Of a stretch of 47,795 nt of DNA, positions 1 to 47,795 are shown piece after piece. The position numbers and the translations under genes were made by a program. This stretch comes from Acrocarpospora corrugata (GTDB lineage: Bacteria; Actinomycetota; Actinomycetes; Streptosporangiales; Streptosporangiaceae). The DNA is taken from contig NZ_BLAD01000035.1 in assembly GCF_009687845.1 (NCBI RefSeq), positions 100,576 through 148,370 on the forward strand, given 5' to 3'. How positions within the stretch are numbered: position 1 is the stretch's first letter; the number at the start of each line of letters is the position of its first letter. The notes beneath the pieces were generated by a model. It did not search any database. It was not told where the DNA came from and saw only the letters and a program-made list of their open reading frames with translations.

Positions 1-1205
1 TCGGCGCCCCGGTTTCCCCCGCCACACCCACCGTCCCCTCGCCCACCCCCACCCCCACCGCGGGCCAGCGGATGCTGCTCATGCCGAACGGCACCCTGGT
101 GCCGGCCGGCGGCGGCGACGACTCGATCGAGATCACCAACGGCAGGGGCGCCCAGAAGGTCGCCTACCGGCTGCCGGAGGCCAACCTGGTGACCGGGTCG
201 ATCACCGACACCACGATCACCGGCAACGCGTACGGCATCTTCATCACCGCCTCCAACGAGACCAGGCTCACCAACGTGCGGGTCTCCGGGAGCCTGGTGC
301 ACGGCGTGCTGCTGCACCGGTTCGCCCGCAACGCCACGATCGAGAACACGACCGTGCGGGGCAGCAGGGGCGACGGGTTCGTCCTGTCGCGCGGCACCCA
401 GAACGTCACGATCACCGGCTCCGAGGCGGCGGGCAACGGCGGCAACGGCTTCACCATCAGCGGCCTGCCGCTGGCCCGGGGCCCGTCGGCGTCGGGGGAG
501 TCGCTGCGCAGCTTCGGCGGCAGCTCGGTGATCAGCAGCACCGCCCGGGACAACGGCCGGTACGGCGTGGAGATCCAGGGCGGCGTCAAGCTGGCCGTGC
601 AGACCAGCGAGGTCATCGGCGGCGAGATGGGCATCGTGGTGAGTCAGGACGCCACCGGGGTACAGGTCTCGGGCAACCGCCTCACCGACCAGCACAGTCA
701 GGGGATCGCGCTGCGGGACGGGGTCAAGGCGGCCCGGATCAGCGGCAACATCGTGAGCGGCACGCAGACCGCGATCTACCTCCGGGACGCCGAGGCCACC
801 ATCTCCGGCAACACGGTCCAGTCCGCGTCGCTGCACGCGATCTCCCTGCTGGGGGCGGCAGACGGCACGAAGATCACGGGTAATACCCTGGGCGGCGCGG
901 GCCGCAGCGCGATCGACACCGGCCGCGCGACCGGCCCGACCACCGTCACGGGCAACAACATGGACGGCTGGCAGAACACCGCCGGGCTCATGACCATGGT
1001 CAAGCGCATCGCCAAGCCGATGAACCTGATCTGGTTCGCCGTGCTCGCCCTGATCGTGATCTCCGCGCTCCGGGCGCTGCGCAGCGACGGCCCCCGGGTC
1101 GGCCGCCGGTTCGTCAATCCCTACGAGAGGCAGACAGTGCTGGAGGAGCGTCCGGCGACGGTTCTGAAGACCGCCGCAGGCCGCGCCCCGGCCGGGAGGA
1201 GCTGA
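1..1205 (+). CDS. Membrane-anchored right-handed parallel beta-helix protein (5' end outside window)
   Basis: The reading frame is open from the first bases of the window, where it encodes a Pro/Thr-rich linker (PTPTPTAGQ). The first ATG inside the window, at 72, is therefore probably not the true start and the gene is partial. The visible part has many short repeats of the form 'xxITGNxx/xxISGNxV' (for example VTITGSEAAGNGGNGF and ARISGNIVSGTQTAIYL), typical of PbH1/NosD-type parallel beta-helices that bind or modify polysaccharide. Counting from the ATG at 72, a hydrophobic segment lies at about residues 319-337, followed by a basic tail, so the helix is probably outside the cell and anchored at its C-terminus. 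The next gene encodes a second beta-helix protein 4 nt downstream and then comes a UDP-glucose dehydrogenase, which suggests surface polysaccharide work. Enzyme activity (lyase or C5-epimerase) cannot be assigned from sequence alone. Confidence 0.8.
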   Translation, partial: GAPVSPATPTVPSPTPTPTAGQRMLLMPNGTLVPAGGGDDSIEITNGRGAQKVAYRLPEANLVTGSITDTTITGNAYGIFITASNETRLTNVRVSGSLVHGVLLHRFARNATIENTTVRGSRGDGFVLSRGTQNVTITGSEAAGNGGNGFTISGLPLARGPSASGESLRSFGGSSVISSTARDNGRYGVEIQGGVKLAVQTSEVIGGEMGIVVSQDATGVQVSGNRLTDQHSQGIALRDGVKAARISGNIVSGTQTAIYLRDAEATISGNTVQSASLHAISLLGAADGTKITGNTLGGAGRSAIDTGRATGPTTVTGNNMDGWQNTAGLMTMVKRIAKPMNLIWFAVLALIVISALRALRSDGPRVGRRFVNPYERQTVLEERPATVLKTAAGRAPAGRS

Positions 1206-1209
1206 CACG

Positions 1210-2397
1210 ATGCGCCTGGAAATCGACCGGAAGACGCTGGTCGGAATGCTGGCCGGAGCGGTCCTCACCGTGCTGGTCGTGGTTGTGGTGCGCGGCCTGT
1301 TCGGCGGCGGCGGCGACCCGGCCATGCGGGTGGAGGACATTCGGCCGCAAGCCGGAACAACGGAACCCGGCGACCAGTCCGGCACGTCTCAGCTACTACA
1401 GGACGAAGAGGACGAACCAGAACAAGTGGAAGAAAGGGACGATGACGTGGTCGAGTTCACCCCCCTGCAGCAGCCGCCGGCCATCCCCGTCCCGACCGGC
1501 GAGGGGCTGATCGAATGCCCGTCGCCCACGGTGACCGTGACCGACGCGGCCGGGCTCACCGAGGCGCTGGAGGCGGCCGAGCCGGGCGCGGTGATCAAGA
1601 TGGAGCCGGGCGTCTACCCCGGGAAGTTCGTGGCCACGATCCCCGGGACCGAGAGCGACCCGATCTTCCTCTGCGGCCCGCCCGAGGCGATCATCGACGG
1701 CGGCGGGGTCAAGAAGGGCTACGCCCTGCACCTCAACGAGGTCAGCCACTGGCGGCTGATCGGCTTCACCGTGCGCAACAGCCAGAAGGGCGTGATGGCC
1801 GACAAGACCAACCACTCGGTCATCCAGGGCCTGACCGTCCACCACATCGGGGACGAAGGGATCCACCTGCGCAACTTCAGCAGCGACAACATCGTGCAGT
1901 ACTGCATGGTCTACGCGACCGGCCTGCGCCGGGAGAAGTTCGGCGAGGGTGTCTACCTCGGCACCGCCCAGAGCAACTGGGCGACCTTCTCCGGCGGGCA
2001 GATGGACCGCAGCGACCGCAACGTGGTGCGCGGGAACGTCCTGCGCGGCACCGCGGAGGCGATCGACATCAAGGAGGGCACCTCCGACGGCCGCGTCATC
2101 GGCAACATCTTCGACGGCTCCGTCCTCGGCGGTTCCAAGCACAACGACTCGTGGGTGGACGTGAAGGGCAACGGCTACCTGATCGAGGGCAACACCGGGA
2201 GCAACACCAACGGGGACGGCTTCCAGACACACAAGATCGTGGATGGCTGGGGCGTCGGCAACACGTTCCGGGCCAACATCATCGACCTCGGCAACTCCGG
2301 CGGTGTCGGCATCAACGACACGGTCGGCGATAACAAGATCGAATGCGACAACAAGGTCACCGGCGGCTCGCTCACCAAAAAGGGTGGCTGTTCCTGA
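1210..2397 (+). CDS. Signal-anchored pectate-lyase-like beta-helix protein
   Basis: This 395-residue protein has an N-terminal membrane anchor (about residues 9-30, very Val/Leu-rich) and then an acidic Asp/Glu-rich linker (about 60-80). The rest is a right-handed beta-helix domain (about 95-395). The domain begins with a 'DAAGLTEALEAAEPGAVIKMEPGVYPG' type opening, broken here only by natural sequence, which is the usual first turn of pectate-lyase/DUF1565-like folds. Turns such as VIQGLTVHHIGDEGIHL and VVRGNVLRGTAEAIDI follow. The start is 4 nt after the previous stop with a GGAGG-like sequence upstream, so the two genes are almost certainly co-translated. Two beta-helix proteins beside a UDP-glucose dehydrogenase recall alginate-type loci (AlgG epimerase plus a uronate precursor enzyme), but that is inference. 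It could equally be a polysaccharide-binding scaffold. Confidence 0.8.
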   Translation: MRLEIDRKTLVGMLAGAVLTVLVVVVVRGLFGGGGDPAMRVEDIRPQAGTTEPGDQSGTSQLLQDEEDEPEQVEERDDDVVEFTPLQQPPAIPVPTGEGLIECPSPTVTVTDAAGLTEALEAAEPGAVIKMEPGVYPGKFVATIPGTESDPIFLCGPPEAIIDGGGVKKGYALHLNEVSHWRLIGFTVRNSQKGVMADKTNHSVIQGLTVHHIGDEGIHLRNFSSDNIVQYCMVYATGLRREKFGEGVYLGTAQSNWATFSGGQMDRSDRNVVRGNVLRGTAEAIDIKEGTSDGRVIGNIFDGSVLGGSKHNDSWVDVKGNGYLIEGNTGSNTNGDGFQTHKIVDGWGVGNTFRANIIDLGNSGGVGINDTVGDNKIECDNKVTGGSLTKKGGCS

Positions 2398-2440
2398 GCC
2401 CGGTGCTCATCGACATTTTTTGAAGGGAAGGATTTTGAAC

Positions 2441-3772
2441 ATGGGCGAAGCCGTACTCCCCCGGCTGACCGTGATCGGAACGGGTTACCTCGGGGCGACG
2501 CACGCGGTCTGCATGGCATCGCTGGGTTACGACGTCGTCGGCCTCGACGTGGACGAACGCAAGATCAAGAAGTTGCAGTCCGGCGAGGTGCCCTTCTTCG
2601 AGCCGGGCCTGCCCGAGCTGCTGGCCAAGACGATGGAGTCGGGACGGCTCCGGTTCACCACCTCCGTCGAGGAGGCCGCCGCCCACGGCGACATTCACTT
2701 CGTCTGCGTCGGCACCCCGCAGCAGCCCGGCTCGGACGCCTGCGACCTGAGCTACGTCGACGCCACCATCCGCGGCCTGGCTCCGCACCTGACCCGGCGC
2801 TGTCTGGTGGTCGGCAAGTCGACCGTCCCGGTCGGCACCGCCGCCCGGCTGGCTGAGCTGCTGCGCGAGCTGTCCCCCGCCGGGGACGAGGTGGAGCTGG
2901 CCTGGAACCCCGAGTTCCTGCGCGAGGGCTTCGCCGTCGACGACACCCTGCGCCCGGACCGGCTGGTCTTCGGCGTCGCCTCCGAGTGGGCCCGCGAGCA
3001 GCTGGCGGCGGCGTTCCAGCCGATCCTGGAGCTGGGCACGCCGACGGTGGTCACCGACCTGCCCACCGCCGAGCTGGTCAAGGTGGCCGCCAACTCGTTC
3101 CTGGCCACCAAGATCTCCTACATCAACGCGATGGCGGAGATCTGCGAGGCCACCGGAGCCGACGTACGCGACCTGGCCAAGGCCCTCGCCTACGACGACC
3201 GGATCGGCGGCCGGTTCCTCCAGCCCGGCCTCGGCTTCGGCGGCGGCTGCCTGCCCAAGGACATCCGCGCCTTCGCCCACCGGGCCGAGGAGATCGGCGT
3301 CGGCCAGGCCGTCTCCTTCCTCCGCGAGGTCGACGCGATCAACCGCCGCCGCCGTTCCCGGACCATCGACCTGGTCAGGGAACTGCTCGGCGGCCAGTTG
3401 GACGGCAAGCGGGTCGCCTGCCTGGGCGCCGCCTTCAAGCCCAACTCCGACGACATCCGCGACGCCCCCGCCCTGGACGTGGCCCGCACCATGCACGGCC
3501 TGGGCGCCAACGTCCGCGTGTACGACCCGGCCGCCCTGGACAACGCCCGCCGCGCCTACCCCGAACTCCGGTACGGCACCAGCGCGATGGACGTGGCCCA
3601 GGACGCCGACGTGGTCGTCCTGCTCACCGAGTGGGCCGAGTTCCGCGAGATCCAGCCGTCGGCGCTGGCCCAGGTGGTCAAGCACACCCGCATCGTGGAC
3701 GGCCGGCACGCTCTCGACGCGGAGGAGTGGCGCGCGGCCGGCTGGGAGTACCGGGCACTCGGCTGCCCCTGA
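2441..3772 (+). CDS. ugd: UDP-glucose 6-dehydrogenase
   Basis: The predicted product (443 aa) oxidises UDP-glucose twice to UDP-glucuronate with 2 NAD+ in the cytoplasm, supplying uronic acid for polysaccharides. The N-terminal Rossmann motif GTGYLG (residues 13-18), the substrate-loop motif WNPEFLREG (about 155-163) and the active-site motif FGGGCLPKD with the nucleophile Cys270 are all present, and the length is normal for the UDP-glucose/GDP-mannose dehydrogenase family. The frame stays open upstream to 2243, but that stretch overlaps the beta-helix gene. The ATG at 2441 is chosen because it follows an AAGGGAAGGA ribosome site and the Rossmann fold begins 10 residues later. GDP-mannose dehydrogenase is the main alternative. 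The neighbouring beta-helix genes fit either uronate. Confidence 0.88.
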   Translation: MGEAVLPRLTVIGTGYLGATHAVCMASLGYDVVGLDVDERKIKKLQSGEVPFFEPGLPELLAKTMESGRLRFTTSVEEAAAHGDIHFVCVGTPQQPGSDACDLSYVDATIRGLAPHLTRRCLVVGKSTVPVGTAARLAELLRELSPAGDEVELAWNPEFLREGFAVDDTLRPDRLVFGVASEWAREQLAAAFQPILELGTPTVVTDLPTAELVKVAANSFLATKISYINAMAEICEATGADVRDLAKALAYDDRIGGRFLQPGLGFGGGCLPKDIRAFAHRAEEIGVGQAVSFLREVDAINRRRRSRTIDLVRELLGGQLDGKRVACLGAAFKPNSDDIRDAPALDVARTMHGLGANVRVYDPAALDNARRAYPELRYGTSAMDVAQDADVVVLLTEWAEFREIQPSALAQVVKHTRIVDGRHALDAEEWRAAGWEYRALGCP

Positions 3773-3781
3773 CCGCGAGGC

Positions 3782-3830
3782 CCCCGCGGAGCCGGGTCAG
3801 GCGCAACTGGCCTGGTACGGCTCCGCGGGG
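3782..3830. terminator. Hairpin between convergent genes
   Basis: A perfect 13-bp inverted repeat (CCCCGCGGAGCCG at 3782-3794 and its complement at 3818-3830) encloses a 23-nt loop that contains the stop codon of the minus-strand regulator gene. It lies between two convergent genes that are only 24 nt apart. There is no U-tract, as is usual in high-GC actinomycetes. A shared bidirectional terminator is the simplest reading. Confidence 0.55.
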
Positions 3831-6800
3831 AGATAAGCCCGCCACTCGGCGGCCGGGAGGTCGTGACCGACCTCCCGGCAGATCCGCGCCCTGGCCTCCA
3901 CTGCCGACAGGGACCAGCGGACGACCTTCCCGTCCTCCCCGCCGGAGACCAGCTCACCGTCCGGCGTGAAGGCCAGCCCGCGTACGGGCGCGTCATGCCC
4001 GGTCAGCACGGCGCTCCGAGTCCAGGTGACGGTTTCCCAGGTGCTGATCGTGTGGTCCTCGCCCGCCGCGGCGAGGGTCAGCCCGTCCCGGCTGAAGGCC
4101 ACCACCTGGACGGCCGCGGTGTGCCCGGTCAGGGTGGCCACCGCCGCGCCCGACCTGACGTCCCAGATCTTCACCGTGCGGTCGGCCCCCGCGGTCGCCA
4201 GCAGCGTGCCCGCCGGGTTGAGCGCGACGTCGCGGACCTCGCCCTGGCCGGTGGTCCAGTCGGCGCGGCGGGTGTCGGTGACGGTGTCCCAGACCAGGAC
4301 GCTGCCGGCGGGGCTGCCGGACACCAGCAGCTTCCCGTCCGCGCTGTATTCGAGCGTGGTGGCGATGTAGGGCAGCCCGGGGATCTGCCTTTCCTTCATG
4401 GCGGGGGTGTCCCAGCGGAACCGTCCCTGGGAGGCGGTGACGACGGCTCCGCCGCCGGGGTGGTGGGCGATGTCGGTGGAGGCGGCCAGTCCCGCGTACG
4501 GCACGGTGGTGATCCGCTCGCGGCCGGCCAGGTCCCAGACGGCGATGGTGTGGTCGCGGGTGAGGGCCAGCAACCGCTGCCCGTCCGGGCTGAAGGCGAC
4601 GGCCTCCACGTGGTCGGAGTGGCCGCCGAACACGGCCAGCTGCTGTCCGGCCGGATCCCACAGCCGGACGGTTTCGTCGGATCCTGCGGTGGCGACATAT
4701 TTCCCGTCGCGGCTGATCTCGACGTCGTTGACGGCTCCGCTGTGGCCGATGAAGGGCGGCACCGCGTGTTCGCGGATCACGATGGTGCGGCCAAGACCGG
4801 CGGAGGCGAGCATGTTGCCGTCCCGGCCCAGCGCCACCGCGCGCGCCTCGGCGCGGCCACGATCGTGGTAGGTGGCGAGCGGCTGCCGCCGGGCCACATC
4901 CCAGATCGTGATATTTCCGTACTCGTTGGCGATGGCGATCCGGCCGTTAACCGGCTGCGAGACCACCCAGGCGAGCGCTTCCTGCGGCGGGATGTCGCCG
5001 AGCGGCGCGATCTTCTTCCCGGTCACGTCCCAGAAGTCGACGCCGCCCGCGTTGGTGCTGGTGGCGAGATGGCCGGTTTCCGCGTCGAAGGCTACGGTGT
5101 GCGTGTGCGGCACCGGGATGGTGGCGACGCGCTTGCCGGTGGCGGCGTCCCACAGGGTGCCGCCCTCGCCGTCGGCGGAGGCCAGCAGCTTCCGGTCCGG
5201 GCTGAACGCCAGCGAGATGACCCGCTTCCCGGCCGGGATGGCCAGCGTGCCGCCGCCGGCGACGGCGCGGAGTTCGATGCCGTCGCCGGTGCCGACCGCC
5301 ACCGTGGTCCCGTCCGCGCTGAACGCCATCGCGCCAGACAGCAGGGCGTAGGGCTGCTTGAACAGCGCCCGCTTGGTCCGCACGTCCCAGACGATCAGCG
5401 ATCCCGGGCTGGCCCCGACCGCGGGCCCGCTGGCGATCGAGGCCAGCAGGGTGGAGTCGGCGCTGAAGGCGACCGCCCTGGCGTAGTGGTCAACGTCGTC
5501 GGCGTGGCCGGTCAGCGCGGCCAGCTTGGTCCGCCGGGCGGGATCCCACAGGCCGATGGCGCCGTCCCGGCCGGCCGTGGCGGCCATCGTCCCGTCGGGG
5601 CTCAGCGCGATGCCGAAGACCGGCGTGCCGCCGACGTTCAGGTCGATCCGGCGGCGGGCCGCGGCGGCGGCGCTCAGCAGCGCGCCCAGGGTCTGCGCGT
5701 CGGGGTTGAGGCGGCGTGCCTCGATCGCCAGCAGCCCGGCCCGGTCGGGGTCGCTGGCCAGCAGCTGCCTGGCGGTGAGGGCGAGCTGGTGGGAGCTCTC
5801 GATCAGCCGCTGCCGCCGGGCCTCCGCGCCCTGCCGTACGGCGGCGACGCCGCCCGCCACCGCCAGCACCAGCATGACGGTCAGCCCGGCGGCCAGGCGT
5901 TTGAGCTGGCGGGCGCGGCGCCGCGCGGTGCGGTGCTCGGTGTCGGCCAGCGCCAGGCCCGCCGCCAGGAAGGCGGTCTCGCGCTCGTTCAGCTCCTGCG
6001 GGTTCTCCTCGGCCCAGCTCGCCGCGGTGAGCAGCCGCAGCCCCCGGTGGAGCGCGCCGGGGTCGCGGCCGAGCTCCTCCCAGGCGTGGGCGTCGTCGGT
6101 GAGCCGCCGGTGCGTCAGCAGGTCGGCGCGGTGGTCGGTGAGCCAGCGGTGCAGCCGGGGCCAGGCCCGGATCAGCGCCTCGTGGGCCACTTCGACGCGG
6201 CCGTCGTCCCGCACGATCAGGCGGGCGGCCGTCAGGGCGTCCAGCACGCGGTCCACGGTCTCCGGCCCGGCGAGGCCGTCGAGTTCGGCCCGGTTCACCG
6301 GCCTGCGGGTGTCCTCGGTGCCCTCGCCGAGCGCGGTGAGGCGGACGAAGATCCGGCGGGCGACGCGGCGGCCGGTCTGGTCGAGGCGGTCGTACTCGCG
6401 TTCCGCGGTCTGCGCGATGGCGCCGCGGACGCCGCCGCCGGCCTGGTAGGCGGCCAGGGTGAGGGTGGCCCCGGTGCGGTTGCGCCAGGTCTCCAGCAGC
6501 GCGTGCGACAGCAGCGGCAGCGAGCCGGGTTCCGAGCCGGTGTCGGTGAGCAGGGTGGCCAGCAGGTCGGCGTCGACGGTCAGCCCGGCCCTGGCGGCGG
6601 GGCGGACGATCATGTCGCGCAGGTCGGGGAGGGCGGGCGGGCCGACGAGCAGGGTGGCCTCGTCCTCCAGGGCGTGCAGCAGGGGGCCGTACTGGGAGAG
6701 GTGGGCCAGGAAGTCGGCCCGCACGCCCAGCACGACCGTGGTCCGCCGCTCCTCGCCGAGGGCCGCGTCGAGCAGGGCCCGGATGAACAGGTCGCGTTCC

Positions 6801-7999
6801 CCCGGGGAGGCGCAGAGGGTGAAGACCTCCTCGAACTGGTCCACCACCAGCAGCGCCCGCGTCTCGGGCGGGCCCCCGGCCAGCGCGTTCCTGACGGACA
6901 CGTCCAGCTGGGCCGGGTTCTGGGCGAGGTCCTCGCGGAGCCGGGCGGCGTCCAGGTCGGCCAGTTTGGCGACCTGGCCGGCCAGCGCCTCCAGCGGGTG
7001 TTCGCCGGGCGTCAGCAGCATGGTCTGCCAGCGCGGGTCCCGGCCGGCCTGGCCGAGCAGCCCGGCCCGCAGCAGCGAGGACTTGCCGCTGCCCGAGGCG
7101 CCGAGCACGCTCACCAGCGGCAGCCGGTCGATCCGGTCCAGCAGCCGCCCGACCAGCAGGGCGCGGCCGAAGAACCAGCCCTCCTGTTCCGGGCTGAAGG
7201 CGCGCAGGCCCTGGAACGGCGGCTGGGCCACGTCCGGCGGGGGAGCTGGCTGGCCGCGCTCGGGTAAGGACAGGCGGCGGTCGCCGCGCAGCACCGCCTC
7301 GTGCAGCCGCTGCAACTCCGGGCCGGGTTCGACGCCCAGCTGGTCGGCCAGGAGCGCCCGGGTCCGCCGGAAGACGTCCAGCGCCTCGGCCTGGCGGCCG
7401 GAACGGTAGAGGGCGACCATCAGGTGCCCGCGCACCGACTCCCGGTAGGGGTAGGTGTCCGACAGCGCGTTCAATTCGGCGACGACCTCGGCGTGGCGGC
7501 CCAGCTTCAGGTCGGCCAGCACGCGTTCCTCGGTGGCGCGCAGCCGGGACTCCTCCAGTTTGAGCGCCGCCTGCCTGATCACGGGCGTCTCGGCGAGGTC
7601 GCCGTACGCGGGACCGCGCCACAGTGCCAGCGCCCGGTCCAGCAGGGCGCGGGCGGCGGCCGGATCGTCGATGAGCGCCCCTGCGGCGGTCACGTCCCGG
7701 TCGAACCGGTCCGCGTCCAGCTCGCCCGGGCCGACGTTGAGCGAGTAGCCGTAGGTGTCGCGGGTGATGCGCTCGCCGTCGGCGAGGGCGCGGCGCAGCT
7801 GGTAGACGTACAGCCGCAGGTTCTCCGCGGCCGAGGCGGGGGGCCGCTCCCACAGCGCCTCGGCCAGCTGCCGGGGCGGAACGGGGGTGTTGGCCTGGCT
7901 CAGCAGCACCCCCAGCACGATCCGTTGCTTGGCCGACCGGAGCGGGAGCGCGGCTCCGTCGATCTCCACGCCGAGCGGGCCGAGCACGCGGAACTCCAC
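3797..7999 (-). CDS. AfsR/SARP-like regulator: BTAD + nSTAND NTPase + WD40 repeats
   Basis: This 1400-residue regulator starts with a SARP winged helix (about 1-95; RSAKQRIVLGVLL, LRLYVYQLRRAL) and a BTAD domain (about 97-240). An nSTAND/NACHT-type ATPase follows (about 265-680), with Walker A GASGSGKS at 300-307 and Walker B LLVVDQFEE near 383-391. A single hydrophobic segment (about 703-722) precedes a long C-terminal beta-propeller region (about 785-1375) with repeated GH...WD units such as LTGHTAAVQVVAFSRDG. In this family the propeller is thought to sense a ligand, the ATPase to switch oligomeric state, and the SARP head to bind direct repeats and activate transcription. Here the central hydrophobic segment may tether the sensor to the membrane. 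The gene is divergent from the FG-GAP/RHS operon, and phased heptamers lie in the gap, so that operon is the likely target. Confidence 0.9.
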   Translation of the reverse strand: MEFRVLGPLGVEIDGAALPLRSAKQRIVLGVLLSQANTPVPPRQLAEALWERPPASAAENLRLYVYQLRRALADGERITRDTYGYSLNVGPGELDADRFDRDVTAAGALIDDPAAARALLDRALALWRGPAYGDLAETPVIRQAALKLEESRLRATEERVLADLKLGRHAEVVAELNALSDTYPYRESVRGHLMVALYRSGRQAEALDVFRRTRALLADQLGVEPGPELQRLHEAVLRGDRRLSLPERGQPAPPPDVAQPPFQGLRAFSPEQEGWFFGRALLVGRLLDRIDRLPLVSVLGASGSGKSSLLRAGLLGQAGRDPRWQTMLLTPGEHPLEALAGQVAKLADLDAARLREDLAQNPAQLDVSVRNALAGGPPETRALLVVDQFEEVFTLCASPGERDLFIRALLDAALGEERRTTVVLGVRADFLAHLSQYGPLLHALEDEATLLVGPPALPDLRDMIVRPAARAGLTVDADLLATLLTDTGSEPGSLPLLSHALLETWRNRTGATLTLAAYQAGGGVRGAIAQTAEREYDRLDQTGRRVARRIFVRLTALGEGTEDTRRPVNRAELDGLAGPETVDRVLDALTAARLIVRDDGRVEVAHEALIRAWPRLHRWLTDHRADLLTHRRLTDDAHAWEELGRDPGALHRGLRLLTAASWAEENPQELNERETAFLAAGLALADTEHRTARRRARQLKRLAAGLTVMLVLAVAGGVAAVRQGAEARRQRLIESSHQLALTARQLLASDPDRAGLLAIEARRLNPDAQTLGALLSAAAAARRRIDLNVGGTPVFGIALSPDGTMAATAGRDGAIGLWDPARRTKLAALTGHADDVDHYARAVAFSADSTLLASIASGPAVGASPGSLIVWDVRTKRALFKQPYALLSGAMAFSADGTTVAVGTGDGIELRAVAGGGTLAIPAGKRVISLAFSPDRKLLASADGEGGTLWDAATGKRVATIPVPHTHTVAFDAETGHLATSTNAGGVDFWDVTGKKIAPLGDIPPQEALAWVVSQPVNGRIAIANEYGNITIWDVARRQPLATYHDRGRAEARAVALGRDGNMLASAGLGRTIVIREHAVPPFIGHSGAVNDVEISRDGKYVATAGSDETVRLWDPAGQQLAVFGGHSDHVEAVAFSPDGQRLLALTRDHTIAVWDLAGRERITTVPYAGLAASTDIAHHPGGGAVVTASQGRFRWDTPAMKERQIPGLPYIATTLEYSADGKLLVSGSPAGSVLVWDTVTDTRRADWTTGQGEVRDVALNPAGTLLATAGADRTVKIWDVRSGAAVATLTGHTAAVQVVAFSRDGLTLAAAGEDHTISTWETVTWTRSAVLTGHDAPVRGLAFTPDGELVSGGEDGKVVRWSLSAVEARARICREVGHDLPAAEWRAYLPAEPYQASCA

Positions 8000-8058
8000 A
8001 GTGTTTTCCCTGTCGTCGAGAGCGGGGGCGGAAGGCGTCGCCGCACGTTATCGACTCG

Positions 8059-8097
8059 ATGTACGCCGGACAAGGCCCGATATACGGGCCATATACG
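8059..8097. promoter_or_regulatory. Phased heptamer repeats, candidate SARP operator
   Basis: The heptamer ATATACG occurs at 8080-8086 and 8091-8097, exactly 11 bp apart. A near copy, ATGTACG, lies at 8059-8065, 21 bp before the first. Direct heptamers in steps of one or two helical turns are the known binding pattern of SARP regulators. The site sits in the 162-bp gap between the SARP-STAND gene (reading left) and the FG-GAP/RHS operon (reading right). No convincing -10 box was found at the usual distance downstream. Confidence 0.5.
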
Positions 8098-8161
8098 CCC
8101 GCTCCACGCCGCCCCGCCGACACTGAACCCCGCAGTCACGAAACGACTACGGGGAGCACCA

Positions 8162-11041
8162 ATGAGGTTGGCGACGGCGGCGTGCGCGAGCGCGCTGGGG
8201 CTGCTGCTGCTCGCGATCGGCGCACCGCCAGTCGCCGCGGCGGCGCGAACGGGGGCCGGCACGAACGTGCTGGCGGACGAGACACGCAAGTTCACCGGCG
8301 TCCGCCAGCACTGGAACGTGCTGCGCAAGCAGAGCGGCGGCACCAGCTACTACGACCGGCCGACGATCAACAGCGACGACGCCACCAGGGGCGTGCTGCG
8401 CGCCGGATACGCCTCGGACGACGGCGGCAGCACGGCCAGGACCCTGCTGCAGCTGGACACCTCGCGGGTGGCCAGGACCCACATCCTCTGGGCCACGCTG
8501 CGGCTGTGGCAGGCGTGGTCGTCCAAGGACTGCGGCAACGGCAACGAGTCCGGCGGCGCGGTGGACGTCTACCAGGTGCCCGCCTTCGGCTCGGGCACCA
8601 CCTGGAACGCGGCCTGGAACTCCACCGCGTGGGGCAGCAACCTGGGCGGCAACAGCCGCGCCGTCCGCCGCACCGGCGGCGGCTACCAGGGCCGCTGCCC
8701 GGCCGACTACGTCGCCTTCGACGTCACCGGCGCGGTCCGCGGCGTCGCGGCGGCCGGCGGCACGTCGATCTCGCTCGGGCTCAGGGCCGAGAACGAGAGC
8801 GACGAGTGGAGCTGGAAGCGCTACCTGATGTTCGCCACGGCCAACGCGAAGAACCCCAGCCTGGACATCGGCTACAACACCATCCCCGGCGCGCCCGCCG
8901 CCCTGGTCACCGAGGACGACTCGGCGCCCGGCGACGCCACCGACGACACCCTCTGCGTGACCGGCCCCGCCCGTCCCGCGGTCACCTCGCTGACGCCGAC
9001 GCTGAGCGCCCAGATGAAGGACGGCGACGGATCCACCCACGCCGAGTTCGAGTGGTCCCAGGTCGGGGCCGCCCGGGTCGGCGGCCTGCAGACCGGCCTG
9101 GTCGCCGACGGCGCGAACATCTCCGCCGTCATCCCGGCCGGCCAGCTCCAGGAGGGCGGCACGTATTCGTGGCGGGTCCGCGGCTACGACCTGCTCGGCT
9201 CGTACGGCACCGACTACGGCCCCTGGTCCCGCTCCTGCGAGTTCACGATCGAGACCCCCGGCCCGGCCAACAGCCCGCCGCTGCCGACCGTCACCTCCGC
9301 CGACTTCGTCAGGGACGACTTCGGCCCCACCCCCGCCGGCGTCCCCGGCACGGTCACCTTCGCCGGCCAGGACGTGGTCGCCTTCCGGTACGGCTTCCGC
9401 CAGGACGCCCTGGCCATGACGGTCCAGGCCCGCCCCGACGGCACCGCCGAGGCGCCGATCACGATGACCCACGACAACCCCGCGGAACTGTGGGTCCAGG
9501 CCGTGGACCGGGCCGGGAACAAGAGCGTCGGCCCGGACGGCGACGCCGCCACCGGCATCGCCCGCTACCCCTTCCAGGCGGCCACCGGCAGCGGCCAGAC
9601 CCCGCACCTGCGCGGCGACCTCAACGGCGACGGCCGCGCCGACGTCACCGTGCTGACCGACGGCGGCGGCCGGGCCCAGGTGTGGAACGTGGCCGGGGCG
9701 AGCCCGGTCAACGTGTTCGACGCGGGCGCGTTCCCGCTGGCCAAGGTGAAGAGCGCGGCCGGGGACTTCGACGGGGACGGCCGTACCGACCTGGCGATGT
9801 TCCGCGACGAGGGCAACGGCCGCACCACCCTGCACCTGCTCCGCTCGGACGGCAACGCGCTGGCCGGGACACAGGTGTGGGAGTCGGCCACCTGGAACTG
9901 GGCCAAGACGCAGGTCGTGGCCGGAAACTTCGACGGCGACGCCGCGCGCCGCGACGACCTGGCGGTCCTGTACGACCTGGGCGGCGCGACCATGGACCTG
10001 CGGGTCTTCCTCGGCACCGCCGCCGGTTTCGCCGCGCCCGCGACCTGGGCGAGCGCCGCCAGGGACGCCACCAAGATCAAACTCGTCGCGGCCGACTTCG
10101 ACGCGGACGGCGACCACGACCTCGCCGAGGTCAGGGACCTGGGCTCCCGGATCGGCGTCTACCTCCTGCCCTCCACCCGGACCTCGTTCGCCGCCCCCGC
10201 CACCTGGTACGACGACCCCAGCCGGGGCTGGAGCTGGACCGGCAGCAAGTTCGTCGCCGCCGACGTGTCCGGCGACGGCCGCCCCGAACTCGCGGCCTTC
10301 TACCGGTACGGCGAACTCGCCCACACCGCCGTCTACCTGTTCGCCAACCACGGCGGCGGGTTCACCAACCCGCCGCTGCAGCCGCTCTGGCAGTCCGGCG
10401 ACCACGCCTGGGACTGGAATCTGGTCGACCCGTCGGCCGGCGACCTGGACGGCGACGGCGACGAGGACCTGGTGGCCGCCTACGGCTGCTGCGGCCCCGG
10501 CCAGCACGCGCTCTGGCGGTTCACCGCCGGCGGCGGCACGGTGGCCGCGCCCCAGCCGTACTGGCGGGGCTCGCTCAGCACCGCCGGCAGGGCCGGCGTC
10601 CAGATCGACCCGGCCGCGACCTACCAGCTGATGGCCTCCCACTCGGGCCGGTGCCTGGCCGTGTCCGGCGCGAGCACGGCCGACAACGCGCCGATGATCC
10701 AGTACGACTGCGGCAGCCAGCGTTTCCGGGTGGTCGCCACCGGAGCCGCCCAGTTCATGCTGCAACCGGCCCACGTCACCGGCAAGTGCGTGTCGGCCGG
10801 TTCGGCCACGGCCGCGGGGACGAAGGCCTTCCAGTACGTGTGCGGCCCGCCGTACGGCGATCAGGCCTACCGGCTCGACTACGTGGCCGGTTCCGGTGAC
10901 GACACCCTGGTCCGGGTCCGCCCGATGCACTCGGGCAACTGCCTGGACGTCGAGGGCCCGAGCCTGCTCAACAACGCGCTGATCCACCAGTGGACCTGCC
11001 TGAACACCGCCAGCCAAGAGTTCTACCTGCGCCGATCCTGA
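8162..11041 (+). CDS. Secreted DNRLRE/FG-GAP repeat/ricin-lectin protein
   Basis: This 959-residue exported protein has a clear signal peptide (MRLATAACASALGLLLLAIG...VAAAA). A beta-sandwich resembling DNRLRE domains follows (roughly 50-240; SYYDRP, TLLQLDTS, LRLWQAW), then a fibronectin-like stretch. From about residue 483 to 773 there are at least six Ca2+-binding FG-GAP/VCBS repeats with DxNGDGxxD loops (DLNGDGRADV, DFDGDGRTDL, DLDGDGDEDL). A C-terminal ricin-type beta-trefoil (about 818-959) has Cys pairs and QW-like motifs (SGRCLAVSG, SGNCLDVEG). The ATG at 8162 begins the signal peptide; upstream in-frame sequence is antisense to the regulator. The RHS toxin gene follows after 31 nt, so the protein probably serves as a surface or envelope partner (carbohydrate adhesion or delivery) of that toxin. 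This role is inferred. Confidence 0.85.
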   Translation: MRLATAACASALGLLLLAIGAPPVAAAARTGAGTNVLADETRKFTGVRQHWNVLRKQSGGTSYYDRPTINSDDATRGVLRAGYASDDGGSTARTLLQLDTSRVARTHILWATLRLWQAWSSKDCGNGNESGGAVDVYQVPAFGSGTTWNAAWNSTAWGSNLGGNSRAVRRTGGGYQGRCPADYVAFDVTGAVRGVAAAGGTSISLGLRAENESDEWSWKRYLMFATANAKNPSLDIGYNTIPGAPAALVTEDDSAPGDATDDTLCVTGPARPAVTSLTPTLSAQMKDGDGSTHAEFEWSQVGAARVGGLQTGLVADGANISAVIPAGQLQEGGTYSWRVRGYDLLGSYGTDYGPWSRSCEFTIETPGPANSPPLPTVTSADFVRDDFGPTPAGVPGTVTFAGQDVVAFRYGFRQDALAMTVQARPDGTAEAPITMTHDNPAELWVQAVDRAGNKSVGPDGDAATGIARYPFQAATGSGQTPHLRGDLNGDGRADVTVLTDGGGRAQVWNVAGASPVNVFDAGAFPLAKVKSAAGDFDGDGRTDLAMFRDEGNGRTTLHLLRSDGNALAGTQVWESATWNWAKTQVVAGNFDGDAARRDDLAVLYDLGGATMDLRVFLGTAAGFAAPATWASAARDATKIKLVAADFDADGDHDLAEVRDLGSRIGVYLLPSTRTSFAAPATWYDDPSRGWSWTGSKFVAADVSGDGRPELAAFYRYGELAHTAVYLFANHGGGFTNPPLQPLWQSGDHAWDWNLVDPSAGDLDGDGDEDLVAAYGCCGPGQHALWRFTAGGGTVAAPQPYWRGSLSTAGRAGVQIDPAATYQLMASHSGRCLAVSGASTADNAPMIQYDCGSQRFRVVATGAAQFMLQPAHVTGKCVSAGSATAAGTKAFQYVCGPPYGDQAYRLDYVAGSGDDTLVRVRPMHSGNCLDVEGPSLLNNALIHQWTCLNTASQEFYLRRS

Positions 11042-11072
11042 CGCGAGCCCCCGACCTCCAGGAGAAGATCCC

Positions 11073-14000
11073 ATGAAGCGCTGGCTCGCGCCCGTGATCG
11101 CCTGCCTACTCGTCGTGACTCTGGTGCCCGCGCGGGCCGCCGGGGCCCTGCCCGTGCCCGAGGACCTGACCGCGCCCACGGTCCAGCGGGAGAAGTCCGT
11201 GCCGGGCGCGAAGATCCTGCCCGCGATCCCGTCGCCGCTGCCGAAGGTGCCGGAACTGTCCGGGGCCCGCCAGGTCAGCTGGCCCAAACCGGGCGTGACC
11301 AGCACGTTGCCGATCTCGGCGGCGGCCAGGGACGCGTCGGCTCAGGTCAAGGTGGAGGTGCTGCCCAAGACCCGGGACGGGCTGGTGTTCCGCGCGGCCA
11401 GGGCCGACGCCGCCAAGTCGGCGCTGGCCCTTCAGGTCGACTATTCGGGCTTCCGCGGCGCGTTCGGCGGGGACTGGGCGTCCCGGCTGGAGTTACGCGC
11501 CGTGCCCGAGTGCGCGCTGACCACGCCGGGCCTGCCCGGCTGCCGCGGCGTGGCCGTACCGGCGAAGAACGACGTCGCGGCCGGGAAGATCAGCGCCGAG
11601 GCGGCGGGCGGCGGGCTGTTCACGCTGGCCGCCGCGCCCTCGGGCAGCGCCGGCACGTTCGCCGCGACCGGGCTCTCCCCGTCCTCGACCTGGGGCGGCG
11701 GCGGCTCGACCGGCGACTTCACCTGGAACTACCCGCTCCGGGTGCCGCCAGGCTCCGGCGGGCCGAGCCCGTCGATCGCGCTGTCCTACTCCTCCGGCAG
11801 CGTCGACGGCCGGACGGTGGCCACCAACAACCAGCCCTCCTGGGTCGGCGAAGGCTTCGAATGGTGGCCGGGCTTCATCGAACGCCGCTACAAGCCGTGC
11901 GCCGAGGACGGCCACGAGGGCGTCGGCGACCAGTGCTGGGAGACCGACAACGCGACCCTGTCGCTCAACGGCGGCGGCAGCGAACTGGTCAAGGACGACG
12001 CCACCGGCGTCTGGCGGCCCCGCCAGGACGACGGCTCCCGGATCGAACGCCTCACCGACCCCAGCCTGGTCAACGGCGACAACGACGGCGAATACTGGCG
12101 GGTCACCACCACCGACGGCACCCAGTACTACTTCGGCCGCAACCGCCTGCCCGGCTGGACCTCCGGCAAACCGGAGACCGGCTCCGCCTGGACCCTCCCG
12201 GTGTACGGCAACGAGAACGGCGAACCCTGCCACGCCGCCACCTTCGCCGCCGCACACTGCCAGCAGGCCTGGCGGTGGAACCTCGACTACGTCGTCGACA
12301 CCCACGGCAACGTCATGACCTACTGGTACGGCCAGGAGAAGAACCGCTACGGCCGCGACGCCGACCCCAACCAGGCCACCGAGTACGTCCGCGGCGGCAC
12401 CCTCACCCGCATCGACTACGGCCTGCGCACCGGCCAGGAGTACGCCGGAACCCCCGCCGCCCAGGTCGTCTTCACCGCCGCCGACCGCTGCCTGCCCGGC
12501 ACGACCTGCGACCTCACCAAACCGGAGCAGTGGTCGGACACCCCGCTCGACCAGCGCTGCGCCGCCGCGCCCTGCACCGACGTGCTCACCCCGACCTTCT
12601 GGACGCAGAAACGCCTGGCCGCCGTCACCACCCAGATCTGGACCGGCGCCGCCTTCGCCCCCGTCGACACCTGGACGCTCCGGCACACCTACCCGGACCC
12701 CGGCGACGGCACCCGGGCCGGGCTGTGGCTGGCCGGACTGACCCACACCGGCACCGGCGACGCCGCCATGCCGGAGATCAAGTTCACCCCGCAGCAGCTC
12801 GACAACCGCGTGGTCGGCCCCGACGGACGCCCGCCGATGCGCTGGCTGCGGATCGGCGCGATCGAGAACGAGACCGGCGGCGACCTGCGCGTCACCTACT
12901 CGGCCAAGGACTGCGTGTCCGGCAGCCGGATGCCGGCCGCCGCCGACGCCAACACGCTCCGCTGCCACCCCGTCAAGGGCGCCTACCCCGGCCAGCCCGA
13001 CCGGCTGGAGTGGTTCCACAAGTACGTGGTGACCGAGGTCGCCGAGAACGACTACGTCGGCGGCGGCGCCCAGGCCCGCACCTTCTACACCTATCCCGGC
13101 GCCCCGGCCTGGCACTTCGACGACGCCGACGGCCTGGTCGCCGAGGAGGACAAGACCTGGGCGCAGTGGCGCGGCTACGAGGTCGTCCAGACCACCCGCG
13201 GCGTCGCCCCCGACGTGCGGACTTACGAGCAGAGCCGGTTCTTCCGCGGCATGGACGGCGACCGCACCGCGTCCGGCGTGCCCAAAACCGTGAAGATCCG
13301 CGACTCCGAGGGCGTCGAGGTGCCCGACCACGAACGCTTCGCCGGGATGGTCCGCGAGCACATCAGCTACAACGGCGTCGACGGGCCCGAGGTGTCGGCG
13401 ACGATCTCCGACCCGTGGCTGCGGGAGACCGCCACGGCGGTCCACCCGTGGGGGACGGTGACCGCCTCACTGGCCGACGTCGCCTCCACCCGCGTCCGCA
13501 CCCCCAAAGCCGCGGGCGGCAAGCGCACCACCAGGATCGACAAGAGCTACGACGCACAGGGCCTGCCCACGCAGGTGCACGACCACGGCGACACTGCCGT
13601 CCCCGGCGACGAGGAGTGCACCACCTTCACCTACGCCCGCAACGAGGCGCTGTGGCTGCTGTCGGCCACCAGCCGGGTGCAGAAGTACGCGCTGCCCTGC
13701 GGCCATACCCCCGGCTCCGGGCAGCTGATCTCCGACGTGCGGATGCGGCACGACGCCGCCACCGCCTGGAACACCCCCGCGACCAAGGGCGACGTCACCC
13801 TGGTCGAGGAACTCAAGACCTGGCCCGCCACCTACGTCACCACCTCCAGGTCGGCCTTCGACGCCTACGGCCGTGTCACCGACACCTGGGACGCCGCCGG
13901 GGAACACTCGACCACCGCCTACGAGCCCGCCACCGGCGGCCCGCTGCGCGCCTACGTCACCACCAACCCGCTTGAGCACGCCACCCGCACCGAGCTCAAC

Positions 14001-17000
14001 CCCGCCTGGGGGCTGCCGACCAAGACCGTCGACGCCAACGGGCGCACCACCGAACTCGCCTACGACGGCCTCGGCCGCCTCATCAGCGGCTGGGAACCCG
14101 GCCGCAGCAGCGACCAGCCGCCCAACGTCCGCTACAGCTACGACATCAGGGGCAGGACCGGGCCACCCGCCGTCACCACCCGATCCCTGCGCGCCGACGG
14201 CGGCTACACCGTCATGATCGAGCTGTACGACGGCCTGCTGCGCACCCGGCAGACCCAGATCCCCGGCCCCAACGGCGGTCGCATCATCGCCGACAGCCTC
14301 TACAACTCCCTCGGCCAGTCGCACAAGCAGAACGGCGCGTACTGGAACGCGGCGGCCCCCGTCGCGGAGCTGTTCGGCGTCAAGGACAAGGACGTCCCCG
14401 GGCAGAACCGGTCCACCTTCGACGGCGCGGGACGGGTGACCGCCGAGGCGCACCTGGCCTTCGAGGTCGAACGCTGGCGCAGCACCACCGCGTACCCCGG
14501 CGCCGACCGCTTCGACGTGACCCCGCCGGCCGGCGGCACCGCCACCTCGGCGATCATGGACGCCGAAGGGCGGACCACCGAGCTGTGGCAGTACCACGGC
14601 GCCACCCCGACGGGTGCCCACGACGTCACCGCGTACGTCTTCAACGACGCCGGACGCCTGGAGACCGTCACCGACCCGGCCGGGAACACCTGGCGGCACG
14701 CCTACGACCTGCGCGGGCGGGAGATCAGCACGGACGACCCCGATCGGGGGGTGACCGAGTACACCTACGACGACGCCAATCGCGTGGTCGCCACCAAGGA
14801 CTCCCGGGGGCAGATCCTGGCCTACGCCTACGACCGGCTCGGGCGGCGCACCGCCGTCCACGAGGGCACGCTGAGCGGGCCGAAACGGTCGCAGTGGGTG
14901 TACGACACGCTCGCGGCCGGGTTGCCCACCTCGGCCAGCCGCTTCTCCGGCCAGGCCGAATACCGCACCTCGGTGACCGGGTACGACGTCGGCTACCGGC
15001 CCACCGGGACCAGCGTGGAGATCCCCTCCACCGAAGGGGGACTGGCGGGGACGTACACCTACGGTTCCACGTTCAACCCCGACGGCACCCCCGCCACCTC
15101 CAGCGTTCCCGGCGTCGGGTCCCTCGCGGCGGAGACGCTCACCCACGGGTATGACACGTTCGGCAACCCGCTGACGCTGTCGGGGCAGTCGGCGTACGTG
15201 TCGGGGACGGCGTACAGCGACATGTCCGAACTCGGGCAGCTGACCCTCGGCGCGGGTGGCAAGCGGCTCTGGGTCACCTACAACTACGAGGTCGGGTCGC
15301 GGCGGCTCAGCGGGATCCACACCAAACGGGAGGCCGCCGGGGCGGTCCAGGGTGACGTTGCCTACACTTACGACCCCGCCGGAAACGTCATCAAGGTCGC
15401 CGACACGCCCGCAGCCGCCGGGGTGCCCGCCGACACCCAGTGTTTCGACTACGACCACCTGCGTCGGCTGACCGAAGCCTGGACGCCCGGTGGCGGCAGC
15501 TGCACCGCCGCACCCACCGGCGTCAACGTGGGCGGGCCCGCGCCGTACTGGACGAGCTACGGCTACGACAAGACCGGTAACCGCACCTCCGAAGTCCGGC
15601 ACGCCGTCGCCGGCGGACCGCAGACCAGCAAGGACTTCACCTACCCCGCCGACGGCCAGCCGCAGCCGCACACCCTGCGCGGGCTCTCCGTCACCGACTC
15701 GGCCGGCACCCGAACCCTCGCCTACGACTACGACAAAACGGGCAACACCACCACCCGCCCATCCGCTTCGGGCACACCCCAGTCGCTGACCTGGGACGCC
15801 GAGGGCCGGCTGAGCAAGATCGAGGAAGGCTCCGCGAAGACCGAGTTCCTGTACGACGCGGACGGCAACCGGCTCATCCGCCGCGACGCCGGCGGCTCGG
15901 CCACCCTCTACTTGCCCGGCCAGGAATTGCGCGCCAAGGGTTCCGCCAAGACCGGTACCCGCTACTACAGCCATGGAGGCACCGCCATCGCCGTCCGCAC
16001 CGACGACGGCAAACTGTCCTGGCTGTCCGCCGACCGCTTCGGCACCGCCCAACTGGCCTTCTCCGCCACCGACCTCGCCGTCAATCGCCGCAGGTTCACC
16101 CCGTTCGGCGAAGCACGCGGAGCGGGTACGGCGTGGCCAGGTTCGGCCGGCTTCGTAGACGGCGTCCAGGACCCAACCGGCCTGACCCACCTGGGCGCCC
16201 GCGAATACGACCCTCTCACCGGCCGATTCTTATCGGTAGACCCCCTCATCGACGTAGCCGACCCCCAGCAGATGCACGGCTACGCCTACGCCAACAGCAG
16301 TCCCGTGACCTTCACCGACCCTGACGGCCTGATGCTGATGGCCGAAGACGGCGGCGGTGGTGGCGGTGGATCCCCCTCGAAGGACCCCGGACCGACCGAC
16401 GACGAAATCAAGGAGGCCGAGGAGATCCAGCGCAAGGACAAACTGGACGTCGCGCTCGAAGTCGGCCGCGACATCCTGCTCGAAGTCCTGGGCGTCAACG
16501 ACATCCGCAACTGCTTCACCAAGGGCGACGTCGTCGCCTGCGTTTCGATGGTGGCCGGCATGCTCCCCATGGGGAAACTCCTCAAAGCTCCGAAGATCGC
16601 CAAGGCGCTGCATCGGGCCTACGAGGCATACCGGGCCTTCGACCGCAAACTAGCCGCCGCCCGCGGCGTCCTGGCCCGAGCCGCCCGCAAAGCCGACGAA
16701 GCAGCCGAAGCGGTCGCCGAGACCACGGCCAAAGCCGCCGACGACACGGCGGAGGCCGCGGCCAAACAGGCCGACGACGCCGTCGACGCCGCAGCGGAGA
16801 GCGCCGACGACCTAGGCGGCTCCTGCGCCATCTCCAACAGCTTCGTCCCCGGCACCCTGATCCTGATGGCCGACGGCACCCGCCGCCCCATCGAGGACAT
16901 CGCCCCCGGCGACCAGGTCCTCGCCACCGACCCCCAAACCACCACCACCCAGGCCAAACCCGTAACCGCCACAATCGAGGGCACCGGCACAAAGACCCTG

Positions 17001-17705
17001 GTCAACATCACCCTCACCAACGGCACCAAGATCACCGCCACCGACGGCCACCCATTCTGGACCGACCCTGCCCGTGCAGACACCGCCCGTGCAGACACCG
17101 CCCGTGCAGACACCGCCCGTGCAGACACCGCCCGTGCAGACACCGCCCGTGCCGGTTCCGCCCATGCTGACTCCGCCTGGGTCGACGCGGCCGACCTGGA
17201 ACCCGGCGACCAACTCCAGGACTCCCACGGCCGCCCGGTACGGGTGACCGCGCTCACCATCCACGAACAACCCGCGACCGTCCACAACCTCACCATCGCC
17301 GACACCCACACCTACTACGTCGCCTCCGGCCAAGCCGACGTCCTGGTCCACAACTCCGGCAAGGGCAAGAGCCGCTGCGGCGGCGGCAGCAATCACAAGG
17401 CCAACGCCACCCAAAACAAACAGGACTACACCACCAACAAGGCCGGCCAACGCCCCATCGCCGGCGGCCCCCCCATGCGCGTCGCGCCGAAGATCGTCAT
17501 CCAGATCCCGGCCGAAGCGGCCCCCACCGCCGCTCTCCTCGCGGCCCGCAAATCCATCCCCGCCAAGATCCGCGCTTTCGTCATCGTCAAGGTCCCAGAG
17601 AAGATCGTCGGCTTCAACGCCCAGAGCCGCGGCCCCGCGAACGCGGTAGAAACCATCTCCGACATCGTCGAAGCGGTATCCACCTTCATCGGCCGCATCA
17701 CCTAG
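11073..17705 (+). CDS. RHS-repeat polymorphic toxin with Hint domain
   Basis: The 2210-residue product has a Sec signal peptide (about 1-24), an SpvB-like N-terminal region (LSYSSGSVDGRTVATNNQPSW) and a long array of YD/RHS repeats (roughly 850-1660; AYDGLGRLISGW, YDADGNRL). The RHS core ends DPTGL (1700-1704) ... GRFLSVDPL ... DPDGL (1749-1753), the motif where RHS cores cut off their C-terminus. An Ala-rich helix (about 1862-1912) leads to a Hint autoprocessing domain: nucleophile Cys1918, TATDGHPFW block, and terminal His-Asn (2093-2094) before Ser2095. The last 116 residues should be the toxin, but I recognise no nuclease, deaminase or ADP-ribosyltransferase motif in them. The ATG at 11073 has AGGAGA upstream. 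No immunity gene follows: a strong hairpin and then convergent genes come next. Confidence 0.9.
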   Translation: MKRWLAPVIACLLVVTLVPARAAGALPVPEDLTAPTVQREKSVPGAKILPAIPSPLPKVPELSGARQVSWPKPGVTSTLPISAAARDASAQVKVEVLPKTRDGLVFRAARADAAKSALALQVDYSGFRGAFGGDWASRLELRAVPECALTTPGLPGCRGVAVPAKNDVAAGKISAEAAGGGLFTLAAAPSGSAGTFAATGLSPSSTWGGGGSTGDFTWNYPLRVPPGSGGPSPSIALSYSSGSVDGRTVATNNQPSWVGEGFEWWPGFIERRYKPCAEDGHEGVGDQCWETDNATLSLNGGGSELVKDDATGVWRPRQDDGSRIERLTDPSLVNGDNDGEYWRVTTTDGTQYYFGRNRLPGWTSGKPETGSAWTLPVYGNENGEPCHAATFAAAHCQQAWRWNLDYVVDTHGNVMTYWYGQEKNRYGRDADPNQATEYVRGGTLTRIDYGLRTGQEYAGTPAAQVVFTAADRCLPGTTCDLTKPEQWSDTPLDQRCAAAPCTDVLTPTFWTQKRLAAVTTQIWTGAAFAPVDTWTLRHTYPDPGDGTRAGLWLAGLTHTGTGDAAMPEIKFTPQQLDNRVVGPDGRPPMRWLRIGAIENETGGDLRVTYSAKDCVSGSRMPAAADANTLRCHPVKGAYPGQPDRLEWFHKYVVTEVAENDYVGGGAQARTFYTYPGAPAWHFDDADGLVAEEDKTWAQWRGYEVVQTTRGVAPDVRTYEQSRFFRGMDGDRTASGVPKTVKIRDSEGVEVPDHERFAGMVREHISYNGVDGPEVSATISDPWLRETATAVHPWGTVTASLADVASTRVRTPKAAGGKRTTRIDKSYDAQGLPTQVHDHGDTAVPGDEECTTFTYARNEALWLLSATSRVQKYALPCGHTPGSGQLISDVRMRHDAATAWNTPATKGDVTLVEELKTWPATYVTTSRSAFDAYGRVTDTWDAAGEHSTTAYEPATGGPLRAYVTTNPLEHATRTELNPAWGLPTKTVDANGRTTELAYDGLGRLISGWEPGRSSDQPPNVRYSYDIRGRTGPPAVTTRSLRADGGYTVMIELYDGLLRTRQTQIPGPNGGRIIADSLYNSLGQSHKQNGAYWNAAAPVAELFGVKDKDVPGQNRSTFDGAGRVTAEAHLAFEVERWRSTTAYPGADRFDVTPPAGGTATSAIMDAEGRTTELWQYHGATPTGAHDVTAYVFNDAGRLETVTDPAGNTWRHAYDLRGREISTDDPDRGVTEYTYDDANRVVATKDSRGQILAYAYDRLGRRTAVHEGTLSGPKRSQWVYDTLAAGLPTSASRFSGQAEYRTSVTGYDVGYRPTGTSVEIPSTEGGLAGTYTYGSTFNPDGTPATSSVPGVGSLAAETLTHGYDTFGNPLTLSGQSAYVSGTAYSDMSELGQLTLGAGGKRLWVTYNYEVGSRRLSGIHTKREAAGAVQGDVAYTYDPAGNVIKVADTPAAAGVPADTQCFDYDHLRRLTEAWTPGGGSCTAAPTGVNVGGPAPYWTSYGYDKTGNRTSEVRHAVAGGPQTSKDFTYPADGQPQPHTLRGLSVTDSAGTRTLAYDYDKTGNTTTRPSASGTPQSLTWDAEGRLSKIEEGSAKTEFLYDADGNRLIRRDAGGSATLYLPGQELRAKGSAKTGTRYYSHGGTAIAVRTDDGKLSWLSADRFGTAQLAFSATDLAVNRRRFTPFGEARGAGTAWPGSAGFVDGVQDPTGLTHLGAREYDPLTGRFLSVDPLIDVADPQQMHGYAYANSSPVTFTDPDGLMLMAEDGGGGGGGSPSKDPGPTDDEIKEAEEIQRKDKLDVALEVGRDILLEVLGVNDIRNCFTKGDVVACVSMVAGMLPMGKLLKAPKIAKALHRAYEAYRAFDRKLAAARGVLARAARKADEAAEAVAETTAKAADDTAEAAAKQADDAVDAAAESADDLGGSCAISNSFVPGTLILMADGTRRPIEDIAPGDQVLATDPQTTTTQAKPVTATIEGTGTKTLVNITLTNGTKITATDGHPFWTDPARADTARADTARADTARADTARADTARAGSAHADSAWVDAADLEPGDQLQDSHGRPVRVTALTIHEQPATVHNLTIADTHTYYVASGQADVLVHNSGKGKSRCGGGSNHKANATQNKQDYTTNKAGQRPIAGGPPMRVAPKIVIQIPAEAAPTAALLAARKSIPAKIRAFVIVKVPEKIVGFNAQSRGPANAVETISDIVEAVSTFIGRIT
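17070..17174 (+). repeat. 15-bp in-frame tandem repeat inside the Hint domain
   Basis: Five perfect copies of GCCCGTGCAGACACC (17070-17144) are followed by two degenerate copies (17145-17174). In the RHS protein they encode ARADT five times, then ARAGS and AHADS, starting at residue 2000. They lie just after the conserved DGHPFW block, where Hint and intein domains tolerate insertions. The perfect identity of five copies implies recent expansion by slippage or recombination. Confidence 0.95.
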
Positions 17706-17716
17706 TTCGCAGCGTT

Positions 17717-17749
17717 CCGCGCCCGTCACCAACCAGGTGACGGGCGCGG
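17717..17749. terminator. Strong hairpin after the RHS toxin gene
   Basis: A perfect 14-bp stem (CCGCGCCCGTCACC at 17717-17730 with its complement at 17736-17749) and a 5-nt loop AACCA starts 12 nt after the RHS stop codon. It lies before the convergent SDR gene and can serve both strands. There is no U-tract. Confidence 0.75.
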
Positions 17750-17770
17750 TGCGCTGTCAGCGGGCTGGGG

Positions 17771-19288
17771 TCAGGGACCTACGCGGCCCGGTGGCACCCG
17801 ATGTAGTTCTGGCCGCTTCCCGCCGGGCAGGCGTTCCGCGGCGCGGGTGATGTTGCGGGGCATTCGGCCGAAGATCAGGCGATGGAATGGTGAGATTCCT
17901 CGCCAGTAGAGATGTCCGAGCAGCCCGCGTGGGTGGAACAGGGCGCGTTGCCGGTAGAGCGTCTGGCCTGGTTCGGGGCCCGGTTCGGTGGAGAGTTCGA
18001 GCCAGGCGAGGCCGGGGAGGAGCATTTCGGCGCGGAGGCGGAGCAAGTGGCCTGGTTCGACTTCTTCTACGCGCCAGAAGTCCACCGCGTCGCCCGCCCG
18101 CAGGCGGTTTGGGTCGCGGCGGCCCCGGCGCAATCCGACGCCGCCCATCAGGCGGTCGATCATGCCGCGCAGGCGCCAGGCGACCGGGAGGGAGTACCAG
18201 CCGTTCGCGCCGCCGATTCCTTCGATCACTCGCCAGACGGCTGCCGGTGAGGCGGTCGTCTCGCGGGTGCGTTCGTCGGCGTACAGGCTGCCGCCGGCCC
18301 AGTCGGGGTCGGTCGGGAGGGGGTCGCTCGGGGCGCCGGGGGTGGAGGCCGAGGACCAGCGGGTGGCGACGTCGGCTTCCTTGATGCGGCGCAGCGCCAG
18401 GCGTACCGACTCGTCGAAGTCGATCAGGCCGTCCGGCGGGTCGGGGACGAAGGAGGATATGTCGTGTTCGGCGCAGACGGCCTCGTGGCGTAGTGACTCC
18501 ACCAAGGGCCGGGCGAGGCGGGACGGGACGGGGGTGACGAGCCCGACCCAGTGGCTGGACAATCCCGGCGAGAGCGCCGGCACCGGGATGATCAGCCGAG
18601 GTGGCAGTCCCGCGACCGCGGCGTACCGCCGCATCATGTCGCCGTAAGTCAGGACGTCGGGGCCGCCGATGTCGAAGGCGCGGTTCACCTCGCCGGGGAC
18701 CGACGCGCAGCCGACGAGGTAGCGCAGTGCGTCGCGGATCGCGATCGGCTGGGTCGGGCTGTTCACCCAGCGCGGTGTGGTCATCACCGGCAGCCGCTCG
18801 GTCAGGTGCCGCAGCATCTCGAACGACGCGGACCCCGACCCGATGATCATCGCCGCCCGCAGGACCACGGCCGGAGTGCGGGCGCCCAGGAAGATCTCCC
18901 CGACCTCGGTCCTGGACCCCATGTGCGGCGAGAGCCGGCCGTGCGCGTGCGTCAGCCCGCCCAGGTAGACGATTCTCCTGACCCCGGCCCCGGCCGCCGC
19001 CTCGGCGAAGGTCATGGCGGCTTGCCGGTCCCGCTCCGCGAAAGCCGGTCCACCCGCCATGGAATGAACCAGGTAGTAGGCGACTTCGACGCCGTCCAGA
19101 GCCCAGCTCATCGCCTCGCCGTCCGCCACATCCCCGGCCGCTATGCAAACCCTCCCGGCCCACGGGACATCACGCAAACGTTCCGGCCGCCGGACGACAC
19201 ACGTGACCTCATGTCCCGCGGCGAGCAATTCAGGCACCAACCGGCCACCCACGTAGCCAGTCGCCCCCGTCACCAGCACGTTTCCCAT
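17771..19288 (-). CDS. SDR-family NAD(P)-binding oxidoreductase with DUF2867 domain
   Basis: This 505-residue protein starts MGNVLVTGATGYVGGRLVPE, a Rossmann fold with TGATGYVG of the atypical/extended SDR class, followed by a C-terminal DUF2867-like region (about 310-490; DAVDFWRVEEVEPGHLLRLRA, FHPRGLLGHLYW). This two-domain layout is common in actinobacteria and cyanobacteria ('NAD-dependent epimerase plus DUF2867'). The substrate is unknown and redox or isomerase chemistry on a lipid or isoprenoid is only a guess. The frame is open further upstream, but the Rossmann glycine motif begins at residue 7 from the ATG at 19288, and the upstream part reads as low-complexity antisense sequence. 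The downstream end converges on the RHS gene. An HxlR gene lies 100 bp upstream on the same strand. Confidence 0.8.
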   Translation of the reverse strand: MGNVLVTGATGYVGGRLVPELLAAGHEVTCVVRRPERLRDVPWAGRVCIAAGDVADGEAMSWALDGVEVAYYLVHSMAGGPAFAERDRQAAMTFAEAAAGAGVRRIVYLGGLTHAHGRLSPHMGSRTEVGEIFLGARTPAVVLRAAMIIGSGSASFEMLRHLTERLPVMTTPRWVNSPTQPIAIRDALRYLVGCASVPGEVNRAFDIGGPDVLTYGDMMRRYAAVAGLPPRLIIPVPALSPGLSSHWVGLVTPVPSRLARPLVESLRHEAVCAEHDISSFVPDPPDGLIDFDESVRLALRRIKEADVATRWSSASTPGAPSDPLPTDPDWAGGSLYADERTRETTASPAAVWRVIEGIGGANGWYSLPVAWRLRGMIDRLMGGVGLRRGRRDPNRLRAGDAVDFWRVEEVEPGHLLRLRAEMLLPGLAWLELSTEPGPEPGQTLYRQRALFHPRGLLGHLYWRGISPFHRLIFGRMPRNITRAAERLPGGKRPELHRVPPGRVGP

Positions 19289-19388
19289 AGAACAAGCTTC
19301 GCATCCGGCCTCTGCACGGTTGCGTCCGGCCTGTCGCGGAGGGTGACGATCCAGGGTTTCAGCGGGCTTTCTGCCAGCGGTCAGCCGG

Positions 19389-19760
19389 TTAAGCGTCGAG
19401 CCGCTCGCTGGCCTGCCGGGCCGCAAGAATCGCCGGCAAATACTGGGAGCTCCAGGCGCGTACCGCGTCGATGAGGAGGAGCATGCTGCGGCCGAGCTCG
19501 GTGAGCTCGTACTCGACCCGCGGCGGATTCTCGTCGTAGGCGGTCCTGGTGACCAGGCCGTCGCGGCGCATGGCGCGCAGGGTCGCGGAGAGCACTTTGG
19601 GGGTGATCGCCCCAAGCGGAACCCGCAACTCGGTGAAACGCCTCGGCCCATCGGCCAGGCAGATGACGATCATCTCTGTCCATTTGTCGCCGATCTGGAA
19701 GGGCAGCGCGCCGGACGGGCACATGGCGTCGAACATGTCCGCGTCGAGTGGCTCGGTCAT
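19389..19760 (-). CDS. HxlR-family winged-helix regulator
   Basis: A 123-residue single-domain regulator: [23 protein letters not shown], then [21 protein letters not shown] as recognition helix and wing, then [11 protein letters not shown]. These are the standard HxlR (DUF24) landmarks, although the usual N-terminal Cys context is modified ([12 protein letters not shown]). The ATG at 19760 is chosen because the family's N-terminus fits. A longer start at 19808 would add residues that are antisense to a FAD-oxidase remnant. The sequence immediately upstream of the start is coding remnant rather than an intact promoter region, so expression may have been altered. Confidence 0.85.
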
Positions 19761-19761
19761 T

Positions 19762-20601
19762 TGGGCGGTACGCGGCGGCAAAGACAACTTCGGCCTGGTC
19801 GTGGGCATGGAAGTCGACCTGTTCCCGGTCCCTCGGCTGTACGGGAGCGGACTCTACTTTCCGGGCGAGGCCACCGCCGAGGTGCTGCACGCCTACGCCG
19901 ACTGGAGCCGGCACGCGCCCGAGGAGATGTCCTCCTCGGTGCTGCTGGCCCAGAACCCCGACCTCCCCGGCGTACCTGAGCCGCTACGCGGGCGCTTCGT
20001 CACCCACCTCCGTTTCGCCTACAGCGGCGCCACGGCAGAAGGGGAGCGCCTGGTGCGGCCGCTGCGCGACCTCGGCCCAGCCCTCCTGGACACCGTGCGG
20101 GACATGCCCTACGCCGAGGTCGGCACGATTCACCACGAGCCGACCGCCGTGCCGTACCTCGCCTACGACCGCAACCTGCTGCTGAGCGAGCTGACCGGCG
20201 ACGCCGTCGACGCGATCGTCGCGCTGGCCGGACCGGGGGCGCCGTTCATCACCGAGCTGCGGCATTTCGGCGGCGCCTACGCCCGCCCGCCGAAGCTCCC
20301 CAACTGCGTCGGCGGACGCGACGCGACCTTCTCGCTCTACACCGGTGCCATCCCGGAGCCCGGAACCCTCCGGCGGCGCGATGACCTGCTGGCCCGGCTG
20401 CGTCCCTGGAGCACCGGAGGAACCAACCTCAACTTCGCCGGCGTCGAGAACACCGGCCCAGACCGCGTCAGCGTCGCCTACGCCCCGGCCGACTACGACC
20501 GGCTGAGGACCCTCAAGGCCCGCCACGACCCCGACAACATGTTCCGGATCAACTTCAACATCCCACCGAAAGCCGGCCCGGATCGATCATGGCTTGATTG
20601 A
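19762..20601 (+). pseudogene. FAD-linked oxidase (BBE family), 5'-truncated remnant
   Basis: The frame reads [23 protein letters not shown], the second half of a berberine-bridge/FAD_binding_4 oxidoreductase, then the substrate domain and the C-terminal BBE motif ([24 protein letters not shown]...[15 protein letters not shown]). About 280 residues remain of a family that is usually 450-470, so the FAD-binding N-terminus, including the flavin attachment region, is gone. The homology stops at about 19762, one base beyond the start codon of the divergent HxlR gene, which marks a clean deletion or recombination joint. A short protein from the ATG at 19808 is possible but should not bind FAD properly. 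Confidence 0.75.
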
Positions 20602-20728
20602 GGGCTGAGCTGGGCAGAGAACCGGAGAGTGATCGTGATCCCGCTGATAGTCCGAGCGATCAAGGCACGGGAAGCGTGGAACCCAACCTCCTCCCCGAGG
20701 CCGGAGCTGGGGCCTCGTTGAAGGAGAG

Positions 20729-21199
20729 ATGTTGAAGACTATCGACGACGATATGCGGCGGATCGTGGAGACCGCGCGGTTGTCCTTCGTGGCCACCGTG
20801 TGTTCCGACGGCTCGCCCAATCTCTCGCCCAAGGGATCGATGCGGGTCTACGACGACGGGCACATCGCCTTCATGGACATCGCGTCCCCGAACACGGTCG
20901 GCAACCTCCAGCACGATCCGCGAATCGAGGTCAACTCGATCGACTTTCTGCGCAGGCGGGGCTACCGGTTCAAGGGCGTCGCGGAGTTCCGCGACCCCGG
21001 CGATCCCGTGTACGAGTGGCTGCACGCATGGCTGCTCGACCTGAACGGCCCCGGCTACCCCGCCAATCGCGCGATTCTGGTGCACGTGGAGCGAGCGCTG
21101 CCGATCCTTTCTCCGGCCTACACCTTCGGCGGCGCCGAGGAGGGGGATCTCAGGCAGTCGTGGGCGCGCACGTACCTCGCCGACCTGGAAGAGGACTGA
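20729..21199 (+). CDS. Pyridoxamine 5'-phosphate oxidase-like flavin-binding protein
   Basis: This 156-residue protein has the split-barrel PPOX fold: an N-terminal helix, then LSFVATVCSDGSPNLSPKGSM and HIAFMDIASPNTVGNLQHDPRIEVNSID, which are the classical FMN/F420-binding strands of the family, and a C-terminal half with ILVHVERALPILSPAY. Such proteins are small flavin- or F420-dependent reductases and the substrate cannot be stated. AAGGAGAG precedes the ATG by about 6 nt. The stop overlaps the start codon of the decayed alcohol dehydrogenase downstream (TGATG), so the two were once an operon. The 127 bases upstream contain only the ribosome site and no recognisable gene. Confidence 0.85.
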   Translation: MLKTIDDDMRRIVETARLSFVATVCSDGSPNLSPKGSMRVYDDGHIAFMDIASPNTVGNLQHDPRIEVNSIDFLRRRGYRFKGVAEFRDPGDPVYEWLHAWLLDLNGPGYPANRAILVHVERALPILSPAYTFGGAEEGDLRQSWARTYLADLEED

Positions 21200-21835
21200 T
21201 GGACGACCGGGAGACCATGACCGCGGCGTACATCACGCGGCCGGGTCCGGCGGGCGAGATACGGATCGGCCGGTTGCCGGTGCCCGAGCCCGGCTCGTCG
21301 GAGGTCCTGGTGAAGGCGCGGGCGCTGGCGGTCAATCGTCCGACTCGCCGCAGCCGCGGGAGCGCGGGTCGTCGCGACCGCACGCCCGGACGACTTCGAC
21401 TGGTGCCGGCAGCGCGGCGCCGACGAGGTCGTCGACTAACACGACCCGGATGTGTACGCGAAGATCGCCGAACTCGCTCCCGACGGAGTCGACGTGTTCT
21501 GGGACAACGCCGGTCGGCACCACCTGGAGCAGACCATCCCCCTGCTCGCCCACGGCGGCCGGATGATCATCATGGCCGGCCTCGGCGCCACCCCCGTGCT
21601 CCCGGTCGGACAGCTCTACACCCGCAACGCCAGCCTCCGCGGCTTCGTGATCAGCAACGCCACCGCGGCCGAACTCGCCGAGGCGGCTACGGCGATCAAC
21701 CACCTCCTGGCCCGCGGCATCCTGCTCTCCCGGATCGGCACACGGCTGCCACTCACCGAAGCCGCCCGCTCCCACCACCTCCAAGAAGGCACCGAGCCGC
21801 AGCGTTCGCGCGGGCGCACAGTCGTCCTTCCATAA
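21199..21835 (+). pseudogene. Zinc-type alcohol dehydrogenase/quinone oxidoreductase, internally deleted
   Basis: The N-terminal GroES-like start (MTAAYITRPGPAGEIRIGRLPVPEPG...VLVKARALAVN) runs to about 21340. There the sequence jumps in another frame to the middle of the cofactor domain (LAAAAGARVVATARPDDFDW...GADEVVD). That frame is broken by TAA at 21437-21439 where Tyr is expected, then continues (HDPDVYAKIAELAPDGVDVFWDN...) to a normal C-terminus (RGRTVVLP). Roughly 110 codons carrying the catalytic domain and the NADPH glycine loop are missing. A deletion, a frame change and a nonsense codon together make this a clear pseudogene. Confidence 0.85.
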
Positions 21836-21873
21836 ACGGGGACGGGCCCAGAGGGCCTCCTCGGCGGGTGGCG

Positions 21874-22179
21874 TTAGAAGACGTTGTGGCGGGTGAACTG
21901 GTGGCCGCAGACGCGGCCGTCGATGCGGGTGCGGCAGATGCTCGGCGGGTTCGGGGCGTGTGGGTGGGTGGGTGCCGGGGGAGCGGTGTAGGCGGGGCAG
22001 TCGCATTGGGCGACCTTGCAGAAGGTGTCGTCGGGGTCGGGCCACGGGATGTCGCTGGCGCCGCCCATTTCCGCCAGCTTCGTGCGGGCCGCGATGGCGA
22101 TCTGCGCGATCGCGTCCTCCGCCTTGTCGATGATCATCTTTGCGTCGGCCACCGGCCCGTGCTCTCGGGTTTCGGACAT
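21874..22179 (-). CDS. Small Cys-rich hypothetical protein
   Basis: The 101-residue product has an N-terminal helix rich in Ala/Ile (AKMIIDKAEDAIAQIAIAARTKLAEMG), a Pro-rich middle (PAPTHPHAPNPP) and two Cys clusters: C-x4-C-x-C (TFCKVAQCDC) and C-x7-C-x-H (SICRTRIDGRVCGH). The Cys/His pattern suggests a small metal-binding knuckle, probably zinc. I do not recognise the family with confidence. The coding quality (codon bias, defined start, a divergent partner 131 bp away) supports a real gene. Confidence 0.6.
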   Translation of the reverse strand: MSETREHGPVADAKMIIDKAEDAIAQIAIAARTKLAEMGGASDIPWPDPDDTFCKVAQCDCPAYTAPPAPTHPHAPNPPSICRTRIDGRVCGHQFTRHNVF

Positions 22180-22256
22180 TTCCCCGCCCTTCTCTGTGCT
22201 CGTCGTCCACCTTCCTTGCCAGCAAAAACCGACGCCACGCCCATATGATCAATCAC

Positions 22257-22283
22257 TTGCCCAAACTAGGCATTGGGTACATT
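22257..22283 (+). promoter_or_regulatory. Candidate promoter with dyad between -35 and -10
   Basis: TTGCCC (22257-22262) and TACATT (22278-22283) are spaced 15 bp apart upstream of the epimerase start. Between them lies the inverted repeat CCCAA-N8-TTGGG (22260-22277), in the position expected for a repressor site. This is suggestive only; the spacing is shorter than the optimum. Confidence 0.35.
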
Positions 22284-22310
22284 GACCAGCACAGTGGAAT
22301 GATCACGTAC

Positions 22311-23198
22311 ATGACAGGACTGAAATCGCCTCGGACGATCTGTGTGACCGGCGCGGCCGGTGTCGTGGGAGTCGCCACCGTTCACGAGCTGCTGGAGCAC
22401 GGCTACCGCGTCAACGCCACCGACGTCTCCGCGCACCCCGCGGCCCTGCCCGCGCAGTGGTCGCGGGCGGACTTCCAGTACACCCGCGCCGACCTCACCG
22501 ACTACGGCGACGCCGTCGACGTGCTGACCGGCGCGGATGCGGTGGTCCACATCGCCAACATCCCGGCGCCGACGCTGCTGCCGCCCGCCCGCACCCTCAG
22601 CGCCAACACCACCATGAACGGCAACGTCTTCCTGGCGGCGGCCGCCCTCGGCATGAGCCGGGTCGTGTACGCCTCCAGCGAGACCACCCTCGGCCTGAAC
22701 TTCGAGGTCCCGCCCCGGTACGCGCCGCTGGACGAGGACCACTATCCGTACCCGACCACGACCTACTCCCTGTCGAAGGTGCTCACCGAGACCATGGCGG
22801 ACCACATCTCCGCCTGGAGCGGCATCCCGTTCGTCGGCCTCCGGTTCTCCAACGTCATCAAGCCCGAGGACTACCAGCGCTTCCCGTCCTACTGGAAGGA
22901 CCCGGCGCCGCGCAGCTTCAACCTGTGGAGCTACATCGACGTGCGGGACTGCGCGCTGTCGGCCCGGCTCTCCCTGGAGGCCGACGTGACGGGCTCCAGC
23001 GCGTACATCATCGCCGCCGCCGACACCGTGATGATCACCCCGTCGGCGCAGCTCATGGCCGAGAACTTCCCGACCGCGGAGATCACCAAGGAGCTGGGCG
23101 AGTTCGAGACGCTGATGACCAGCGAACGCGCCCGCGCCGCGCTCGGTTTCGAGCCGCGCCACAGCTGGCGCTCACACGTCCAGATATCCCAGAGTTAA
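22311..23198 (+). CDS. NAD-dependent epimerase/dehydratase family protein
   Basis: A 295-residue extended SDR: TICVTGAAGVVGVATVHELLEHGY gives the GxxGxxG cofactor loop, DLTDYGDAVDVLTGADAVVHIAN the adenine-side strand, and TYSLSK the catalytic Tyr-x3-Lys. It probably acts on a nucleotide sugar or another hydroxy/keto substrate in the cytoplasm; no further substrate signature is visible. The start could be ATG 22299 (12 nt earlier) or ATG 22311. The latter is preferred because it leaves room for a GTGGA-like ribosome site. It reads in the same direction as the Nit1C cluster, but 111 bp of promoter-like sequence separates them, so it is probably independent. Confidence 0.8.
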   Translation: MTGLKSPRTICVTGAAGVVGVATVHELLEHGYRVNATDVSAHPAALPAQWSRADFQYTRADLTDYGDAVDVLTGADAVVHIANIPAPTLLPPARTLSANTTMNGNVFLAAAALGMSRVVYASSETTLGLNFEVPPRYAPLDEDHYPYPTTTYSLSKVLTETMADHISAWSGIPFVGLRFSNVIKPEDYQRFPSYWKDPAPRSFNLWSYIDVRDCALSARLSLEADVTGSSAYIIAAADTVMITPSAQLMAENFPTAEITKELGEFETLMTSERARAALGFEPRHSWRSHVQISQS

Positions 23199-23219
23199 AT
23201 GAAACAAGGCTGAATTCCG

Positions 23220-23257
23220 GTAACCCTGTTTTATTCCGGATGAAACCGTTCGGTAAT
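23220..23257 (+). promoter_or_regulatory. Candidate GlnR-type site upstream of the Nit1C cluster
   Basis: GTAAC at 23220, GAAAC at 23242 and GTAAT at 23253 are in phase by 11 bp. GAAAC-N6-GTAAT matches the core of the actinobacterial GlnR box (GTNAC-N6-GAAAC repeated). The half-sites expected at 23231 and 23264 do not match, so this is a partial box. It lies 53-90 bp before the first gene of a cluster annotated elsewhere as nitrogen-starvation responsive. The ATTCCGG direct repeat (23214, 23233) also overlaps it. Confidence 0.35.
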
Positions 23258-23309
23258 CGTATCGCTCTGAAATCTTAGGCACACGACCGATTCTTCGGTG
23301 GAGGTGCGA

Positions 23310-23582
23310 GTGCCTGAGATGTATTTCCGGGTGCGTTGGCCGGATGGTTCCTTGCAACGCTGCTACTCGCCCTCCCTGGTGGTCGAGGAGTACTTAACCC
23401 CAGGTCAATCCTACCCGGTGCCCGACTTCGTGGCCCGCTGCGAAAACGCGCTGAAAATCGCGAGCGACCGGGTCGCGGCCAAATACGGATTCGCCTGTAC
23501 GGCCGCCTCCCAGCAACTGACCGAGATAGTGGAGAAAGCCGCCGGTCAGCCCGGCGAGGTGCTCGTCGAAGGATTCGAATAA
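23310..23582 (+). CDS. MSMEG_0570-family nitrogen starvation response protein
   Basis: The 90-residue product reads (V/M)PEMYFRVRWPDGSLQRCYSPSLVV, then LTPGQSYPVPDFVARCENALKIASDRV and KYGFACTAASQQL, which I recognise as the small conserved MSMEG_0570 protein of Nit1C clusters. Its function is unknown. The GTG at 23310 is chosen over a GTG 12 nt earlier because GGAGG lies 5-6 nt upstream and the family begins with 'PEM'. Its stop overlaps the next start (TAATG). It is the first gene of a nine-gene unit. Confidence 0.88.
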   Translation: MPEMYFRVRWPDGSLQRCYSPSLVVEEYLTPGQSYPVPDFVARCENALKIASDRVAAKYGFACTAASQQLTEIVEKAAGQPGEVLVEGFE

Positions 23583-24853
23583 TGAATCTGGACGGCGCGC
23601 ACCACCCGGTGGCGATCATCGGCGCCGGGCAGGCGGGACTCTCGATGAGCCACTGCCTGACCCGGCGCGGCGTCGGCCACGTGCTGCTGGAACGCGGCCG
23701 GGTGGGCGAGGAGTGGCGGTCCCGGCGCTGGGACACCTTCTGCCTGGTGACGCCCAACTGGCAGTGCCGCCTGCCGGGGTACCCGTACCAGGGGGAGGAC
23801 CAGGACGGTTTCATGCTCCGCGAGGAGATCGTGGACTACCTGGAGGGGTACGCGGCCTCGTTCGCGCCGCCCGTCCTGGAGGGGGTCACCGCGCTGCGGC
23901 TGACCGCGGGGGAGCGGTTCGAGATCGTCACCGACCGGGGCACGATGACCGCCGACCAGGTGGTGGTGGCCACCGGGCCGTACCAGACGCCGTACCTGCC
24001 GAGGATCGCCGAGCGGATCGCGGTGCCGCACCTGCACTCGGGCGAGTACCGCAACCCGGCCGCGCTGCCGCCTGGCCCGGTCCTGGTGGTGGGCAGCGGC
24101 CAGTCCGGCAGTCAGATCGCCGAGGACCTGCACCTGGCGGGCCGGCCGGTGCACCTGGCCGTCGGCGGCGCGCCCCGGGTGGCCCGCAGGTACCGGGGCA
24201 GGGACGTGGTGGCCTGGCTGGACCTGATGGGCCACTACGACCGGCCGATCAGCGAGTTCGACGACCCCGACGCGGTCCGGGCCCGCGCCAACCACTACGT
24301 GACCGGGCGGGACGGCGGGCGCGACATCGACCTGCGCGCCTTCGCCCGCGACGGCATGCGCCTGTACGGCCGCATCGTAGGCGTCACCGGCACGACGCTG
24401 CGCTTCGCCGACGATCTGGGCCGCAACCTAGACCACGCCGACGCCGTCTCGGAGGGCGTCAAGGACTCGATCGACACCTTCATCACCCTCAACGGCGTCG
24501 ACGCCCCCACAGAGGCGCGGTACGTCCCGGTATGGGAGCCACCGGACGGCCCCGGCGAGCTGGACGCCACCGGCCTGGCCGCGATCATCTGGTGCACCGG
24601 CTTCCGCCGCGACTACGGCTGGATCCGGGTCCCCGTCTTCGACGGCACCGGCTACCCGGCGCACGAGCGCGGCGTCACCCGCTGCCCCGGCCTGTACTTC
24701 CTGGGCCTGCCCTGGCAGCACACCTGGGGTTCCGGCCGCTTCGTCGGCGTCGGCCGCGACGCCGAGCACCTGGCCAAGCACATCGCCTCCGCCGCCCCGC
24801 CCAGCAAGGCCGTCCCCGCCTACTTCGTCCACCCCGAACTGCTGGGGACGTGA
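23582..24853 (+). CDS. MSMEG_0569-family flavin-dependent monooxygenase
   Basis: The 423-residue product has an N-terminal FAD Rossmann motif (AIIGAGQAGLSMS), an FMO-like RWDTFCLVTPNWQCRLPGYPY segment and a central NADPH-binding motif (VLVVGSGQSGSQIAEDL, near residue 170). It resembles class B flavoprotein monooxygenases and is the standard flavoprotein of Nit1C (Slr0801-like). It probably oxidises a pathway intermediate with O2 and NADPH; the substrate is not known. The start overlaps the upstream stop and the stop overlaps the next start (ATGA), so translation is coupled on both sides. Confidence 0.88.
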   Translation: MNLDGAHHPVAIIGAGQAGLSMSHCLTRRGVGHVLLERGRVGEEWRSRRWDTFCLVTPNWQCRLPGYPYQGEDQDGFMLREEIVDYLEGYAASFAPPVLEGVTALRLTAGERFEIVTDRGTMTADQVVVATGPYQTPYLPRIAERIAVPHLHSGEYRNPAALPPGPVLVVGSGQSGSQIAEDLHLAGRPVHLAVGGAPRVARRYRGRDVVAWLDLMGHYDRPISEFDDPDAVRARANHYVTGRDGGRDIDLRAFARDGMRLYGRIVGVTGTTLRFADDLGRNLDHADAVSEGVKDSIDTFITLNGVDAPTEARYVPVWEPPDGPGELDATGLAAIIWCTGFRRDYGWIRVPVFDGTGYPAHERGVTRCPGLYFLGLPWQHTWGSGRFVGVGRDAEHLAKHIASAAPPSKAVPAYFVHPELLGT

Positions 24854-25668
24854 TGACCGCCGACGCGCACCGGCACCTCGGAGTGCTGCCCAGCTACCCC
24901 TTCTACGGCGGCCCGCCGGTCAACCCCGACATCGGCGCCCGCGCCACCGTGACCGAACTGCTCGCCGACCTGGACGCGGAAGGAACAGAACGCGCCCTGG
25001 TCATCCCCAACTACGGCGTGCCCGACCCCGCGATCGCGTTCTCCTTCAACGAACTCTGCCTGGAAGCCGCCGCCCGCGACGACCGCGTCCGCGCCGGGCT
25101 GTGGGTCTCCCCCCGCCCCGCCGACCGGACCCGCACCGAGGCCGCACTCGCCCTGGCCGGCGAACCGGGCGTGCGCGCGCTCAAACTGAGCTTCCTGCTC
25201 GGCGGCCGGGCCACCGACGCGGACTGCCGCCCCCTGCTGGACCAGATCTTCGCCACCGCCCGCCGCCACGACCTGGTCGTGCACGTGCACACCTCACCCG
25301 GCGCGGCCTCCGACATCGACGAGATCGGCCACCTCGTCGACTGGTACGCCGACAGGGTCGCCCTCCACCTCGTGCACTTCGGCGGCGGCGCCAGCGGCCA
25401 CATCAAACTCGCCGGGCACCGGTTCTTCGACTGGATCGAAGCCGGCAAACGCGTCTACACCGACCTCTCCTGGGCCATCGGATTCACCCCCCGCTGGCTG
25501 GTCCGGGAGATCGGCCGCCGTGGCCTCGGCCACGACCGGCTGCTGTTCGCCAGCGACGAGCCCTGGGGCGACCACCCCGGGGAGCACGCCCGGCTCCGCG
25601 CCGCCGTCGGCGACGGCGAGCTGTCCCGGCTGGTCTTCCGCGACACATTCGAGAAGCTCTACGGATAG
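24853..25668 (+). CDS. Amidohydrolase-family metalloenzyme (Nit1C-associated)
   Basis: A 271-residue TIM-barrel amidohydrolase_2-type protein. The metal ligands are visible: D-x-H-x-H at the N-terminus (Asp4, His6, His8), HVHTS at the end of a mid-barrel strand, HLVHFGG, and the late Asp in LLFASDEPWGDHP. It should hydrolyse or decarboxylate a small cyclic or amide substrate in the cytoplasm. The start overlaps the previous stop (ATGA). Its position between the 0569 and 0572 genes indicates that it belongs to the Nit1C pathway and is not a passenger. Confidence 0.82.
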   Translation: MTADAHRHLGVLPSYPFYGGPPVNPDIGARATVTELLADLDAEGTERALVIPNYGVPDPAIAFSFNELCLEAAARDDRVRAGLWVSPRPADRTRTEAALALAGEPGVRALKLSFLLGGRATDADCRPLLDQIFATARRHDLVVHVHTSPGAASDIDEIGHLVDWYADRVALHLVHFGGGASGHIKLAGHRFFDWIEAGKRVYTDLSWAIGFTPRWLVREIGRRGLGHDRLLFASDEPWGDHPGEHARLRAAVGDGELSRLVFRDTFEKLYG

Positions 25669-25678
25669 GAGAACCCCC

Positions 25679-26191
25679 ATGGCCGACCTCACCGAGCTCG
25701 AGCAGGCAAGCCTCACCGAGATCCCGCACCCCTCCCTGCCCGAAGGCTCCAGCCTGTACGGCGACACCAAGGTCTTCCCCGACTACAAGGCCGAGGACGG
25801 CGAGACCTACTTCACCCTCGTGCACGGCATCGCGCACGAGTCGTCGGTCAGCTTCGTGGCGATCCTCCAGGCCACCCGCGCCCTCCGGAAGGGCTTCGAG
25901 TCGGCGATCTACTTCTACGGCCCCGGCTCGCTGAACTGCCTGGCCACCCGCGGCTTCCCGACCACCGGCAACTCGGCCTTCCCCGGCGAGCACAACATCA
26001 ACAACTCGCTGAAGACGTTCATCGCCGAAGGCGGCAAGGTCTTCTGCTGCCGCTTCGGCCTGTCCCTGCACGGCGCCCGCGAGGAGGACCTGATGGAGGG
26101 CGTGATCCCGACGCACCCGCTGGACGTCCAGGACGCGCTCATCCATTACGCCCGCAAGGGCGCGATCATCAACTCGACGTACATGTTCTGA
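25679..26191 (+). CDS. MSMEG_0572/Sll0783-family nitrogen starvation response protein
   Basis: The 170-residue protein contains ETYFTLVHGIAHESSVSFVAILQ, FYGPGSLNCLATRGFP and GGKVFCCRFGLSLHGA, hallmarks of the Sll0783 family. In Synechocystis the sll0783 gene is strongly induced on nitrogen starvation. The fold is alpha/beta DsrE-like and the biochemical role is not established. AGGAG lies 8 nt before the ATG. The stop overlaps the radical SAM start (TGATG). Confidence 0.9.
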   Translation: MADLTELEQASLTEIPHPSLPEGSSLYGDTKVFPDYKAEDGETYFTLVHGIAHESSVSFVAILQATRALRKGFESAIYFYGPGSLNCLATRGFPTTGNSAFPGEHNINNSLKTFIAEGGKVFCCRFGLSLHGAREEDLMEGVIPTHPLDVQDALIHYARKGAIINSTYMF

Positions 26192-27246
26192 TGGACCGGA
26201 TGGGAACCCGGGTCGACGTCGCCATCCGCGGCGTACGCCTCGACGCGCCGGTCCGGCGGACGGGGGGAGCCGGGCCCAGCGACGACGGCCACCTCGTGGT
26301 CGACGGCGCCAGCGCCGCGATCCCCCTCAACCCCGACAGCCCGTACGTGGTCCGCGACGGCCGCCTGTACCTGGGCGGCACGGACATGGGGCTGGCCATC
26401 CGGCCGGTCCGGCGTCCGCGCTTCTACGACCTGGTCACGGCCGACGGCGTGCCGTACGAGAAGATCGCGAAGCTGCACGGCGCGGACGTGCTCGCCACCA
26501 CCGTCGTGCAGACCTGCGTCCGGTACGGCGAAGCCGACCGCTGCCGGTTCTGCGCGATCGAGGAGTCGCTGCGCTCCGGCGCGACCGTCGCCGCCAAGAC
26601 CCCGGCCCAGCTGGCCGAGGTCGCCGAGGCGGCGGTCCGGCTGGACGGGGTGCGCCAGATGGTGCTGACGACGGGCACCACCGGCGGGCCCGACCGGGGT
26701 GCGCGGGTGCTCGTCCGGAGCGTGCGCGCGGTGCTGGCGGCCGTGCCCGGGTTGCCCGTCCAGGTGCAGTGCGAACCGCCGGAGGACCTGGCCTGGATCG
26801 GCCGGTTGCGCGAGGCGGGGGCCACGGCGATCGGCATCCACGTGGAGTCGCTGGACGACGAGGTCCGGCGGCGGTGGATGCCGGGCAAGTCGACGGTGCC
26901 GCTGGCGGCGTACGAGGCGGCGTGGGACGAGGCCGTCCGGGTCTTCGGGCGGAACAGGGTCTCCACGTACCTGCTGGTGGGGCTGGGTGAGGACGCCGAC
27001 GAGCTGGTCGCGGGCGCGGCCCGGCTGATCGAGCGGGGCGTCTACCCGTTCGTGGTGCCGATCCGGCCGATGGCGGGCACGCTGGCGCGGCGGGACGGCG
27101 TCACCGCGCCGCCCAGGGAACTCGTCAGGGACGTCACCGAACGGGTGGCGGCCCGGCTCAGGGCCGCCGGGATGACCGGCGCGGATCAGCAGGCCGGCTG
27201 CGCGGCGTGTGGCGCGTGCAGCGCGCTGGCGATGGCGGGAGGGTGA
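26191..27246 (+). CDS. MSMEG_0568-family radical SAM protein
   Basis: The 351-residue enzyme has Cys109, Cys118 and Cys121 (TCVRYGEADRCRFC), a C-x8-C-x2-C arrangement in place of the usual C-x3-C-x2-C. A TIM-barrel with QVQCEPPEDLAWIGRL and VSTYLLVGLGEDADELV follows. At the extreme C-terminus three more Cys (337, 340, 343; GCAACGACS) could hold a second Fe-S cluster. It is the Sll0785-type member of Nit1C and presumably performs the pathway's radical step. It overlaps both neighbours (TGATG at each end). Confidence 0.88.
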   Translation: MDRMGTRVDVAIRGVRLDAPVRRTGGAGPSDDGHLVVDGASAAIPLNPDSPYVVRDGRLYLGGTDMGLAIRPVRRPRFYDLVTADGVPYEKIAKLHGADVLATTVVQTCVRYGEADRCRFCAIEESLRSGATVAAKTPAQLAEVAEAAVRLDGVRQMVLTTGTTGGPDRGARVLVRSVRAVLAAVPGLPVQVQCEPPEDLAWIGRLREAGATAIGIHVESLDDEVRRRWMPGKSTVPLAAYEAAWDEAVRVFGRNRVSTYLLVGLGEDADELVAGAARLIERGVYPFVVPIRPMAGTLARRDGVTAPPRELVRDVTERVAARLRAAGMTGADQQAGCAACGACSALAMAGG

Positions 27247-28691
27247 TGGCGACGTCGGTGTGCGACACCCTGCTCGGGGTCGCGGAATGGCAGCCGGAGC
27301 CGTGGCCGGTGGACGTGCCCGCGCTGCTCGGCTCGGGGAGCCCCCGGCTGCCCCGGCCGTTCACGATCGGGCGGGCCGCCGACCGGGGCACCGTGTTCGC
27401 CTACCGGATGCTGCGGCGCCGGGTGTTCGTCGAGGACCAGGGCCTGTTCGGCGACAGCGACCTGGACTTCCACGACGACGACCCGCGGACCGTGGTGCTG
27501 GTCGCCCGCGACCCGGCCGGGACCGTGATCGGCGGGGTCCGGCTGGGGCCCGCCGGTGACGGGCCTGACCTCGGGTGGTGGCGTGGCGGGCGGCTGGTCG
27601 TCGCGCCTGGGCAGCGCGGCGCGCCCGGCGTCGGGCCCGCGCTGGTCCGGGCCGCCTGCGGGTACGCGGAGAACGCCGGGGTGCTCAGGTTCGACGCCGA
27701 CGTCCAGGTCAGGCACGAGTCGCTGTTCGTCAGGCTCGGCTGGCGGCGGGTCCGGCCGGTGGACGTCCAGGGCGTGCCGCACGTGCTGATGCGCTGGCCG
27801 ATCGGCCGGGTCGCGGCGGCGGCCGAGGGGAAGGCCGCGCTCGGGTCGCTGCTGCGCGGGCTCGCCCCCGGCGGGCGCGGCTTCGTCGGCGACGACGGCG
27901 CGCCGGTGCCCGGCAGCGACCTGGTCGCGGCCTGCGACGCGATCCTGCCGTCGATGGTGGAACGCGACCCGGACTGGGCGGGGTGGTGCGCCGTCCTGGT
28001 CAACGTCAACGACCTGGCCGCGATGGGCGCGACCCCGGTCGGCCTGCTGGACGCGCTCGGGGCGCGGGACGCGTCGTTCGCCGCCCGGGTGCTGGCGGGG
28101 CTGCGCCGCGCGTCCGACGCCTACGACGTGCCGATCCTGGGCGGGCACACCCAGTTCGGCGTCCCGGCCGCGCTCTCGGTGACCGCGCTCGGCCGGACCG
28201 CCCATCCGGTTCCCGGTGGCGGTGGCCGTCCGGGGCATCGGCTCCGGCTCACCGCCGACCTGGGCGGTCGCTGGCGTCCCGGCTACACCGGCCGCCAGTG
28301 GGACTCCACCTCGATCCGCTCCACCGCCGAACTCCGCGCCATGCTCGGCGCGGTCGGCACGGCCAGGCCGGCCGCCGCCAAGGACGTCTCCATGGCCGGA
28401 ATCGCCGGCACGCTCGGCATGCTCGCCGAGGCCGGCTCCTGCGGGGCCGTCCTGGACATGGCCCGGCTGCCCCGCCCGCCGGCCGCGACCATGGGCGACT
28501 GGCTGACCTGCTTCCCCGGCTTCGCCATGATCACCGCCGACGCCCCGGACGCGCCCGCTCTGCCCGCCGGTCCCGCGACCGGCGCGGAATGCGGCGAACT
28601 GACCTCAGGCCGCGGTGTACGGCTGCGCTGGCCGGACGGCGAACTCACCGAGGTCCTCAGCGGGCCCGTCACCGGAATGGGCCGGGCGTGA
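27246..28691 (+). CDS. MSMEG_0567/Sll0786-Sll0787 fusion: N-acyltransferase + AIR-synthase-like
   Basis: This 481-residue bifunctional protein has an N-terminal GNAT domain (about 1-190) with the acyl-CoA loop VAPGQRGAPGVGPAL and VRHESLFVRLGW. Its C-terminal half is related to PurM/AIR synthase (about 195-481): GDDGAPVPGSDLVAACDAILP, NVNDLAAMGATPVGLLDAL, ILGGHTQFGVP, KDVSMAGIAGTLGML. The PurM-like half should bind ATP and activate an amide or formyl oxygen, and the GNAT half should acylate an amine. In cyanobacteria these are two genes. Start and stop overlap the neighbours (TGATG; GTGA), consistent with a single coupled operon. Confidence 0.88.
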   Translation: MATSVCDTLLGVAEWQPEPWPVDVPALLGSGSPRLPRPFTIGRAADRGTVFAYRMLRRRVFVEDQGLFGDSDLDFHDDDPRTVVLVARDPAGTVIGGVRLGPAGDGPDLGWWRGGRLVVAPGQRGAPGVGPALVRAACGYAENAGVLRFDADVQVRHESLFVRLGWRRVRPVDVQGVPHVLMRWPIGRVAAAAEGKAALGSLLRGLAPGGRGFVGDDGAPVPGSDLVAACDAILPSMVERDPDWAGWCAVLVNVNDLAAMGATPVGLLDALGARDASFAARVLAGLRRASDAYDVPILGGHTQFGVPAALSVTALGRTAHPVPGGGGRPGHRLRLTADLGGRWRPGYTGRQWDSTSIRSTAELRAMLGAVGTARPAAAKDVSMAGIAGTLGMLAEAGSCGAVLDMARLPRPPAATMGDWLTCFPGFAMITADAPDAPALPAGPATGAECGELTSGRGVRLRWPDGELTEVLSGPVTGMGRA

Positions 28692-29518
28692 TCAGGATGG
28701 CCGCGGTCGCGGCGCCCTTCGGACGGGACATGGAGGACTGTTTCGCCCGGATCGCCGACCTGACCGGCCGGGCCAGAGCCGACGGGGTGCGGGTGCTCGC
28801 CCTCCCCGAGGCGTGTCTCGGCGGTTACCTGGCCAACCTCGACGGCGACGCGGAAGGGCCGCCCGCGCTCGCCGCCGACGGGCCCGAGATCAGGCGGCTG
28901 CGGAGCCTCGCCGGGGACATGATCGTGTGTGCCGGGTACTGCGAGTCGGAGGCCGGGCTTCGTTACAACAGTGTCGTGTGCGTGACCGGGGACGGGGTGC
29001 TCGGTCACCATCGGAAGGTGCATCAGCCGCTCAGTGAGGACAGCTCCTACGCGGCCGGGGACGGGTTCGCCGCCTTCGACACGCCGGTCGGGCGGCTGGG
29101 CATGCTGATCTGCTACGACAAGGCGTTTCCCGAGTCGGCCAGGGCGCTGGCGCTGGACGGGGCCGAGATCGTGGTGTGCGTGTCGGCTTGGCCGGCCAGC
29201 CGTACCAATCCGGCGCCGGACCTGGCCGACGACCGCTGGACGCACCGGTTCGACCTGTTCGACCAGGCGCGGGCGCTGGAGAACCAGGTGGTCTGGCTGT
29301 CCGCCAACCAGTCGGGGACCTTCGGCGACCTGCGCTTCGTCGGCCGGGCGAAGATCGTCGGGCCCGGCGGGGAGATCCTCGCGATGACCCCCGTGGCGGG
29401 CGGCATGGCCGTGGCGGAGCTCGACGTCCAGGCGGCACTCGCCGCCGCCCGCCGGTCCATGGGCCACCTCCGCGACCGCCGCCCCGAGACGTACGCGGCC
29501 GCGGTGGGAGGATTCTGA
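28688..29518 (+). CDS. Nit1-type nitrilase (carbon-nitrogen hydrolase)
   Basis: The 276-residue product is the eponymous nitrilase of the Nit1C cluster. The catalytic triad is intact: Glu41 (LPEACLGGYL), Lys110 (HHRKVHQP) and Cys142 (LICYDKAFPE). Such enzymes hydrolyse a nitrile or amide to acid and ammonia through a Cys-thioester. The GTG at 28688 overlaps the upstream stop. An ATG 9 nt later (28697) is an alternative. A second, catalytically altered paralogue begins 3 nt after the stop. Confidence 0.9.
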   Translation: MIRMAAVAAPFGRDMEDCFARIADLTGRARADGVRVLALPEACLGGYLANLDGDAEGPPALAADGPEIRRLRSLAGDMIVCAGYCESEAGLRYNSVVCVTGDGVLGHHRKVHQPLSEDSSYAAGDGFAAFDTPVGRLGMLICYDKAFPESARALALDGAEIVVCVSAWPASRTNPAPDLADDRWTHRFDLFDQARALENQVVWLSANQSGTFGDLRFVGRAKIVGPGGEILAMTPVAGGMAVAELDVQAALAAARRSMGHLRDRRPETYAAAVGGF

Positions 29519-29520
29519 CC

Positions 29521-30357
29521 GTGGCAACGCTACGGATCGCCGCGGCCTCCGCGCACTTCGGCCGCGACCTGGAGTTCGACCTGCTCCGGATCGCCAAACT
29601 GGTGTCGGACGCGCGCGAAGCCGGTTCCGCGCTGCTCGTCCTGCCCGACGCGGCCCTCGGCGGCTACCTCGCCGACCTGCGCCACCCCGACCCCGACGCG
29701 CTGCCGCCCGCGCTCGACCCCGACGACCCGGCCCTCAAACAGGTCGCCGAACTGGCCGCCGAGATGGTCGTCTGCGTCGGCTACCGCGAAGCCGACGGCG
29801 ACCGCCGCTACAACGCCGCCGTCTGCGTCACCGGCGACGGCGTCCTCGGCCGCCACCGCAAAGTCCACCTGCCCGCCGGCGAAGCCGCCGCCTACGATCC
29901 CGGCGACCGCTTCGACGCGTTCGACACCCCCGTCGGCCGGGTCGGCATGCTGATCGACTACGACAAGACCTTTCCCGAATCGGCCCGCAGCCTGGCCCTG
30001 GACGGCGCCGAAATCATCGCCTGCCTGTCCGCCTGGCCCACCAGCATCACCAACCGCGCCCCCCGAATGGCCCAGGACCGCCAATCCCGCCTCTTCGACC
30101 TGTACGACTGCGCCCGCGCCGCCGAGAACCAGGTCGTGCTGGCCTCCTCCAACCAGACCGGCGCCCTCGGCGGCATGCGCTTCCTCGGCCAGGCCAAGGT
30201 GGTCGGCCCCGGCGGCGACATCCTCGCCAGAACATGGTCCAAGGCGGGCCTCGCGATCGCCGAACTGGACGTCGCCGCGGAAATCGCCAGCGCCCGCCGA
30301 GTACTGAAACACATCGACGAACGCCGCCCATCCAGCTACCGGGCCGCACTCCCGTGA
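29521..30357 (+). CDS. Nitrilase paralogue lacking the catalytic Cys (pseudo-nitrilase)
   Basis: The 278-residue product aligns along its whole length with the preceding nitrilase (GVLGRHRKVHLP, AFDTPVGRVGMLI.YDKTFPESAR, SWTF-free C-terminus ending HIDERRPSSYRAALP). The nucleophile is replaced: the motif is LIDYDKTFPE, with Asp146 (GAC) where the neighbour has Cys142 (TGC). The general base is changed too, LPDAALGG with Asp43 for Glu41; Lys114 is kept. The codon pattern is normal and the frame is intact, so it is under selection as a protein. It cannot do standard nitrilase chemistry. A regulatory or structural partner of the active nitrilase is the likely role, since family members form homo- and heteromeric spirals. 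GTG start, with no overlap. Confidence 0.85.
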   Translation: MATLRIAAASAHFGRDLEFDLLRIAKLVSDAREAGSALLVLPDAALGGYLADLRHPDPDALPPALDPDDPALKQVAELAAEMVVCVGYREADGDRRYNAAVCVTGDGVLGRHRKVHLPAGEAAAYDPGDRFDAFDTPVGRVGMLIDYDKTFPESARSLALDGAEIIACLSAWPTSITNRAPRMAQDRQSRLFDLYDCARAAENQVVLASSNQTGALGGMRFLGQAKVVGPGGDILARTWSKAGLAIAELDVAAEIASARRVLKHIDERRPSSYRAALP

Positions 30358-30469
30358 GGATTGCGCTGCTCAGTTTTGTGACTGTTGGCTGGGGTGATTC
30401 CGGGTGAGGATTGTCCCACTCAGCTACCTGACCAAGCTGTGGTCATTTGGCCGGGGTGGTTCTCGGTGA
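30354..30469 (+). repeat. Two decayed copies of the glycosyltransferase start as coupled mini-ORFs
   Basis: GTG at 30354 opens an 17-codon frame beginning VRIALLSF that stops at 30405-30407. GTG at 30404 opens a 21-codon frame beginning VRIVPLSYLTK that stops at 30467-30469. GTG at 30466 opens the real glycosyltransferase, VRIALLTYSTKPRGG. Each stop overlaps the next start (GTGA), and the first GTG overlaps the pseudo-nitrilase stop. The three copies are clearly related in sequence, 50 and 62 nt apart, and lie in three different frames. Confidence 0.8.
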
Positions 30470-31536
30470 GGATCGCCCTGCTCACGTACTCGACGAAGCC
30501 GCGTGGTGGGGTCGTGCATACCCTCGCGCTCGCCGAGGCCCTGGCTGAGTTGGGCGCGGAGGTTACCGTGTGGTCTCTCGGCCGGGGCGGTGACCTGGGT
30601 TTCTTTCGCCCGGTGGATCCCCGGGTCCGGGTCCGGATCGTGCCGTGCCCGGATGTCGACGGTGAATCCCTGGGAGTGCGGGTGCTGCGCTCGATCACGT
30701 TGCTGGGTGACGCCTTCGATCCCGCGTCGTATGACGTCGTCCACGCGCAGGACTGCATCAGCGCCAACGCGGCCGGGCCCTGTATCCGGACGGTGCACCA
30801 CCTGGACCATTTCACGACGCCGGAACTGGCCGCGTGCCATGAGCGGGCCATCGTGCGGCCATGGGCGCATGTCTGCGTCTCCGGCGCGGTCGCCGGCGAA
30901 CTCGCCGACGGGTGGGGGATCACGGCCACGGTCATCCCGAACGGCGTCGACGCGGCCCGGTTCGCGGCGGCTTCGGGTTCGGATTGGCGGGCCCGGTTCG
31001 GGTCCTACATCCTCACCGTGGGCGGGATCGAGCCGCGAAAGGGCTCGATTGACCTTCTTGAGGCATACGCCCTCCTGAACCCGGCCGAGCATCGGCTGGT
31101 CATCGCGGGCGGCGAGACCCTGTTCGACTACCGCGACTACCGAGCGGCCTGGGAAGCCAGAGCGGCCGAACTCGGCGTGAGTCCCGTGGTCCTCGGGCCG
31201 GTGGCCCACGACGACCTGCCCGGACTCGTCGCCGGTGCCGCCGCATTCGCCTTCCCCTCCACGAAGGAGGGCTTCGGGCTGGCCGCCATGGAGGCCCTGG
31301 CCGCCGGAGTCCCCCTCGTCACCCGCGACCTCCCGGTCTTCCGCGAAGTCTTCACCGGCGCCGCATTGTTCGCCGCCGACACCCCCGCACTCGCCAGGGC
31401 CCTCCGGGAAGCCGCTCTGACCCCGGACCTGTCGCGGCGCGCAGCTGGACGCGATCTCGCCTTCCGGCACAGCTGGAAGACGGCCGCCCAATCCCATCTC
31501 GACCTGTACACCTCGCTACTCGGCACCAGCCGCTGA
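30466..31536 (+). CDS. MSMEG_0565-family glycosyltransferase (GT4)
   Basis: A 356-residue GT-B glycosyltransferase. The N-terminal half opens VRIALLTYSTKPRGGVVHTLALAEALAELG. The donor-binding half has VIPNGVDAARF, VGGIEPRKGSIDLLEAY and the E-x7-E motif STKEGFGLAAMEALAAGVPLV, as in GT4 enzymes using a nucleotide sugar. It is the usual last member of Nit1C in mycobacteria and implies that the pathway product, or a carrier, is glycosylated. The start is GTG 30466, because the family begins MRIALLTYS. Upstream in-frame sequence is repeat debris. Translation probably relies on re-initiation through the two upstream mini-ORFs. Confidence 0.88.
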   Translation: MRIALLTYSTKPRGGVVHTLALAEALAELGAEVTVWSLGRGGDLGFFRPVDPRVRVRIVPCPDVDGESLGVRVLRSITLLGDAFDPASYDVVHAQDCISANAAGPCIRTVHHLDHFTTPELAACHERAIVRPWAHVCVSGAVAGELADGWGITATVIPNGVDAARFAAASGSDWRARFGSYILTVGGIEPRKGSIDLLEAYALLNPAEHRLVIAGGETLFDYRDYRAAWEARAAELGVSPVVLGPVAHDDLPGLVAGAAAFAFPSTKEGFGLAAMEALAAGVPLVTRDLPVFREVFTGAALFAADTPALARALREAALTPDLSRRAAGRDLAFRHSWKTAAQSHLDLYTSLLGTSR

Positions 31537-31623
31537 ACCCCACGGCGCCCGCTGGGCAGGGGGACTTCCTACCATCCCGCCGCTCGGGTCGTCCTCGATT
31601 GGCGGTCGGCACCGCGTCGGCCA

Positions 31624-31647
31624 AGCGGGACTCCCTAGGATCCCGCT
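31624..31647. terminator. Short hairpin at the HxlR 3' end
   Basis: AGCGGGA (31624-31630) and TCCCGCT (31641-31647) form a 7-bp stem around a 10-nt loop that contains the HxlR stop codon. A degenerate copy of this sequence lies about 60 bp to the left (GGGACTTCCTACCATCCCGC). It may end transcription of either convergent gene. The evidence is weak. Confidence 0.35.
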
Positions 31648-32105
31648 GCTCGTGGGACGAAGTCGACGTCGTCGAGGGGCACGGCTTGGCCGGATTCGTC
31701 GACGAAGGCCACTTCGAGGCGCTGGGCGGTCGTGCGGCTGCGGCGTTCCATGGAGGGGGAGTCGCCGTTGAGGCGGTGGGTGTCGCCCCATTGCTGGAGT
31801 GCGCCGAGGACGACGCGGAGTTCGGTGCCCGTGGGGGTGAGGAGGTAGCCGTACCGGGTGCGTTTGCCTGGTTCGGAGTAGGGGCGTTTCTCCATGACGC
31901 CGGCCTCGACCAGTCTGGCCAGGCGGTCGGTGAGCAGGTCGGTGGAGATGCCGATGGCGGTGACGAGATCACCGAAACGCGTTGTGCCCAGGAACGCCTC
32001 CCGCAGGACGAGCACCGTCCAGGGGTCCCCGATCACTTCGAGACTGCGCTGGATCGAGCATTCGCTGTCCCGCAGCGCGCGCCGAGTCGTGCTTCTCACG
32101 GCCAC
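31635..32105 (-). CDS. HxlR-family regulator with extended C-terminus
   Basis: This 156-residue protein has the HxlR core (DSECSIQRSLEVIGDPWTVLVLREAFLGTTRFGDL ... GISTDLLTDRLARLVEAGVMEKR ... YLLTPTGTELRVVLGALQQWGD), including the conserved Cys that often senses electrophiles or oxidants. An extra 40-residue tail (RLEVAFVDESGQAVPLDDVDFVP) is found in the longer two-domain HxlR group. The start is GTG with GAGGGGG about 12 nt upstream. It is divergent from an SDR gene, and dyad half-sites fill the gap, so it probably controls that gene and itself. Confidence 0.87.
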   Translation of the reverse strand: MAVRSTTRRALRDSECSIQRSLEVIGDPWTVLVLREAFLGTTRFGDLVTAIGISTDLLTDRLARLVEAGVMEKRPYSEPGKRTRYGYLLTPTGTELRVVLGALQQWGDTHRLNGDSPSMERRSRTTAQRLEVAFVDESGQAVPLDDVDFVPRAAGS

Positions 32106-32118
32106 AGGCTACCCCCTC

Positions 32119-32160
32119 ACTTGCCTAATCCAAGTTTGACGCTAACTTGGTTGTTCCAAG
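32119..32160. promoter_or_regulatory. Overlapping dyads between HxlR and SDR genes
   Basis: Four half-sites alternate: ACTTG (32119), CCAAGTT (32130), AACTTGG (32144) and CCAAG (32156). They give three dyads with centres about 13 bp apart: ACTTG-N7-CAAGT, CCAAGTT-N7-AACTTGG (perfect) and CTTGG-N5-CCAAG. TTGACG (32136-32141) inside the array could be the -35 box of the SDR promoter. The arrangement suggests cooperative binding of HxlR dimers. Confidence 0.65.
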
Positions 32161-32210
32161 CTAGATGCGATCCGTAGGTTCGTGTCCGGCGGTCAATCGA
32201 AAGGAACACC

Positions 32211-32897
32211 ATGAAGATCGAGAATTCCGTGGCCATCGTGACCGGCGGCAACCGAGGTCTGGGCCGGCACTTCGTCACCCAGTTGCTCGAACGCGGCGCG
32301 AAGGTCTACGCCGCCGCCCGCAGGCCCGAGACCGTCGAGGTCCCCGGCGCGATCCCCCTCGAACTCGACATCACCGATCCCGAATCCGTGGCGAAAGCGG
32401 CCAAGGCCGCGCCCGACGTCACCCTGCTGATCAACAACGCGGGCATCTCCACCCACACGAACCTGCTGGCCGGCGAGTTCGACCAGATCCGCCTGGAGAT
32501 GGAATCCCACTACTTCGGCCCGCTCGCCGTATCACGCGCCTTCACCCCGATCATCGAGAGCAACGGCGGCGGCGCGATCCTCAACGTGCTGTCCGTGCTC
32601 GCCTGGGTGCACGTCCCCGACTACGGCGCCTACTCGGCGGGCAAAGCCGCCGCCTGGGCGATGACCAATGCGCTCCGCACCGAACTCGCCCCCAAGGGCA
32701 TCCAGGTCGCAAGCCTCCACGTCGGCTACATGGACACCGACATGGCCGCCTACGTAGCCCCCGAGAACAAACTCGACCCAGCCGTGGTCGCCGCCCTCTC
32801 CCTGGACGGCATCGCCAACGGCACCCCGGAAATCCTCGCCGACGACCTGAGCCGCACCATCAAGCGCACCCTGTCCGAGCCCCCCGCCTCGATCTAA
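32211..32897 (+). CDS. Short-chain dehydrogenase/reductase
   Basis: A 228-residue classical SDR: VTGGNRGLGRHF (NADP-binding TGxxxGxG type), LLINNAG (NNAG strand), catalytic Ser in LNVLSVLAW and Tyr-x3-Lys in YGAYSAGK. It reduces or oxidises an unknown carbonyl/alcohol in the cytoplasm. AAAGGAA precedes the ATG. Its likely regulator is the divergent HxlR. This pairing is typical of detoxification genes. Confidence 0.88.
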   Translation: MKIENSVAIVTGGNRGLGRHFVTQLLERGAKVYAAARRPETVEVPGAIPLELDITDPESVAKAAKAAPDVTLLINNAGISTHTNLLAGEFDQIRLEMESHYFGPLAVSRAFTPIIESNGGGAILNVLSVLAWVHVPDYGAYSAGKAAAWAMTNALRTELAPKGIQVASLHVGYMDTDMAAYVAPENKLDPAVVAALSLDGIANGTPEILADDLSRTIKRTLSEPPASI

Positions 32898-32991
32898 TCC
32901 GTCCTGGGATGCGGCGGGCACAAAGTCCGGGTCGGCCTGACCGTCCTAGGATGTGGCCGGACGCATCCAGATCGAGGTTGGAGTCGAACCT

Positions 32992-33543
32992 GTGGCCAGT
33001 GACCCGGTGCCGGACGCATTCAGCGACCTCTGGTCAAAGGAACGCGACCGCCAGAACGCCGCCTACGACGCGATGATGCGCACGACCGCCCAGCCGGTTC
33101 CCTGGGCCTACGACGTCTGGGCCGAGGTAATCGGCAACCTCGGCCACACGGACAACCACAACCGGGCGATCGCCTCGCAGATCCTCTGCAACCTGGCGGC
33201 CAGCGATCCGGAGAAACGGATCCTGAACGACCTCCCCACACTGCTCGAAGTGACCAGAGACAAGCGGTTCGTCACAGCCCGCCACTGCCTGCAGTCGCTC
33301 TGGAAGATCGGCCTCACCGGCCCCGAACAGCGAGCAGCCATCGTCACCGCCCTCGCCACCCGCTTCAAAGACTCCGAGCCCGAAAAGAACTGCACCCTCA
33401 TCCGGTACGACATCGTCATCGGCCTACGAAACCTCCACAAAGCCACCGACGACGAGACGATCGCACAGCAGGCACTGTCCCTCATCGAGACCGAGCCCGA
33501 CCTCAAATACCGCAGCAAATACACCAAAGGCTGGCGTCAGTAA
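32992..33543 (+). CDS. HEAT-like helical repeat protein
   Basis: The 183-residue, all-helical protein has pairs of helices (WAEVIGNLGHTDNHNRAIASQILCNLAA; LPTLLEVTRDKRFVTARHCLQSLWKIG; AAIVTALATRFKD) that resemble HEAT/ARM repeats and the small 'DNA alkylation repair'-like helical proteins of actinobacteria. No catalytic motif is visible and the function is unknown, perhaps protein-protein contact. The GTG at 32992 is preferred over a GTG at 32953 because GGAG lies 9 nt upstream and the helical domain begins soon after. It is monocistronic and is followed by repeat sequence. Confidence 0.65.
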   Translation: MASDPVPDAFSDLWSKERDRQNAAYDAMMRTTAQPVPWAYDVWAEVIGNLGHTDNHNRAIASQILCNLAASDPEKRILNDLPTLLEVTRDKRFVTARHCLQSLWKIGLTGPEQRAAIVTALATRFKDSEPEKNCTLIRYDIVIGLRNLHKATDDETIAQQALSLIETEPDLKYRSKYTKGWRQ

Positions 33544-33557
33544 CCGTCCTCTGAGCC

Positions 33558-33735
33558 CGCCGACCGTCTCCGCGTCCGTCAACGACCCTCCTCCCGCTTC
33601 GGCCTACGATCACCTTCGGCGTGCGATCACCCTTCCCGCGTCCGCCGACCGTCTCCGCGTCCGTCAACGACCCTCCTCCCGCTTCGGCGTGCGATCACCT
33701 TTCCCGCGTCCGCCGACCGTCCCCGCGCCCGTCAA
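33558..33735. repeat. Non-coding tandem repeat tract (gene-free 33544-33929)
   Basis: A 46-bp block starting CGCCGACCGTCTCCGCGTCC at 33558 recurs identically 85 bp later at 33643. A third, diverged start lies near 33711 (CGCCGACCGTCCCCGCGCCC). Between them GGCGTGCGATCACC also recurs. No credible ORF exists in 33544-33929; the remainder before the collagen-like gene shows further short GCGCTGATC/TCCCGTG duplications only. Confidence 0.75.
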
Positions 33736-33929
33736 GCGCCCCGCACCCCAACCTCCGGTGCGCGCTGATCGCCCGTGCGCGCTGATCTCCCGTGCCCCAA
33801 CCCGCTCGTCGGCCATCCCCGCGTCCGCCGCGAGGATGACCCGTTTCCGCCCGTGCGGGGGATGATCTCGGACAGGCCGAATCCCTAGGGTGTGCGCGAC
33901 ATTTACGCGTACTGAAGGGGGATGACGCC

Positions 33930-34694
33930 ATGCGGCGCGTCGCGGAGCGGGGAACGTGGCTGGCCATTGGGGCCATGGCGGGGTTGCTGGCCGGAGGGGC
34001 CGGGGTGGCGGTGGCCGTAACTGAGGCGCGGGACCTTCAGATCGTGGCCTGCGTCGGGCCGGACGGCGTGCTGCGCCTTCCGGGTGATTCGGGTGAGACC
34101 TCGCTGGCGACGGGCAGGCCGGTGCCGTGGCCGACGTCCGGCCCGGTCGGGCGATGCCCGGTGGGTCACCGCGAGCTGACGTGGAACGAGACGGGACCGA
34201 TCGGTCCTGTCGGCCCGCAGGGAGCCATCGGCGAGGCCGGTCCCGCTGGTTCCAGAGGCGAGACCGGCGCGGCCGGCGAAAAGGGCGCTGCGGGAGAAAA
34301 GGGCGCTGCGGGGGAGAAGGGCTCAACCGGGGAGCGAGGACCGGTCGGGCCTCAGGGTCCGGCTGGGGAGAAGGGTCCTGCCGGGCCGCAGGGCCAGACC
34401 GGGCCCGCTGGTCCCGCCGGTCTCACCGGGCTGGAGCGGATCACCAACGTCCGCACCTTCCCGCCGGGGAACGGCGGCAGCGGCCCGACCACCTGCCCGG
34501 CCGGGAAGTTCCTGGTGAGCGGCAGCCACCGGGTCGACTCCTACGATCTGATCAACCCCAACGACATCATGTGGGGCCAGGCCATGAACGCCCGGGGCGG
34601 CGCGCTGGACGACTCCTACGGATTCGTCCTGCCGGAGAACAAGAGCCACCGGGACATCAAGGTCACGATCACCATCCTCTGCGCCCAAGCCTGA
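33930..34694 (+). CDS. Secreted collagen-like protein
   Basis: The 254-residue protein has a hydrophobic export segment (about residues 9-30) and a short N-terminal domain with two Cys. From residue 89 to about 167 there are 26 uninterrupted Gly-X-Y triplets (GPI GPV GPQ GAI ... GAA GEK GAA GEK ... GPA GLT), a bacterial collagen triple helix. Charged GEK/GER triplets alternate with GP triplets, which stabilises a helix without hydroxyproline. The C-terminal globular domain (168-254) has two Cys and may trimerise or bind a ligand. The GAAGGGGGAT ribosome site precedes the ATG. Role inferred: extracellular adhesion or hyphal surface structure. Confidence 0.88.
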   Translation: MRRVAERGTWLAIGAMAGLLAGGAGVAVAVTEARDLQIVACVGPDGVLRLPGDSGETSLATGRPVPWPTSGPVGRCPVGHRELTWNETGPIGPVGPQGAIGEAGPAGSRGETGAAGEKGAAGEKGAAGEKGSTGERGPVGPQGPAGEKGPAGPQGQTGPAGPAGLTGLERITNVRTFPPGNGGSGPTTCPAGKFLVSGSHRVDSYDLINPNDIMWGQAMNARGGALDDSYGFVLPENKSHRDIKVTITILCAQA

Positions 34695-34779
34695 CCCTCA
34701 CCCACCCGCCGAGGCGGCCACTCGTTCACGAGCCGGCCGCCCGGCCCCGGAGTTACACGACCCGGCCGTCGGAATGGGT

Positions 34780-34918
34780 GAGTCGGCCGTTCGGCCGTGA
34801 TGCGCGAGCTGGCCGTTCGGCCGTGGGTCAGGGCGAGTTGGCTGTCCGGCCGTGATGCGCGAGTCGGCGGTCTGGCCGTGGGACAGCGCGAGCCGGCCGT
34901 CCGGCCGTAGGGATTGAC
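34780..34918. repeat. Alternating 26/29-bp tandem repeat (gene-free 34695-35032)
   Basis: Units starting GAG(T/C)(C/T)GGC begin at 34780, 34806, 34835, 34861 and 34890. The spacing alternates exactly 26, 29, 26, 29, giving a 55-bp higher-order period. The short unit ends GTGATGCGC, the long one GTGGG(T/A)CAG(G/C)GC. Each carries a GGCCGTTCGGCC-like near-palindrome. Degenerate units extend left to about 34730. No coding potential is seen. The tract separates the collagen-like and GH43 genes. Confidence 0.85.
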
Positions 34919-35032
34919 AGGCGTATCGCCTCGCGTTACGAATACGGCCGAACCTCCAAATCACCACGGCGTCTCGGTGGTGGTGAATGTTAGCGCAAAC
35001 ATTCTCCTCAGTCCCAGGACAAGGACAGTCCC

Positions 35033-36397
35033 ATGCGCGATCCCAGGAGTCACCGGCCCCGGAACACCGCAGCCGGGAGGGTCCTCGCCGTCACCCTCGC
35101 GCTGTTCGTCGCGGGCATCCTCCACCCCGTCGCCGCCCACGCCGCCGGGCCGGTCCCGCACTACCTGATGACCGCGTTCACCAACAGCAGCGAGTCGAAC
35201 ATGTACGTCTACGACTCGTTCAACGCCACCAACTACAACCTGGTCCGGGCCAACGCGTACACCCCGCCATCAGGCCTGATCCGCGACCCGAGCGTGATCC
35301 GGCACACCGACGGCTACTACTACCTCGTCTACACCACCAACTGGACCGGCAACACGATCGGCTTCGCGCGCAGCGCCGACTCGGTCAGCTGGACGTTCCT
35401 GCGCAACGTCGTCGTCGGCCTCAACGGCGCCACCGGCAGCACCTGGGCGCCTGAATGGTTCAAGGATTCCGACGGCAGCGTCCACGTAATCTTCTCCGCG
35501 TCCACGACCGGTACGGCGGGTCAGTTTCGCCCCTACCGGATCACCGCCACCAACACCGCGCTGTCGACCTGGACCGCGCCGGTCGCACTGGGCATCCCGG
35601 CCAACTACATCGACAGCTTCGTGGTCAAAGTCGGCGGGACGTACCACAACTTCCTCAAGAACGAGACGAGCAAATACATCGAACACGCCACCGCCATCTC
35701 GCTGACCGGGCCCTGGCAGTTCGTCGGGACCGGGAACTGGGCGGGCTGGGGCTCCGGACTCGAAGGGCCGGCCTTGACGCGGCTGCCCGACGGCCGTTGG
35801 CGGCTGTACTTCGACAACTACACCGGCGGCCGGTACTACTACGCCGACAGCACCAACCTGTCATCCTTCGGCGGACGCGTTGAACTGTCCGGCCTGTCCG
35901 GCGTCGCCAGGCACTTCACCGTCCTGCGCGAGGACGTCGGCGACACCACGGCCGTCCTCACCGGCAACCGGTCCCTGCGATCGGCCAACTTCCCTGACCG
36001 CTACCTGCGCCACCGGAGCAACCTGGCCTACATCGACCCGCTCAGCGCCACCAGCCCGCTCGCCGACCGCCAGAGCGCGACCTTCACCGTCTCCGCCGGA
36101 CTCGCCAACTCCGGCTGCTACTCCTTCCAGTCGGTGAACACACCCGGCTACTACCTGCGCCACTCCAACATGGCCCTCACCCTCCAGCGCGACGACGGAT
36201 CCGCGCTCTTCAAGGGCGACGCCACCTTCTGCGGCCGGACCGGCCTCGCGGGCGGCGGCACGACCTCCTTCGAGTCCTACAACCTCCCCGGCCGCTACCT
36301 GCGCCACTACAACTACGCGATGCGCCTCGACCTGAGGGAGTCCACTTCGGTGTTCGCCTCGGACTCCTCCTTCACGGTGACCTCACCGCTGGCCTGA
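35033..36397 (+). CDS. Secreted GH43-like glycosidase with AbfB (CBM42) domain
   Basis: The 454-residue protein has a twin-basic signal peptide (residues 1-38, ending HAAG) and a five-bladed propeller of the GH43 type (about 45-300). Candidate acids are Asp in IRDPSVIRHTDGYYYLVYT, Asp in WFKDSDGSVHVIFSAS and Glu in GLEGPALTRLPDG. A C-terminal AbfB/CBM42 beta-trefoil (about 315-454) has three repeats of the type FPDRYLRHRSNLAYID / TPGYYLRHSNMAL / LPGRYLRHYNYAMRLD, which bind arabinose side chains. It probably releases arabinofuranosyl residues from plant arabinan or arabinoxylan outside the cell. Confidence 0.87.
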   Translation: MRDPRSHRPRNTAAGRVLAVTLALFVAGILHPVAAHAAGPVPHYLMTAFTNSSESNMYVYDSFNATNYNLVRANAYTPPSGLIRDPSVIRHTDGYYYLVYTTNWTGNTIGFARSADSVSWTFLRNVVVGLNGATGSTWAPEWFKDSDGSVHVIFSASTTGTAGQFRPYRITATNTALSTWTAPVALGIPANYIDSFVVKVGGTYHNFLKNETSKYIEHATAISLTGPWQFVGTGNWAGWGSGLEGPALTRLPDGRWRLYFDNYTGGRYYYADSTNLSSFGGRVELSGLSGVARHFTVLREDVGDTTAVLTGNRSLRSANFPDRYLRHRSNLAYIDPLSATSPLADRQSATFTVSAGLANSGCYSFQSVNTPGYYLRHSNMALTLQRDDGSALFKGDATFCGRTGLAGGGTTSFESYNLPGRYLRHYNYAMRLDLRESTSVFASDSSFTVTSPLA

Positions 36398-36621
36398 CCC
36401 CGCCGAAAGACGAGTCCCCCTCCCGCCGCAAGGCCGGATGGGTGGACGCTCCCGCCGCCAGGCCGTCCCCCTCCCGTCGCCAGGCCGCCTCCCTGTTCGG
36501 CGCCCTTCTGATCCTGCTGCCGCCCGGTTACGGTCACCGCTCTTGGGCGGGATCGTGCCGGGGCTGGCGCTCATCTCCGGTGCCTGTGCTCGGGCTTGGC
36601 TGAAGCGCGAGCGTTGCGAGG

Positions 36622-37284
36622 TCAGCTTGCGGAGGGCCGCTGCGTGGCGTCGCGGCGCAGGCCGTCGAGGAGGACGGCGACGATGCGCTGGTTGTACCCG
36701 GGCGGGCGCCCGGGTACGGGCTGGCACAGCTGAGTGAGGGCGTGCAGGAGATCCTCGGCGCTGATGTCATCGCGAACCGCGCCGTCGGCCACCGCAGCGT
36801 CGAGCATCGCCGCGAGAGCGGGGCCGAGCCGCTCCAGGAAATAGCCGGGCAGCCCCTCGAACGCCGGATCACCCGAGTGCAGTGCTGAGGCGAGTCCGCG
36901 CTTGGTCGCGAGCAGTTCGGTGAACCGGTGGATCCACTTGATGAGCGCTTCCGCCGGCTTGTGCTCGGCACTCAGCGCGGGGCCCGCGTCGGCGACGGCG
37001 TCGATCCCGCTCTCCACCACGGCTTTGACCAGGTCAGAGCGCTGCGGGAAATGCCGGTAGAGCGTGCCGACCCCTACGCCGGCCAGGTCGGTGATCTCCT
37101 TCGCCGGCGCGTCCACGCCGGAGGTGGCGAAGACGGTTCTGGCGGCCTCGACCAAAGCGTCGACGTTGCGTCGCGCGTCGGCGCGCCGCCGCCGTGCCGG
37201 TTCGCCGCCGCCCGGTTCGCCGCCGCCCGGCTCTGCGGAGCCGGGCGAGGAGACTCCGGCCGGCGTTCTGTTCTGAGACACCAC
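36622..37284 (-). CDS. TetR-family regulator
   Basis: The 220-residue protein has an unusual N-terminal Gly/Pro/Glu extension that includes a tandem GGGEP GGGEP (from a 15-bp DNA duplication at 37200-37229). The TetR helix-turn-helix follows (RNVDALVEAARTVFATSG...EITDLAGVGVGTLYRHFPQRSDLVKAV) and then a ligand-binding domain of the SbtR-like C-terminal type. The start is GTG with AGGGGG upstream. It is divergent from an aldo/keto reductase gene and the gap holds two identical palindromes, so it is almost certainly a local repressor. Confidence 0.88.
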   Translation of the reverse strand: MVSQNRTPAGVSSPGSAEPGGGEPGGGEPARRRRADARRNVDALVEAARTVFATSGVDAPAKEITDLAGVGVGTLYRHFPQRSDLVKAVVESGIDAVADAGPALSAEHKPAEALIKWIHRFTELLATKRGLASALHSGDPAFEGLPGYFLERLGPALAAMLDAAVADGAVRDDISAEDLLHALTQLCQPVPGRPPGYNQRIVAVLLDGLRRDATQRPSAS

Positions 37285-37305
37285 ATCACCCCCTGCTTGC
37301 GTAAC

Positions 37306-37357
37306 CGGAAAAGCTTTCCGTATAGTTCGGGAAAGATGGTTCCGGAAAGATTTTCCG
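37306..37357. promoter_or_regulatory. Pair of identical TetR-type operators
   Basis: CGGAAA-N3-TTTCCG occurs perfectly at 37306-37320 and 37343-37357, with centres 37 bp apart. A half-preserved copy (CGGGAAAGATGGTTCCG, 37328-37344) lies between them. They sit in the 128-bp gap between the divergent TetR and aldo/keto reductase genes. This is a self-consistent operator set for the TetR protein. Confidence 0.8.
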
Positions 37358-37412
37358 TTTATCGCAGAGTAGCGGCATCCACCCGGTGCCGACCACCACA
37401 GGGAGAGATTCC

Positions 37413-38432
37413 ATGCAGTACCGCACCCTCGGCCGGACCGGCATCCAGGTCAGCCCCTACGCCCTCGGCACCCTGATGTTCGCCACCGCCATGGGCAACA
37501 CCCCCCAGGACTCGGCCCGCATCATCCACAGGGCGCTGGAGGCCGGCATCAACTTCCTCGACACCGCCGACGCCTACGGCGACTCCGAGGACGTCCTCGG
37601 CAAGGCCCTGGAAGGGCGCCGCGACGACGTCGTGCTCGCCACCAAGTTCAGCCGCCCGACCGGGCAGGACCCCAACCACCAGGGCGCCTCACGGCGCTGG
37701 ATCGTCACCGCCGTGGAGAACTCACTGCGCCGCCTGCGGACCGACCGCATCGACCTCTACCAACTCCACCGCCCCGACCCCCGCACCGACATCGAGGAAA
37801 CCCTCTCCGCGCTCACCGACCTGATCCGCGCCGGCAAGATCCGCGCGATCGGCACCTCCCAGGCCCCCGCCTCCGACATCGTCGAAGCTCAGTGGGTCGC
37901 CGAACGGCGGGGCCTGGCGCGATTCCACACCGAGCAGCCGGCCTACTCCATCCTCAACCGCGGCATCGAACGCGAGATCCTGCCCACCATCCAGCGCTTC
38001 GGCATGGGCGCCCTGGTGTGGGGTCCCCTCGGCCAGGGACTGCTCACGGGCCGCGTCCGCAAGAACCAGGGCAACGACCTACGGCGCGCCGGCCTGTTCC
38101 AGCATCTCAACGACGAGCGCCGCCTCGACGCGGTCGAAAAGCTCGTCCCCCTCGCCGCGGAGGCAGGACTGCCCATGACCCACCTCGCGATGGCCTTCAC
38201 CATCGCCCACCCCGGCGTCACCAGCGCACTGATCGGCGTCCGCACCATGGACCACCTCGATAGCCTGCTCACCGGCCTGGACCTCACCCTCACCGACGAC
38301 ATCCTCGACCGCATCGACGAGATCGTCCCTCCCGGCACCGACATCGGCGCCCTCGACCAGGCATACCAGCCCCCAGCCCTGGCCACCCCGAGCCTGCGCC
38401 GCCGCCTCCCGGCCGCCCGCGGCGCAGCCTGA
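37413..38432 (+). CDS. Aldo/keto reductase
   Basis: The 339-residue product is an NADP(H)-dependent (beta/alpha)8-barrel reductase. The catalytic tetrad is visible: Asp and Tyr in FLDTADAYGDSED, Lys in VLATKFS and His in LYQLHRPDP. The C-terminal cofactor loop reads TSALIGVRTMDHL. The length and closeness to YajO/AKR11-12-type enzymes suggest reduction of small aldehydes or ketones. GGGAGAG lies 6 nt before the ATG. It is likely derepressed through the divergent TetR gene. Confidence 0.9.
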   Translation: MQYRTLGRTGIQVSPYALGTLMFATAMGNTPQDSARIIHRALEAGINFLDTADAYGDSEDVLGKALEGRRDDVVLATKFSRPTGQDPNHQGASRRWIVTAVENSLRRLRTDRIDLYQLHRPDPRTDIEETLSALTDLIRAGKIRAIGTSQAPASDIVEAQWVAERRGLARFHTEQPAYSILNRGIEREILPTIQRFGMGALVWGPLGQGLLTGRVRKNQGNDLRRAGLFQHLNDERRLDAVEKLVPLAAEAGLPMTHLAMAFTIAHPGVTSALIGVRTMDHLDSLLTGLDLTLTDDILDRIDEIVPPGTDIGALDQAYQPPALATPSLRRRLPAARGAA

Positions 38433-38510
38433 CCACAGATCCCGCGCATCAGCATCAGAAGGTTCCGACCGCGCATCGGATGAGGGCGAGAGCGCGTCCC
38501 AGGGGAGAGG

Positions 38511-38794
38511 CGGGTCAGCTGCCGCCCGAGGCTGGGGTCACCGGGTCACCGGGTCAGCTGCCGCCCGCCAGAGGCCGAGCCCATCGGGTGAGCTGCCGCC
38601 CGCCAGACGCTGAGGTCATCGGGTGAGCTGTCAATCGCTAGAGGCCGAGCTCATCGGGTCAGTTGTCGCCCGCCAGAGGCCGAGTTCACCGGGTGAGCTG
38701 TCAATCGCTAGAGGCCGAGCTCATCGGGTCAGTTGTCGCCCGCCAGAGGCCGAGTTCACCGGGTGAGCTGTCGCCCGCCCGCGACGGACAGGAT
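38511..38794. repeat. 35-bp tandem repeat derived from the SDR 3' end (gene-free 38433-38755)
   Basis: Eight units beginning CGGGT(G/C)AG(C/T)TG start at 38511, 38550, 38585, 38620, 38655, 38690, 38725 and 38760: one step of 39 bp, then six of exactly 35 bp. Blocks 38620-38689 and 38690-38759 are identical over 70 bp. The last unit is the C-terminal coding end (AGGRQLTR, stop) of the minus-strand SDR gene, so the array consists of copies of that gene's tail and following bases. No gene lies in the array; upstream 38433-38510 shows nothing. Confidence 0.9.
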
Positions 38795-39514
38795 TTCGCC
38801 GTTGACGTGGCCGTTGGCGGCTGAGCCGAGGTAGGCGACCGCGGACGCGACGTCTTCGGGGGTGCAGATGCGGCCCGTCGGCGTCTGCGCTGACTCGGCG
38901 TCGATGGCGCTTTGTCCGAATCCGGGTGTGTTCAGCGCGCGGTCGGTCAGGGTGAAGCCCGGTCTGACGACGTTGGTGAGGATGCCGTGCCGGGCTTCCC
39001 GGACGGCGAGGACTTTCGCGGCCGTCTCCAGCGCGCCCTTGACGGCGGGGTACGCCATGGCGGCGGGCATCGGCTGGTCGACCACGTCGGATGAGATCAG
39101 GACCAGCCGTCCCCAGCCGGCGCTCCGCATTCCGGGCAGGACGGAATCGATCATCGAGAGCGTTCCGGCGGCGTTGGCGGTGAAGCTGGCGGTCAGGATG
39201 TCCCATGTGTCCGGCTCTCTCGGTGGCCAGGAGACCGCGTTCGCGACGAGGACGGCGATGGGACCGAGCTCGCGTTCGACCTGCCGTAGGGCCGCCTGGG
39301 TTGATTCATGGTCGCTCAGATCGATCTGCACCTCCACGGCCTTTCCGCCGGCTTCGGTGATCGAGTCGACGACCGTACGGGCCTGGGCCTGGTTCTGGTG
39401 CCAGCCCGCGGCGACCCGCGCGCCCTCCGACGCGAACGCGCCGGCTATGGCGCGGCCGATCGCGCCGGACGCTCCGGTGACCAGCACGACGCGACCGTCG
39501 AGTCCGAGATCCAT
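38756..39514 (-). CDS. SDR-family oxidoreductase
   Basis: A 252-residue classical SDR: VTGASGAIGRAIAGAFASEGARVAAGWH, a middle NAVSWPP segment where NNAG is usual (here VANAV), Ser in LVLISSDVV and a catalytic Tyr in AMAYPAVKGALE (Tyr-x3-Lys). The C-terminal signature GHVNGEILSVAGG is typical of FabG-like ketoreductases. The ATG at 39514 follows GGAGGAG. The frame remains open upstream, but that part covers the operator region. It is divergent from a MarR gene with a dyad in the gap. Its stop codon lies inside the 35-bp repeat. Confidence 0.87.
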   Translation of the reverse strand: MDLGLDGRVVLVTGASGAIGRAIAGAFASEGARVAAGWHQNQAQARTVVDSITEAGGKAVEVQIDLSDHESTQAALRQVERELGPIAVLVANAVSWPPREPDTWDILTASFTANAAGTLSMIDSVLPGMRSAGWGRLVLISSDVVDQPMPAAMAYPAVKGALETAAKVLAVREARHGILTNVVRPGFTLTDRALNTPGFGQSAIDAESAQTPTGRICTPEDVASAVAYLGSAANGHVNGEILSVAGGRQLTR

Positions 39515-39524
39515 CGCTCCTCCA

Positions 39525-39555
39525 ATAGTTAGCCGACTATCTATTAGCCGACTAT
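39525..39555. promoter_or_regulatory. Dyad/direct repeat between SDR and MarR genes
   Basis: ATAGT-N6-ACTAT (39525-39540) is a perfect dyad, and TAGCCGACTAT occurs twice 15 bp apart (39530, 39545), followed by ATATAC. The 61-bp gap between the divergent genes is almost wholly made of these elements, which also must hold both promoters. A MarR dimer site is the natural reading. Confidence 0.65.
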
Positions 39556-39575
39556 ATACCCGATAGGATGGAGGC

Positions 39576-40037
39576 GTGGAAGCCGCCGAGGTGATGCGCG
39601 TCAACCGGGCGCTGAACAAGATGAGCAAGCTCTACCGCGCCGCCAAGGCGCGCAAGCTCGCGGCGCTCGGGCTGCACCCGGGCCAGGATGTGCTGCTGTG
39701 GCTCCTGGCTCAGCGGCCCGACGGGATGACGGTCTCCGAACTCGCGGCGAGCATCGGCATCGAACCCCCGACCGCGACCCGCAGCCTCGCCCGGCTGGAG
39801 GCCGGCGGCTGGTTCCGCCGGGAACCGGTGGCTTCGGACCGCCGCCAGGTGCGCATCGTCGTCACCGACGCGGGGCAACGATTGGTGCCGGGAATCGAGC
39901 GTGCCTGGGCGGAACTCGCCGAAGAGGTGATTGGCGAGGTGAGCGAGGACCAGCGCGAGACCGTGGTCACCGTCCTCGAACAGGCCAACGACCGCCTGCG
40001 CGCTCTCGTCGACGAAGCCGTACTGACCGAGGAGTGA
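39576..40037 (+). CDS. MarR-family regulator
   Basis: The 153-residue winged-helix protein has an N-terminal dimer helix, LHPGQDVLLWLLAQRPDGMTVSELAASIGIEPPTATRSLARLEAGGWFRREPVASDRRQVRIVVTDAGQRL (helix-turn-helix and wing with the DxRxxxxxLT pattern), and a C-terminal helical arm. The start is GTG with GGATGGAGG upstream. It probably represses the divergent SDR gene, and the phosphotransferase gene follows 4 nt after its stop as an operon partner. Confidence 0.9.
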   Translation: MEAAEVMRVNRALNKMSKLYRAAKARKLAALGLHPGQDVLLWLLAQRPDGMTVSELAASIGIEPPTATRSLARLEAGGWFRREPVASDRRQVRIVVTDAGQRLVPGIERAWAELAEEVIGEVSEDQRETVVTVLEQANDRLRALVDEAVLTEE

Positions 40038-40041
40038 CACC

Positions 40042-40902
40042 GTGGCGTATGGGAGTGTTCATGACGTCGTCTCCGCTCACCTGCCCGGCTACCGGATCGA
40101 CTCGGTGGCGCTGCTCGGCGAGGGCGAGGACAACATCGCCTACGAGGTCAACGGTGAGTTGATCGTGCGCTTCGCCAAGGAGCCCGATCCCGCGGAGCGA
40201 GCCGCGCGGGTGACCGGCGAGGCTCGCCTGCTCGCGGTCGTGGCGGAGATTTCGCCGCTGCCGGTCCCCGAACCGGCTTTCACCGTCGCGGAACAGGGCT
40301 GCCTGGCCTACTTCAAACTGCCCGGCCTGCCACTGATCGACGCACCCGCGGAACGACGCTCGGTCCGCGGCATCGCCGGCGCGCTCGGTGAGCTGCTCGC
40401 CGCACTGCACCGGGTTCCGGTCGCGCGAGTGGCCGGCCTGGTGGACACCGACGACCAGCCGAAGGAGTTATGGCTGAGCGAGGCCGCGGACACCTACGCG
40501 GTCGCGGTGGAGCGAATGCCGCCGGCGCACCGCCCGGTCGTGGAGGCGTTCCTCGGCGCGCCACCCCCGTCTGACGGGTACGCGCAGGCGTTCTCCCACA
40601 ACGACCTCGGAATCGAACATGTCCTCGTCGACCCCGCCGCGTGGACGGTGACCGGCGTCATCGACTGGAGCGACGCCGCGATCGTCGACCCCGCCTATGA
40701 CTTCGGCCTCCTCTACCGCGACCTCGGCCCCGCCGCCCTCCGCGAGGCCCTGAACGCCTACGGGACCGACGACGGGGAGGCGCGCGCGATCTTCTACGCC
40801 AGGTGCAGCGTCCTCGAAGACATGGCCTACGGGATCGAGACAGGCCAGGACAAATACCTAGATAAGAGCCTTGCCGCACTCAAATGGTTGTTTCCAGCGT
40901 AG
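40042..40902 (+). CDS. Aminoglycoside-phosphotransferase-like kinase
   Basis: The 286-residue product has the APH/choline kinase fold: LLGEGEDNIAYEVNGELIVRFAK (nucleotide loop and Lys), the catalytic loop FSHNDLGIEHVLVD (catalytic Asp present; the usual downstream Asn is His) and GVIDWSDAAIVDPAYDF (metal-binding Asp). It phosphorylates a hydroxyl of an unknown small molecule. Resistance to a drug is possible, but self-metabolism is equally likely. The start is GTG 4 nt after the MarR stop, co-transcribed. Confidence 0.85.
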   Translation: MAYGSVHDVVSAHLPGYRIDSVALLGEGEDNIAYEVNGELIVRFAKEPDPAERAARVTGEARLLAVVAEISPLPVPEPAFTVAEQGCLAYFKLPGLPLIDAPAERRSVRGIAGALGELLAALHRVPVARVAGLVDTDDQPKELWLSEAADTYAVAVERMPPAHRPVVEAFLGAPPPSDGYAQAFSHNDLGIEHVLVDPAAWTVTGVIDWSDAAIVDPAYDFGLLYRDLGPAALREALNAYGTDDGEARAIFYARCSVLEDMAYGIETGQDKYLDKSLAALKWLFPA

Positions 40903-41010
40903 TGCTGAATGTGCCCTGCGGATCACACATATGATCACACGGCGACTGCCGATACTCCCCCAAATGCGCATCGTCAATCCGGCGATGTCGTCCTGCTTCT
41001 GGGGGAATCC

Positions 41011-42099
41011 TTGAGAACCAAAATCACGGCCGGCTTAACCACGGGCCTGCTGGCCGCCGCGCTCACCGCGTCGCCCGCTCAGGCGGACGGAAACGTGACC
41101 GCGACGACTCTGCATTTCGGCAAGGTGGCCTCCCAGCAGACCATGTCCTACTGGTACGCCAACGACCAATACCACCTGCGCGAGGCCACCCCCTACGGCG
41201 AAGGCGCCACGGTCGCCATCACGCCCAACCCCCTCGGCGCCTACCCGGACGGCCCGCCCGGCATCGTGGAACCGGTCACCCTGCCGGGCGCACCCCCCGG
41301 GAACACGGGCAGCAAGTCGGTCAGCCTCGCCCTCGGCCACGGAAAGGCGTACTTCGTCGACGCCGGCGGCAATCCGCGGTGGTGCAGCGCCTTCTCGGTG
41401 TCCTCGCTCTACCGCAACATGGTCGCCACCGCCGGTAGTTGTGTGTTCGGGGCCAACGCGGCGCACTCGAACTGGGTCTTCGTCCCCGCCCAGATCGCAC
41501 TGTCGCCGGACCCGTCCTTGCTGGCGCCCTACGGGGTGTTCGTCGGATACCAGGCGTTCACGCACGCCTCCTTCGCCGAAAACAGGAGCCGGGAGCGTGA
41601 CTTCGCCTTCGTCGCCGTCTGGAACGGCGCCGAGCGCATCGCCACCGGCGCGCGCGACACCGGCAGACTGGCCGACCGGGTCGGGGGCCAGGGCCTGACC
41701 TACAACCAGCCGGTCGATGAACCGCGGTTCATGTTCGGCTACCCGGCGGGCGCTGACCCGGACGGCAACTACGCCTACACCGGTAGAACGCTCAAGTGGA
41801 GCTACGGACGAGGGATCGCCGAGCGGTCGGTGACCGGGATCTCCCAGCGGCTCCTGGGGCTGAAGTCCTCGTTCACCGGTCAGGGCAGCTTCGGCTCGGG
41901 GCTGCTGCACGAGTACGAGCGCTACTCCCGGCAGGGCTACCTCAACGGCGTCAACGCGGGCGTCTCCGACACCGACGGCAACGGCCGTATCGACACGAGC
42001 GTCTCGTCCTACTTCGACCGCCAGACCTTCGAGGTGTACGACGCCGCCTGGCACGTGGTGACCGGGTCCATCCTCGGAGGCATCCCGATCCCCCAGTAG
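41011..42099 (+). CDS. Secreted trypsin-like fold protein lacking the catalytic His
   Basis: The 362-residue exported protein (signal peptide to about residue 25, ...TASPAQA) resembles the V8/Glu-endopeptidase-like serine peptidases of actinomycetes: CSAFSVSSLYRNMVATAGSCVFG, RERDFAFVAVW, FGYPAGADPDG, SSFTGQGSFGSGLLHEY. The catalytic His of the TAGHC motif is Ser (AGT codon), the Cys before the serine loop is Ser, and GSSGG has become GSFGS. The Asp and the Ser seem kept. It should be inactive or act differently, for example as a binding protein. The TTG at 41011 is chosen: GGGGGAA lies 5 nt upstream and the signal peptide begins there. The GATCACAC direct repeat (40921, 40933) lies upstream. 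Confidence 0.75.
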   Translation: MRTKITAGLTTGLLAAALTASPAQADGNVTATTLHFGKVASQQTMSYWYANDQYHLREATPYGEGATVAITPNPLGAYPDGPPGIVEPVTLPGAPPGNTGSKSVSLALGHGKAYFVDAGGNPRWCSAFSVSSLYRNMVATAGSCVFGANAAHSNWVFVPAQIALSPDPSLLAPYGVFVGYQAFTHASFAENRSRERDFAFVAVWNGAERIATGARDTGRLADRVGGQGLTYNQPVDEPRFMFGYPAGADPDGNYAYTGRTLKWSYGRGIAERSVTGISQRLLGLKSSFTGQGSFGSGLLHEYERYSRQGYLNGVNAGVSDTDGNGRIDTSVSSYFDRQTFEVYDAAWHVVTGSILGGIPIPQ

Positions 42100-42142
42100 A
42101 CGGCGTCTCACCTCGGTCGGTACCCCCATCGAGGCGACCGAG

Positions 42143-42171
42143 GGACCGGCACGGTCTGTCCGTGCCGGTCC
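42143..42171 (+). terminator. Rho-independent-like hairpin after the peptidase-like gene
   Basis: GGACCGGCACGG (42143-42154) pairs perfectly with 42160-42171 across the loop TCTGT, followed by TTCTT. The 12-bp stem starts 43 nt after the stop codon. It isolates the peptidase-like gene from the GntR/ABC operon. Confidence 0.85.
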
Positions 42172-42254
42172 TTCTTCGCGTATGAGCAGAACAGGGTAAC
42201 CAGCCCGGCGACGGGTCGTGAGGGCTTGGCTACGCCGAATTAACCAGGGCCGAC

Positions 42255-42312
42255 TTGTCAGGAAATAGCGCCTCTTTAACGTCCTCGGCATGGATACAGG
42301 TCTGTATACAGA
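42255..42312 (+). promoter_or_regulatory. Promoter of the GntR-ABC operon with palindrome at the start codon
   Basis: TTGTCA (42255-42260) and TAACGT (42277-42282) are 16 bp apart, which places the transcription start about at the A of the ATG at 42290 (a leaderless mRNA). Immediately downstream, within the first codons, are the overlapping perfect dyads ATACAG-N2-CTGTAT (42294-42307) and TCTGTATACAGA (42301-42312). The core TGTATACA is typical of FCD-type GntR operators. Confidence 0.65.
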
Positions 42313-43042
42313 ACGGGATCCAGCCATCAAGCTGCGGCGGGACCAGGTCTACGGCGAGTTGCGCCGCAGGCTGATGATCGGCGACTACGCCATCAGGGCC
42401 CGCCTGGTCGAGGAGCGGGTGGCGGCCGAGCTCGGGGTCTCCCGCACACCGGTGCGGGAGGCGCTCGTCCGGCTGCTCGCCGACGGTTTGGTGGAACGCG
42501 GGCCGGACGGCGGCTACTACGTCGCCCAGCCCGACCTGTCCGACCTCAGAGATCTCTACGAACTGCGGATCACCCTCGAACTGCGCGGGATCAGCCGCGC
42601 GCTCGACCCGGACGTGCGTGGTCACGACCCGGCCATCCTGGAGCCGTTGCGCGACCAGTGGCGGGCCCTGCGCGACGACCAGCCGGAGCCCGATCCGCAG
42701 TTCGTCCTGATGGACGAGGATTTTCACGTCACGATGAGCCGCGCTTCGGGGAACGCGGCGCTCACGAGCACCCTGGCCGCGGTCAACGCGCGGATCCGGG
42801 CGGTGCGCATGTACGACTTCCTCACCGAGGACCGCATCACCCTCACGATCCTCCAGCATCTGGAGATCGCCGAGGAGGTCCTGGCCGGCCGGCACGACGA
42901 GGCGCTGACCGCGATGCGCCGGCACGTGGGGGAGTCGATGGACGTCGTGGAGCGGCGAGCCGCTCGCGCGATCACTCAGATGGCCCTCAACCGAGGCAGG
43001 CGCCATGACTTTGACCGACCCGCGAACCGGGGCAAAGACTGA
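42290..43042 (+). CDS. GntR-family (FCD) regulator of the BMP-type transporter
   Basis: The 250-residue regulator has the GntR winged helix (QVYGELRRRLMIGDYAIRARLVEERVAAELGVSRTPVREALVRLLADGLVERGPDGGYYV) and an FCD effector domain (DLYELRITLELRGISRAL, DEDFHVTMSRASGN, HLEIAEEVLAGRHDEALTAMRRHV) with metal-binding Asp/His positions. The ATG at 42290 has no ribosome site and a promoter is placed for a leaderless transcript. The 3' end overlaps the ATPase gene by 38 bp, so regulator and transporter are one unit and are probably autoregulated by the dyad in its first codons. Confidence 0.87.
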   Translation: MDTGLYTERDPAIKLRRDQVYGELRRRLMIGDYAIRARLVEERVAAELGVSRTPVREALVRLLADGLVERGPDGGYYVAQPDLSDLRDLYELRITLELRGISRALDPDVRGHDPAILEPLRDQWRALRDDQPEPDPQFVLMDEDFHVTMSRASGNAALTSTLAAVNARIRAVRMYDFLTEDRITLTILQHLEIAEEVLAGRHDEALTAMRRHVGESMDVVERRAARAITQMALNRGRRHDFDRPANRGKD

Positions 43043-44522
43043 CATACCACTGCTCGCCGTACGTGGCCTGACCCGCCGGTTCGGCGAGGTGCTCGCCAAC
43101 GACGCGGTCGACTTCGACGTACGGCCCGGCGAGGTGCACGCTCTCGTCGGCGAGAACGGCGCGGGCAAGAGCACCCTGCTCAAACTCGTGTACGGCGTGC
43201 ACCGCCCGGACTCGGGCGACATCTCCGTCGAGGGGTCGCCGGTCACGGTCGGCTCCCCGGCGCAGGCGCGCTCACTCGGGATCGGCATGGTCTTCCAGGA
43301 CCTGCGGCTGGTCCCGGCCCTGAGCGTGACCGAGAACATCGCCCTGGCCGTACGCGGCGTGAAGGCTCGCATGATCGCCGACGCGGCGGCCGAGCACGGG
43401 CTGGCCGTCGATCCGCAGGCGCGGGTCTCGCACCTGTCGATCGGCGAGCGGCAGCGCGCCGAGATCCTCAAGGTGCTGATGACCGGCTCCCGCATCGTCA
43501 TCCTGGACGAGCCGACCAGCGTCCTGGCGCCGCAGGAGGTGACCGCTCTGTTCGCCGTGGTGGAGCGGCTGCGCGCGACCGGCTACGGCGTCGTGATCGT
43601 CACGCACAAGCTGAACGAGGTGCGCGCGATCGCCGACCGGGTGACCGTGCTGCGCGGCGGCCGGGTCATCCTCGGCGGCGTCGATCCCGGCAACTACACC
43701 GACGCCGAGTTGGTGGAGGCGATGGTCGGCAGGGCCGTACCGAGCCTGCCGTCGGAGCGGCCGGCGCCGCCGGACGGTGCCGCGGCCGTGCTGGCCCTGC
43801 GCGGCGTGAGCGCGTACGGCGAGAGCGGCGTGATCCGCCTCAAGGACGTGACCCTGGAGGTGCGGCCCGGCGAGCTCGTCGGCGTCGCGGGGGTGGCCGG
43901 GAGCGGGCAGCGGGAGCTGTGCGAGGTGGCCTGCGGGCTGCGCCCGGCGTCCTCCGGGGTCGTCACGGTGGCCGGGGTCGAGGTGACGGGCCCGCGGCAG
44001 GCGCTGGCCGGCGGCGTCTGCGACGTCCCCGAGGACCCGCTGGCCGACGCGGTCGTGCCCGGCCTGACCATCGTCGAGCACATGGCGCTCGGCCTGCCCA
44101 AGGTCCCGCGCCGCCGCGCGAACGTGGACTGGGCCGACGTGCGCCGGATCACCACCGAGCTGGAGGAGCGGGTCGGCCTGCAGATGGCCGCCGGGCACCG
44201 CAAGGTCGCCGAACTGTCGGGCGGCAACGTGCAGCGCGTCATGCTCACCCGGGCCCTGGGCCGGGGCGACAGCGTGCTGGTGGTCGCGGCCTATCCGAGC
44301 CGCGGCCTGGACATCGCCACCACCCGGCGCACCCAGGAGCTCCTGCTGGAGCGCCGGGCCGCGGGCGCCGCCGTGCTCGTCGTCTCCGAGGACCTGGACG
44401 AGCTCATCTCGATCAGCGACCGGATCGCGGTGATGCACGACGGCCACCTGGCCGGGATCGTCCCGGCGCGCGGCGCCGACCGGCAGGAGATCGGCAGCCT
44501 GATGCTCGGAGGAGCCCGATGA
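43005..44522 (+). CDS. Double-domain ABC ATPase of a BMP-type nucleoside/nucleobase importer
   Basis: A 505-residue protein with two ABC cassettes, as in YufO/NupA and rhamnose/ribose-type importers. The N-terminal cassette is complete (GENGAGKST, LSIGERQRAE, IVILDEPTS). The C-terminal cassette keeps its signature motif LSGGNVQRV, but Walker A is GVAGSGQRE (no Lys) and Walker B ends LVVAAYPSRGLD, with Ala-Tyr replacing the Asp-Glu pair. The second site is therefore probably non-hydrolytic, which is a common family trait. The start overlaps the GntR gene and the stop overlaps permease 1 (ATGA). Confidence 0.9.
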   Translation: MTLTDPRTGAKTDIPLLAVRGLTRRFGEVLANDAVDFDVRPGEVHALVGENGAGKSTLLKLVYGVHRPDSGDISVEGSPVTVGSPAQARSLGIGMVFQDLRLVPALSVTENIALAVRGVKARMIADAAAEHGLAVDPQARVSHLSIGERQRAEILKVLMTGSRIVILDEPTSVLAPQEVTALFAVVERLRATGYGVVIVTHKLNEVRAIADRVTVLRGGRVILGGVDPGNYTDAELVEAMVGRAVPSLPSERPAPPDGAAAVLALRGVSAYGESGVIRLKDVTLEVRPGELVGVAGVAGSGQRELCEVACGLRPASSGVVTVAGVEVTGPRQALAGGVCDVPEDPLADAVVPGLTIVEHMALGLPKVPRRRANVDWADVRRITTELEERVGLQMAAGHRKVAELSGGNVQRVMLTRALGRGDSVLVVAAYPSRGLDIATTRRTQELLLERRAAGAAVLVVSEDLDELISISDRIAVMHDGHLAGIVPARGADRQEIGSLMLGGAR

Positions 44523-45571
44523 CCACGCAGCTCACGCCGGACCGGGTGGCCTCGCCGCTGCTCGCGCCCAAGTCGGGGTTCGGCCCGGCGCTCGCCCGCT
44601 GGGTCGGGGCGCTGGCCGGGGCGATCGCGATCTTCAGCATCCTGCTCCTCACCAAGGGCGCGGACCCGATCGCCACCCTCGTCGACATGGTGGTCTCGAC
44701 GACCACCGGGGCGAGCATCGAGCAGATCGTGATCAAGGCCGCGCCGCTGGTGCTGGCCGCGATGGCGGTGGTGCTGCCGGCCCGGGCCGGGCTGGCCAAC
44801 GTCGGCGGCGAGGGCCAGGTGATCATCGGCGCGGTGGCCGGGGCCGGCGTCGGGCTCGTCGTGTCCGGCCCGGCGGCGCTGCCGCTGATGCTGATCGGCG
44901 GCGCGCTGGGCGGGGCGCTGTGGGCCGGGCTCGCCGTCGCGCTGCGGGTGACCGTGGGCGTCAACGAGGCGGTCACCACCCTGCTGCTCAACTACGTCGC
45001 GCTCGACGTGATGCTCTACCTGATCTACGAGCCGTGGAAGGACGCCAACGGCTCCGGCCAGCCGGCCACCCCGCCGCTCGCCATCGAGCAGCGGCTGCCG
45101 CTGGTCGGCGGCACGGCGGTGCACATGGGCATCGTCCTGGCCCTGGTCGCCGCGGCGGCCGTCTGGCTCACCCTGCGGCACACCTCCTTCGGCTTCCGGC
45201 TCTCGGTCGTCGGCGGCAACCCGGAGGCGGCCCGCCGGGCCGGGCTGCCGGTGGCCAGGCTGCTGGTGACGGCCATGCTGCTGGGCGGGGCGCTGGCCGG
45301 TCTGGCGGGCGTGATCCACCTGGCCGGGATCGAGTTCAAGCTCAGGCCGGGACTGACCACCAACATCGGCTACATCGCCTTCCTGGCCGCCTGGCTCGCC
45401 CGGCACAACCCGCTGCCGGCCGTGGCGGCGGCGTTCATGCTCGCCGCGATCACCGTCGGCGGCGACAGCCTCCAGCTCGACAGCGGCCTGCCCGCCGCCA
45501 CCGTCAACGTGCTGATGGCCCTCATCCTGCTCGCCGTACTCGGCTGGACCGCCAAGAGGAGCACGTCATGA
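44519..45571 (+). CDS. ABC transporter permease 1 (BMP-type importer)
   Basis: The 350-residue inner-membrane permease has about eight to ten hydrophobic helices and the family signature PLVLAAMAVVLPARAGLANVGGEGQVIIGAVAG. GFRLSVVGGNPEAARRAGLPVARLL, the coupling-helix region that contacts the ATPase, lies in its second half. It pairs with the downstream permease as a heterodimer (YufP/NupB-like). Both ends overlap neighbours by 4 nt. Confidence 0.9.
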   Translation: MTTQLTPDRVASPLLAPKSGFGPALARWVGALAGAIAIFSILLLTKGADPIATLVDMVVSTTTGASIEQIVIKAAPLVLAAMAVVLPARAGLANVGGEGQVIIGAVAGAGVGLVVSGPAALPLMLIGGALGGALWAGLAVALRVTVGVNEAVTTLLLNYVALDVMLYLIYEPWKDANGSGQPATPPLAIEQRLPLVGGTAVHMGIVLALVAAAAVWLTLRHTSFGFRLSVVGGNPEAARRAGLPVARLLVTAMLLGGALAGLAGVIHLAGIEFKLRPGLTTNIGYIAFLAAWLARHNPLPAVAAAFMLAAITVGGDSLQLDSGLPAATVNVLMALILLAVLGWTAKRSTS

Positions 45572-46473
45572 GTGACCTGGTCGTGGACGTTCTCACCGGA
45601 GCAGTCCGGGGCGGCACGGCGATCATGTTCGCCGCGCTGGGGGAGACGCTGGCCGAACGGGCCGGCGTGGTCAACCTGGGCACCGAGGGATCCATGCTGG
45701 TCGGCGCCCTCGCCGGGTACGCGGTGGCCGCCGAGACCGGAACCCCCTGGGCCGGGCTGGCCGCCGGGCTGGTCGCCGGCGGGCTGCTCGCCCTGGTGCA
45801 CGCCGTGATGGTGGTCTGGCGGCGGGCCGACCAGTTCGCCACCGGCCTGACCGTCATGTTCCTCGGGCTCGGCCTCACCTCGCTGTTCGGCGCGGCCTAC
45901 GTCGGCCGGGCGGCGCCGGGATTCGACCCGGTGGCGGTGCCGCTCCTCAGCGACCTGCCGGTGCTCGGGGAGGTCCTGTTCCACCACGACCCGGTGACCT
46001 ACCTGTCGTTCGCCGCGGCGCCGCTGATGTGGTGGTGGCTGCGGGGGACCCGGGGCGGGCTGCTGCTGCGCACCGCGGGGGAGCGCGCCGACGTCCTGCA
46101 CGTGCACGGCTACCGGCCCGGCCTCATCCGGGGCGCCGCCGTCGTGGCGGGCGGCGCGCTGGCCGGGGTCGGTGGAGCGCAACTCGCCACCGCCTACGCG
46201 CACGCCTGGTTCGAGGGCATGACCGCCGGGCGCGGCTTCATCGCCGTCGCCCTGGTCATCTTCGCCGTCTGGCGTCCGCTGTGGGTGATGGCCGGGTCGT
46301 ACCTGTTCGGCGCGGCCCTCGCCCTCGCCCCGGCCCTGCAGGCTCGCGGGCTCTCGCTCAACCAGTTCGCCCTCGACGCGCTGCCCTTCCTGATCACCCT
46401 CGCGATCCTGGCGATCCTCGGCCGCCGCACCCTTCGTGCCGCGCCCGAGGAACTGCGCCGCGTGTTCACCTAG
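45568..46473 (+). CDS. ABC transporter permease 2 (BMP-type importer)
   Basis: The 301-residue membrane protein has the second-permease signature FAALGETLAERAGVVNLGTEGSMLVGALAGYAVA and the coupling segment LLLRTAGERADVLHVHGYRPGLIRGAAVV (YufQ/NupC-type). Several long hydrophobic helices are visible. The start overlaps the stop of permease 1 (ATGA). The substrate-binding lipoprotein gene begins 9 nt downstream. Confidence 0.9.
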   Translation: MSDLVVDVLTGAVRGGTAIMFAALGETLAERAGVVNLGTEGSMLVGALAGYAVAAETGTPWAGLAAGLVAGGLLALVHAVMVVWRRADQFATGLTVMFLGLGLTSLFGAAYVGRAAPGFDPVAVPLLSDLPVLGEVLFHHDPVTYLSFAAAPLMWWWLRGTRGGLLLRTAGERADVLHVHGYRPGLIRGAAVVAGGALAGVGGAQLATAYAHAWFEGMTAGRGFIAVALVIFAVWRPLWVMAGSYLFGAALALAPALQARGLSLNQFALDALPFLITLAILAILGRRTLRAAPEELRRVFT

Positions 46474-46482
46474 GAGACAACC

Positions 46483-47619
46483 ATGCGAAAACTCGCCGCT
46501 CTGGCCGCCCTGCTCACCGTCCCGCTGATCGCCTGCTCCGCGAACACCACCGGCACCGCCACCACCGGCACGACGTCCGCGTCGCCCGGCAAGGACTCGA
46601 CCGCGGTCGGCTTCATCTTCGTCGGGCCCAAGGACGACTTCGGCTACAACCAGGCCGCCTACCAGGGCAGCCAGGAGGTCGCCAAGGCGTACCCGAACCT
46701 GGAGGTGATCACCGCCGAGAACGTGCCGGAGGACGACAACGCCGCCCGGGTGATGAACTCCATGATCGCCAAGGGCGCCAAGATCATCTTCGCCACCTCG
46801 TACGGTCACCTGGACGCCGCGCTCAAGGTCGCCGCCGAGCACCCCGACGTCGCCGTCGTCCAGCAGGGCAACCTGATCACCACCGCCGTCCCGAAGAACG
46901 CCGGCACCTTCTTCGGCACCGTGTACGAGCCGGTCTACCTGGCCGGGATCGCCGCCGGCAAGGCCACCAAGTCCGGCAAACTCGGCTACGTCTACGCCTT
47001 CCCGATCACCCAGACCATCGACAACATCAACGCCTTCGAGCTCGGCGCCCAGTCGGTCAACCCGGCGGCCCAGACGTTCGCGGTCAGCACCTCGTCCTGG
47101 TGCGACCCGGCGAAGCAGGCCGAGGCCGCCGCGAACCTGCTCAAGCAGGGCGTCGACGTCATCACCCAGCACCAGGACTGCACCGCCACCGTGATCAAGG
47201 CCACCGAGGCGGCGGGCGCGTTCACGGTCGGCTACCACGCCGACGCCTCCGCGATCGCGCCCAAGGGCTGGCTGACCGGCTCGCAGTGGAACTGGGGCCC
47301 GCTCTACACCGACATCGTGAAGACGGCGCTTGGCGGCGGCTTCACCGGCTCCAAGTACAACGACAACTTCCGGGTCGGCTACCGCACCGGCGAGAACCCG
47401 TTCGTCCAGTCCCCGTATGGCCCGCTCGTCGACGCGGAGACCAAGGCCGCCATAGAAAAGGCCCGCGACCTGCTGAAGACCAGCTCCCCGTTCGCCGGCC
47501 CGGTCACCGACCAGGAGGGCAAGGTCCGCATCCCGGCCGGCACCGTGCCCGACTACACCACCATCGAGAAGATCGACTACTTCGTGGCCGGCGTGGTCGG
47601 CACCCTGCCCAAGTCATGA
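46483..47619 (+). CDS. BMP-family substrate-binding lipoprotein
   Basis: The 378-residue lipoprotein has a lipobox LIAC with Cys18 as the lipid anchor, a Thr/Ser-rich linker and a PBP1-type domain: AVGFIFVGPKDDFGYNQAAYQGSQEV, IIFATSYGHLDAALKVAAEHPDVAVVQQGN, GTVYEPVYLAGIAAGKATKSGKLGYVYAFP, QGVDVITQHQDCTATVIKATE. BMP proteins bind nucleosides, purines or related nitrogen compounds, and the downstream hydrolase suggests a ureide- or nucleobase-like substrate. GAGACAACC precedes the ATG. The stop overlaps the next start (ATGA). Confidence 0.9.
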   Translation: MRKLAALAALLTVPLIACSANTTGTATTGTTSASPGKDSTAVGFIFVGPKDDFGYNQAAYQGSQEVAKAYPNLEVITAENVPEDDNAARVMNSMIAKGAKIIFATSYGHLDAALKVAAEHPDVAVVQQGNLITTAVPKNAGTFFGTVYEPVYLAGIAAGKATKSGKLGYVYAFPITQTIDNINAFELGAQSVNPAAQTFAVSTSSWCDPAKQAEAAANLLKQGVDVITQHQDCTATVIKATEAAGAFTVGYHADASAIAPKGWLTGSQWNWGPLYTDIVKTALGGGFTGSKYNDNFRVGYRTGENPFVQSPYGPLVDAETKAAIEKARDLLKTSSPFAGPVTDQEGKVRIPAGTVPDYTTIEKIDYFVAGVVGTLPKS

Positions 47620-47795
47620 CCACTCCCTACCCCTGGCCCTGGGACGGCCACCTCGATCCGGTACGGCTGGCACTGCTGGCGGTCTCCTGCCCGCAGCCGG
47701 CCGACCGGGGCGAGGCTGTCGAAGCCCTCGCCGGGCGGGTACGGCAGGCGGGCGGGCTGATCGTCTCAGTCCGGGTCCGCCCGCCGTCCCACCCC
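47616..47795 (+). CDS. Isochorismatase-like hydrolase, N-terminal fragment (cut by window edge)
   Basis: Sixty codons are visible: MTTPYPWPWDGHLDPVRLALLAVSC and on to RVRQAGGLIVSVRVRPPSHP. The opening PYPWPWDGHLDP closely resembles biuret/ureidoacrylate-type cysteine hydrolases (PYPWPYxGxLxPxxTALxxIDMQxDF). Where those have the catalytic Asp (IDMQ), this protein reads AVSCPQ, and the following segment is shortened. It is translationally coupled to the transporter. Either a divergent subfamily or a degraded enzyme is possible, and the missing part outside the window would decide. Confidence 0.55.
   Translation, partial: MTTPYPWPWDGHLDPVRLALLAVSCPQPADRGEAVEALAGRVRQAGGLIVSVRVRPPSHP

Follow-up and report, generated by a model that had tools for sequence, protein, structure and literature searches.

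The Nit1C gene cluster was described with a single nitrilase, of subfamily 1 (Podar 2005, PMC1199592), and in the parts of that paper available to us the authors could not point to an experimentally determined function for any gene of the cluster; in the accessible text of later work, only the Pseudomonas nitrilase of Nit1C is tied to cyanide assimilation, NitC of the P. pseudoalcaligenes nit1C cluster being reported to hydrolyse 2-hydroxynitriles in this process (PMC11049912). The GlnR-induced gpr cluster of M. smegmatis comprises MSMEG_0565-0572. Its deletion lowers the NADPH/NADP ratio and its expression leads to peroxide resistance, effects that, in the available sections of the paper, could not be traced to any one gene (PMC6039565). 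True nitrilases carry a catalytic tetrad (E61, K148, E155, and C182) and are known to assemble as spirals, according to the excerpts of PMC6214922. In grasses, NIT4A and NIT4B are heteromeric nitrilases (Jenrich 2007, as cited in excerpts of PMC5154151 and PMC3537687).

A Nit1C-type cluster with two C-N hydrolase genes

We analysed a window of 47,795 nucleotides (the whole stretch of DNA under study, positions 100,576-148,370 of contig NZ_BLAD01000035.1 in the 9.27 Mb genome of Acrocarpospora corrugata), in which eight genes form a run on one strand:

23,582-24,853, forward strand: MSMEG_0569 family flavoprotein (TIGR04046, 604 bits, over the cut-off; start inferred)
24,853-25,668, forward strand: amidohydrolase, PF04909 (58.6 bits, over the cut-off; start inferred)
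25,679-26,191, forward strand: MSMEG_0572/Sll0783 family protein (TIGR04044, over the cut-off; start inferred)
26,191-27,246, forward strand: MSMEG_0568 family radical SAM protein, rSAM (TIGR04043, 509 bits, over the cut-off)
27,246-28,691, forward strand: MSMEG_0567 GNAT and AIR-synthase-like protein (TIGR04045 and TIGR04050, over the cut-offs)
28,688-29,518, forward strand: cysNit, a Cys-bearing C-N hydrolase paralogue with Glu41, Lys110, Glu117, and Cys142 (GTG start inferred by aligning it with relatives)
29,521-30,357, forward strand: aspNit, a C-N hydrolase paralogue with Asp at the Cys site (intact open reading frame; PF00795, 1e-34)
30,466-31,536, forward strand: MSMEG_0565 family glycosyltransferase, GT (TIGR04047, over the cut-off)

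The models of the Nit1C neighbours (TIGR04043, TIGR04044, TIGR04045, TIGR04046, and TIGR04050) all score over their cut-offs in this cluster, and it holds no subfamily 1 nitrilase. The first-pass annotation had called cysNit the active Nit1 nitrilase, but it lies outside the Nit1C nitrilase family: against TIGR04048, the model of Nit6803 and the canonical Nit1C nitrilase, cysNit scores 35 bits and aspNit 27 bits, at a cut-off of 502.6. No canonical Nit6803 nitrilase was found elsewhere in the A. corrugata genome, which has no match to this model at 1e-10, and none of 14 genomes has a match over the cut-off. Neither aspNit nor cysNit is the canonical Nit1C nitrilase. Judged by its gene content, the cluster is an actinobacterial Nit1C variant with different C-N hydrolases, of which cysNit is presumably catalytically active. 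The amidohydrolase gene adjoins the cluster in most of the named relatives.

Some other features of the window were noted in passing. The start of the GT gene (GTGAGGATTG...) occurs in three near copies at 30,354-30,494, with spacings of 50 and 62 bases, and the first two of them are short open reading frames ending in TGA; the GT start is single in the three nearest Acrocarpospora loci (L037-L039), and a Sphaerisporangium locus (L045) has an extra decayed GT start too. An open reading frame at 33,930-34,694 encodes collagen-like G-x-y repeats and matches collagen-like adhesin models, below their cut-offs. A search of the window for a GlnR-like motif (one mismatch to the consensus allowed) was uninformative, since it gave 17 matches vs. 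25 expected by chance, and none directly 5′ of the flavoprotein gene.

The sites that set the two paralogues apart were read in the DNA:

28,808-28,810, forward strand: cysNit Glu41 codon, GAG
29,111-29,113, forward strand: cysNit Cys142 codon, TGC
29,506-29,512, forward strand: GGGAGGA, a ribosome-binding-like sequence for aspNit, within the 3′ end of cysNit
29,647-29,649, forward strand: aspNit Asp43 codon, GAC, replacing the catalytic Glu
29,860-29,862, forward strand: aspNit Lys114 codon, AAA, the catalytic Lys retained
29,881-29,883, forward strand: aspNit Glu121 codon, GAA, the second Glu retained
29,956-29,958, forward strand: aspNit Asp146 codon, GAC, replacing the catalytic Cys
30,354-30,465, forward strand: two degenerate extra copies of the GT start (GTGAGGATTG...), each closed by TGA

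As the first-pass annotation had stated, the second copy is full length with intact coding quality: its reading frame runs uninterrupted from the GTG at 29,521 to the TGA at 30,357 (278 aa), its GC3 is 0.90 vs. 0.92 for cysNit, and it matches PF00795 (CN_hydrolase) at 1e-34, a model that also matches 53 out of 53 members of alignment A1. Two bases separate the cysNit stop from the aspNit start, the GGGAGGA ends 8 bases 5′ of the GTG, and the two proteins share 58% identity. The replacement of Cys142 of the neighbour by Asp146, and of Glu41 by Asp43, was likewise given with the right residue numbers; the further statement that only Lys remains is slightly off, because, besides Lys114, the superfamily tetrad's second Glu (Glu121) is retained. 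The nearest solved sequences to aspNit are Pyrococcus-type C-N hydrolases (1j31, 3ivz, 6ypa, and 7ovg) and an N-carbamoylputrescine amidohydrolase (5h8k); at the Asp site, the deposited chains have Cys (1j31 and 3ivz), Ala (7ovg and 6ypa), or Ser (5h8k).

Distribution and conservation of the Asp-bearing paralogue

The nearest named relatives are other Acrocarpospora (aspNit 91-94% identical), and both genes are present in five out of five genomes of the genus, A. corrugata included. Among 460 relatives from a scan of named genomes we analysed the best 80, and in all 80 loci cysNit is followed by aspNit on one strand, 72 of them having the identical eight-gene order. In five of the other eight a contig end truncates the locus (L044, L051, L071, L085, and L116), and L094 has the cluster without the amidohydrolase. 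L059 (Streptomyces sp. MNU76) has MSMEG_0567, cysNit, aspNit, and GT, and the flavoprotein, amidohydrolase, MSMEG_0572, and rSAM genes were not found upstream, where the contig does not end. In L065 (Streptomyces sp. P3, 4,233-8,989), the amidohydrolase, rSAM, and cysNit are each in reading-frame pieces and aspNit is intact; because there are so many splits, sequencing errors are likelier than decay. Of 79 named loci examined, 45 show a four-base overlap between the cysNit stop and the closest start available to aspNit. In four Sphaerisporangium-like loci that were checked, a TGA flagged as internal is simply the ordinary stop, close to the C-terminus.

In the family sample, 39 of 341 genomes match the aspNit query at 1e-40; each of the 39 has a close match (78-100%), and 38 have a second match at the cysNit level, the exception (G027) having aspNit without cysNit or rSAM in a cluster with an internal deletion. 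The class sample has matches in 49 of 394 genomes, 33 at the aspNit level (at least 64% identity) and 16 at the cysNit level only, an assignment made by identity, with residues read in the fetched loci only. In the phylum sample nine of 396 genomes match, five of them outside the class; one of these five (G1033) has both genes in the cluster, and four have Cys-bearing copies only. Gene order differs in other families (cysNit-flavoprotein-aspNit-GT, or MSMEG_0572-cysNit-flavoprotein-rSAM-MSMEG_0567-aspNit-GT), and there aspNit still lies within the cluster, usually directly 5′ of GT. The Rhodococcus qingshengii plasmid pLP1 (L220, 51-12,437) also carries the cluster with both nitrilase genes, whose residues are Glu-Lys-Glu-Cys and Asp-Lys-Glu-Asp; the cluster is flanked there by two identical IS3 transposase genes, an arrangement like that of a composite transposon.

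Among 118 distinct aspNit sequences, Lys and the Asp at the Cys site are each found in 118, and the second Glu in 117 (the exception, L180, depends on the alignment); the first Glu site has Asp (109), Gly (7), His (1), or Gln (1), and never Glu. All 126 distinct cysNit sequences have Glu-Lys-Glu-Cys. These counts leave out matches shorter than 240 aa, including the three cysNit pieces of L065, and treat L183 as a cysNit (Glu-Lys-Glu-Cys), though it matches the aspNit query better. Of the six peptide patterns used in the scan of named genomes, one includes the Asp; the genomes themselves were searched with the whole protein, so that Cys-bearing members of the aspNit lineage could have turned up. 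A quick-search tree was built from 103 of 244 rows. All 47 aspNit rows in it group in a single clade (SH-aLRT 94, just under the 95 that earns a star); four Cys-bearing copies from outside the class stand beside it with weak support (81), and no other cluster gene was found around these four in the fetched stretches.

The two genes were compared in 40 disjoint pairs, drawn from the window together with the named loci, of which all but L065 were used (79 of 80). The median omega is 0.10 for aspNit vs. 0.16 for cysNit, with all aspNit values below about 0.21, and aspNit is the more identical protein in 37 of the 40 pairs (3,025 when all 3,160 non-independent pairs are counted). Ranked among the eight cluster proteins, aspNit is the second most conserved in 68 of 72 loci, a rank biased by the retrieval of these loci with aspNit. 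Among 22 large loci from further genomes in which both genes are present, found with aspNit but not cut by rank, aspNit is closer than cysNit to the window copy in 20, and the reverse holds in L148 and L205. By these comparisons purifying selection acts on aspNit, and its conservation usually exceeds that of cysNit, with the bias that aspNit was the query by which most loci were retrieved.

A paralogue confined to this strain and drifting neutrally, which the first-pass annotation had named as an outcome that would count against it, is not what we found: the search it had proposed, for a second nitrilase with Asp in such clusters, returned the pair throughout the 80 best named loci and the Asp in every distinct sequence, within one clade and at an omega of about 0.1. 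The pairs in relatives, together with selection, rule out local decay or a strain-specific duplicate. That aspNit is a relic or neutral duplicate is accordingly highly improbable; it has lost the catalytic Cys, is absent in some lineages, and stands in a deleted cluster in G027, but its low omega in disjoint pairs, its single clade, and its invariant Asp contradict such a reading. Since the same sister with the same Asp is kept in many actinobacteria, aspNit looks like an old, working part of the cluster and not like a decaying copy.

Possible roles of aspNit

Hydrolases of the nitrilase family need Glu, Lys, and Cys. Because aspNit has no Cys and a variable first Glu site, ordinary nitrilase or amidase turnover by it is very unlikely. 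By sequence it is a member of the PF00795 superfamily in which the catalytic Glu-Lys-Cys is absent from all 118 distinct proteins, and it has the mark of a pseudoenzyme, catalytic residues lost while under purifying selection; it is probably a non-hydrolytic pseudoenzyme. We infer that the invariant Asp beside the retained Lys most plausibly serves as a substitute counter-charge: Asp146 would take over the negative charge of Cys/Glu beside the buried Lys and so give a stable, closed, non-hydrolytic pocket.

The same residues could instead do chemistry, with Asp146, Lys114, and Glu121 performing acid-base or aspartyl catalysis on a Nit1C intermediate without a thiol. Such a neofunctionalised enzyme, which might carry out a hydration, dehydration, or lyase-like reaction, seems unlikely to us, and somewhat less likely still is the specific version in which a thiol-free Asp-Lys-Glu centre catalyses a step of the unsolved actinobacterial Nit1C pathway; if true, it would be a new reaction type for the nitrilase superfamily. 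In favour of an enzyme are the constancy of Asp, Lys, and second Glu and the retention in aspNit of 43 of 50 columns invariant in cysNit (55 cysNit and 53 aspNit rows); aspNit is also both more strongly conserved than cysNit and found without it in one class genome (G367, below). However, any of Asp, Gly, His, and Gln can occupy the first Glu site, L115 and F212 are fixed in cysNit and variable in aspNit, and no precedent was found in the literature searched.

The counter-charge reading extends, with less assurance, to a partner: aspNit and cysNit may pair through the common nitrilase dimer face, in a mixed assembly that may order the cysNit active site or set its specificity (cf. grass NIT4 heteromers). 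The first-pass annotation had suggested that a dead paralogue could regulate or template the live one, or could use its Asp for new chemistry. Seven aspNit-invariant residues are minority residues in cysNit, four of them at aspNit positions 188-201, and four of the ten sites with different fixed residues fall within cysNit positions 184-197; in the alignment to Pyrococcus-type enzymes this stretch matches the helix ending R-A-x-E-N, which we take to be part of the common dimer face. Two Cys-bearing cluster copies from another class (L183 and L187) have the aspNit residue at several such positions, and therefore cysNit may itself have changed there. The differences in this region fit partner divergence, and descent would explain them equally. 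No fused cysNit-aspNit gene (Rosetta-stone evidence) was seen in 142 pairs, repeats of a genome included.

Mirror-tree comparisons gave no sign, in three locus sets, of special coevolution of cysNit with aspNit: by partial correlation the pair ranks 28th of 28 gene pairs in the named set, 8th of 21 with deep loci added, and 20th of 21 in the deep loci alone, values that are weak, set-dependent, and uncalibrated. The highest correlations of aspNit are with rSAM (72-locus set) and the flavoprotein (18-locus deep set), which would suit a role in ligand binding, regulation, or scaffolding with rSAM, the flavoprotein, or GT as the partner and not cysNit. In many distant clusters, moreover, aspNit adjoins the flavoprotein and GT, apart from cysNit, and cysNit persists without aspNit. 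We nevertheless regard a partner other than cysNit as improbable, given the weakness and set-dependence of those uncalibrated values and the occurrence of rSAM without aspNit in 16 class genomes.

In the class sample, rSAM (TIGR04043 at 1e-80) is found in 54 of 394 genomes. Six of these have a weaker rSAM form and match neither cysNit nor aspNit; in each of the remaining 48 cysNit is present, accompanied by aspNit in 32 and without it in 16. Strong rSAM is present in 32 of the 33 aspNit-bearing genomes (hypergeometric p of 6e-34, which ignores relatedness); the sole exception, G367, has no cysNit match at 1e-40, and its orphan aspNit (L164, 6,342-7,205) has Asp, Lys, and Glu intact. We read 12 of the 16 loci without aspNit: ten have rSAM, cysNit, and GT, which also speaks against a partner other than cysNit, and the other two (L172 and L173) start close to or at the end of a contig. 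Counting L172 and L173, ten of the 12 yielded no MSMEG_0569 flavoprotein either. The gap 5′ of GT was read in two, L158 and L160, and holds an open reading frame for another FAD-binding protein. L157 and L161 retain the flavoprotein and lack aspNit alone; their cysNits are nested among partnered ones in the tree, and these absences are therefore probably losses. Because 16 of the 48 genomes have no aspNit match and L157 and L161 are nested in this way, cysNit can evidently do without aspNit, and these clusters, together with the G367 orphan, speak against an obligate pair. The full reading, of aspNit as a charge-locked pseudoenzyme subunit of actinobacterial Nit1C that assembles with cysNit, is put forward tentatively as the best of the readings considered, at slightly less than even odds.

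Comparison with described systems

The M. smegmatis gpr cluster matches the f4 loci L144-L147 in gene families and order, as far as the available text of PMC6039565 describes it, and this synteny suggests that MSMEG_0566 is aspNit and MSMEG_0571 is cysNit. MSMEG_0566 is termed a putative aliphatic amidase there, with no mention of a missing Cys in the available sections. The published expression ratios under nitrogen limitation are 2.96 for MSMEG_0566 and 4.06 for MSMEG_0571 (PMC4617892), and those of the wild type vs. a glnR deletion under nitrogen starvation are 8.94 and 48.04 (PMC4222082). According to a proposal in the accessible part of PMC6039565, translation continues from MSMEG_0571 into MSMEG_0569 by decoding the terminal UGA of the former as selenocysteine; in L144-L147 cysNit has its Cys, and a stop lies 5′ of the flavoprotein match.

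The literature searched (open-licence papers) yielded no account of a nitrilase paralogue without Cys in Nit1C, and database records label aspNit an amidase or a carbon-nitrogen hydrolase, so that it is probably misnamed there, and naming it corrects a likely misannotation. Nit1C is widespread, and if aspNit is a conserved non-canonical subunit, the pathway should be reconstituted with both genes together; if aspNit tunes cysNit, the pair would be a bacterial model for dead subunits acting on nitrilase-fold enzymes.

Similar to canonical Nit1C, as described in the excerpts available, the window cluster has genes for a radical SAM protein, a GNAT protein, an AIR-synthase-like protein, a flavoprotein, and a C-N hydrolase; it also has a glycosyltransferase, which in canonical Nit1C occurs in two betaproteobacterial genera. 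Canonical Nit1C is described with one nitrilase, whereas the window cluster has two proteins outside the Nit6803 model, one of them with Asp, and an amidohydrolase gene. Like grass NIT4A/NIT4B, it has two nitrilase paralogues, and the NIT4 activity derives from a mixed complex; the NIT4 partners, however, are true nitrilases of plants for which the portions of the sources at hand mention no loss of Cys, and their heteromer is reported, whereas one of cysNit and aspNit is our inference. Dead paralogues beside a live enzyme are a known kind, and aspNit in Nit1C appears to be a new variant of it.
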